From Rhodospirillales bacterium (GTDB lineage Bacteria > Pseudomonadota > Alphaproteobacteria > Rhodospirillales > Casp-alpha2), in NCBI GenBank assembly GCA_013203955.1, contig JABMOY010000019.1, positions 1-37,303 on the forward strand: a stretch of DNA of 37,303 nucleotides. Reading direction: 5' to 3'. The notes under the pieces are model-generated. The model saw nothing but the letters and a program-made list of their open reading frames with translations, was not told the DNA's origin and did not search any database. The position numbers were made by a program, and so were the translations under genes. Of this stretch, positions 1 through 37,303 are shown in pieces. How positions within the stretch are numbered: position 1 is the first letter of the stretch; every line of letters starts with the position of its first letter.

Positions 1-141
1 ATGGTCGAACAAAACGCCAAAAAGGGGCTGGAATTTGCCGATATCGGCTATGTGTTGGTGTCCGGTGAAACCGCCATCGCCGGGTCCGGCGATGAATTGC
101 TGGCAAACCCCGAAGTCGGGCGCCTCTTTTTAGGCGGCTAA
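1..141 (+). CDS. livF: LivF-type branched-chain amino acid ABC transporter ATPase, 3' end only
   Basis: The first 46 codons read in frame from base 1 to a TAA stop at 139-141. The peptide starts MVEQNAKKGLEFAD and ends in LANPEVGRLFLGG. This is the usual C-terminal tail of LivF-family ATPases: the post-H-loop VEQN stretch, then a short beta strand (YVLVSGE) and the LANPEVxxxFLGG end. The ATG at base 1 is an internal Met, because the Walker motifs and signature must lie upstream of the window. In the family, LivF energises uptake of branched-chain amino acids, amides or urea together with LivG, LivH, LivM and a binding protein, none of which is visible here. The stop overlaps the stop of the convergent antiporter operon by 4 bases, leaving no room for a terminator between them. 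The family is clear; the exact substrate is not. Confidence 0.8.
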   Translation: MVEQNAKKGLEFADIGYVLVSGETAIAGSGDELLANPEVGRLFLGG

Positions 142-1826
142 ATCAAATACAGCACCAGATAGACCGCCAATAAGGCGACCGCCCAGAACACCATGTACCC
201 GGCGGCAATGGACCGGGCGAGTACGCCGCTTGGCCCGACCCAGCGAAAGACGCTGCTGATAAACCCGTTTAGTCCCGCCAGGAACGCCGCCCGGATACCC
301 CGGTCGACGGGGGCATAGACCTTTATCAGCCATCGAATGGTGGCGGTCAGGAAGCGGCGATAGAACCAATCCATGTCTAGGCTGATGGTCAGCGTCCGCT
401 TCAACAGGGGAAGGCATATGAAGAAAGCCAAGCCCGAGAACAACAGCAATTTCAACATCGTCAACACGTGGGTTGCCGTATAGGGAACGTAATTGACCTT
501 AAACGGCAGCAACGCATAAAGCGGTTCCGGAAACACCCCAATGGCTATGCAGAGAACTGCGAAAAAGATCATGGCGAGCCGCATGTTGAGCGGCGGGTCC
601 GGGGGCCGGAGCCCGGAATCTTTCTGGAAGAAAACGAACCACGGGAACTTGATGCCGGCATGCAGGAACACGCCGGCCGACGCCGCCGCCAACATGAACC
701 AGGCGATCATCAGGCTTTCATCGGCGGCGGCCTGTGAAATCATCGATTTGGAAATGAACCCGGACGTCAGCGGGAAAGACGAAATCGACAGCGCCCCGAT
801 GACCCCGCATATCATGGTCAGGGGCATCGATTGGAACAATCCGCCCAGGTCGGAACATTTCCGTTTCCCGGTCATCATCAGCACCGAGCCCGCCGACATC
901 AGCAACAGCGCCTTATAGATGATGTGGGTAAAGGCGTGCGCCGCCGCCCCGTTGAGTGCCATCTCGGTGCCGATGCCGATGCCGGTGACCATGAACCCGA
1001 CCTGGTTGACGATGGAATACGCCAAAATCCGCCGCATGTCGTTTTCCAACAGCGCATAAATGATCCCGTAAAACACCATATAAAGGCCGACGAAAATCAA
1101 GATCTCGGCGCCGGGAAAGCCCCTGATTAAAACGTACACCGCGGTCTTGGTTGTAAAGGCGCTCAGGAACACCATGCCGCCGGGGGATGCTTCTGGATAG
1201 GCGTCCGGTAGCCACGCCGACAGCGGCGGCGCGGCGGCGTTAATCAGGAAACCCAACAACATCATCCAGGTGGCGAACGATTCCAGTTGCATGGCGGTGA
1301 AGGCTACGGCGCCGGTGGTGTTGATATGAGAGACAATCCCCACCAGCAATAACGAGCCCCCCAGGATGTGCATGGTCAGATACCGCATGGCGGCGGCCAT
1401 CGACCGGTTGCCGCCGGCGCACAACAACACCGTCGTCGAGCCTAGGGCCATAACCTCCCAAAACAGGAACAGGGTCAGCAGGTCGCGGGCAAAGGTGACG
1501 CCGATGGCGCTGCCGGCATAGATAAAGGCGGCGGTAATTTCGCTGGTGCGGCAATGGTTGATGGCAAACAGCCCGCCGGCGAAGGCCATGATCGAAAATA
1601 TAATGGCGAACAGGCGGCTCAGCGCATCGCCGGCAAGCGGCGTCAGGGTATAATCGAACAGGGAAACCGTAAAGACCGGCCCGTCCGGCACGTTGCTAAC
1701 CAGCCACAACACGAATAGCGGCAAGACCAGAATCCAAGTCTTTTGCAACGCCCCGCGAAGGAACGGAATGGCGAAAGCGCCGAGGATCAGCACGATGCCA
1801 GGAGGGATGTTTTCAATCGCCGTCAT
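138..1826 (-). CDS. Mrp-type antiporter, third D-like (proton-conducting) subunit
   Basis: This is a 562-residue polytopic membrane protein of the NuoL/M/N-MrpA/D family (proton-conducting transporter domain). The conserved TM5 glutamate is visible in LFWEVMAL (E124). The TM7 region, however, reads GFLINAAAPPLSAWLPDAY, with Asn (residue 196) where functional paralogues, including the two others in this operon, have the ion-pathway Lys. K227 in FTTKTAVYVLIRGF sits where the next buried Lys is expected. The C-terminus is about 60 residues longer than in a standard MrpD and ends in one more hydrophobic helix. It is the last gene of the operon. Its ATG overlaps the stop of the small upstream gene (ATGA type, 1823-1826), so translational coupling is likely. 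Role by inference: an antiporter-like module of an Mrp-like complex, possibly a non-pumping or altered one. Membership of the family is firm; the ion it moves is unknown. Confidence 0.85.
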   Translation of the reverse strand: MTAIENIPPGIVLILGAFAIPFLRGALQKTWILVLPLFVLWLVSNVPDGPVFTVSLFDYTLTPLAGDALSRLFAIIFSIMAFAGGLFAINHCRTSEITAAFIYAGSAIGVTFARDLLTLFLFWEVMALGSTTVLLCAGGNRSMAAAMRYLTMHILGGSLLLVGIVSHINTTGAVAFTAMQLESFATWMMLLGFLINAAAPPLSAWLPDAYPEASPGGMVFLSAFTTKTAVYVLIRGFPGAEILIFVGLYMVFYGIIYALLENDMRRILAYSIVNQVGFMVTGIGIGTEMALNGAAAHAFTHIIYKALLLMSAGSVLMMTGKRKCSDLGGLFQSMPLTMICGVIGALSISSFPLTSGFISKSMISQAAADESLMIAWFMLAAASAGVFLHAGIKFPWFVFFQKDSGLRPPDPPLNMRLAMIFFAVLCIAIGVFPEPLYALLPFKVNYVPYTATHVLTMLKLLLFSGLAFFICLPLLKRTLTISLDMDWFYRRFLTATIRWLIKVYAPVDRGIRAAFLAGLNGFISSVFRWVGPSGVLARSIAAGYMVFWAVALLAVYLVLYLI

Positions 1827-2197
1827 AAATAATACGTGTCCTTGCGTCTTAAAAGCTTTCCCAGCCCCTTTGCGAAGAAGATCATGGCAACACAGGCGGC
1901 GAACCCGAACCAGGCGTTGAAGCCGAAGGTGTCATCGAGCCCGAAGGTGCCGTGCGCCGGAACCCAGATCTCGACAACGACCAGCGCGGCCAAAACCACG
2001 CCGCCGCCGATCCACAGCTTGCGGATGGTATCGGGACGGACAAGCCAGTGCAGCGAAGAGTCCTTTTCGGTAGGCTTCGCCGACGTATTTTTCCGGGCGG
2101 CCTTTTCCGGCGCTTTTTTCGCGGTGCTCTTCGCCGACTTCTTCGGCTTTGGCTTCGACTTGCCTTTGCTTTGGCGGGTTTTTTTCTTGTCAGTCAT
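1823..2197 (-). CDS. Small Lys/Ala-rich two-helix membrane protein in the Mrp operon
   Basis: The protein has 124 residues if started at the ATG at 2197, giving MTDKKKTRQSKGK. An in-frame TTG at 2221 would add eight residues and overlap the upstream gene, so it is less likely. The first half is a low-complexity Lys/Ala/Ser/Pro segment of about 55 residues. It is followed by LHWLVRPDTIRKLW and two hydrophobic segments (IGGGVVLAALVVVEIWV and FGFAACVAMIFFAKGLGKLL), the pattern of a small inner-membrane protein with a basic cytoplasmic tail. It lies 10 bases after the second D-like gene and overlaps the third by 4 bases, so it is certainly cotranscribed. I do not recognise a named family. The position suggests an accessory or assembly subunit of this antiporter type, which is inference from context only. 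Confidence 0.7.
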   Translation of the reverse strand: MTDKKKTRQSKGKSKPKPKKSAKSTAKKAPEKAARKNTSAKPTEKDSSLHWLVRPDTIRKLWIGGGVVLAALVVVEIWVPAHGTFGLDDTFGFNAWFGFAACVAMIFFAKGLGKLLRRKDTYYL

Positions 2198-2207
2198 GCT
2201 TCCAAAC

Positions 2208-3728
2208 CTAGGGCGCAACAATCAATTGCATCAAGTTGTAAACCGGTTCGGGATAGAAAAATAAAACCAAACACCCCGCCGACGTAACGGTAATGGCGAC
2301 CAAGCAGGCTGCGGGGGCTTCCTTGATGCCCCGGGGCCGGTCCAGGTCGCGGGTGTGGTCATGTTCCGGGTCGTGAGGATGGCAGGGTTCCGGCAAGGGA
2401 TTTCCCCCCGGGTCACTAAAAAATCCACGAAACGGTATAGGCAACAGATAAGCGACGTTCAAAAGCGAGCTGACGACCATGACACCAACCAATACCACTT
2501 GGTCGGCCTCCAACGCGCCCAAGAACAGATACCATTTGCTCCACAGGCCCCCAAAAGGCGGCAGACCGATAATCGACAGGCTGCCGATCAGGAAGGCAGT
2601 GGTGGTGATCGGCATGGACTTGCCGATGCCGTGCATCTGGCTGATTTCGGTCTTGTGGGCCGCTACCATGAAGGCGCCGGCGCAGAAAAATAGCGTGATC
2701 TTGCCGAAGGCGTGGGTGGCGATGTGCATGCCGCTGCCGACGATGCCCAAGTCCGTCACCAGCATCGCGCCCAAAACGATGTAGGAAAGCTGGCTGATGG
2801 TGGAATAGGCCAGCCTAGCCTTCAGGTTGTCCTTTGTCATGGCAACCAGCGACGCAATTAAAATCGTCGCCGCGGCAACGTACTGCAGCCATTGGCTGGC
2901 GCCCAGCTCGAACAGGAAATCGACACCGAAAATATAGACCACCACCTTAAGGATGGTGAACACGCCGGCCTTGACCACGGCGACCGCATGCAGCAACGCC
3001 GATACCGGAGTCGGCGCCACCATCGCCGCCGGCAGCCAACGGTGAAACGGCATCAACGCCGCTTTGCCGATGCCGAATGCATACAACGCCAACAGCACGG
3101 CGACCACGGTCGCGCTAGTATCGTTGGTAAAAAGCCCGCCGTTGATAAAATCCAGGGTTCCGGAAATGGTCCAGGTCCAGATGATGGCGGTCAACAGAAA
3201 GCAAATGGACGTTCCGAGCAGAATACCAAGATATACCCGTCCGGCCCGCTTCGCCTCGTCCGTGCCGTTGTGAGCAACCAAGGGGAAGGTCGAAATCGTC
3301 AGCACCTCGTAGAAAATAAACAGGGTCAGCATATTGCCGGCAAAGGCGACGCCCATGGCGGCGCCCAAGGCGACAGCGAAAAAGGCATAGAACCGTGTTT
3401 GGTTTTCCTCGTGGTGGCCGCGCATATAACCGATTGAATAAACCGACGTTATCAGCCACAGAAAACTGGCGATCCCGGCGAAGATCATGCCCAGCGGCTC
3501 GACCGTGAAGGCGATGCTGAGCCCCGGCAGCATTTCCAGTAATTCCACCGATGGGGTTTGGCCCTCGGCGACGGCGGGATAAAGGCTGTAAACAAAATAA
3601 ACCAGGACGACCGCCGTTATAAGCGTCAGTGTTTCGCGAATGTTCGGATAGCGGCCCAAAAACGGGATCACGGCGGCGCCGACGAACGGCGTCAGAATTG
3701 CCAGGAGGATGATTTGTTCCAAGGCCAT
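2208..3728 (-). CDS. Mrp-type antiporter, second D-like subunit with MrpA/NuoL-like signature
   Basis: This is a 506-residue polytopic proton-conducting transporter family protein. The TM5 Glu is in FIFYEVLTIS and the TM7 Lys in GIGKAALMPFHRWLP. The following stretch, AAMVAPTPVSALLHAVAVVKAG, resembles the NuoL/MrpA N-terminal signature (AMxxPTPVSALxHxxxxVxAG) more than MrpD. No full-length MrpA is encoded here, and the MrpA C-terminal part is fused to MrpB, so this subunit may fill the MrpA N-terminal (NuoL-like) slot. That is inference. Residues 449-460 form a His-rich loop (CHPHDPEHDHTR) before the last helix, an unusual insertion that could bind metal. The gene follows mrpD by two bases. 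The start ATG at 3728 is well placed inside a run of overlapping genes. Family certain, subunit assignment moderate. Confidence 0.87.
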   Translation of the reverse strand: MALEQIILLAILTPFVGAAVIPFLGRYPNIRETLTLITAVVLVYFVYSLYPAVAEGQTPSVELLEMLPGLSIAFTVEPLGMIFAGIASFLWLITSVYSIGYMRGHHEENQTRFYAFFAVALGAAMGVAFAGNMLTLFIFYEVLTISTFPLVAHNGTDEAKRAGRVYLGILLGTSICFLLTAIIWTWTISGTLDFINGGLFTNDTSATVVAVLLALYAFGIGKAALMPFHRWLPAAMVAPTPVSALLHAVAVVKAGVFTILKVVVYIFGVDFLFELGASQWLQYVAAATILIASLVAMTKDNLKARLAYSTISQLSYIVLGAMLVTDLGIVGSGMHIATHAFGKITLFFCAGAFMVAAHKTEISQMHGIGKSMPITTTAFLIGSLSIIGLPPFGGLWSKWYLFLGALEADQVVLVGVMVVSSLLNVAYLLPIPFRGFFSDPGGNPLPEPCHPHDPEHDHTRDLDRPRGIKEAPAACLVAITVTSAGCLVLFFYPEPVYNLMQLIVAP

Positions 3729-3730
3729 GG

Positions 3731-5224
3731 CTATGGCGTCCCCCGCAACAGAACTTCCGCAGACCCGATGGCAACATCAAGCACGTCGGTCGCGTCAATG
3801 CCGAAATATACCGAGGCCCCGATCAAGACCCACATCGGCACCAGCATGCTAAGAGGGGCTTCGGAAATGGCGGTTGCACCATCGGCGGGCGGGTGGAAAT
3901 AGGCGGCTTCGACGACCCGCCAGACATAGATGAGCGCCAACAGGGAGCTGACCAAAATTGCCGCCACTGCCAACCACCAACCCCGCTCCAGGGCAGCTTG
4001 GATCAAATACCACTTCGACACGAAACCGACCGTCAGCGGCACGCCGACGAGGCTCAAACCTCCGGCGACGAAGGCCGCCATGGTCGCCGGCATGCGCTTG
4101 CCTAAACCGTTGAAGGCGCTGATCTCAACAGAACCGATACGTAGCGCAATGCAGCCCATGGCCATGAACAAGCCGCCTTTCATCAAGGCGTGGTTGAACA
4201 GATGAATAATGCTCGCCGCAAGCCCCGTAACTGTGGCCGTGGAAATGCCGAGGACGATATAACCAATTTGCGCGACAGACGAATACGCCAACATGCGCTT
4301 GATGTTGGTCTGATAAATGGCTGCCGCCGAAGCGATGATCATGCCGGCTATTGCCAGAAGCAGCAGCAAAAGGCCAATGCTGTTATCGGCAAGAATTTCG
4401 ACCCCACCGAAAACGGTGAAATAAATCCTGATCAAGGCATAAACGGCGACCTTGGTTCCCGTAGACGCTAAAAAAACGGTGACCATCGAAGGCGCGAAGG
4501 TATAGGCATTGGGCAACCACAGATGCAGGGGAAACAGCGCCAATTTCAGGCTGAGCCCCACGGTCAGAAAAGCCAGCGCCACGAGAATGGTCTTGGTGTC
4601 AGCGACCGCTGGCAGGATGGTCGAAAGATCGGCCATGTTGAGCGAGCCGGTCATCATGTACATCATGCCGACTCCGATGATGTAGAAGGTGGCGCCGATG
4701 GTGCCCATGATCAGGTAACGAAAGGCTGCGCTCAGCGCCCGTCGGTCAGACCCTAAGCTGATCAGCACATAAGATGACAGCGACGAAATCTCCATGAACA
4801 CAAACAGGTTAAAAACGTCGCCGGTGATGGCGATGCCCAGCAATCCAGCCAGGTTGAGAAGGTACATGGCGTAAAAAAGGTAGATGCGTGCATCTTCGAT
4901 TTCCGCTCCGACGCTTATCCGGGCATAGGGCAGGGCAACGGCGCCGATCATCGTGACAATAACCAGGATGAAGGCGTTGACGGTATCGATCCGGTATTCG
5001 ATACCCCAGGGCGCCGCCCAATCACCAAGTGAATAAACGATTTCACCGCCCGTCAGGGTCTGATCCAAAAGCCCCAACGCAATCGCCAATGACACCCACG
5101 TAATTATCGTGGCAATAAACCACGAAGCGCGGGGGTTGCGCAAAATCAGGCACACCGGGGCAGCCAAAAGGGCCAACGCCACTTGCAAAGCCGGCAGCTG
5201 CTGTGAAAGCTGGGCTTCGATCAA
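3731..5224 (-). CDS. mrpD: Na+(K+)/H+ antiporter subunit D (MrpD/MnhD)
   Basis: This is a 497-residue inner-membrane antiporter subunit with about 14 hydrophobic segments, the normal length for MrpD. The TM5 motif NLFVFMEISSLSSYVLIS carries the conserved Glu, and LSLKLALFPLHLWLPNAYTFAPS carries the TM7 Lys and the WLPNAY signature typical of MrpD. In characterised Mrp complexes MrpD, with MrpA, forms the ion-translocating core that exchanges cytoplasmic Na+ or K+ for protons. Its ATG overlaps the mrpC stop by four bases (5221-5224), and the next gene starts two bases beyond its own stop, consistent with one polycistronic mRNA. Of the three D-like proteins in this operon it is the most canonical, with all key residues visible. 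Confidence 0.92.
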   Translation of the reverse strand: MIEAQLSQQLPALQVALALLAAPVCLILRNPRASWFIATIITWVSLAIALGLLDQTLTGGEIVYSLGDWAAPWGIEYRIDTVNAFILVIVTMIGAVALPYARISVGAEIEDARIYLFYAMYLLNLAGLLGIAITGDVFNLFVFMEISSLSSYVLISLGSDRRALSAAFRYLIMGTIGATFYIIGVGMMYMMTGSLNMADLSTILPAVADTKTILVALAFLTVGLSLKLALFPLHLWLPNAYTFAPSMVTVFLASTGTKVAVYALIRIYFTVFGGVEILADNSIGLLLLLLAIAGMIIASAAAIYQTNIKRMLAYSSVAQIGYIVLGISTATVTGLAASIIHLFNHALMKGGLFMAMGCIALRIGSVEISAFNGLGKRMPATMAAFVAGGLSLVGVPLTVGFVSKWYLIQAALERGWWLAVAAILVSSLLALIYVWRVVEAAYFHPPADGATAISEAPLSMLVPMWVLIGASVYFGIDATDVLDVAIGSAEVLLRGTP

Positions 5225-5580
5225 CGCTCAAGCTCCCGGTCCTGGGTGTCGATTTCAAAGTCCTCGATGGTGCCGTAGGCATCGCGGATACGAACCACCA
5301 GCGCCAAGCCCAGCGCCGTCGTCGCCACGCCGACGACGATGGCTGTCAGGATCAGAACATGGGGCAGGGGGTTGGTATAGACCTCGATCCCTTGGGCCAG
5401 GATCGGCGCCGTGCCGCCCTTTATTTTTGCCATGGTGATGTAAAAGGTAAAAACCGAAACCTGGAAAATATTCAGGCCGACAATCTTCTTCACTAAATTG
5501 TTTTGGGAAATGACGATGTAAAAGCCGGTCATCATCAGAACGATGACGATCCAGTAAACAATAAGCCCCGGGAATTCCAT
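5221..5580 (-). CDS. mrpC: Na+(K+)/H+ antiporter subunit C (MrpC/MnhC, NuoK-like)
   Basis: This is a 119-residue protein with three hydrophobic segments, homologous in layout to NuoK. Recognisable features are GFYIVISQNNLVKKIVGLNI near the N-terminus and the PLPHVLILTAIVVGVATTALGLALVVRI block, which is diagnostic for MnhC. In Mrp complexes this subunit packs against MrpA and MrpD and helps link their ion channels. The gene begins three bases after the stop of the fused A/B gene and overlaps mrpD by four bases. A short acidic tail (DFEIDTQDRELER) follows the last helix. No anomaly seen. Confidence 0.92.
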   Translation of the reverse strand: MEFPGLIVYWIVIVLMMTGFYIVISQNNLVKKIVGLNIFQVSVFTFYITMAKIKGGTAPILAQGIEVYTNPLPHVLILTAIVVGVATTALGLALVVRIRDAYGTIEDFEIDTQDRELER

Positions 5581-5583
5581 GGC

Positions 5584-6549
5584 TCAGTGTTCCTGCCGGG
5601 CAAAAGTGTAAAAAATGGTAATCATTGCCGCCGCCACCGTCAGGCCGACACCGAATTCGACCAGCAAAATGCCCAGATGCTGGCCGGAGGTCGGCTCGCT
5701 GGCGAGAACGTTGTAATTAAGGAAATTCCCACCCAGAAAGATCCCAGCCATGCCGACGCCCGCGTACAACAAAACACCAAGCGCCAGACAGAGCCTCGTT
5801 GCCCAGGTTGGAACCACCATGCGCGACATATCGACATCGAAAATCAGAGCATAAAGTATGAATCCGGCAGCGAAGATCACCCCTGCCTGAAAGCCGCCGC
5901 CGGGGCCGAAATCCCCATGCCATTGAACGTAAAGCGCAAAGACCAGAATGAACGGGATCAAAAGTTTTGATAAAACCCGTAAAATGACGTTTCGGCTCAT
6001 GCCAAGCCGCATTTCTCCGACGCCCATCCTGAGCGTTCGCCGTCGGCCGCGTTGAGGCCGCCCGATAATCAGCAAGACGCCCAGGGCAGCCGTGAAAATA
6101 ACGAAGACTTCACCCAGGGTGTCATAGCCCCGGTAACTCGCCAGAACCGATGTCACGACGTTGGGAATTCCGATTTCCTGTCCCGATTTTTCCAAGTAAC
6201 GCGGTACGACATGATGATGAATGACGGATGTCGGATCGCCATAAGGCGGCATGTCGAATGTCCCATAAACCAGGACAGCGCCGGTGATGATAACTAAACC
6301 CAATGCTAACCAAGGCTTCCGGCTCTCCAGGTGTTTTTCTTCACTCGTCGTCAGGGCCAATGTCCCCAACATTAAAACCGTTGAGATGCCGGCGCCGACG
6401 GCGGCTTCGGTAAAGGCCACGTCGACGGCATCCAGAACCACATAGAGCGCCGCCGCCGTTAGACTGAAAATGCTGGTCAGCATGACGACGCCAAACAGGT
6501 TTCTCAGGCGCGCCACGGCAAATCCGATCGTCGCCATGAAAACCATCAA
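5584..6549 (-). CDS. Fused MrpA C-terminal domain / MrpB antiporter subunit
   Basis: The protein has 321 residues from the TTG at 6549. The N-terminal part (about residues 1-90) is the DUF4040/MbhD-like domain, with VVMLTSIFSLTAAALYVVLDAVDVAF and AAVGAGISTVLMLGT. The middle contains the MrpA C-terminal/MbhE-like motif YRGYDTLGEVFVIFTAALGV. The C-terminal 150 residues are MnhB, with WHGDFGPGGGFQAGVIFAAGFILY. In classical Mrp operons the first two parts end a large MrpA of about 800 residues. Here they are cut from the NuoL-like domain and joined to MrpB. The start is uncertain. The reading frame stays open upstream to 6585 without ATG, GTG or TTG, and a good Shine-Dalgarno sequence (GAGGGAG, 6584-6590) is spaced ideally for an ATC codon at 6571-6573, which would restore an expected EDLIVLSL start. 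Alternatives are TTG at 6549 or ATG at 6546. Confidence 0.88.
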   Translation of the reverse strand: MMVFMATIGFAVARLRNLFGVVMLTSIFSLTAAALYVVLDAVDVAFTEAAVGAGISTVLMLGTLALTTSEEKHLESRKPWLALGLVIITGAVLVYGTFDMPPYGDPTSVIHHHVVPRYLEKSGQEIGIPNVVTSVLASYRGYDTLGEVFVIFTAALGVLLIIGRPQRGRRRTLRMGVGEMRLGMSRNVILRVLSKLLIPFILVFALYVQWHGDFGPGGGFQAGVIFAAGFILYALIFDVDMSRMVVPTWATRLCLALGVLLYAGVGMAGIFLGGNFLNYNVLASEPTSGQHLGILLVEFGVGLTVAAAMITIFYTFARQEH

Positions 6550-6560
6550 CGAAAGGACAA

Positions 6561-6920
6561 TCAGGTCTTCGATGGTGATTCTCCCTCATTTTTTATTTCG
6601 TTTTTCTGCTCGTTGGCGCTATCCAACCGGGGCAGGACGCCCGCATTCACGGCCGCGCGGGCAAGAGCGTGAGTGGCGGTTGGACTGGTAAACAAGAGAA
6701 AGACGACGATTAATGCCAACTTAATAGTGACAATCGTCAGCCCGGCCTGCAGCATCAGGCCAATAAGGATTGTGCACGCGCCCATGGTGTCGATTATGCC
6801 CACGGCATGCATACGGGAAAAAACGTCGGGCAGCCGGTTGATGCCGATGCCGCCGATGATCAACATGACCGAGCCAACGATCAATAAACCCCAACTGGCG
6901 ATTTCCAGAATAATCGCCAT
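6561..6920 (-). CDS. mrpG: Na+(K+)/H+ antiporter subunit G (MrpG/MnhG)
   Basis: This is a 119-residue protein with three predicted membrane helices. It contains the family hallmark GINRLPDVFSRMHAVGIIDTMG near residue 30 and FTSPTATHALARAA after the third helix, both standard in MnhG. MrpG is a small accessory subunit required for assembly of the complex. The last 20 residues are a charged, poorly conserved tail. Its first codon overlaps the mrpF stop at 6920. Its stop lies inside the probable translation start zone of the next gene, so the two are likely coupled. Confidence 0.92.
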   Translation of the reverse strand: MAIILEIASWGLLIVGSVMLIIGGIGINRLPDVFSRMHAVGIIDTMGACTILIGLMLQAGLTIVTIKLALIVVFLLFTSPTATHALARAAVNAGVLPRLDSANEQKNEIKNEGESPSKT

Positions 6921-7210
6921 CAGATATCCCCCAGCTCATCGCCGCCTGTCGGCCGCCCCATATGGGAAAATTCGACGAATTTTGAGACCGCGATGGTGGC
7001 GATGAAGTTAATCAAGGCGTAAACCAAGGCCAGATCCAGGAAATCGGGTCGCCCGCTCATAAATCCATATACCGAAATCAAAACCACCGTCAGCGTCCCG
7101 AAGGCATTGACGGCCAGAATCCTGTCATAAACGGTTGGCCCCTTGATGGACCGGATCAACGCCAAAGACATGGTAACCAAAACAGCGAACGCGGCGACGG
7201 CGAACATCAT
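6920..7210 (-). CDS. mrpF: Na+(K+)/H+ antiporter subunit F (MrpF/MnhF)
   Basis: This is a 96-residue small membrane subunit with three hydrophobic segments. The conserved block GPTVYDRILAVNAFGTLTVVL and the final ALVYALINFIATIAVSKF are diagnostic for MnhF. Two adjacent ATG codons (7210 and 7207) could both serve. The first overlaps the mrpE TGA as ATGA, which suggests coupled translation. Homologues contribute to the E-F-G wing of the Mrp complex and, in some bacteria, bile salt efflux has been linked to MrpF. Nothing here indicates that extra role. Confidence 0.92.
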   Translation of the reverse strand: MMFAVAAFAVLVTMSLALIRSIKGPTVYDRILAVNAFGTLTVVLISVYGFMSGRPDFLDLALVYALINFIATIAVSKFVEFSHMGRPTGGDELGDI

Positions 7211-7716
7211 GACGAACTCCCGCTTTTGTTCTGCTCGTCCGTGGAGTGCGCTTCCATGGCCGTGACCCGGCGATCCATGTCGCCGGTTTGCAAATGCTCA
7301 GTGGCGGTGCGGGTCAAGGTATGGACGCTGAAGATGTCTTTTTCGATGGCGATGGTGACCGTGCCCGGGGTCAGGGTGATGGAATTGGCGTAAATCACCT
7401 GTCCCAGTTCGGTTTCCTGCGTCGCCTTCACCTCCACGAATGAAGGGCTGATCGGCATTTTTCGGCGGAGGATGACCCCGGCGACATGGATATTAGCCTT
7501 GATGATTTCCAGAATAAGCCAGGGCCAGTAGAAAATAGCCCGGATCGTTAAGTGTATGGGATGCCCTTCGTGATCGACGACGTCCATCCGGTAGGCGATC
7601 CAAACGACAGCGATGACCGACCCCACCCCAAGGGAGAGAAGCAATGGCTCAAAAAAACCCGAGAGCAAGAGCCAAAGGCCGAAAAGGACCATGCCCAAAC
7701 TTAGCGCGTGCAACAA
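7207..7716 (-). CDS. mrpE: Na+(K+)/H+ antiporter subunit E (MrpE/MnhE)
   Basis: This is a 169-residue protein and the first gene of the nine-gene minus-strand operon. Two N-terminal hydrophobic helices are followed by the cytoplasmic MnhE domain, with the typical TELGQVIYANSITLTPGTV and DIFSVHTLT. The start is TTG at 7716. It is supported by a strong Shine-Dalgarno run (GGGGGGGAGG) seven bases upstream, and no ATG gives the right N-terminus. The protein ends in a Ser-rich tail (EQNKSGSSS). The promoter of the operon should lie in 7717-7830, but I see no convincing -35/-10 pair there. Confidence 0.92.
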   Translation of the reverse strand: MLHALSLGMVLFGLWLLLSGFFEPLLLSLGVGSVIAVVWIAYRMDVVDHEGHPIHLTIRAIFYWPWLILEIIKANIHVAGVILRRKMPISPSFVEVKATQETELGQVIYANSITLTPGTVTIAIEKDIFSVHTLTRTATEHLQTGDMDRRVTAMEAHSTDEQNKSGSSS

Positions 7717-7868
7717 CGTTCAGCCTCCCCCCCGAAACATCTGATCGAAGGATAATTTCGCAGCCCCCCAGTATCTAGGAAAAAACGTCGTTTTATGTAT
7801 CTAAGCGGACATTTCTTTGAATAAAAGAAGGGTTGTCGGCGGAAGGGCTATTGGGTTATGGAAAATGC

Positions 7869-8342
7869 ATGAAACGCTTCTCGCTCCTTATCGTATTATT
7901 CGCTCTCGTGGCCGGGTTCGGATGGGGCCAATCGGGGCAACCAGCCGAAGCCCAAGAAACGTTCAAAAGGGACCGGCTGGCCATCGTTACCGCCGATGGC
8001 GCCCGCCACCCTTTCCGCATCGAAATGGCGACAACCCCCGACCTTCGCACCCAGGGGCTGCAGGGACGCAAAGGCCTAGCTGCAGACGCCGGTATGTTGT
8101 TCGACTTTGGCCGTCTTCAATTGGTGGCCATGTGGATGAAGAACACTTTTGTGTCATTGGACATGATTTTCATCGCCGGCGACGGCCGGATCGTCAAAAT
8201 AGCCCCCAAAACGACGCCCGAGTCGCTTGCCATTATCGAATCTTCGGGACTGGTAAAAGCCGTTCTGGAAGTCCGGGGCGGCACCTCGGCCAGGTTGGGC
8301 ATTAAGCCCGGTGACCGGATCGATCACGCGATTTTCAGGTAA
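7869..8342 (+). CDS. Exported DUF192 family protein
   Basis: The protein has 157 residues from the ATG at 7869. It begins MKRFSLLIVLFALVAGFGWG, a clear Sec signal peptide with likely cleavage near QPAEAQ. The DUF192 domain follows, with TPDLRTQGLQGRKGLAADAGMLFDF and the family signature MWMKNTFVSLDMIFI, then VLEVRGGTSARLGIKPGDRI at the end. An in-frame TTG at 7833, with AAGAAGGG just upstream, would add 12 residues before the signal peptide, so I prefer 7869. DUF192 proteins are small beta-rich domains of unknown biochemical role and are widespread in alphaproteobacteria. The gene is divergent from the mrp operon and ends 75 bases before tRNA-Pro. Confidence 0.88.
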   Translation: MKRFSLLIVLFALVAGFGWGQSGQPAEAQETFKRDRLAIVTADGARHPFRIEMATTPDLRTQGLQGRKGLAADAGMLFDFGRLQLVAMWMKNTFVSLDMIFIAGDGRIVKIAPKTTPESLAIIESSGLVKAVLEVRGGTSARLGIKPGDRIDHAIFR

Positions 8343-8394
8343 GGCGTAACCTTGAGCCTCTCGGACTTGCGCGAAAACCACGCAGGCCTTACCT
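8337..8394. repeat. 9-bp inverted repeat around the DUF192 stop codon
   Basis: AGGTAAGGC at 8337-8345 is perfectly complementary to GCCTTACCT at 8386-8394, separated by 40 bases. It begins at the last codon of the DUF192 gene and ends about 20 bases before tRNA-Pro. There is no U-tract after the second arm, so it is not a standard intrinsic terminator. It may be an RNA stem that protects the mRNA end, or chance. Confidence 0.3.
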
Positions 8395-8416
8395 TCCGCT
8401 AATCCGAAGATGCTAT

Positions 8417-8493
<77 letters not shown>

Positions 8494-8514
8494 TTTTCGG
8501 CGAAAGGGACCATA

Positions 8515-8811
8515 ATGACCGATGTTCGTATCTACAAACCAACCAAGACCGCCACGCAGTCCGGGCGACGCAATACCCGGGCTTGGGTTCTTGAGTACGA
8601 ACCCGGCGCGCGTAAGGAAACGGACCCGTTGATGGGGTGGGTTGGTTCCGCCGACACCAAAGGCCAGGTCCGACTGAAATTCCAGAGCAAGGAAGAAGCG
8701 GTGGCCTTCGCCCGCAAAAACGGAATAACCTATCATTTGCAGGAACCGAAACCCCGGCGCATAAGACCCAAGAACTACGCCGATAATTTCGGCTTTCACC
8801 GGCCTTTTTAG
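8515..8811 (+). CDS. NDUFS4-like accessory subunit of NADH:ubiquinone oxidoreductase (complex I)
   Basis: This is a 98-residue protein of the ETC complex I subunit conserved-region family, the bacterial homologue of mitochondrial NDUFS4/AQDQ. Visible hallmarks are [21 protein letters not shown] at the start, [20 protein letters not shown] in the middle, [20 protein letters not shown], and the C-terminal [15 protein letters not shown], which matches the mitochondrial ending closely. In alphaproteobacteria and mitochondria it sits on the peripheral arm near the NADH-oxidising module and stabilises it. It is encoded away from the nuo operon, between tRNA-Pro (22 bases upstream) and tRNA-Arg (21 bases downstream), so it may be cotranscribed with tRNAs. 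Confidence 0.94.
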
Positions 8812-8831
8812 GCGGCGTATCTTGCCTTTGA

Positions 8832-8908
8832 GCGCCCGTAGCTCAACCGGATAGAGCGCGGGATTTCTAATCCCGAGGTTGCAGGTTCGAGTCCTGCCGG
8901 GCGCACCA
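8832..8908 (+). tRNA. tRNA-Arg (TCT anticodon)
   Basis: This is a 77-base cloverleaf. The acceptor GCGCCCG/CGGGCGC pairs, followed by discriminator A and an encoded CCA. The anticodon stem CGGGA/TCCCG has loop TTTCTAA with anticodon TCT at 8866-8868, for AGA/AGG codons. The T arm reads GCAGGTTCGAGTCCTGC. Confidence 0.97.
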
Positions 8909-8934
8909 AATTCCACGAAACCGGAAAGCGGATT

Positions 8935-9585
8935 ATGGCTGACCCCCGACCCCCACAAGAAGACGGCATCATCGATTTGTGGCCGACGAAAATCGTCCGC
9001 AGGCGAATTGTCGATTGCGAGTCAGCGAACAAGGATCTGGTAAAACTCGTCCGCGAGTTGGAGCGGGATAACAAAAAACTGACCACCGATTACCTGGCGC
9101 CTGACCTGTTCAACATGGATCATCCGGCAGTCAATTGGCTGAGGGACAGCGTTAACGGGACGGTCATCGAATATCTTCGCCAATTGGGCATCGACTATGC
9201 CGTTAATTGGACCATTACCGGGTGGCCCAACGTCAACCGGTTCGGGGATTACCACGATACTCACAATCACCCTTGGTCGTACCTCAGCGGAACCTATTAC
9301 GTGAAAATGCCGGCCAGCCGCGAAACTTTGCAAAGCCGCAGTGACGTGCGCCCAGGGTGCATCACATTTTATGACCCCCGCCCAGGCGTTAATATGCAGG
9401 CGATAAAGAACGACCCCTATGTCGACCCCGAATATACGGTACTGCCGGAACCCGGCTTGATGTTGTTGTGGCCGGCCTTCGTTAATCATTTCGTCCATCC
9501 GAACCTGAGCAAGGAGACCCGAATCTCCATCAGCTTCAATATCGTTTTGAAATGGTCCGACGAATACCTGCCCGATCAAAGCTAG
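8935..9585 (+). CDS. Putative 2-oxoglutarate/Fe(II) oxygenase (TIGR02466-like)
   Basis: This is a 216-residue protein. The core reads [28 protein letters not shown], with H107, H110 and H112, followed by [11 protein letters not shown]. The distal segment [16 protein letters not shown] has H185 and H188, and R196 lies in TRISISFNI. This arrangement (proximal His cluster, double-stranded beta-helix strands, distal His and a 2OG-binding Arg about 10 residues later) matches the putative 2OG-Fe(II) oxygenase family TIGR02466, common in marine bacteria and cyanophages. Substrates are unknown. It follows tRNA-Arg by 26 bases with its own ATG at 8935. No neighbour suggests a substrate. Confidence 0.82.
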
Positions 9586-9674
9586 GCTTAAAAGGGCGGT
9601 TTTCCTTTCTTTTCAAGGATATACTGGCGCACAGGGGCAGGGTTTCCTAAAATACGCCTGCCTTCACAAACAGG

Positions 9675-10040
9675 ATGAAAAAAGTGGCCAAAGTTATCGG
9701 CACCAGCAACGCCTACAACCGCAAGGACAACCGCCTGGAAGAGCCTAAGATTTTCTTTTCCTTCGACGGCGGCATCTACCAAACCATTGATTGGGGTTTT
9801 GGCGGTTTTATGGCCGGCGATTACGAGGGCGAGCTGATGCCCGAACAGGAATTCTTCATCGACGGTATCGGCCCCAGCGCCGATGAAGTCTTCGCTGTCC
9901 GCGTTGACGCCGTGGTCGCCAGAAGACTCGGCAACCAGCTTTGCGTGGGCTTTGTCGAATTAACGTCCGATGCCTATGACATCTTGGAGGCGCTGATGAT
10001 GCGCCGCGCTAAATTGCTTGATAAATTCAGGAACCGCTAG
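9675..10040 (+). CDS. PilZ-domain protein, degenerate c-di-GMP motif
   Basis: This is a 121-residue single-domain protein. It has the RxxxR element (RKDNR, residues 16-20) and, at the second PilZ motif position, IDWGFGGF, where D/NxSxxG is expected. Here the Ser is replaced by Gly. The C-terminal helix EALMMRRAKLLDKF is amphipathic. PilZ proteins with both motifs bind cyclic di-GMP and act on motility, exopolysaccharide or other targets. The Ser to Gly change may weaken binding. It is paralogous in layout to the next gene: same length, same motif spacing, and a shared SADEV/GKVQ-VD region followed by DAYDILEAL versus KAYEILQGI. The gap between them is 18 bases. Confidence 0.72.
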   Translation: MKKVAKVIGTSNAYNRKDNRLEEPKIFFSFDGGIYQTIDWGFGGFMAGDYEGELMPEQEFFIDGIGPSADEVFAVRVDAVVARRLGNQLCVGFVELTSDAYDILEALMMRRAKLLDKFRNR

Positions 10041-10058
10041 AGGATTGGTATTTCAACA

Positions 10059-10430
10059 GTGGCTAAAGCAAAAAATTCACAGAAGGAAATAACGGAACGC
10101 CGCAATGATAAGCGGACCAAATCAACGGACATTGCCATCACCGTCGATGGCAAGGATTATTCGACGCAAAACCTGAGCGTCGGCGGCGCCATGATTAACG
10201 GCTACGTTGGCAACTTATCGGCGGGGGCCTTGTTGGCCGTAACCGGTGTCGGCCCGGCCACCGGCAAAGTTCAGAAGGTCGATATTCAAGCCCGCGTTAA
10301 CCGCGCCATACCCGATGCCAGTCAATTGGTATTAACGTTTCTGGCGGTGGATGAAAAAGCCTATGAAATCCTTCAAGGCATCATGGCCGACAGGATCAGA
10401 ATCCTGGAACTCAATAAGGATCAGCCGTAA
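10059..10430 (+). CDS. PilZ-domain protein, canonical c-di-GMP motifs
   Basis: This is a 123-residue protein with a GTG start at 10059. The basic N-terminus leads into RRNDKR (RxxxR) and TQNLSVGGAMING, a canonical NxSxxG motif, so cyclic di-GMP binding is plausible. The rest is a small beta-barrel followed by an amphipathic helix (EILQGIMADRIRILEL). It probably arose from a tandem duplication with the upstream gene, and the pair is likely one operon. Its 3' end overlaps the convergent hisI by 10 bases. The target of this stand-alone receptor cannot be inferred from the neighbourhood. Confidence 0.78.
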   Translation: MAKAKNSQKEITERRNDKRTKSTDIAITVDGKDYSTQNLSVGGAMINGYVGNLSAGALLAVTGVGPATGKVQKVDIQARVNRAIPDASQLVLTFLAVDEKAYEILQGIMADRIRILELNKDQP

Positions 10431-10843
10431 AGGTCCTTGGGGTCAACCTCGACCTCGGCTAGGGAGACCACCTTGCCATCCCGGACGCCATTGAAAAAGC
10501 AATTCCGCCGACCGGTGTGACAGGCAACGCCTTTCTGATCGACTTGCATCAGGACCGTGTCGGCATCGCAATCCCACCGGAAATCCACCAACTTTTGGGT
10601 TTGGCCCGAAGTTTCGCCCTTGCGCCATAATTTATTGCGTGATCGTGTCCAATAACAAACTTGGCCGGTCTTCAGGGTTTCGCTAACCGCGTCCCTGTTC
10701 ATCCACGCCATCATCAACACTTCGCCGGTGTCGAATTGCTGGGCAATCGCCGCCACCAGACCGTCATCGTTGAAGGCAATGGCGTCGAGGACCTGATCGC
10801 TGGCCGCCGCAATTTCCTCAATTGTTCCCATATCTTTACTCAT
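10421..10843 (-). CDS. hisI: Phosphoribosyl-AMP cyclohydrolase
   Basis: This is a 140-residue cytosolic enzyme. It opens the ring of phosphoribosyl-AMP, the third step of histidine biosynthesis. Visible signatures are GEVLMMAWMNRDAV, CYWTRSRNKLWRKGETSGQ, and the metal-site block WDCDADTVLMQVDQKGVACHTGRRNCFF, with the Asp triad and zinc-binding cysteines. The length is normal for the stand-alone HisI of alphaproteobacteria (no HisE fusion). It is a single gene here, away from other his genes, and convergent with the PilZ pair. ATG at 10843; a later ATG five codons in is also possible. Confidence 0.95.
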   Translation of the reverse strand: MSKDMGTIEEIAAASDQVLDAIAFNDDGLVAAIAQQFDTGEVLMMAWMNRDAVSETLKTGQVCYWTRSRNKLWRKGETSGQTQKLVDFRWDCDADTVLMQVDQKGVACHTGRRNCFFNGVRDGKVVSLAEVEVDPKDLYG

Positions 10844-10970
10844 GGTGTTACCCGGGGAATGTCTCCTATCCTAGCCATAGTATGTTCTACATCGTCTTTT
10901 GCCGGCGTTCTATCAATATTGGGGGTAATGGATTAACTTTGGCCGCACGTTAAAACCGGGACGACCCATA

Positions 10971-11762
10971 ATGAACGACCGATTCACCAACGCCGAAACC
11001 CTGATCGAAGCCAACGGCATCACCGTTACCCGGCGTGGAAAAGAAATCCTTACCGATGCGTCGACCCGCGTCCGGGCCGGAGAAATCGTTACCCTGATCG
11101 GCCCCAACGGCGCCGGCAAGACGACTATTGTGCGGGTCGTTCTCGGCTTGATGAAGGCGGACAGGGGAACGATCCAGCGGCGGTCGGGGTTGGTCATCGG
11201 CTATATGCCGCAAAAGTTACACATTGATCCGACCCTGCCGCTGACAGTCGGGCGTTTTTTAGCCTTAGGCTCACTGCATGATAGAGCTCACGCTAAAGAA
11301 AAGGCGATGGCGGTGCTCGATGAAGTCGGCGCCGGAATGGTCATGACGTCGCCTTTGCAAGCCGTTTCAGGGGGGGAATTTCAGCGGGTCATGCTGGCCC
11401 GGGCGTTGCTCAGGAACCCCGACCTTTTGGTTCTGGATGAGCCGTCCCAAGGCATCGACGTCACCGGGCAGGCCGATCTTTACCGGTTAATCACCAGAAT
11501 CCGCGACAAACGAAACTGCGGCGTCTTGATGGTGTCTCACGATTTACATCTGGTCATGGCAGAAACCGACGAGGTTGTGTGCCTGAACCACCATGTCTGC
11601 TGCGCCGGCCATCCGGAAACCGTCGCCAACGACCCCAGTTATATCCAACTGTTCGGCAAACAGATCGCCAGCACGCTGGCCGTTTATCACCATCATCACG
11701 ACCATACCCACGACGCCGGCGGCCATGTCGTGCCATTAGACGAGCACGCCTCCGATGGATGA
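10971..11762 (+). CDS. znuC: Zinc ABC transporter ATP-binding protein with His-rich tail
   Basis: This is a 263-residue ABC ATPase. Walker A is GPNGAGKTT (residues 44-52), the Q-loop is in GYMPQKL, the signature is VSGGEFQR, Walker B is [10 protein letters not shown], and the switch His is in VSHDLHLV. The sequence between these motifs matches the ZnuC/MntB metal importer class. The C-terminus carries an extra His-rich tail ([14 protein letters not shown], about residues 240-253) that is suited to binding Zn2+. It overlaps znuB by eight bases. The binding protein ZnuA and the regulator Zur, often adjacent and divergent in alphaproteobacteria, are not in this window. I see no convincing Zur operator in 10844-10970. 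Manganese remains an alternative substrate. Confidence 0.9.
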
Positions 11763-12549
11763 TTTTCTGATCCGTGCGCTTATCGGCGGATGCGGCGTTG
11801 CTGCCCTCGGTGGCCCGCTGGGGGCTTTTTTGGTGTGGCGGCGCATGGCCTTTTTCGGCGGCACCTTGTCCCATTCGGCGTTATTGGGGGTGGTGTTGGG
11901 CTTTTTGCTGGGCATCAACCTGACCGTCGGCATTTTCGCCGTTTGCGCCATTGTCGCCTTGGTTCTGGTGATGTTGGAACGGCGGTCGCGTTTGGCCAAC
12001 GATACGCTGCTCGGGATTCTGGCTCACGCGACCCTTGCCATCGGCTTGATCGCGTTGACGTTCATCGAATCTCGAAGGGTCGATTTAATGTCATATTTGT
12101 TCGGCGACGTTCTGGCGACGACGATGGCCGATATCGCGCTGATTTACGGCGGCGGGATAATCGTATTGGGGGCTTTGGCCTATTTTTGGCGGCCGCTTCT
12201 ATCGGCGACGGTGCATGAGGAACTGGCCTTCGTCGAAGGCGTGCCGGTTGCCGCCGTCAACCTGGCTTTCATGCTTTTGCTGGCGGTCGTGGTGGCCCTG
12301 GCCATGAAGGTGGTCGGTATTCTGTTGGTGACGTCGCTGATTATCATTCCGGCCGCCGCCGCCAGGCCCCTATCGAAAACGCCTGAGGCAATGGCGGTGC
12401 TGGCGATGGTTATGGGCTGCGCTTCCGTGGCCGCGGGATTATGGGGGTCTTTCGCCTTCGATACCCCATCGGGACCGTCGATCGTCGTCGCCGCTTTCGC
12501 GTTATTCCTGCTTACGGCGTTGCTGTCGAAATTCAGCCCTGAGCAGTAA
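11755..12549 (+). CDS. znuB: Zinc ABC transporter permease
   Basis: This is a 264-residue inner-membrane protein with about eight hydrophobic segments, of the ABC-3 family. Recognisable are [28 protein letters not shown] near the N-terminus, and [25 protein letters not shown], the cytoplasmic-loop and helix block of ZnuB/MntC permeases. It would form the membrane channel of the ZnuABC importer. ATG at 11755, inside the end of znuC, indicates coupled translation. Its 3' end overlaps the convergent metC gene by 17 bases. Confidence 0.92.
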
Positions 12550-13699
12550 GGCGCCCGAACCCTTTTTCCAAATCGGCGATCAAATCTTCGGGGTCTTCAA
12601 GCCCGGCGTGAATGCGCAGGCTCGGCCCCGTTGCTTTCCATTCATTGACGGTGCGTATTTTGCCGGGGTCCGTCGGGATCATCAGACTTTCATAGCCGCC
12701 CCAACTGTCGCCCATGGCGAAAAGCTCCATGCCGTCCAACATCGAAGCTATGGAGGCTTTGGAATATTCCTTAAGAACCACCCCGAACAAACCGGATGCA
12801 CCGGAAAAGTCACGCTTCCAAATTTCATGCCCGGGATCGTCTGGCAGGGCGGGGTACAGCACCCGGTCGACTTCGGCGCGGCCTTGCAGCCATTCGGCCA
12901 ACCGGATGGCGTTTTTGAAATGGCGTTCCAGCCGCACGGAAAGTGTGCGCAGCCCCCTCAGCCCTAAATAGCAGTCATCGGGCCCGGGGCAGTTGCCGAG
13001 CGCATTGCCTGTCCATTTAACCACCTGGAACTGTTCGGGCGTCGAAACGGTGACCAGCCCCAACATGACATCGGCGTGGCCACTGATGTATTTCGTGCCG
13101 GCCTCGATAATGATATCGACACCGTGCTCGAACGGTTGGAAGAACAGGGGGCTGGCCCAGGTGTTGTCCATAACCACGGTTGCGCCGGCGGCTTTCGCTT
13201 CGGCGGAAATCTTGCCGGCATCCAGCATTTCGAAAGTCAGCGAGCCCGGCGATTCAAAATAAACGACCTTTGTTTCCGGTTTCACAAGCCCGTCTATGCT
13301 TTGGGCCGGGTCGAAATAGGTCACATTGACCCCGGCGCGCGCCAACAGCCCGTTACAGGTCCTGACCCGGGTCGGGCCGTAAACGTTGTCGGCGACCAAG
13401 GCATGGTCGCCGGATTTCAATAACGCATGCAAGGTCACCGAAATCGCCGCCAGCCCCGACGACAAGGCGACGGTACGGTGGCCGCCGTATAGGGCGGTTA
13501 CGGCGTCTTCCAAGGCAAAGCTCGTCGGCGTGCCGGTGCGTCCGTAATGAACGCCGTCAAAGGGCTTTTTCGATGATTCCTCGTATTCGGCGACGGTCGC
13601 ATGGGTGACCGTCGAGGCGTGATAGACCGGCGGATTGACGATGCCGTGGTTTTCCCGGGGGCTTCGCCCTTTGTGGATAAGTTTGGTTTCTTTTTTCAT
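12533..13699 (-). CDS. metC: Cystathionine beta-lyase
   Basis: This is a 388-residue PLP enzyme of the Cys/Met metabolism family. In the family it cleaves cystathionine to homocysteine, pyruvate and ammonia. The PLP lysine is K203 in EAGTKYISGHADVMLG, the phosphate-binding region is ALSSGLAAISVTL, and VVMDNTWASPLFFQP carries the Asp that contacts the pyridine nitrogen. YGRTGTPTSFALE near residue 52 is the neighbouring-subunit loop. The overall pattern (HKGRSPRENHGIVNPPVYHAST start, GWGGYESL-type end seen as SWGGYESLMIP) fits the alphaproteobacterial MetC class rather than MetB. It is monocistronic by position and convergent with znuB. A related gamma-lyase activity cannot be ruled out from sequence alone. 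Confidence 0.92.
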   Translation of the reverse strand: MKKETKLIHKGRSPRENHGIVNPPVYHASTVTHATVAEYEESSKKPFDGVHYGRTGTPTSFALEDAVTALYGGHRTVALSSGLAAISVTLHALLKSGDHALVADNVYGPTRVRTCNGLLARAGVNVTYFDPAQSIDGLVKPETKVVYFESPGSLTFEMLDAGKISAEAKAAGATVVMDNTWASPLFFQPFEHGVDIIIEAGTKYISGHADVMLGLVTVSTPEQFQVVKWTGNALGNCPGPDDCYLGLRGLRTLSVRLERHFKNAIRLAEWLQGRAEVDRVLYPALPDDPGHEIWKRDFSGASGLFGVVLKEYSKASIASMLDGMELFAMGDSWGGYESLMIPTDPGKIRTVNEWKATGPSLRIHAGLEDPEDLIADLEKGFGRLTAQG

Positions 13700-13907
13700 G
13701 GTATACCACGATACAACGGCTCGGGGTTGATGGCGATAGAGTAGGTTTTATTAACTGATATATTTCTGACGTTAACCTGACGTTCTTTCCCCTTGAGGCC
13801 CCTTCATAAATTCTGTTACGGTCTATCTGTATCGCTTGTCATGAGTGAGGATTCAGACGAGCGTCTCTTCGAATTTATAATAACATCACACCAGGGAGCC
13901 AATTTTG

Positions 13908-14933
13908 ATGAAAAAAACTGCTTTTGCGTTTGCCGCTATCGCGGCGGCGGCGCTTACCTTTGGACCGCAGGGTGCCAAAGCCGGGACGTTGGAAGACGTC
14001 AAGGCCCGCGGCGTCTTGAATTGCATCGTTAATACCGGCCTGCCGGGATTTTCCTACACCGATAAATCCGGACGCTGGAAAGGTTTTGATGCCGACATGT
14101 GTCGTTCGGTCGCGGCCGCGGTTTTGGGCGACGGGGAAAAGGTCAAATTCATTCCCGCCACCGGCAAAACCCGGTTTACGCTCCTGAACTCCAAGGAAGG
14201 CGACGTGATCTTCCGTAACACGACGTGGACCTTCGCCCGCGATGTCGACGTCAAATTGAACTTCATTCACACCACGTATTATGACGGTCAGGGCTTCATC
14301 GTTCGCAAGTCCAAGGGCGTCAAGCACGTTAAGGAACTCGACGGCGCCACGATCTGCATCCAGACCGGCACGTCAACCGAGCTGAATCTGGCCGATTACT
14401 TCCGTGCCAACAAAATCAGCTACAAGCCTGTTCCGATCGAATCCAACGAAGAAGCCCGCAAGAACTATCTGGCTGATCGTTGCGACAGCTACACGACGGA
14501 CAGGTCCGGCCTGGCCGCGACACGCGCGACCTTCGACAAACCGGGCGAACACGTGATCCTGCCGGAAATCGTTTCCAAAGAACCCCTTGGACCCGTCGTT
14601 CGCCACGGTGACGATCAGTGGGCCGACATCGTCCGTTGGAGCGTCTATGCCTTGATCGCCGGTGAAGAGCATGGCGTCACGGCCGGTAACGCCGATAAGA
14701 TGGGGAGCAGCACCAACAACCCGAACGTCAAGCGGCTTCTCGGCACCGAAGGTGACTTGGGCGCCCAACTCGGCCTCGATAAGGAATGGGCCAAACGCGC
14801 CATTAAGGCCCAAGGCAATTATGCCGAAATTTTCGAACGTAACCTCGGCGAGAGCACGAACATCGGGCTGGAACGCGGTCTGAACGCGCACTATACGAAG
14901 GGTGGACTGCAATACTCACCGCCTTTCCGGTAA
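13908..14933 (+). CDS. aapJ: General L-amino acid ABC transporter substrate-binding protein
   Basis: The protein has 341 residues from the ATG at 13908, preceded by AGGGAGCC. A TTG directly upstream is less likely. The Sec signal peptide MKKTAFAFAAIAAAALTF is followed by a likely cleavage after GAKA. The mature protein is a family-3 binding protein: GVLNCIVNTGLPGFSYTDKSGRWKGFDADMC at the start, then NTTWTFARD, TGTSTELNLADY, and YTTDRSGLAA, matching AapJ. It captures a wide range of L-amino acids in the periplasm and delivers them to AapQMP. It is the first gene of an operon and is separated from aapQ by two hairpins, a common arrangement when the binding protein is made in excess. Confidence 0.94.
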   Translation: MKKTAFAFAAIAAAALTFGPQGAKAGTLEDVKARGVLNCIVNTGLPGFSYTDKSGRWKGFDADMCRSVAAAVLGDGEKVKFIPATGKTRFTLLNSKEGDVIFRNTTWTFARDVDVKLNFIHTTYYDGQGFIVRKSKGVKHVKELDGATICIQTGTSTELNLADYFRANKISYKPVPIESNEEARKNYLADRCDSYTTDRSGLAATRATFDKPGEHVILPEIVSKEPLGPVVRHGDDQWADIVRWSVYALIAGEEHGVTAGNADKMGSSTNNPNVKRLLGTEGDLGAQLGLDKEWAKRAIKAQGNYAEIFERNLGESTNIGLERGLNAHYTKGGLQYSPPFR

Positions 14934-14966
14934 ACCGAGACTGTTAAACTTGACGACTTAATGCGT

Positions 14967-14994
14967 GATGCGCCGGGATTTATCCCGGCGCATC
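14967..14994 (+). promoter_or_regulatory. Strong intercistronic stem-loop between aapJ and aapQ
   Basis: GATGCGCCGGGAT at 14967-14979 and ATCCCGGCGCATC at 14982-14994 are perfect reverse complements around TT. This gives an 11-13 bp GC-rich hairpin 33 bases after the aapJ stop. No U-tract follows. Hairpins in this position, as in malE-malF, protect the upstream binding-protein mRNA from 3' decay and cause partial termination. That role is inferred here. Confidence 0.75.
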
Positions 14995-15001
14995 TTCGCA
15001 A

Positions 15002-15017
15002 CCTCTCAAAAGAGAGG
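15002..15017 (+). promoter_or_regulatory. Second small hairpin upstream of aapQ
   Basis: CCTCTC-AAAA-GAGAGG forms a perfect 6-bp stem with a 4-base loop, eight bases beyond the large hairpin and ahead of the AGGGGG ribosome-binding site (15031-15036). It may reinforce mRNA protection or set the spacing to the aapQ start. Confidence 0.5.
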
Positions 15018-15042
15018 AAAAACAGGGGCCAGGGGGCAAGTT

Positions 15043-16245
15043 TTGGAAAGTGCATCAACCACCGCTGTTTCGGCGGACAATCCGGATATTCTTTTGCGGC
15101 TATGGCGCAACAAGGATACGCGCTCAGTCATACTGCAAATTCTGACCATAGCCCTGTTGTTCGCATTCCTGGCTTATATCTTCAACAATGCGGTCCTTAA
15201 TCTGGCCGCCCTCGGCAAGACCTTTAGTTTCGATTTTCTTAGCCAACCCGCCTCCTACGACATCAATCAACGCCTCATTGAATACACCTCCCAAGACACC
15301 CATTTTCGGGCGATGATGGTGGGGCTTTTGAATACGGCAATGGTCGCTTTCTTCGGCGTCATAACGGCGACCATCCTTGGCTTTCTGTTCGGGATTATTA
15401 GGCTTTCCAGTAACTGGGTCGCCAGCCGTCTCGTTTACGGCCTTATAGAAATGATCCGCAACGTGCCGGTCCTGCTGCACATTCTGCTGATCCACGGCAT
15501 CATCGTTCATGTCTTGCCGGGCGCGAGAAACGCACTCGACATCGGCGACAGTGTTTTCCTGTCCAACCGGGGGCTGACTATTCCGGACCCTATAGCCGGA
15601 GATGGCTTTTCCTATACTGTTATCGCCTTTTTTGTCGCCATTGGCGCCATTATCTACTTCAAAAGGTGGGCCAAGAAGGTCCGTGAAGCGACGGGTAAAA
15701 TTTATCCCGTTTTCATGATTTCCCTCGGCATCCTGATCGGCCTGCCGTTGTTTGTGTTTCTTGTCACCGGCGCCCCGCTGAGTTGGGAAATGCCGAAACT
15801 GGGTCGTTTCAACCTCAAGGGCGGTTTGACGATGATCCCCGAATTCTTGGCGTTGTGGCTGGCCCTGTCAATCTACACATCGGCCTTTATCGCCGAAATC
15901 GTCCGCGCCGGCATCCTCGCCGTCAGCAAGGGCCAGTGGGAGGCATCGCAAGCCGTCGGGATCAGACGCAACCGTATCCTGCAACTGGTCGTCATCCCGC
16001 AGGCGATGCGGGTTATCATTCCGCCGCTGACCAGCCAGTACCTGAACCTGACCAAAAACTCGTCTCTGGCCATCGCCATTGGCTACATGGATGTCGTCGC
16101 CACCATCGGCGGCATTTCGATGATGCAGACGGGCAAGGAAATGGAATCGATGATCCTGGTGATGGGCATTTACTTAAGCATCTCGTTATCCATTTCGTCG
16201 GTCATGAACTGGTACAATAAACGAATTAAGCTGGTGGAAAGATAG
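15043..16245 (+). CDS. aapQ: General L-amino acid ABC transporter permease AapQ
   Basis: The protein has 400 residues from TTG at 15043, which has AGGGGG six bases upstream. The longer frame opens at GTG 14965 inside the hairpin and codes for an unlikely basic leader, so I reject that start. Several hydrophobic segments follow; the HisM/GlnP-type permease core spans MMVGLLNTAMVAFFGVITATILGFLFGIIRLSSNW and the C-terminal half. The EAA loop is GQWEASQAVGIRRNRILQLVVIPQAM. A large insertion in the middle (about residues 165-265), with extra helices, is characteristic of AapQ/BztB relative to short permeases. It pairs with AapM to form the channel. The aapM start lies nine bases after the stop. 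Confidence 0.93.
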   Translation: MESASTTAVSADNPDILLRLWRNKDTRSVILQILTIALLFAFLAYIFNNAVLNLAALGKTFSFDFLSQPASYDINQRLIEYTSQDTHFRAMMVGLLNTAMVAFFGVITATILGFLFGIIRLSSNWVASRLVYGLIEMIRNVPVLLHILLIHGIIVHVLPGARNALDIGDSVFLSNRGLTIPDPIAGDGFSYTVIAFFVAIGAIIYFKRWAKKVREATGKIYPVFMISLGILIGLPLFVFLVTGAPLSWEMPKLGRFNLKGGLTMIPEFLALWLALSIYTSAFIAEIVRAGILAVSKGQWEASQAVGIRRNRILQLVVIPQAMRVIIPPLTSQYLNLTKNSSLAIAIGYMDVVATIGGISMMQTGKEMESMILVMGIYLSISLSISSVMNWYNKRIKLVER

Positions 16246-16254
16246 GGGGGAATC

Positions 16255-17394
16255 ATGGTTCTTAGCGAAACAGAAAAAACCCTTACCGTCACCGAGGCCG
16301 GCGGCTATCTGCCCGGCACCCATCCGGACCTGCCGCCCCCGTCCAGCGTTCATGGCCCCATTCACTGGGTTAAAGTTAACTTGTTCGGGTCCATCACCAA
16401 TACGGTGCTGACCCTTCTTACCCTCTATCTCGTTTTTTCCATCGTGCCCATGCTGGTGGACTGGATGTTTGTTGACGCGGCTTTTGAAGGGGAATCCCGC
16501 AAAGATTGCCGCGCCGTTGCTCATGGCGCGTGTTGGGCGTTTATCGGCAACCGGTTGCCGTTGTTCATCTACGGCTTTTATCCCGAGGCGGAACGCTGGC
16601 GGGTGGACCTGTCTTTCGTGCTTATGATTCTGGCGCTTGTTCCGATGCTGTATGAGGGCACACCCCAACGAGGCAAGGCGCTCATTTACTCGTGCCTATT
16701 TCCGCTTATCGCCGCTTTCTTTCTGGTCGGCGGCATTGGACTGGAAAGGGTTCCAACCGATCAATTCGGCGGCCTGATGCTTAACGTCATTATCGGCGTC
16801 ACCGGCATCGTCTTTTCCCTGCCCATCGGCATTGTCCTGGCCTTGGGCCGACAGTCCCACCTGCCGATTGTGCGAATCTTGTGTATTTCGTTCATTGAAT
16901 TCATTCGCGGCGTGCCGTTGATTACGCTGTTTTTCGTCGCCGCCGTCATGCTGAGCTATTTTGTTCCACCGGGAACGAATTTTGATCTGCTGGTCCGGAT
17001 TCTAATCATGGGGACGCTCTTCGCGTCCGGCTACATGGCCGAGGTTATCCGCGGCGGCCTGCAAGCAATCCCCAGCGGCCAGTACGAAGCCGCCGACGCG
17101 ATGGGGCTGACGTACTGGCAATCCATGCGCAAGGTGATCTTGCCGCAGGCGCTTAAGATTTCCATTCCCGGCATCGTTAATACCTTCATCGGCCTTTACA
17201 AGGATACGACGCTGGTCATCGTCATCGGGCGACTGGATATTCTGGGCATCGGCAATTCGTCGTTGGCGGATTCCAAATGGCAGGGGCTGTCGACGGAAGT
17301 CTACGTCTTTGTTGCAATTTTCTTCTTCATAAGCTGCTTCTCCATGTCCAGGTATTCCCTGTGGCTGGAGAAAAAGCTTCATACTGGGCATTAA
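16255..17394 (+). CDS. aapM: General L-amino acid ABC transporter permease AapM
   Basis: This is a 379-residue permease. The N-terminal extension and first helices contain [22 protein letters not shown]. The core block is [27 protein letters not shown] and [21 protein letters not shown]. The EAA loop is [26 protein letters not shown]. These match AapM/BztC, and the length is typical. The start ATG at 16255 follows a GGGGGG ribosome-binding site. It forms the heterodimeric membrane channel with AapQ. The gap to aapP is 16 bases. Confidence 0.94.
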
Positions 17395-17410
17395 ACAGGG
17401 AACCGGGATT

Positions 17411-18205
17411 ATGGCGGAAACGGAAAGCTTGAGCGAAACCTCGGCACAGGTTCAGTCCTCGAAAGGCGAGGAGGACATTATCCAGATCGTCGGCATGCAC
17501 AAATGGTACGGCGAGTTTCATGTGCTGAAGGACATCAATCTTTCCGTCAAAGCCAAGGAACGCATCGTCGTTTGCGGGCCGTCGGGGTCGGGAAAATCGA
17601 CCATGATCCGCTGCATCAATCGCCTGGAAGAGCATCAGCAAGGGCAAATCATCGTCAACGGCATCGAACTGACCAATGATTTGAAAAAGATCGAGGTCAT
17701 CCGCCGCGAAGTCGGCATGGTGTTTCAGCATTTCAACCTGTTTCCGCATCTGACGGTTCTCGAGAACTGCACCCTCGGTCCCATCTGGGTCCGCCATACG
17801 CCAAAAAAAGAAGCCGAGGAAGCGGCGATGAAGTACCTGGAGCGGGTCAAGATTCCGGAACAGGCGGATAAGTTCCCCGGACAGCTTTCCGGCGGGCAGC
17901 AGCAGCGCGTCGCCATTGCCCGCTCGCTGTGCATGAACCCCAAAATCATGCTGTTCGACGAACCGACCTCGGCGCTGGACCCGGAAATGATCAAGGAAGT
18001 GCTGGACGTGATGGTCTTGCTGGCTGAATCGGGCATGACCATGCTGGTGGTCACCCATGAAATGGGCTTTGCCAAGACGGTTGCCGACCGCGTGATCTTC
18101 ATGGACGAAGGCGAAATCATTGAACAGAACGACCCCCATGAATTTTTCGACAACCCCCAGCACGAACGCACCCAACTTTTCCTCAGCCAGATTCTAGCGC
18201 ATTGA
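17411..18205 (+). CDS. aapP: General L-amino acid ABC transporter ATP-binding protein AapP
   Basis: This is a 264-residue ABC ATPase. Walker A is GPSGSGKST, the Q-loop is [16 protein letters not shown], the signature is [15 protein letters not shown], Walker B is [14 protein letters not shown], and the switch His is in VVTHEMGFA. It belongs to the polar amino acid importer class (GlnQ/HisP), and the gene order identifies it as AapP. A charged leader of about 25 residues precedes the ATPase domain. It is the last clear transporter gene of the aap operon, followed after 18 bases by a small unknown gene. Confidence 0.95.
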
Positions 18206-18223
18206 CTTAGGGGAAGAGGTGAA

Positions 18224-18487
18224 ATGACCGAAAGCCTTAGAGCCCGCGCGGAAGCCGCCACCAAAGAAGTTCAGGATATTCTCGGCGTGTCGGCAGAAAC
18301 CCACCCGAAGGAAATCACCGACGCCCTGGAACGCACGATCACCAATGCGTTGCTGGAAGAACGCCGGCGTTGCGCCGACGTGGCTTCAAAATGCTACGGG
18401 GAAGACAAGCAAAAGGCGCATAAGGTCGCCGAGGAGGTCAATCGCATCAACACGGCCCTGATCGCCAACCTGTCGGCATTGCGTTAA
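18224..18487 (+). CDS. Small helical hypothetical protein downstream of aapP
   Basis: The protein has 87 residues with ATG at 18224, preceded by GGGAAGAGG. It is predicted to be mostly alpha-helical and highly charged, with no signal peptide or membrane segment and two Cys (RRRCADVASKCYG). The middle reads HPKEITDALERTITNALLEERRR and the end NRINTALIANLSALR, suggesting a helical hairpin. I do not recognise a family. The 18-base gap to aapP and the good ribosome-binding site suggest it belongs to the same transcript. It ends 11 bases from the convergent sulfurtransferase gene. Confidence 0.72.
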   Translation: MTESLRARAEAATKEVQDILGVSAETHPKEITDALERTITNALLEERRRCADVASKCYGEDKQKAHKVAEEVNRINTALIANLSALR

Positions 18488-18498
18488 GCAAAGGCCCC

Positions 18499-19356
18499 TC
18501 AGGTTTCGATCGGCGTGTCCTGGCGCATACCCCATTCCGACCACGAGCCGTCGTAAACGGCGACATCTTCCTTGCCCAGCAGGAACAGGCCGAAGGCAAG
18601 CATGGACGCCGTGACGCCGGACCCGCAACTGGCGATGACCGGTCGGTCCAGATCAAGCCCGGCGCCGGCGAAGACAGCGGCTATTTCATCGGCATTCCGC
18701 ATGGCGAGGTTGTTCTCATTATCCATCAGTTGAAAAAACGGCAGGTTGAGACTGCCCGGAATGTGGCCCGAGCGCGTCCCTTCGCGCGGTTCCGGCGCGG
18801 TGCCTTCGAAACGTTCCTTGGTGCGCGCGTCGATGACCTGCTCGTTTCCACTTTCGACGTTGGCCAGCATCTGTTCGATATCGCGCACAAGAGAATCATT
18901 TTTTCGCCCCGCATAGTCCGCCGGGGCAGGGGCAGGGGCCTCGTTCGTCATCGGACGGCCTTCGGCCAGCCAGACCTTCATACCGCCGTTGAGAAGGACG
19001 ACGTCGTCATGACTGAACACCCGGAACGTCCACCACACCCGGGCCGCCGCCATGCCGCCGCCGTTGGTGTCATAGACGACGACCTTGTCCGTATTGGCGA
19101 TGCCAAGTGCGCTCACCTTGGCCGAAAACGTATCCGCGTCGGGCAGCATGTGAGGAAGGTCAGAACCGTTCAGGCAGACATCGTCGATATCGAAGAACAC
19201 GGCGCCCGGAATGTGCTGGGCAGCGAATTCCGCTTTGGCATCGCGGTTTGCCCCGGGCAGAAAATAAGTGGCGTCAACGACTTTCACCCCCTTGGCGTCG
19301 AGGTTCCGGGTCAGCCATGCGGCGCTGACGAGGGCTTGTGGGTTTGCGTAATCCAT
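18499..19356 (-). CDS. sseA: 3-mercaptopyruvate sulfurtransferase (tandem rhodanese)
   Basis: The protein has 285 residues from the ATG at 19356, or 291 if an ATG at 19374 overlapping the upstream gene is used. Two rhodanese domains are present: the inactive N-terminal one (ALVSAAWLTRNLDAKGVKVVDATYFLP, HIPGAVFFDID) and the catalytic C-terminal one. The active-site loop CGSGVT (Cys 244 in the 285-residue form) is the 3-mercaptopyruvate sulfurtransferase type; thiosulfate rhodaneses usually have CRKGVT. It moves sulfane sulfur from 3-mercaptopyruvate to thiols or cyanide. The start lies five bases after the cysteine synthase stop, so the two form a cysteine and sulfur metabolism operon. Confidence 0.92.
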   Translation of the reverse strand: MDYANPQALVSAAWLTRNLDAKGVKVVDATYFLPGANRDAKAEFAAQHIPGAVFFDIDDVCLNGSDLPHMLPDADTFSAKVSALGIANTDKVVVYDTNGGGMAAARVWWTFRVFSHDDVVLLNGGMKVWLAEGRPMTNEAPAPAPADYAGRKNDSLVRDIEQMLANVESGNEQVIDARTKERFEGTAPEPREGTRSGHIPGSLNLPFFQLMDNENNLAMRNADEIAAVFAGAGLDLDRPVIASCGSGVTASMLAFGLFLLGKEDVAVYDGSWSEWGMRQDTPIET

Positions 19357-19361
19357 GAGGT

Positions 19362-20363
19362 TTATTCCATCCAACCGGGGACAGGCAGCCCCTTTTCCCT
19401 TAGGAAAACCGGATTGAAAAGCTTTTCCTGATAACGGGTGCCGTTATCCGCCAGGATGGTGACGATGGTATGGCCGGGCCCCATTTTCTTGGCCATCCTG
19501 ACGGCGCCGGCGATATTGATGGCGCTGGACCCGCCGAGGCACAGGCCCTCGTACTGCAACAGATCGAAGATATAGGGCAGGGCTTCGGAGTCGGGAATTT
19601 GGAACGGCTCGTCGACGACGGCGCCTTCCAGGTTGCCGGTGATGCGCCCCTGGCCGATGCCTTCGGCAATGGATGAGCCTTCGCCCTTCAATTCGCCGGT
19701 GGAATAGTAACTATACATAGCGGCCCCCAAGGGATCGGCGACGCCGATCAGAATGTCGGGGTTCTTTTCCTTGAAATACATTGAATGCCCGGCAAGCGTG
19801 CCGCCGGTGCCGATGGAACATATGAAGGCATCCAGCTTACCGTCGGTCTGTTTCCAGATTTCCGGGCCGGTGCCATCGAAATGCGCCCTTCGGTTCGACA
19901 GGTTGTCCCATTGGTTGGCGTAAAGAACGCCGCTGGATTCACTCGCCGCCATTTCCTTGGCCAGCCGTTCGGCTATGTGGACATAGTTGTTGGGGTCCTT
20001 GAAGGGAACCGCGGGGACTTCCTTAAGCTCGGCGCCGCAAAGCCGCAGCATGTCTTTCTTTTCCTGGCTCTGGGTTTCCGGAATAACGATCAACGTCCGG
20101 TACCCAAGGGCGTTGCCGCAGAGCGCCAGGCCGATGCCCGTGTTGCCCGCCGTTCCCTCGACGATCAAGCCGCCCGGTTCCAGCCGACCGTTTTCGACGG
20201 CGTCCTTGATGATGAACAACGCCGCTCTGTCTTTGATTGAGCCACCAGGATTGAGAAATTCGGCCTTGCCCAGAATCTCACAGCCGGTTTCTTCCGAAAC
20301 CCGGTTGAGGCGAATAAGAGGTGTGTTACCGACCGTATCTACGAAACCGCCGAGGATGTCCAT
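19362..20363 (-). CDS. cysK: Cysteine synthase A (O-acetylserine sulfhydrylase), alphaproteobacterial subtype
   Basis: This is a 333-residue PLP fold-type II enzyme that converts O-acetylserine and sulfide to cysteine. The PLP lysine is K44 in LNPGGSIKDRAA, the phosphate-binding loop is SIGTGGTLAG, and the C-terminal Ser region is LCLGGSSAINIAGA. The substrate loop reads EGTAGNTGIGLAL rather than the common EPTSGNTG. This Ser to Ala variant is typical of one alphaproteobacterial CysK subgroup, so I do not read it as inactivation. A cystathionine beta-synthase-like activity is possible in principle. Transcribed with sseA; 63 bases separate it from the NUDIX gene upstream. Confidence 0.92.
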   Translation of the reverse strand: MDILGGFVDTVGNTPLIRLNRVSEETGCEILGKAEFLNPGGSIKDRAALFIIKDAVENGRLEPGGLIVEGTAGNTGIGLALCGNALGYRTLIVIPETQSQEKKDMLRLCGAELKEVPAVPFKDPNNYVHIAERLAKEMAASESSGVLYANQWDNLSNRRAHFDGTGPEIWKQTDGKLDAFICSIGTGGTLAGHSMYFKEKNPDILIGVADPLGAAMYSYYSTGELKGEGSSIAEGIGQGRITGNLEGAVVDEPFQIPDSEALPYIFDLLQYEGLCLGGSSAINIAGAVRMAKKMGPGHTIVTILADNGTRYQEKLFNPVFLREKGLPVPGWME

Positions 20364-20426
20364 TCGATGTTCCTAATTCAAGCTTCTTTCCCCGGACGAT
20401 AGCCCCCGGCATAAGGTCGATCAAGC

Positions 20427-21080
20427 TTACTGGCCCCGCCAATTCTCGCGGACTTGAGCATGATTGGCCTTAAGCCATTGCAGGGCGATAATCGTCATGG
20501 CATTGATGATCCGGCCTTCGTCCAACAGCGCGAAGGCTTCCTTGGCAGCAAGGGAAAACACCCGGATATTTTCATGTTCATCGGTTAAACCGTAAACCCC
20601 CTCGGCGTTGGAAGCATCGGTCCGCCCGCAATAAACAAAAACCGATTCAGACGTTCCGCCAGGGCTGACCAAGTAGTGATGGATGGGCAGGATTTCCCGG
20701 ATTTCGCATCCGGTTTCCTCGATAGACTCACGCCTCACCACGTCTTCGGGTTTTTCGCCTTTTTCGATAATGCCGGCGACACATTCAATCAGCCACGGCG
20801 AGGCGCCATCGTCGAACCATTGCGATTTCAGCGCCGCGAAAGCGCCGGGCCGGAACTGTTCGATCAGCACAACCCTATCCAGAACCGGGTCATAAGGTAA
20901 AACGGCGACGGCGTGGCCGCGCTCGAATACCTCGCGTTCCATTTCGCCGCTCCAGCCGCCTTCGAACAATCGGTGCTTAAGGCGATAGGTATCGACCTTG
21001 AAATATCCCTGGTAGGGGGTTTGCTTGTCGACGACTTCGACATCATCGGCGCTCAAAGGGGAATTGACGGAAGGGGTCAT
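20427..21080 (-). CDS. nudF: NUDIX hydrolase, ADP-ribose pyrophosphatase type
   Basis: The protein has 217 residues from ATG 21080, with GAGG five bases upstream. A longer frame from 21182 is rejected because it adds a non-homologous leader. The Nudix box is visible: GIIEKGEKPEDVVRRESIEETG, matching GX5EX7REUXEEXGU. The preceding ECVAG and the N-terminal QTPYQGYFKVDTYRLKHRLFEGGWS are typical of NudF/TrgB ADP-ribose pyrophosphatases. Acts in the cytosol on ADP-ribose to give AMP and ribose 5-phosphate. It is immediately upstream of cysK on the same strand, perhaps cotranscribed. Confidence 0.88.
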   Translation of the reverse strand: MTPSVNSPLSADDVEVVDKQTPYQGYFKVDTYRLKHRLFEGGWSGEMEREVFERGHAVAVLPYDPVLDRVVLIEQFRPGAFAALKSQWFDDGASPWLIECVAGIIEKGEKPEDVVRRESIEETGCEIREILPIHHYLVSPGGTSESVFVYCGRTDASNAEGVYGLTDEHENIRVFSLAAKEAFALLDEGRIINAMTIIALQWLKANHAQVRENWRGQ

Positions 21081-21220
21081 CGGAACCTCATTTATGAATG
21101 GGCGTATCCAGGGGGCTATTTGTCGTTCATGAGAAATGAAATGTCCAGACGAAGACGGCCGCCTGAGAAGGCGACCGCGCAACGATTCAGCAGATGGATG
21201 GACGATAACCCAAGCGGGGT

Positions 21221-21685
21221 TTACTTCTTAGTCGCCGCACCCGTCAAATTTTTTAAAGCACCCGCCATTTTGGCAAGAACGGGGTGGCCGGTAACGCCGT
21301 GGCGCTTGGCAAGGAATTCCGGGTCGTTGTATGCAATCATGGTTTTGCCGTTGTTGTCCTCCCACGCCAGGACTTTCAAAGGCAAATCAATGCCCATGAC
21401 CCGGTTTTTCATTATCAGGGGAGTGCCCATCTTCGGGTTACCGAAAATCAGCAATTGGGTCGGCTTCATGTCGGCGCCGACCTTTTTGGCGCCGGCGGCA
21501 TGATCGACGCGGGCGAAGACCGTAATACCCTTTTTGGCGAAAATAGCCTCTAAACGGTCCAAGGTTTCACCAACCCCATACGGGCTTGGTTTCGTGATGA
21601 GACCGTTATCATGTGCATTGGCGGGTGACACGAAAGTAATGGAAGCGAAGAGAGCAGCAATCGCAAGAATTTTATGAATTTTCAT
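21221..21685 (-). CDS. Exported DUF302 family protein
   Basis: The protein has 154 residues. A signal peptide, MKIHKILAIAALFASITFVSPANA, is followed by the DUF302 domain: ETLDRLEAIFAKKGITVFARVDHAAGA, then PTQLLIFGNPKMGTPLI, and LPLKVLAWEDNNGKTMIAYNDPEFLAKRHG. DUF302 proteins are periplasmic and widespread, with no established biochemical function. It is preceded by AGGAAGAAAATAA at the ATG. It is a single gene flanked by the NUDIX gene and the sensor kinase on the same strand, with gaps of more than 130 bases on each side, so it probably has its own promoter. Confidence 0.87.
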   Translation of the reverse strand: MKIHKILAIAALFASITFVSPANAHDNGLITKPSPYGVGETLDRLEAIFAKKGITVFARVDHAAGAKKVGADMKPTQLLIFGNPKMGTPLIMKNRVMGIDLPLKVLAWEDNNGKTMIAYNDPEFLAKRHGVTGHPVLAKMAGALKNLTGAATKK

Positions 21686-21818
21686 TTATTTTCTTCCTAT
21701 ATTGAATTGGTTAACGGGTTTCCCCAACAAGATTTTTCATATTAGATAATGGCAATATTCTACCACCACGGCGACAGTTATAACCTGAACACCCGGTAAA
21801 ATTATCGTGAACTAATAT

Positions 21819-24245
21819 CTAAGATACAGTGCCGATCGTCCGTTCGCTGGGGAAACGGACCGTCACCGTGGTGCCTGAGCCGGGTTTGCTAACGATAATC
21901 AGTTCGCCGCCGTGAAGTTCCGCCAGTTTCTTGCTGAGCGGCAGCCCCAGCCCGGCGCCATCGTATTTCCTGGCCAACGTTCCGTCCACTTGGCCGAAAT
22001 CGGTAAGCGCCGTTTCAATATGTTCCGGCGCGATGCCGATGCCCGTATCGGCGACGGACAATTGAAAATGTTCTTCCTCATCGATGTCTGCCTTAAAATT
22101 GATTGAGCCGCCCTGGGGCGTAAATTTAATGGCATTGGATAGAAGGTTGAGCAGAATTTGTTTTATCCTAAGCTCATCGGCCAATAAGGGCGGAAGAGCC
22201 TTGGAAACTTCGGTTTTTAATTCAACCCCGGCATCAAAAGCCCGGTCATAGACCAAACGCTGACACGAAGCCATCAACAGCGGAACATCCAATTTCTTTT
22301 CATTCAGCTCCAAAAGGCCTCTTTCAATCCGGGCAATGTCCAGAATGTCGTTGATAAGTTCCAGCAGGTGCTTCCCCGAATTATTGATATCGAGCACATA
22401 TTCACTGGCTTTGTCGGGGCCCAGGGAACTGGTTTTTTCATCCATCAAAAGATCCGAAAAACCAATCACCGAATTCAACGGCGTGCGCAATTCGTGGGAC
22501 ATGTTGGCCAGGAATTCGGTCTTGGCGAGATTGGCGAATTTGGCTTCTTCCATGGCTTCACGAAGCGCTTCTTCGGACTTGACCTGCGACGTCACGTTGG
22601 TGCCGGTACCCCGGTAGCCCTGGAATTCGCCATCGGCATCGAAAACCGGGGTGCCGCTGATGGAAATATGAAGGACTTCACCGGTGGGGTTAGTGAGTTG
22701 ATAGGAAAAATCACGAAACGGTCGGTGGGCCAACAAGTCGGCGAAATGTTCCCGCCAGCGGGGGTCTTCCAAGTTTTCGTTTGCCAACTCGGCGCGGGTT
22801 TTACCAATAAGATCCTCGGGGTTGTAGCCAGTAAGTTGAAAATTGCGACCGGAAAAATATGAGAACCTTAATTCTTCATCCATCTCCCAGAACCAGTCGG
22901 AAGCGACTTCGGCGTAATCCTTGAAACGCATGCGGCTGGCATTGAGCGCTTCTTCGGCCAGTTTCAACTCGGTAATGTCAATGAAGGAAATAGCCGTGCC
23001 GCCCTCAGGCGTTTTGGATTCGACGATCATGTACCAGGTGCCGTCTGTAAAACGGCGAATGATCGGACCGCTTGGATTATTGTGTTGCTCCATCCTTTCC
23101 CGGATGAACTCCTCTTCGCGGCCTTGGGCTTCTTCAATCACGCCTCGGGCGACATTGGCCCGAAATACATCCTCAAAAGTGCCGCCCTTTTCCAGAATAT
23201 TTTGCGCTACGGGACTGACACGCCGATATTCGTCGTTGAGCGCCACCAATTTATCATCGGCATCGAACAGCGCGAAGCCTTCCTGCATGCTTTCGATGGC
23301 GCCACGGAACCTTTCTTCGCTCCGGCGGACTGAATCCTCGGCCTTTTTGCGTTCGGCAATTTCATCGGTTAGTTCCTGGGTGCGTTCTTGAACGCGCAAT
23401 TCCAATTCATCATGGGCTTGGCGAAGTTCGTTTTGTATCCGGTCGTGTTGAAGCATAACCGTGCCGATATCCCGAGCCATAGCATTAAAGGCATATCCCA
23501 GTTCCTGGAATTCAACGGGAGCATGGGGCGAGGGGCGGGGAACGCGGGCTTCCAGGAACCCATCTTCAATTTCACGGGCCGCCTGCACCACGGCCTCCAC
23601 CGGGCGCACCAGCAACCCGGACAAAAGCCAACTGATAACCCCGGCAACAACCAACCCGAATATGACAAGGGCCAAGGCCGCCCGCTTTACCCCCCCGGCG
23701 TTTTCTTCCAATTCCGACAGGGGCTGCGGCACCATGATGCCCCATCCGGTCGTGGGCACGGTGGTGAAACCCGAAATCATGTCCATTTTCACGGCGGGCG
23801 AATAAAAGGTGGTGACGCCGGTTTCGCCAGCCATCATTTTGGCAACCGGCTTAACCTTGGCGATGTTTTTCATCTGCCGCTGCCACTCGAGATTGGGGTG
23901 GGCCATTATGTTGCCTTGCCCGTCGACAATAGCGGAATGACCCTTTTTCCCGAAGCGGATGGATTTTTGGATGTTGCGAATGTAATCAAGCCCCAGCGCC
24001 GCGATGGCGATTTTTCCAGGTTGGATTTGATTGATAAGGTAAATCGTTTCTTGACCCGCGCCGTCGGCCATGACCTCGCTGAAGGCGATGTGGGGAACAT
24101 AAAAATAAGGCCTGAGGCGCTTGAGAACATCTTCGGGGATTTGGTCGGGAACCCTATGCTTAGGCCTTGGTTTTATCCTGGCGACCGGCCCCGCCCTAGG
24201 CGGCGATGCCGCCAAGGGCCAAGGGGTATACGCCAAAAAATGCAA
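21819..24245 (-). CDS. PAS-domain hybrid-less sensor histidine kinase, apparently 5'-truncated
   Basis: The open frame encodes 808 residues. Order: the membrane-proximal part of a Cache sensor domain (about 35-180), one membrane helix (188-212), HAMP (about 206-260), a coiled coil (265-312), PAS (about 313-425), PAS (about 440-555), HisKA with phospho-acceptor H584 in SHELRTPLN, and HATPase with the N box NLLSNAIKF, DTGIGI and GAGLGL. No receiver domain is present. An extracytoplasmic Cache needs an N-terminal membrane helix, but residues 1-32 are the antisense of the neighbouring cytochrome c gene and contain none. The only start for the long frame is TTG 24245, and the first homologous-looking residues are near PDQIPEDVLKRL. 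I infer that the true 5' end was lost, leaving a possibly non-functional or miswired kinase. No response regulator is adjacent. Confidence 0.8.
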   Translation of the reverse strand: MHFLAYTPWPLAASPPRAGPVARIKPRPKHRVPDQIPEDVLKRLRPYFYVPHIAFSEVMADGAGQETIYLINQIQPGKIAIAALGLDYIRNIQKSIRFGKKGHSAIVDGQGNIMAHPNLEWQRQMKNIAKVKPVAKMMAGETGVTTFYSPAVKMDMISGFTTVPTTGWGIMVPQPLSELEENAGGVKRAALALVIFGLVVAGVISWLLSGLLVRPVEAVVQAAREIEDGFLEARVPRPSPHAPVEFQELGYAFNAMARDIGTVMLQHDRIQNELRQAHDELELRVQERTQELTDEIAERKKAEDSVRRSEERFRGAIESMQEGFALFDADDKLVALNDEYRRVSPVAQNILEKGGTFEDVFRANVARGVIEEAQGREEEFIRERMEQHNNPSGPIIRRFTDGTWYMIVESKTPEGGTAISFIDITELKLAEEALNASRMRFKDYAEVASDWFWEMDEELRFSYFSGRNFQLTGYNPEDLIGKTRAELANENLEDPRWREHFADLLAHRPFRDFSYQLTNPTGEVLHISISGTPVFDADGEFQGYRGTGTNVTSQVKSEEALREAMEEAKFANLAKTEFLANMSHELRTPLNSVIGFSDLLMDEKTSSLGPDKASEYVLDINNSGKHLLELINDILDIARIERGLLELNEKKLDVPLLMASCQRLVYDRAFDAGVELKTEVSKALPPLLADELRIKQILLNLLSNAIKFTPQGGSINFKADIDEEEHFQLSVADTGIGIAPEHIETALTDFGQVDGTLARKYDGAGLGLPLSKKLAELHGGELIIVSKPGSGTTVTVRFPSERTIGTVS

Positions 24246-24504
24246 GGCCTGTCATTCGACAAAAGCCGAAGAACATAAAATGGGCCCATCGCTTTCAGGC
24301 ATTTTCGGCAACAAGGCGGGCGCTACGTCATTCAAGAAATACAGAGGCCTAAAAGGCACCGACATCGTCTGGAATGAAGCCAATCTGGACAAATTTCTCG
24401 CCGATCCGAGGAAGTTCATCGGCAAAAAATCAGGCATGAAAAGCCGTCTGAAGGGCGCTGAAAATCGCGCCGATGTCATCGCATTCCTAAAAACGCTGAA
24501 GTAA
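24121..24504 (+). CDS. Monoheme class I cytochrome c, periplasmic
   Basis: The protein has 127 residues from TTG 24121, the only usable start in the frame. The leader RTSSGIWSGTLCLGLGFILATGPALGG can act as a Sec signal, although the hydrophobic core begins late. The mature domain has KCKACHS (heme Cys 41, Cys 44, His 45), GPSLSGIFGNKAG, and a probable axial Met 106 in GKKSGMKSRLKG. It matches small c550/c552-type electron carriers. Its 5' end overlaps the divergent sensor kinase by up to 125 bases, so no private promoter region exists. A single-base change near ATG 24154 could hide a better start. It is the first gene of the multiheme cluster that follows. Confidence 0.85.
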   Translation: MRTSSGIWSGTLCLGLGFILATGPALGGDAAKGQGVYAKKCKACHSTKAEEHKMGPSLSGIFGNKAGATSFKKYRGLKGTDIVWNEANLDKFLADPRKFIGKKSGMKSRLKGAENRADVIAFLKTLK

Positions 24505-24571
24505 GGAAGAGGTTGGAACTGGTCCTGAATTAAGAGAAGCCTGAGCTCAAACTTAAAAAAAGGAAGCACCC

Positions 24572-25066
24572 ATGTCCAGTCCATCTTCCCGGAGCCACCT
24601 TTATAGGCTGGGTGCCGTCCTGGTTATAGGAATTGTCGGATTCCTGGCGTTGAAAGAGATCGCCACTCCCGCCAGCTGGAACTACGAGGACTGGTACCGC
24701 GAAGACGCCAAGAAGGAAATCGCCAGCGGGCCTCTCGTCTACGGCGGCAATGAGTCCTGTCAGACCTGTCATGCCGAGGCGCTGAAAGAGCTAACCGAGT
24801 TCAAGCACAAGACATTGTCTTGCGAATCCTGTCATGGGCCGTTGGCCGACCACGTCCGAAACGGCGAAAAGACCGCCGCCGCCAAGGTCGATAACGGCTC
24901 CAACTGGCAATGCCTGAACTGTCACGCGGAACTCATCACCCGGAAGCTCGTCGACAACCGGCCGGACTTCCCCCAATTCAAAGTGGGTCGCGTTAAAGAG
25001 CACGAGGAAGTCGCCAAGGGCGCGCTCTGCCAAACGTGTCATAACCCGCATGACCCGACCCCTTAG
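24572..25066 (+). CDS. Membrane-anchored tetraheme cytochrome c
   Basis: This is a 164-residue protein. A single N-terminal hydrophobic segment (RLGAVLVIGIVGFLALKEIA, about 12-31) is an uncleaved anchor or signal, so the rest lies in the periplasm. Four CXXCH sites are visible: CQTCH (63), CESCH (84), CLNCH (114) and CQTCH (153), all with extra His residues that could be distal ligands. The layout resembles the membrane-anchored triheme DsrJ or pentaheme NrfB that precede an Fe-S protein and an NrfD-type protein, but I cannot assign it to either family. It is 33 bases upstream of the Fe-S gene. Likely role by inference: accepts or donates electrons in the periplasm next to the Fe-S/NrfD module. 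Confidence 0.85.
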   Translation: MSSPSSRSHLYRLGAVLVIGIVGFLALKEIATPASWNYEDWYREDAKKEIASGPLVYGGNESCQTCHAEALKELTEFKHKTLSCESCHGPLADHVRNGEKTAAAKVDNGSNWQCLNCHAELITRKLVDNRPDFPQFKVGRVKEHEEVAKGALCQTCHNPHDPTP

Positions 25067-25099
25067 TTTCTTCCCTTGGAATCTGGATTTGGACCAGCC

Positions 25100-25891
25100 A
25101 TGAACAGCGAAATTAAAGAAAGAGAAACCACGGGATCCGTTCAGGAAACGGATTCCCGCCGGGAGTTTCTGACCCACGTTTTGACGGGGACGGCGACGGC
25201 CACGGTATTGATGGTTTTCGGGCCCGGCGTATCGGCCCGGCACAATTACGGCTATTCCGAAGAGAAGCACGAGTACGCTTTCGTCATCGATATCAATAAA
25301 TGTATCGGTTGCGGCAATTGCGTGCGTGCCTGCAAACGCGAAAACAGCGTACCGGCGGGAGTGTTTCGAACCTGGGTCGAAAGATACGTCGTCACCGAGA
25401 AGGGCATTTACGTCGATTCTCCCAAAGGCGCGCTGGAAGGGTTCAAGGAGGTCAATGCGAAAATCCGGGACGAAGCGCTGGTGGCGCGCTCGGTTCCGAA
25501 AATGTGCAACCACTGTTTCAACCCGCCTTGCGTCCAGGTCTGTCCGGTCGGCGCGACCTTCCGAACACCTGACGGTTTTGTCCTCATCGATCACGAGCAT
25601 TGCCTCGGCTGCGCCTACTGTGTTCAAGCCTGTCCCTATGGCGCCCGGTTCATCAATCCGGAGAAGAAAGTGTCCGACAAATGCACCTGGTGTTACCACC
25701 GGGTGAAGAAAGGCAAGTTGCCGGCCTGCGTCGTCGTGTGCCCGCAAAAGGCCAGATTGTTCGGTGACCTGAAGAATCCGGAGAGCGAGGTCACCAAAAT
25801 CTTCAAGAAGGACCATTGGATGACCCTCAGACCGGAGATGCATACCGATCCTTATTGTTTCTACATTGGCCTGCCGAGGGAGGTGCGGTGA
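25100..25891 (+). CDS. Tat-exported four-cluster ferredoxin-like subunit (NrfC/DsrO type)
   Basis: The protein has 263 residues from ATG 25100; a TTG at 25076 is an alternative. The twin-arginine signal is DSRREFLTHVLTGTATATVLMVF, which predicts export of the folded, cluster-loaded protein. Sixteen cysteines make four [4Fe-4S] sites: CIGCGNCVRAC (68-78), CNHCFNPPCVQVC (136-148), CLGCAYCVQAC (168-178), and CTWC with KLPACVVVC (195-214). This is the NrfC/PhsB/TtrB/DsrO electron-transfer family. It probably passes electrons between the NrfD-type quinone subunit and the periplasmic cytochromes. Its TGA overlaps the NrfD-type ATG as TGATG, so the two are made together. A molybdoenzyme partner, usual for this family, is not encoded nearby. 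Confidence 0.92.
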   Translation: MNSEIKERETTGSVQETDSRREFLTHVLTGTATATVLMVFGPGVSARHNYGYSEEKHEYAFVIDINKCIGCGNCVRACKRENSVPAGVFRTWVERYVVTEKGIYVDSPKGALEGFKEVNAKIRDEALVARSVPKMCNHCFNPPCVQVCPVGATFRTPDGFVLIDHEHCLGCAYCVQACPYGARFINPEKKVSDKCTWCYHRVKKGKLPACVVVCPQKARLFGDLKNPESEVTKIFKKDHWMTLRPEMHTDPYCFYIGLPREVR

Positions 25892-27084
25892 TGGAACTGC
25901 CCAACGACGCGCTCGTCAATTACATCTTCCCGAACAATCACGAGATCTGGTGGTCGTTAATGATCGTTATCTATCCCTTCATTACCGGGCTCATCGCCGG
26001 CGCCTTCGTCGTTTCCGCCCTGTCGCATGTCCTTAAAATAAAGGAATTCGAGCCGATCGCGAATTTCGCCTTGGTGGCGGCGCTTTGCTTCGGATTTTTC
26101 GCCGGCCTGCCGTTATTGGTCCACCTGGGGCAGCCGCAAAGGGCGCTGGAAATTTACTTCACGCCCCATACGACCTCGCCGATGAGCCTGTTTGGATATG
26201 TCTACGGCAGTTACATGGTCCTGTTGATCATCGAGGTCTGGCTGATCTACCGGCCCTATTACATCCGCAAGGCCAACGAGACAAAGGGCTTCGAGCAGTT
26301 CATCTGGACCGTCCTCACCCTTGGCTTGACGACCTACCACCCCGATTCCGCCAAACTGGACAAAAAAATAATCACGATCCTTGCCGGCATCGGCATCCCC
26401 TGGGCGTTCGTTCTGCATGGATATGTCGGGTTCGTCTTCGGCTCGGTCAAAGCCATCTCCTGGTGGGCGACCGCCTTGCAGCCGATCATTTTTCTGTCGT
26501 CGGCCATCGTCAGCGGAATGGCCATGCTGCTGGTTATGTATACCTTCATCAAATGGCGGGCCAAGGCGCCCTATGACTATGTCATGCTCAAGAAGTTCGC
26601 GGCCATTCTGTGCAGCGTGTTCATCCTGGATTGGGGCCTGGAACTCCTCGAACTTCTCCATGTTTCTTTTCAGAACAGCCACGAGTGGGAGGACATCAGG
26701 CCGCTTATCCTCGGGCCGTTATTCAATTCCTACGTCCTTCTCCAGATGGCGCTTCTTTCTCTCGGCCCGGTCGTTCTGTTGGGCGTGGCGGTGTTAGTAA
26801 AACTGCGTGATAAGATCATGTTGTACATGGTCACTCTTGGCGCCTTTTTGCTGGTTCTTCAGGTTCTTGTCATGCGCTTCAATGTCGTGATCGGGGGCCA
26901 GTTGATTTCCAAGTCAGGCCGGGGGTTCGTCGAATTCGAGTGGGAGATTTTCGGAAAAGAGGGTGTCCTGACCGCAGCCGTGATCCTGGCGGCTCCGTTT
27001 GTCACCTATTACGTGATCAGCCGATTCATTCCCATCTTCGACGAGCCCGCCGAAAAAGGCATTAGAGCAAGCGATCAGACATAG
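25891..27084 (+). CDS. NrfD/PsrC-type membrane quinone-site subunit
   Basis: The protein has 397 residues from ATG 25891, which overlaps the Fe-S gene stop; a longer frame from 25816 is rejected. Nine hydrophobic segments are visible, from WWSLMIVIYPFITGLIAGAF to TAAVILAAPFVTYYVISRFIP, in line with the polysulfide reductase NrfD family. Motifs such as GLPLLVHLGQPQRA and MRFNVVIGGQ are characteristic. Family members oxidise or reduce quinol near the periplasmic side, may couple to proton movement, and anchor the Fe-S subunit. Together with the preceding gene it forms a standard NrfCD or DsrOP module. The direction of electron flow is not evident. The gap to the NapC-type gene is 27 bases. Confidence 0.92.
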   Translation: MELPNDALVNYIFPNNHEIWWSLMIVIYPFITGLIAGAFVVSALSHVLKIKEFEPIANFALVAALCFGFFAGLPLLVHLGQPQRALEIYFTPHTTSPMSLFGYVYGSYMVLLIIEVWLIYRPYYIRKANETKGFEQFIWTVLTLGLTTYHPDSAKLDKKIITILAGIGIPWAFVLHGYVGFVFGSVKAISWWATALQPIIFLSSAIVSGMAMLLVMYTFIKWRAKAPYDYVMLKKFAAILCSVFILDWGLELLELLHVSFQNSHEWEDIRPLILGPLFNSYVLLQMALLSLGPVVLLGVAVLVKLRDKIMLYMVTLGAFLLVLQVLVMRFNVVIGGQLISKSGRGFVEFEWEIFGKEGVLTAAVILAAPFVTYYVISRFIPIFDEPAEKGIRASDQT

Positions 27085-27111
27085 ATTGGTGGACCGGCGT
27101 GGAGCAACAAC

Positions 27112-27675
27112 TTGGTCGTTCGCATTTGGAAATGGTTTTGGTCGCCGACGCTAAGATTCGGCTGGGGCGCCGTCCTTATCGCCGGCGGCCTGGGTGGAAT
27201 GATCTTTCTGGGTTCCTTCAACGCTGTCATGGAGAAATTCAACACCTTGGAATTCTGCGTTTCCTGTCACGAAATGGAACAACTGGTTTTCAAGGAATAC
27301 AAAAAGACCATTCACTACGCCAACCGTACGGGCGTCAGGGTCACCTGCGCCGATTGTCACGTTCCAAGATCCTGGTTTCCGAAGGTCTGGCGCAAGGCCC
27401 AGGCGACCAACGAACTGTTGCACAAGGTCCTTGGGTCCATCGATACGCCGCAAAAATTCGAAGCCAAGCGCCTGGAGCTGGCGGAACATGTCTGGAAATA
27501 TATGGAGAAGGTTGATTCCCGTGAATGCCGAGAATGTCACTCTTATGAAGCCATGGACTTCCACAAGCAAAGCAAGGACGCACAAGAAATGATGGGAATG
27601 GCTATGAAAGAGAACGTGACCTGCATCGATTGCCATAAAGGCATCGCTCACAAACTGCCCGATGATTACGAGTGA
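27112..27675 (+). CDS. NapC/NirT/NrfH-family tetraheme cytochrome c
   Basis: The protein has 187 residues from TTG 27112, with GTGGAG seven bases upstream and no ATG in a suitable place. The N-terminal anchor is RFGWGAVLIAGGLGGMIFLGSF. Four heme sites: CVSCHEM (49; the CXXCHxM pattern typical of the first NapC/NrfH heme), CADCH (79), CRECH (139) and CIDCH (171). Family proteins oxidise quinol at the membrane surface and hand electrons to periplasmic reductases. Having this together with an NrfD-type module gives the cluster two separate quinone-reactive proteins, which is unusual. It overlaps the longer possible start of the diheme gene. Confidence 0.93.
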   Translation: MVVRIWKWFWSPTLRFGWGAVLIAGGLGGMIFLGSFNAVMEKFNTLEFCVSCHEMEQLVFKEYKKTIHYANRTGVRVTCADCHVPRSWFPKVWRKAQATNELLHKVLGSIDTPQKFEAKRLELAEHVWKYMEKVDSRECRECHSYEAMDFHKQSKDAQEMMGMAMKENVTCIDCHKGIAHKLPDDYE

Positions 27676-27688
27676 TGGAGAGAGAACC

Positions 27689-28465
27689 GTGTCATCCATA
27701 AACCATAAAATCTGCAAGTTGTTATCGGTGGGCGCGGTGGCGGTTTTGGCCTTGGTTCCGCCCGGCAAAGCCGCCGCGGATGAACCTTCGGGCGACCCCA
27801 TGCACGTCCACGATGCCGACGACGTCTGGGCCATTGCCCGCGGCGGTCGTCTTTACGACAACTGGATGGAAGAATTGTTGCGGGACCAACCGCGGAAAAA
27901 TCATCCCGCCTATCCTTCAACTGGCAAAAAGAGGGGCTATCCGACTTGGCGCTGCAAGGAATGTCATGGCTGGGACTACAAGGGAAACAAAGGCGTTTAC
28001 AAGCTGGGCGACCATGCCACCGGCATTAAGGGCGTGTTCGATGTAAGGGGCAAGAAACCCGAAGAAATTCACCAAATGATCTTAGGCGGAACCCATGGCT
28101 TTTCGGGCGCGGAATTGCCCCATGCCGCCCAGGAACTGCTTGCCATCTTCCTAAGCAAGGGCCAGATCGACATGGACAAATACATTGACCGGAAAACCCG
28201 TATAGTACGGGGTGATATCAAGAAGGGTGGGCAATCCTTCCAAACGGTCTGCGTTTCCTGTCATGGCTTCGACGGCAAAGAAATCAATTTTAAATCGGGG
28301 CGGTTTCCCGAATACGTCGGAACCATTTGCCGCAAAAATCCGTGGGAAGCCTTGCACAAAATCCGCTTCGGCCAACCCGGCGTCGGCATGATCGCGCTGG
28401 CCAACCAGGATATTCAATACAATGTCGATATATTGGCTTATTGTCAGACGTTGCCGGTAAAATAA
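27689..28465 (+). CDS. Periplasmic diheme cytochrome c
   Basis: The protein has 258 residues from GTG 27689, with GGAGAGAG four bases upstream. An in-frame ATG at 27662 would extend it by nine residues into the previous gene. The signal peptide KICKLLSVGAVAVLALVPPGKAAA has a cleavage after AAA. Two CXXCH sites are present: CKECHGWDYKG (89) and CVSCHGFDGKE (188), each in a class I-like half, with ARGGRLYDNWMEELL before the first. I recall similar stand-alone diheme proteins in proteobacteria but no defined function. It could be the terminal redox partner of the cluster or an electron shuttle. No hint of substrate from sequence. Confidence 0.87.
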   Translation: MSSINHKICKLLSVGAVAVLALVPPGKAAADEPSGDPMHVHDADDVWAIARGGRLYDNWMEELLRDQPRKNHPAYPSTGKKRGYPTWRCKECHGWDYKGNKGVYKLGDHATGIKGVFDVRGKKPEEIHQMILGGTHGFSGAELPHAAQELLAIFLSKGQIDMDKYIDRKTRIVRGDIKKGGQSFQTVCVSCHGFDGKEINFKSGRFPEYVGTICRKNPWEALHKIRFGQPGVGMIALANQDIQYNVDILAYCQTLPVK

Positions 28466-28484
28466 ACTTGAGGGAAAGTGGAAA

Positions 28485-29609
28485 ATGAAAATTAAATACC
28501 TAAGAATTTTTAAAACGGTCCTTCTTTTGGCCACGGCCCTGCCTTTTCTGGGCGCTGTTCCCGCGACCGCCGGGGAAATCAAAAGCGGCAATCAAAATCA
28601 ATTGACCATCTACGGCATCGTCACGCGGGCCCTTTTGTACGCCGACGACGGCGACCGGCATCAACTGTTCAATATTGACGGCGGCGTCGAAAATACCCGC
28701 ATCGGCTGGCTCGCTCGCGGTCAGTTAGACAAGGACCTGTACGTCCTCGGCCATATCGAGATGGACGCACCGCTTTCCAATGCCGCCGGCGACGTCAATC
28801 TGAACGGCACGGAATCGGTGATCCGCGCCTCTTGGGGCATCCGCATCCAGGACATTACGGTTACCCATCGGCGATTCGGCAGTATGAGCTTGGGCCGAGG
28901 CGACACCGCCTCCACCGACCGGGTGGCCACCGACTTGTCAGGGTCTGACTTGGCGACCGGCAACAATCCAGCCGACATGGCCGGCGGCATCCATTTTTAT
29001 AACAAAACCACTGGCGCCCGATCCGTCACCCTCGGCGATGTTTTTGACAAGGTCGACGGCCTCGATAAGGCCAGCCGCATCCGTTACGACCTGCCCGAAA
29101 TCGGCGGCTTGGGCGTGGCGGTGTCGATGACCGGCGGCGGCGCCACCGATATCGGCGCCGGGTATGCCCGGGAATTCGGCGACTTTGCATTCGAAGCCGG
29201 CGCTTACTATGCCAATTCCAGCGGCATTTCGACCACCGACAGCGGCCTGTGGGGCGGGGCAGGGTCCCTCAAACACGCCGGTGGCCTCAGCTTGACGGTG
29301 TCCGGGGCGATCAAGGGACAGAAGGCCTCAGGCCGCGATGACCCCAACTATCTGTGGGGGAAAATCGGCTATTCCACTTCATTGTTCAAAATCGGCGAGA
29401 CGCATTTCGGGGTGTCTTACGGCCAATACAACGATTTTTCCCAGAACGGCGATGAAGCAACATCCTTAGGTTTCGGGATCGTCCAGGACCTGGAGCCCAT
29501 CGGTTCCAACCTGTGGCTTTTGGTCCGCAACCATAAACTTGACCAAGCCGGCAGTGATAATTTCGACGATGTCTTCATCGTTTCCGCGGGCACGCTGTTG
29601 AATTTCTAA
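28485..29609 (+). CDS. Outer-membrane porin-like beta-barrel protein
   Basis: This is a 374-residue protein. A signal peptide, KTVLLLATALPFLGAVPATAGE, is followed by the short motif QLTIYGIVTRALLYADDGD typical of Gram-negative porins. Many alternating hydrophobic strands follow (for example GYAREFGDFAFEAGAYY, ETHFGVSYGQYNDF), and the protein ends in a terminal Phe (GTLLNF), the outer-membrane insertion signal. It lies 19 bases after the diheme gene and is probably cotranscribed, so it may admit the substrate of the redox system. A general porin that merely follows the cluster is the alternative. Coding strand and frame are unambiguous. Confidence 0.87.
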   Translation: MKIKYLRIFKTVLLLATALPFLGAVPATAGEIKSGNQNQLTIYGIVTRALLYADDGDRHQLFNIDGGVENTRIGWLARGQLDKDLYVLGHIEMDAPLSNAAGDVNLNGTESVIRASWGIRIQDITVTHRRFGSMSLGRGDTASTDRVATDLSGSDLATGNNPADMAGGIHFYNKTTGARSVTLGDVFDKVDGLDKASRIRYDLPEIGGLGVAVSMTGGGATDIGAGYAREFGDFAFEAGAYYANSSGISTTDSGLWGGAGSLKHAGGLSLTVSGAIKGQKASGRDDPNYLWGKIGYSTSLFKIGETHFGVSYGQYNDFSQNGDEATSLGFGIVQDLEPIGSNLWLLVRNHKLDQAGSDNFDDVFIVSAGTLLNF

Positions 29610-29641
29610 CGGCAAGTTTCAGGGCGTTCTATAATGGGCAG

Positions 29642-31135
29642 ATGGCCGACAATTTTCTTTTGACCGTTGATGAAATGTACCGGGCCGATGCCGCCGCCTC
29701 GGCCCTTGGCGTTCCGTCGCTTGACCTGATGGAAGCGGCAGGGGCCGCTGTCGCCACCGAAATCCGAAACCGCTGGAAGCCGCGTCCGGTTGCCGTTCTC
29801 GCCGGGCCTGGCAATAACGGCGGCGACGGCTTCGTCGTTGCGCGTTTGCTGTCGGAATCAGGTTGGCCGGTGCGGCTGGCGTTATTGGGAAAACCTAAAA
29901 GCCTAAAAGGCGACGCCGCCGCTAACGCCCAACGGTGGAGTGGTGACATCGAAGAATTAAACCTAAGAATCCTGGATGACGCCCCCTTGGTCGTCGATGC
30001 CTTGTTCGGCGCCGGCCTGACCCGGCCCTTGCAAGGGGTGGCGCTCGAGGTCGTTCAATGGATCAATGAGGAAAAGCTCGATTGTGTCGCCGTCGATATT
30101 CCAAGCGGCGTTCACGGCGACAGCGGCGAGATATTAGGCGACACGCCGAAATCAGAAGTCACCGTTACTTTCTTCCGGCCCAAACCCGGCCATTATTTGT
30201 TTCCCGGCAGGGAATCGGCCGGCGACCTTGTCGTCGCCGACATCGGCATTCCGGATGCGGTTTTAGAAGACATAAGACCTAAAACCCGGCTTAACGGCCC
30301 CGACCTTTGGCAAGACGTTTTCCCTTGGCCGGATACCGCCGATCACAAATACAGCCGCGGCCACGCCGTCGTTGTCGGTGGCGCCGAAATGACCGGCGCC
30401 GCCCGGCTGGCGGCCATGGGCGCCCGGCGTTTGGGGGCCGGGCTCGTCACCATCGCCGCTCCGCCCGAAGCCTTTGAAATCTACGCTTCCGAAGAACCCG
30501 GAACCCTGGTCAAGGCGGTCGGCGATGACAAGGCGTTCCGAACGGTTCTGGATGATAAGCGCACGAACGCCGTCCTTGTCGGGCCGGGGGCGGGGTTGGG
30601 GCCAGGGGGAGAAGAGGGGGTTTCCGAAACCACCCGCGAGCGCGTCCTGGCGGCGCTGGATTGCGGCAAATCGGTCGTTATCGACGCCGACGGATTGAGC
30701 GTTTTCGCAGACAATCCCGAAGCCCTGTTTCAAGCCATCAAGGGGCCTTGCCTGTTGACCCCACACGAAGGCGAATTCAGGCGGTTGTTTTCCCTGGAGG
30801 GCGGTAAACCCGATAGGGCCCGCGAGGCCGCCCGGCAATCCGGCGCCGTGGTGCTCCTGAAAGGCCCCGACACCGTCATCGCCGCCCCCGATGGCCGTGC
30901 CGTAATCAATGCCAACGGCACGCCCGATTTAGCCACCGCCGGTTCTGGAGACGTTCTGGCCGGGATGGCATTGGGGCTGATGACCCAAGGCATGGAAATT
31001 TTCAACGCCGCGATGGCTGCGGTTTGGCTGCACGGGGCGCTCGCGGAACATATCGGGCCGGGGCTGATCGCCGAGGATTTGCCTGATAATTTGCCCCACG
31101 TCCTGCAGAAACTACGCGCCGTCATAAGCTCTTAA
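29642..31135 (+). CDS. nnr: Bifunctional NAD(P)HX epimerase / ADP-dependent NAD(P)HX dehydratase
   Basis: This is a 497-residue fusion. The N-terminal YjeF-N epimerase domain (about 1-215) has GPGNNGGDGFVVARLL and VDALFGAGLTRPL. The C-terminal ribokinase-like dehydratase domain (about 225-497) has HAVVVGGAEMTGAARLA, VGPGAGLGPGGEEG, IDADGLSVF, LLTPHEGEFRRLF, and TPDLATAGSGDVLAGMA. It repairs hydrated NADH and NADPH in the cytosol, using ADP in bacteria. It starts 32 bases after the porin and ends 36 bases before the malonyl-CoA decarboxylase gene. Full length; nothing unusual. Confidence 0.95.
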   Translation: MADNFLLTVDEMYRADAAASALGVPSLDLMEAAGAAVATEIRNRWKPRPVAVLAGPGNNGGDGFVVARLLSESGWPVRLALLGKPKSLKGDAAANAQRWSGDIEELNLRILDDAPLVVDALFGAGLTRPLQGVALEVVQWINEEKLDCVAVDIPSGVHGDSGEILGDTPKSEVTVTFFRPKPGHYLFPGRESAGDLVVADIGIPDAVLEDIRPKTRLNGPDLWQDVFPWPDTADHKYSRGHAVVVGGAEMTGAARLAAMGARRLGAGLVTIAAPPEAFEIYASEEPGTLVKAVGDDKAFRTVLDDKRTNAVLVGPGAGLGPGGEEGVSETTRERVLAALDCGKSVVIDADGLSVFADNPEALFQAIKGPCLLTPHEGEFRRLFSLEGGKPDRAREAARQSGAVVLLKGPDTVIAAPDGRAVINANGTPDLATAGSGDVLAGMALGLMTQGMEIFNAAMAAVWLHGALAEHIGPGLIAEDLPDNLPHVLQKLRAVISS

Positions 31136-31171
31136 CTTGAAATCTCACTCTTACAGGCAGATGTTTGGCGA

Positions 31172-32638
31172 ATGGACGACCTGATTAAACCGAACCCTAT
31201 GGACGAAAACGCCGCCGCCGGAAAACCGGAAGGCTTTCTTGACCGCACGCTTCGTAATGTGAGAAGCGCATGGCGGGGAATTGCCGGGTCCGGCTATGAC
31301 GCCACCACGGCCTCCTCCCGGCCCGATCTCCCCGAAAGCGATCTGGATACGTTGAAGGAACAGATGCGGGCCTGCCTGGAAACGCGGGGCGGTGAAGTTT
31401 CTGCGCGCGCCCGGGCGGCGGCGCTCGGCCATGTTTACCTGGCGCTCGACGCCACGGGCAGGGAACGGTTCTTGAATGTTTTGGCCCACGGTTTCGATGT
31501 TGACCCGGGTCCTGTCGATGCCGCCGTGGAAGAACTCCGCAGGGCCAAAGGCGATGATGCCAGGCGCTCGGCCCATACACTGTTGAAAAGGTCGCTGGAA
31601 GCCCCCCGGATAAAGCTCCTGACACAATTCAATGCGCTTCCCGACGGCATTAAGTTCCTGGTCGATATGCGCGCCGAGTTGATGGGCTTGGAAACAACCG
31701 ATCCCGCCTTGGCCGCCCTTGAACAGGAGCTAAAGGACCTTTTGACCACTTGGTTCGATGTCGATTTTCTGGAGCTCAGGCAGATCACCTGGGACAACGC
31801 CTCGGCGGCGTTGCTCGAAAAACTGATCGCTTACGAAGCCGTTCACGCCATCACCGGCTGGGACGACCTGAAAAACCGCCTGGATTCCGACCGCCGGTGT
31901 TTCGCTTATTTCCACCCAAGAATGCCGGCCGAACCCCTGATTTTCGTTGAGGTGGCGCTGGTCAACGGGCTCGCCGGCAATATTCAAGCCCTGTTGGATG
32001 AAAACGCGCCGGTTATCGACCCCAAGACCGCCGACACGGCAATCTTTTATTCGATTTCAAATGCCCAAAAAGGCCTTGCCGGCATCAGTTTCGGCAATTT
32101 CCTGATCAAAAGGGTGGCCGAAACCCTGAGCGTCGAATTCAAGGGCTTGAAAACCTTCTCGACGTTGTCGCCGGTCGTTGGTTTCAGGAAATGGTTGGAC
32201 CGTACCCTGGCCGAGGGCGAGCCCAAGCTTCTTACCCCCGGCGAAGGCAAGGCCTTAAACGCCGCCGCCGGCAAAGCCGCCGGCGCCAAGGGGGTTCTGA
32301 AATCATTGCTGGCTAATCCCAGTTGGCCCGAAAACCAAATTTTTTCCGATGCGCTCTATGCGCCGCTGCTTCGCCTGTGCGCACGGTATCTGATGGAAGC
32401 AAAAGGCCTCAACAAACGGGCCCTCGACCCGGTCGCCCACTTTCACCTGACCAATGGGGCCAGATTGGAAAGGCTGAATTGGCGGGGAGACCTATCACCC
32501 AGGGGAGTTAAAAAATCGGGCGGCATCATGATCAATTATCTTTATGATTTAAGCCGCGTTGAAGACAACCATGAAGCCTATACCTCGACAGGCAAGATCA
32601 TGGCTTCTTCGGGGGTCCGAAACCTTCTGAAAAAATGA
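31172..32638 (+). CDS. Malonyl-CoA decarboxylase
   Basis: This is a 488-residue protein. The N-terminal helical domain is followed by the GNAT-fold catalytic domain. Visible family motifs: CFAYFHPRMPAEPLIFVEVAL, IFYSISNAQKGLAGISFGNFLI, FSTLSPVVGFRKWL (the region that carries the catalytic Ser in studied enzymes), and VAHFHLTNGARLERLNW (the catalytic His region). It converts malonyl-CoA to acetyl-CoA and CO2. Malonyl-CoA synthetase and malonate transporter genes are not in the window, so it may act in control of malonyl-CoA rather than malonate use. A second ATG at 31199 is possible. Family assignment is firm. Confidence 0.94.
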   Translation: MDDLIKPNPMDENAAAGKPEGFLDRTLRNVRSAWRGIAGSGYDATTASSRPDLPESDLDTLKEQMRACLETRGGEVSARARAAALGHVYLALDATGRERFLNVLAHGFDVDPGPVDAAVEELRRAKGDDARRSAHTLLKRSLEAPRIKLLTQFNALPDGIKFLVDMRAELMGLETTDPALAALEQELKDLLTTWFDVDFLELRQITWDNASAALLEKLIAYEAVHAITGWDDLKNRLDSDRRCFAYFHPRMPAEPLIFVEVALVNGLAGNIQALLDENAPVIDPKTADTAIFYSISNAQKGLAGISFGNFLIKRVAETLSVEFKGLKTFSTLSPVVGFRKWLDRTLAEGEPKLLTPGEGKALNAAAGKAAGAKGVLKSLLANPSWPENQIFSDALYAPLLRLCARYLMEAKGLNKRALDPVAHFHLTNGARLERLNWRGDLSPRGVKKSGGIMINYLYDLSRVEDNHEAYTSTGKIMASSGVRNLLKK

Positions 32639-32663
32639 TAGGGCGGCCTGTGGAAATCTCCCA

Positions 32664-32687
32664 CATGCCCCCACTCATGCCCCCACT
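32664..32687. repeat. Tandem 12-bp direct repeat upstream of tRNA-Leu
   Basis: CATGCCCCCACT occurs twice in direct succession (32664-32675 and 32676-32687), preceded by CCCA, just before the tRNA-Leu promoter. It is non-coding. It could be a remnant of an integration event at the tRNA or a protein-binding site; neither is shown. Confidence 0.7.
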
Positions 32688-32707
32688 GGCCAACCATTTG
32701 CGATGCA

Positions 32708-32736
32708 TTGACACCTGGGGTCCTTCGTATAAAGAT
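32708..32736 (+). promoter_or_regulatory. Sigma70-type promoter for tRNA-Leu
   Basis: A perfect -35 hexamer, TTGACA (32708-32713), is followed after 16-17 bases by TAAAGAT (32730-32736). It ends about 42 bases before the mature tRNA start. It probably drives tRNA-Leu, and transcription could continue into tig. Confidence 0.6.
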
Positions 32737-32777
32737 GCGGCCCCGTAACCGGTTCCGGGGCGGTTTGCCAGAATTCC

Positions 32778-32862
32778 GCGGGCGTGGTGGAATTGGTAGA
32801 CACGCAGGCTTTAGGTGCCTGTGACGCAAGTCGTGGGGGTTCGAGTCCCTCCGCCCGCACCA
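32778..32862 (+). tRNA. tRNA-Leu (TAG anticodon)
   Basis: This is an 85-base class II tRNA. The acceptor GCGGGCG pairs with CGCCCGC, followed by discriminator A and an encoded CCA. The anticodon stem CAGGC/GCCTG has loop TTTAGGT with anticodon TAG at 32812-32814. A long variable arm (TGACGCAAGTCGT) and T arm GGGGGTTCGAGTCCCTC are present, as expected for leucine. Confidence 0.97.
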
Positions 32863-32868
32863 TTCAAT

Positions 32869-32898
32869 ACAGTTTCTTTTTAAACTGTCTCTTTATTT
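32869..32898 (+). terminator. Possible intrinsic terminator after tRNA-Leu
   Basis: ACAGTTT (32869-32875) and AAACTGT (32882-32888) form a 7-bp AT-rich stem around CTTTTT, followed by CTCTTTATTTT. The stem starts seven bases after the tRNA end and lies 26 bases before the tig start. The low GC content makes it a weak or partial terminator. Confidence 0.45.
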
Positions 32899-32913
32899 TA
32901 CACTGGGAAATTC

Positions 32914-34317
32914 ATGCAGGTAACTGAAACCAAATCCGAAGGCTTGACCCGCGAATTCACGGTCGCCCTGCCGGCTAAGGAAATTGAAGAAAAGATCGTC
33001 CACCGGCTTAAGGAAATTGCGCCCACCGTGCAGATTCCTGGGTTCCGGCCCGGCAAGGTTCCGCAAGCGGTCCTCCGCAAAAAATACGGCCCCTCGGTTA
33101 TGGGAGAGGTGCTGGAACGGGCGGTTACCGATTCCTACCAACAGGCCCTGGCCGAAAAAGGGCTGCGCCCGGCCATGCAACCCAAAATCAAGGTTACCAA
33201 ATTTGAAGACGGCGAAGACCTTGAGTACACGATGGCCTTCGAGTTGTTGCCTGAAATCACCCCGATCGATTTTTCCAAGATCAAGCTCGAGCGCCTGATA
33301 CCCAAACAGGATGACGCGGAACTTGAGAAAACTCTTGTCAGGATCGCCGAAGCCAACGGCACGGCGGTCCCTGTCACGGATGCTCGGGCAAGCAGGACCG
33401 GCGACGTTCTGTCCATCGATTTCGTCGGCAGCATCGACGGCGAGGAATTTCCTGGCGGAAAAGCCGACGGCTATGACCTGGCCTTGGGATCGGGCACCTT
33501 TATCCCCGGTTTCGAAGATCAACTTACCGGCGTCAAGGCCGGCGACAAGGTCGAGGTCAAAGTCAATTTCCCGGACAATTATGGGGCCGCCGAGTTATCC
33601 GGCAAGGAAGCGATCTTTCAGGTAACGGTCAATGAATTGAAGGAAACCGTTCCCGCCAAGGTCGATGATGAAATGGCCAAAAAGGTCGGCATGGAAGGCC
33701 TTGAGGCGCTTAAGAACACCATCCGGGAAGAACAAAACGGCGAGTTCAACCACCTGGCCCGGATGAACCTGAAACGCCTTTTGTTGGATGAATTAGCCGA
33801 CGCCCATGATTTTGACGTCCCGGAGAAGCTCCTGGAACAGGAGTTCGAGCAAATCTGGACTCAGTTCGAGGAACAAAGAAAAGCAACGAAGGAACCCGAG
33901 GGTGAAACCAAAACCGACGACGAGCATAAAGAGGAATTAAGGGAAATCGCCGAACGCCGGATCAAGCTTGGCCTCTTGTTGTCCGAAGTCGGCCGCCTTA
34001 ACAACATCGAGTACGATCAAGAAGACCTCAATAAACACATTATGGCGGAAGCCCGCCGCAATCCCGGGCGTGAGCAAGAGGTCATGGATTATTACAAGAA
34101 CAGCCCCGAGGCCGTGGAACAATTGGCCGCCCCCGTTTACGAGGAAAAGGTCGTGGATTTCATCCTGGATCAAGCCACCATCAAGGATAAAGAGGTCACC
34201 ATGGACCAAATGATGGAGATCATAAAAGAAGAAACCAGCGACAAGCCCAAGAAAAAGACCCCGGCTAAGTCAAAGTCTGAAAAGAAACCGGCCAAAAAAG
34301 CCGCTAAGAAAAAATAA
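32914..34317 (+). CDS. tig: Trigger factor (ribosome-associated chaperone and prolyl isomerase)
   Basis: This is a 467-residue protein. The N-terminal ribosome-binding domain (about 1-145) includes the loop PGFRPGKVP, close to the ribosome-docking signature GFRxGKxP. The FKBP-type PPIase domain follows (about 165-245; [35 protein letters not shown]). The C-terminal helical arms cradle nascent chains. The C-terminus ends in a Lys-rich tail ([22 protein letters not shown]), longer than in E. coli but common in alphaproteobacteria. It is the first gene of the tig-clpP-clpX-lon cluster; clpP begins 13 bases after its stop. Confidence 0.96.
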
Positions 34318-34330
34318 GGAAGCTCTCGAA

Positions 34331-35008
34331 ATGTCCAATCCGGCAGAGTTTTATATGAATAATTTGGTCCCCATGGTCGTCGAGACGACCAACCGGGGCG
34401 AACGCGCCTACGACATCTATTCCAGGCTGCTTAAGGAACGGATTGTTTTTCTGACGGGCGGCGTCGACGATGGCGTGGCCAGCCTGGTCTGCGCACAACT
34501 TTTGTTTCTGGAATCCGAAAACCCCAACAAGGATATCGCCTTTTACATCAATTCACCGGGCGGCATCGTGACATCGGGCTTGGCGATTTATGACACCATG
34601 CAATATATCCGCCCCGACGTTTCCACCGTCTGCATCGGCCAGGCGGCATCCATGGGGTCGTTGTTGTTGTGTGCCGGGGCCGAGGGAAAACGCTACGCAC
34701 TTCCTCATTCCAGGATCATGTTGCATCAGCCTTCCGGCGGCGCCCAGGGTCAAGCATCCGACATAGAAATTCAGGCCCGCGAAATCCTGTCGTTGCGCGA
34801 ACGGCTCAACAAAATTTATGTCCATCATACGGGTCAGAAACTTTCCGTCATCGAAAGTACCGTCGACCGGGATCGTTTTATGAGCCCCGAGGAATCCGTT
34901 AAATTCGGCTTGATTGATGAAGTCGTCTCCAAGCGTCCTCTCTTGGGTGGCGATGATGATGATGACGACAACGGCAAGGACGGCGACGATAAATCGGACG
35001 ACAATTAA
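34331..35008 (+). CDS. clpP: ClpP protease subunit with Asp-rich tail
   Basis: This is a 225-residue serine protease. The catalytic Ser is in [16 protein letters not shown], the His in [14 protein letters not shown], and the Asp in [27 protein letters not shown] and [19 protein letters not shown] are standard ClpP. The C-terminus adds about 20 residues rich in acid ([20 protein letters not shown]) encoded by a GAT/GAC triplet run, not usual in ClpP. It forms the proteolytic barrel for ClpX or ClpA. An AAGGAAG ribosome-binding site precedes the ATG. Confidence 0.96.
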
Positions 35009-35024
35009 GGAAAAAACAACAATT

Positions 35025-35052
35025 TTGAGGCCTTTATAAGGGACGATATATA
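35025..35052 (+). promoter_or_regulatory. Candidate sigma70-type promoter upstream of clpX
   Basis: TTGAGG (35025-35030), a 16-base spacer and TATATA (35047-35052) lie in the 204-base gap between clpP and clpX. A long leader of about 150 bases would result. It fits the common arrangement in which clpX has its own promoter besides read-through. Sequence match only. Confidence 0.35.
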
Positions 35053-35212
35053 TTCATTCCGTTCTCAATTTAAGCATTCTGTACCCGGGTTGAATATTAG
35101 GAACCGCCGCAAGATACTGTCTTTATTGTTTTTTTCAGTATTGTGCGGGTCGAGTTCAAACGGGTAATATGAATGAACTTGGGGAGGGGCCGGTTTACCG
35201 AACGGAGTATCC

Positions 35213-36478
35213 ATGAGCAAATCCACCGGCGGCGATTCAAAAAATACCCTCTATTGCTCTTTCTGCGGCAAAAGCCAGCACGAAGTCCGCAAGCTTATAG
35301 CCGGACCGACGGTATTTATCTGTGATGAATGCGTCGAATTGTGCATGGATATCATCCGCGAAGAGCACAAAACGAACCTTGTCAAAACCGGCGACGGGGT
35401 TCCCGCGCCCCGCGACATCTGCACCGTTTTGCAGGATTACGTGATTGGCCAGGACCATGCCAAACGGGTTCTGTCGGTCGCCGTGCATAACCACTACAAG
35501 CGGCTCAACCACGGCAACAAGAACAACGATGTCGAACTAGCCAAATCCAATATTTTGCTGATCGGCCCGACCGGTTGCGGCAAGACCCTGTTGGCGCAGA
35601 CCCTGGCCCGTGTTCTTGACGTGCCCTTTACCATGGCTGACGCGACGACGCTGACCGAAGCCGGCTACGTCGGCGAGGACGTCGAAAATATCATCTTGAA
35701 ACTTCTGCAATCGGCCGATTACAACGTCGAGAGGGCGCAGCGCGGCATCGTCTATATTGACGAAGTCGATAAAATTTCCCGCAAATCGGACAATCCGTCA
35801 ATCACCCGCGACGTTTCCGGCGAAGGCGTGCAGCAAGCGCTTTTGAAAATCATGGAAGGCACCGTCGCCAGCGTCCCGCCCCAAGGCGGCCGCAAGCACC
35901 CACAACAGGAATTCCTTCAAGTCGATACCACGAATATCCTGTTCGTCTGCGGCGGCGCCTTTTCCGGGCTGGACAAAATCATTTCGGCCCGCGGCAAAGG
36001 CACGACCATCGGTTTCGGCGCCGATGTGCGGGCGTCAGACGACCGCAACACCGGCGACATCCTGCGCGATGTCGAGCCCGAGGATCTTTTGAAGTTCGGC
36101 CTGATCCCTGAATTCGTCGGTCGTTTGCCGGTGCTGGCGACTCTGGACGACCTGGACGAAGGGTCGCTCGTCGAAATCCTGACCAAACCGAAAAACGCCC
36201 TGGTCAAACAGTATCAGCGCCTGTTCGAGATGGAAGACGTGCGGCTGACCTTTTCCGATGATGCCCTGATATCCATTGCCGAAAAGGCCTGCCAACGCAA
36301 AACCGGCGCTCGGGGATTGCGGTCCATCATGGAAACGATTTTGCTCGACACCATGTTCGAGCTACCGGCCCTGGAAGGGGTCGAGGAAGTCGTTATCAGC
36401 CGCGAAGTCGCCGACGATTACGCCAAACCGCTTTATATCTATTCGGAACGCCAGGAAGAAATTGAAAGCAGCGCTTGA
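35213..36478 (+). CDS. clpX: ClpX ATPase, unfoldase subunit of ClpXP
   Basis: This is a 421-residue AAA+ protein. The N-terminal zinc-binding domain has [11 protein letters not shown] and CDECVELC (Cys pairs at about 15-18 and 37-40). Walker A is GPTGCGKT, Walker B is [10 protein letters not shown], the GYVGEDVE pore loop and the [24 protein letters not shown] block are present, and the IGF loop is in GTTIGFGA, which docks on ClpP. It recognises, unfolds and feeds substrates to ClpP. The length is standard. ATG at 35213 is preceded by GGAG at the proper distance. Confidence 0.97.
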
Positions 36479-36524
36479 GAGACCGCCTTCGCCTCGTCGC
36501 AGGAGCTTAATTTTGAGCGTTAAC

Positions 36525-36555
36525 CTTGAATGGCGGTTCCAACAAGACCACTTAT
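36525..36555 (+). promoter_or_regulatory. Weak candidate heat-shock (RpoH) promoter before lon
   Basis: CTTGAA (36525-36530), 17 bases, then CCACTTAT (36548-36555) resembles the sigma32 pattern CTTGAA-N-CCCCATNT. It lies about 100 bases before the lon start. Heat-shock control of lon is well known, but the match is loose. Confidence 0.3.
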
Positions 36556-36652
36556 GACCTAGAATTTTGCAAAGCTGGGCACCGCTCACTTTCCGGTCCC
36601 TATTTCGGGCAACACGGCGAAGAAAAAACGCCAGAAAAAAGGTATAATATCC

Positions 36653-37303
36653 GTGACTTATCAAGTCGACATGTACCCCGTCCTCCCGCTTCGCGACATC
36701 GTTGTTTTTCCCCATATGATCGTTCCCCTGTTCGTCGGCCGTGAAAAATCGGTGCGCGCGCTTGAAGACGTCATGAAGGACGACAAGCAGATTTTGCTGG
36801 TTGCCCAGAAAAATGCCGCCCAGGACGATCCGACAACGAAAGATATCTACGAAGTCGGGACCGTTTCCACGGTCTTGCAGCTTCTCAAGCTTCCCGACGG
36901 AACGGTAAAGGTGCTGGTCGAAGGCGTGCGCCGCGCCAAGGTTATGCGTTACGCCGAAAACGAAGACTTCTTCCTGGCCGAAGCCGAATTGCTTCAAGAA
37001 GAAAACGGCGACTCTGAGGAATTGGAGGCGCTCAGCCGTTCGGTCATCAGCCAGTTTGAACAGTACATAAAGCTCAATAGGAAAATTCCACCCGAAGTCC
37101 TTGTCTCCATTAACCAAATTGATGACACCGCCAAGCTGGCCGACACCATTGCGTCGCATTTGGCCCTGAAAATTTCCGAAAAGCAGGAACTTTTGGAAAC
37201 GGAAACCCTGACTGAGCGGCTGGAGCGGGTCTACTCCTACATGGAAGCCGAAATCGGCGTTCTTCAGGTCGAGAAAAAAATCCGCAACCGGGTCAAGCGC
37301 CAG
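36653..37303 (+). CDS. lon: Lon protease, N-terminal part (runs off the window)
   Basis: The frame is open from GTG 36653 (or ATG 36671) to the last base, 217 codons. It encodes only the N-terminal substrate-binding domain: MYPVLPLRDIVVFPHMIVPL, LFVGREKSVRALEDVM, GTVSTVLQLLKLPDGTVKVLVEG, and the coiled linker LETETLTERLERVYSYMEAEI, leading into VEKKIRNRVKRQ. The AAA+ and protease domains lie beyond the window. I prefer GTG 36653 because it gives the usual few residues before YPVLPLRD. Lon degrades misfolded proteins and some regulators, in keeping with its neighbours tig, clpP and clpX. Confidence 0.95.
   Translation, partial: MTYQVDMYPVLPLRDIVVFPHMIVPLFVGREKSVRALEDVMKDDKQILLVAQKNAAQDDPTTKDIYEVGTVSTVLQLLKLPDGTVKVLVEGVRRAKVMRYAENEDFFLAEAELLQEENGDSEELEALSRSVISQFEQYIKLNRKIPPEVLVSINQIDDTAKLADTIASHLALKISEKQELLETETLTERLERVYSYMEAEIGVLQVEKKIRNRVKRQ

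Follow-up and report, generated by a model that had tools for sequence, protein, structure and literature searches.

What kind of complex is encoded by a nine-gene operon that carries three antiporter-like, motor-like subunits, against two in Mrp, but no full-length MrpA? Such an operon lies in the stretch analysed here (the window: 37,303 nt of contig JABMOY010000019.1) from a marine bacterium of the Rhodospirillales. We suggest, with a probability of roughly 0.6, that it specifies an Mrp-like (CPA3-type) cation/proton antiporter with a split MrpA and three antiporter subunits, whose ion path has been remodelled and whose end is exchangeable. Operons of this kind, here termed the three-D type, represent a known but little-studied relative of Mrp, for which a literature search found no functional study or activity data.

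The initial annotation had described a run of genes for MrpE, MrpF, MrpG, a fusion of the MrpA C-terminus with MrpB, MrpC, and the proteins D1, D2, X and D3, and an ORF check recovered all nine in that order and place, on the minus strand from 7716 to 138 (Table 1). The genes are tightly packed, with neighbours overlapping by 1-14 nt or lying 2-3 nt apart when mechanical starts are used. Pfam matches comprise MNHE, MrpF, PhaG, Oxidored_q2, MbhD, MbhE and MnhB within one protein, and Proton_antipo_M in three proteins, bearing out the claim that the operon has no full-length MrpA and that the C-terminal part of MrpA has been split off and fused to MrpB. The fusion and D3 score above the cut-offs of NCBIfam models NF009161 (397.6 bits against 272) and NF009310 (678 against 564), respectively; D1 and D2 score under those of their best models, NF009305 (495 against 700) and NF006236 (562 against 663). 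Kyte-Doolittle helix counts were discarded for the large subunits because of over-splitting. Subunits B, C, D, E, F and G are encoded together as in classical Mrp (CPA3), according to Pfam, NCBIfam and the tree, but the NuoL-like N-part and the MbhD/MbhE C-part are not joined in one MrpA protein. Since the C-part is fused to MrpB and the candidate for the N-part, D2, is a separate gene, we class the system as Mrp-like rather than classical Mrp.

Table 1. Features of the three-D operon (positions in the window)
Feature	Position	Strand	Details
MrpE subunit	7207..7716	-	169 aa, TTG start; Pfam MNHE 2.4e-29
MrpF subunit	6920..7210	-	96 aa; Pfam MrpF_PhaF 1.8e-19
MrpG subunit	6561..6920	-	119 aa; Pfam PhaG_MnhG_YufB 1.2e-24
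Proposed non-canonical start ATC	6571..6573	-	GGAG 7 nt upstream
MrpA C-terminal part (MbhD+MbhE)/MrpB fusion	5584..6573	-	329 aa from proposed ATC; Pfam MbhD, MbhE, MnhB
MrpC subunit	5221..5580	-	119 aa; Pfam Oxidored_q2 2e-20
D1, MrpD-type antiporter-like subunit	3731..5224	-	497 aa; tree and residues
D2, antiporter-like subunit, MrpA/NuoL-type TM8 His plus Lys	2208..3728	-	506 aa; own clade
Exchangeable cassette: X membrane part and D3	138..2180	-	left edge inside X, about 2180-2060
X, small protein	1823..2197	-	124 aa from ATG; mechanical ORF 1823-2221
D3, third antiporter-like subunit with C-terminal extension	138..1826	-	562 aa; NF009310, own clade
Asn196 codon AAC of D3, TM7 pump-lysine position	1239..1241	-	alignment to NuoL, NuoM, NuoN TM7 lysines
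D3 long C-terminal helix (NuoL-like lateral helix), residues 486-530	237..371	-	AlphaFold, pLDDT 48-65

The first canonical start of the fusion gene is a TTG at 6549, which would give a protein of 321 aa. In the 62 loci whose rows have an upstream in-frame stop, the aligned start column holds ATC in 30, ATA in 9, ATT in 1, ATG in 11 and other codons in 11. For the Shine-Dalgarno count, the start was located in 58 of the 62 (4 were not placed, and one locus, L031, was set on an ATC downstream of the likely one), and 33 of the 39 AUH loci placed have a Shine-Dalgarno-like motif. The stop of mrpG overlaps the start of the fusion gene. Judged from these alignments, translation probably begins at the upstream ATC, an AUC/AUA codon conserved in the type. 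Few near-cognate start codons are, to our knowledge, known in bacteria, and a conserved AUC start would, if real, add to them.

An mrpA gene elsewhere in the genome would complete a classical complex, and the assembly (96% complete, 7% contaminated, 245 contigs) was searched with profiles. No second MrpA was found in it. Of the five PF00361 matches recovered, three fall in the window; the other two lie on another contig, where one NuoN-like ORF is preceded immediately by a short fragment at the contig edge; the single MbhD match is that of the window. As a NuoL-like match is also missing from this fragmented assembly, the missing MrpA alone is no proof of absence, and the same gap is what a classical MrpA lost from the assembly, with the present operon an accessory paralogue, would leave. 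We consider that account very unlikely, as no full-length MrpA match turned up in 29 of the 32 class-sample genomes with the three-D type, the present genome among them. In a sample of 142 genomes of the window's class the type was present in 32 and thus outnumbers full-length MrpA, found in 19, with the proviso that the two counts use different thresholds. The complete nine-gene set stands in identical order in 32 of 40 loci, and two haloarchaeal plasmids carry the same gene order with X missing. Being common, and found in both bacteria and archaea, the type is no rare form, and the earlier suggestion of an evolutionary intermediate, taken as a rare transitional state, is not supported.

Phylogenetic analysis gave the three large subunits different positions. 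In a tree of 81 rows (14 three-D loci and the window, 8 of 10 MrpA loci, 2 of 3 rhizobial loci and 3 of 5 Nuo loci), D1 clusters with MrpD and NuoN (support 98/94), and D2 and D3 each form a clade of their own (both 100/100). Placing all three in a single clade with MrpD was rejected, although not strongly (AU p = 0.023, with the third D of Peptoclostridium locus L077 excluded from the D3 group); only D1 sits with MrpD/NuoN. A separate D3 tree used 54 of 60 D3 rows, with seven named loci excluded as partial or duplicate (L077 had no row). The earlier suggestion that D2 replaces the NuoL-like domain of MrpA holds in part: the MrpA/NuoL-type His of TM8 is found in 62 of 63 D2 rows, with both His and Lys there in the window, but the joint side with MrpA/NuoL reaches a support of only 48/54 and we do not claim true descent. 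With its 506 aa, D2 also leaves no room for a C-terminal extension of the NuoL type. D1 has the TM5 Glu and the lysines of TM7 (55/55 readable rows), TM8 and TM12, and the TM7 lysine of D2 is present in all 66 rows. The set of TM5 Glu, TM7 Lys and TM12 Lys is thus found in two antiporter-like subunits, D1 and D2, whereas the window's D3 has no TM7 lysine.

The small subunits retain part of the known cation path. Equivalents of Anoxybacillus flavithermus MrpE P114 and H131 and of MrpG H42 and P86 are present in the window, and the DTLGE motif (D792, E796) is kept in 52 of 52 rows. MrpF D29 is likewise conserved, but the D35 equivalent is Asn in the window (alignment to 6z16_F) and Asn, Ser or Ala in 53 of 53 three-D rows, while Gly occupies the MrpA E706 position in all 52 rows, and a new Glu appears four residues, or one helix turn, ahead of it. 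The numbering of both was checked on 6z16. Operons of MrpA type from the same class keep the MrpF Asp in 10 of 10 and the MrpA Glu in 6 of 6 readable rows, E706 being unreadable in the other four of ten, and the replacement spans bacteria and archaea of the three-D type. Since D35 and E706 were reported as essential in the A. flavithermus Mrp paper, ordinary Na+ transport is doubtful, and the altered ion-path residues lend weight to the earlier idea of a specialised cation antiporter, which on these alignments is possible. The loss of both residues throughout the type would also suit a proton-driven or proton-leak device without cation export, in which the small-subunit side forms a different channel for protons only or for another solute. 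The retained DTLGE, MrpG and MrpE residues and the Glu one turn from the lost E706 make such a device quite unlikely. MrpC H37 and H40 are replaced by Val and Phe in the window, but ten MrpA-type alphaproteobacterial MrpCs lack them as well; unlike MrpF D35 and MrpA E706 they are not diagnostic, and we rejected their absence as a sign of another ion.

D3 is the subunit in which the pump residues differ. By alignment, the D3 of the window has Asn at the TM7 pump-lysine position, in a stretch, GFLINAAAPPLSAW, that contains no charged residue, and the other D3 type keeps the lysine; all six rhizobial green-complex D3 copies read also have Asn, and the cultured relative Magnetovibrio blakemorei MV-1 has the Asn-type D3. 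For each of the TM5 Glu, the TM8 Lys and the TM12 Lys, 57 of the 58 D3 rows that could be read have the residue, and both green-complex subunits are counted as pumping in the accessible part of PMC9040806, as would be expected if D3 with Asn196 were a full third proton channel running through the TM8 and TM12 lysines, with a higher proton:cation ratio than in classical Mrp. Loss of the TM7 lysine need not abolish pumping, yet the Asn shared by the window's D3 and the green-complex D3s, set in an uncharged stretch, renders a full third channel unlikely, and weak or no pumping by window-type D3 appears the most likely outcome. The AlphaFold model of D3 (mean pLDDT 83) predicts a long C-terminal helix, in a region of low confidence, followed by a last helix at residues 542-561, and aligns with NuoL chain 9q8i_L at Z 44.3 and rmsd 8.5 over 509 residues (VIA-align; model residues 3-543). 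An origin of D3 from MbsH', suggested by the best PDB sequence match, was set aside.

The gene preceding D3, X, probably starts at ATG 2197, as judged from the sequence. Its product has two hydrophobic segments, no Pfam match and a single NCBIfam match, to TIGR01620, that is weak at 15.9 bits (cut-off 160); its sole match among solved structures (E 0.62) was dismissed. With only two such segments and no channel family match for X, and one pump lysine lost from the window's D3, the "added ion channel" of the initial annotation is not borne out. X is conserved at its place between D2 and D3 and is homologous to a small gene of the rhizobial green complex I, and is hence common to both complexes. 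Between close relatives, DNA identity runs at about 94%, falls to 50-67% and returns to 94%, and the membrane part of X is swapped jointly with D3, as a single unit. In one locus (L037) that stops after D2, no X or D3 match was found in the remaining 5 kb, so that X-D3 looks like an add-on.

Gene content and order, homology, positions in the tree, residues and the exchange are established; from them we infer complex formation, subunit positions, the ion, the direction of transport and the roles of D3 and X. In the antiporter we favour, protons would enter through D1, in the MrpD position with MrpC and the C-terminal part of MrpA as neighbours, and through D2, in the MrpA-N position, both of which bear the usual charged pump residues, and their influx would drive cation export through the E/F/G/A-C/B side. 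With D35 and E706 replaced and a new Glu one turn before the latter, the cation or its coupling may differ from the Na+ of Bacillus-type Mrp. D3 would lie at the far end with X, its NuoL-like lateral helix tying the row together; an Asn-type D3 would most likely act as an end cap or brake, and a Lys-type D3 may supply a third proton path.

More tentatively, in a reading that is on balance doubtful, the three-D type may be an old, separate Mrp branch common to bacteria and archaea that has an ion path of its own (Asn for MrpF D35, Gly for MrpA E706, Glu one turn away); X-D3 a portable module gearing two kinds of pump, swapped as a Lys (pumping) or Asn (non-pumping) cassette; rhizobial complex I a recipient of D2-X-D3 in the non-pumping version, so that its "extra" subunit would add no proton; and the MrpA-C/MrpB fusion a product whose conserved AUC/AUA start, coupled to mrpG, would fix the ratio of the ion-channel half.

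We did not find described in the literature the replacement of MrpF D35 and MrpA E706 throughout the type, the swapping of the X membrane part and D3 as a cassette between close relatives, Asn for the TM7 pump lysine in the window's and the six green-complex D3s, the sharing of X by an Mrp-like operon and green complex I, or the apparent conserved AUC/AUA start. That two residues supposed to be essential in Mrp are replaced puts the current cation-path model to the test, and the TM7 Asn of D3 bears on published green complex I proton counts. On a practical level, natural D3 swaps in operons about 94% identical offer ready-made pairs for studying the role of the third subunit and of the TM7 lysine in proton stoichiometry.

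Among known systems, the accessible part of the review PMC5703873 describes "Group 3" Mrp clusters of irregular order, such as cyanobacterial mrpCD1D2EFGAB and Microbacterium mrpFGBCDDAE, with Na+/H+ antiport in E. coli for the Aphanothece cluster. As presented there, these resemble the window type in having all Mrp subunit types, more than one MrpD-like gene and an unusual order, whereas the window type has three antiporter-like lineages, the MrpA C-part/MrpB fusion, X, and D35/E706 replaced, as read against A. flavithermus Mrp and the MrpA-type operons of the class. The haloarchaeal loci L076 and L078 and Peptoclostridium L077 have the order E-F-G-DUF4040-B-C-D-D-D and share the Asn at the MrpF D35 position, but X was not found in them, MbhD/E and MnhB are separate, and the third D of L077 lies outside the D3 clade.

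The rhizobial green complex I and Manganitrophaceae Complex_I_3, as far as the accessible parts of PMC9040806 and PMC7415380 describe them, have homologues of D2, X and D3 in the same order, D3 with its lateral helix, and it was already known that a module homologous to D2-X-D3 replaces NuoL there. The occurrence of D2-X-D3 in rhizobial complex I operons, and the archaeal MBS chains that are the best solved sequence relatives of MrpE (6u8y_A), the fusion, MrpC and D3, would fit nine proteins that serve a redox complex as its ion-pumping arm, the catalytic part being encoded at another place in the genome, on the model of MBH, MBS or green complex I. That arrangement is highly improbable: no redox or hydrogenase family was found among ten flanking ORFs scanned in the window, where one flank is only 137 bp and where Nuo peripheral/Q-module genes and a hydrogenase or sulfane reductase module are likewise absent, or among nine ORFs beside the operon in Magnetovibrio blakemorei MV-1, and MrpE, F, G and MnhB are retained, unlike in the green complex I stretches read. 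In green complex I, D2-X-D3 takes the place of NuoL in a redox enzyme, whereas in the window it joins MrpE-F-G-A/B-C-D1 in what we suggest is an antiporter. Pyrococcus MBH and MBS (6cfw, 6u8y) similarly have MbhD, MbhE and MnhB split from the antiporter part, as in the window, but carry hydrogenase or sulfane-reductase modules, and their MrpF homologues keep the Asp at the D35 position, where the window has Asn.

The nine minus-strand ORFs placed between positions 7716 and 138 by the initial annotation are present as described, and the finding is real. Searches against Pfam and NCBIfam assigned them to MrpE, MrpF, MrpG, an MbhD/MbhE/MnhB fusion (the C-terminal part of MrpA joined to MrpB), MrpC and three Proton_antipo_M proteins, here called D1, D2 and D3, together with a small protein, X, for which Pfam gave no match. 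With mechanically assigned starts, adjacent genes either share 1 to 14 nt or leave a gap of 2 to 3 nt, and the nine therefore look like one operon. The fusion passes the curated NCBI model NF009161 and D3 passes NF009310; D1 and D2 fall below the cut-offs of their NCBIfam models.

Antiporter-like genes, small gene and proposed fusion-gene start in the window
Feature	Positions	Strand	Basis
Fusion-gene start codon (proposed)	6571-6573	minus	aligned start column
D1	3731-5224	minus	Proton_antipo_M
D2	2208-3728	minus	Proton_antipo_M
X		minus	small protein between D2 and D3
D3	138-1826	minus	Proton_antipo_M

No redox family was found among the ten ORFs adjoining the operon (DUF192, a 2OG oxygenase, HisI, ABC-transporter parts, a Cys/Met enzyme and one unmatched piece; on one side only 137 bp lie within the window, read as the end of a LivF-like gene), nor among the nine ORFs adjoining the operon of Magnetovibrio blakemorei MV-1. 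A whole-genome search of the window's assembly returned a single MbhD match and five PF00361 matches, namely the three in the window, a NuoN-like ORF and a fragment. The same search gave no NuoL-like match either, and the absence of MrpA is therefore unprovable from the assembly alone. On contig C219 the NuoN-like ORF comes after the fragment, which is short, antiporter-like and placed at the contig edge; the assembly break there seems to fall within the nuo operon.

In a phylogeny of 81 proteins, D1 (94/81) joins MrpD and NuoN (98/94), D2 and its rhizobial homologues form one clade (100/100), D3 forms a second (100/100), and MrpA, NuoL and HyfD form another (100/97). The third antiporter-like protein of Peptoclostridium (L077, 13272-15215) occupies the D3 position yet falls outside the D3 clade. 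Placement of all three subunits in MrpD had been set as a check on the initial annotation; a single clade of D1, D2, D3 and MrpD was rejected at p = 0.023, which is not a strong rejection. The proposal that D2 stands in for the NuoL-like part of MrpA fared well by motif, as the TM8 His and TM8 Lys of the MrpA pattern are each found in 62 of 63 readable D2 rows, and less well by descent, as its place on the MrpA/NuoL side has 48/54 support only. The TM8 histidine is described in the available text of the A. flavithermus paper (PMC7419157) as an addition in MrpA that NuoL retains. We read D2 as filling the MrpA-N position by motif, with descent not proven.

Operons with a split MrpA and three antiporter-like subunits (the three-D type) were sought in one genome per species across 84,980 species, by a method that reaches close relatives only. 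Among the 40 loci obtained, 32 carry all nine genes in the same order (a few with a terminal gene truncated at the contig edge), seven are shortened by a contig end, and one, labelled Gemmatimonadetes (L037, 13200-18190), has E-F-G-AB-C-D1-D2, after which the 5 kb that remain contain neither an X nor a D3 match. An ORF that we read as HemC-like follows; L037 is a natural two-subunit form. The MbhD/MbhE part and MnhB share one ORF in 18 of the 40 loci and occupy two in 22. Of 142 genomes sampled evenly from the window's class, whose closest named relatives are Alphaproteobacteria, 32 (the window's own among them) match NF009310 over its cut-off, and by hand count each of these has an MbhD match in an ORF of less than 400 aa on the same contig within 5 kb. 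Full-length MrpA, taken as a TIGR00940 match of 476 to 914 bits spanning at least 95% of the model, occurs in 19/142; all fall short of the cut-off set for that model (920), and the matches below them drop to 293 bits. Three genomes of this sample have both. One genome of the sample (G123) has two NF009310-type D3 copies, on contigs C7 and C18, each near its own MbhD gene. Similar orders were found on two haloarchaeal plasmids (E-F-G-DUF4040-MnhB-C-D-D-D) and in Peptoclostridium (E-F-G-MbhD-MbhE-MnhB-C-D-D-D). The type is thus widespread, and the suggestion of an evolutionary intermediate, as a rare form, does not hold.

MrpF D35 and MrpA E706, D792 and E796 are needed for activity according to the available text of PMC7419157, and we verified this residue numbering on the 6z16 chains. 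At the D35 position 50 of 53 MrpF rows of the three-D type have Asn, two have Ser and one has Ala, whereas MrpA-type operons (those with full-length MrpA) of the window's class have Asp in 10/10; MBH and MBS, unlike the three-D type, also retain Asp. The E706 position is Gly in 52/52 three-D rows, all of which have a Glu four residues earlier (TExxxG), while the 6/6 readable MrpA-type rows have Gln and then Glu at these two positions. D792 and E796 are kept in 52/52 three-D rows. The window's MrpG keeps H42 and P86 and its MrpE keeps P114 and H131; in its MrpC, H37 is replaced by Val and H40 by Phe, and these histidines are missing from MrpA-type alphaproteobacterial MrpCs too. Judged from the alignments, the coupling region is changed across the whole three-D type, archaeal members included for MrpF, and Bacillus-like Na+ transport should therefore not be assumed.

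Many loci have no ATG, GTG or TTG at the conserved beginning of the fusion (or DUF4040) gene. The aligned start column, shown for the window and comparison loci L007-L046, L089-L098 and L107-L126, holds ATC in 30, ATA in 9, ATT in 1, ATG in 11 and other codons in 11 of 62 loci. No canonical start lies between the upstream in-frame stop and the eighth codon in 24/62 loci, or 21/51 when 11 short-stretch rows are removed; by the same test the control genes E, F, G, C, D1 and D3 gave 0 of 48 to 51, and D2 gave 1/49. A Shine-Dalgarno-like motif (at least 4 bases, 6-9 nt upstream) precedes 33/39 placed AUH (AUC, AUA or AUU) starts, against 7.7% of random positions, and 5/9 ATG starts. ATG stands in this column in relatives, as a comparison of L019 with L018 and L020 shows. 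The mrpG stop and this codon could both be located by pattern in 16 loci: in 12 the stop begins within a span running from 5 nt ahead of the codon's first base to 10 nt past it, and in 4 it is 23-62 nt upstream. As sequence evidence, these observations point to AUC/AUA as the initiation codon of the fusion gene, in many cases with coupling to mrpG. Some loci could instead start 8-9 codons further on, though in L089, L116 and L122 no canonical start follows until 20-30 codons into the protein. Judging by titles and abstracts, the papers listed for AUC/ATC start codons concern mainly animal mitochondrial genomes, and those listed for near-cognate starts include no Mrp case.

The AlphaFold model of D3 (26 rows, mean pLDDT 83, pTM 0.82) has the usual helical core followed by a 45-residue helix (486-530) and a last helix (542-561), this end part having a pLDDT of about 40-65. 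By VIA-align it matches the NuoL chains 7z84_L (Z 44.4, rmsd 3.1, 482 aligned) and 9q8i_L (Z 44.3, rmsd 8.5, 509 aligned, model residues 3-543); MrpD chains score on a par with these (7qru_D, Z 43.5, rmsd 2.3, 438 aligned, residues 2-444). As modelled, the end piece is NuoL-like in kind. In the alignment columns, the window's D3 has Asn196, within GFLINAAAPPLSAW, at the position of the TM7 pump lysine, which we take to be residue 229 in E. coli NuoL, 234 in NuoM and 217 in NuoN. Of 60 D3 rows, 40 have K here, 16 have N, one has R, one has S and two have a gap; the residue is Asn in 6/6 rhizobial green-complex D3s read and in the two haloarchaeal D3s, the latter keeping a nearby His. In a tree of 54 D3 rows, those without lysine branch at the base, and those with it make up a single clade (99/99) that includes one Arg row. 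Since lysine is also found in all other antiporter-like families, it would have been lost at the base of D3 and later regained, a direction on which we do not rely because long branches meet at that base.

D3 types pair with X types. The X motif W(L/F)x(R/K)PxTIxx(L/M)W, derived from the same sequences as those tested, is present in 8 loci, each carrying an Asn-type D3, and in 0/39 Lys-type loci; the exact motif is missing in six other X rows (three rhizobial, L063 and L094 with Asn, L093 with Arg), that of L063 being one residue off. Median identity within and between types is 42-43% vs 26% for X and 60-67% vs 45% for D3, while D2 (56 and 59% vs 56%) and D1 (62 and 51% vs 52%) show little or no split. 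Between L010 and L016, both close relatives of the window, DNA identity is 93-97% from E through D2 and 87% over the first part of X, falls to about 50% inside X (window 2180-2060) and 67% in D3, and returns to 94.4% over 3,435 aligned bases beyond D3, the recovery beginning 27 (L010) and 83 (L016) bases after the last D3 codon. In D3, L007 and L010 share 97% identity. The same switch, with lower values, separates L009 and L011: identity is 81-92% ahead of it, 49% in X, 58% in D3 and 87% across the 329 bases that follow. Among the records of this close group, three of Lys type and four of Asn type bear several different accession prefixes, which argues against a single chimeric contig. Exchange as a unit suggests that X and D3 act in concert.

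Rhizobial operons hold the best plasmid matches to D3; their genes run nuoJ-nuoK-D2'-small gene-D3'-nuoM-nuoN-nuoA-B-C-D-E-F-G, and shorter stretches show nuoJ to nuoN. In the 81-protein tree D2' and D3' fall within the D2 and D3 clades respectively, D3' being nested among proteobacterial Mrp D3s (88/87); in the D3 tree, with more rows, it lies just outside these and inside the haloarchaeal ones. The small gene of these green complex I operons (7742-7996 in both L049 and L050) is unnamed and homologous to X: an X profile built without rhizobial rows finds it with E values of 3e-14 (L050), 7e-13 (L049) and 8e-12 (L051), and X thus belongs to both complexes. The terms "hypothetical protein" and "lysine" are absent from the main text of PMC9040806.

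The changed ion path, X-D3 exchange, TM7 lysine loss, shared X and proposed AUC start, which we did not find among the papers listed by searches of an open-access library, are testable new features of the type. The complex itself is of a known kind, with curated family names and close to the "Group 3" Mrp clusters in the available text of PMC5703873, and green complex I is an already-known home of the operon's tail module.
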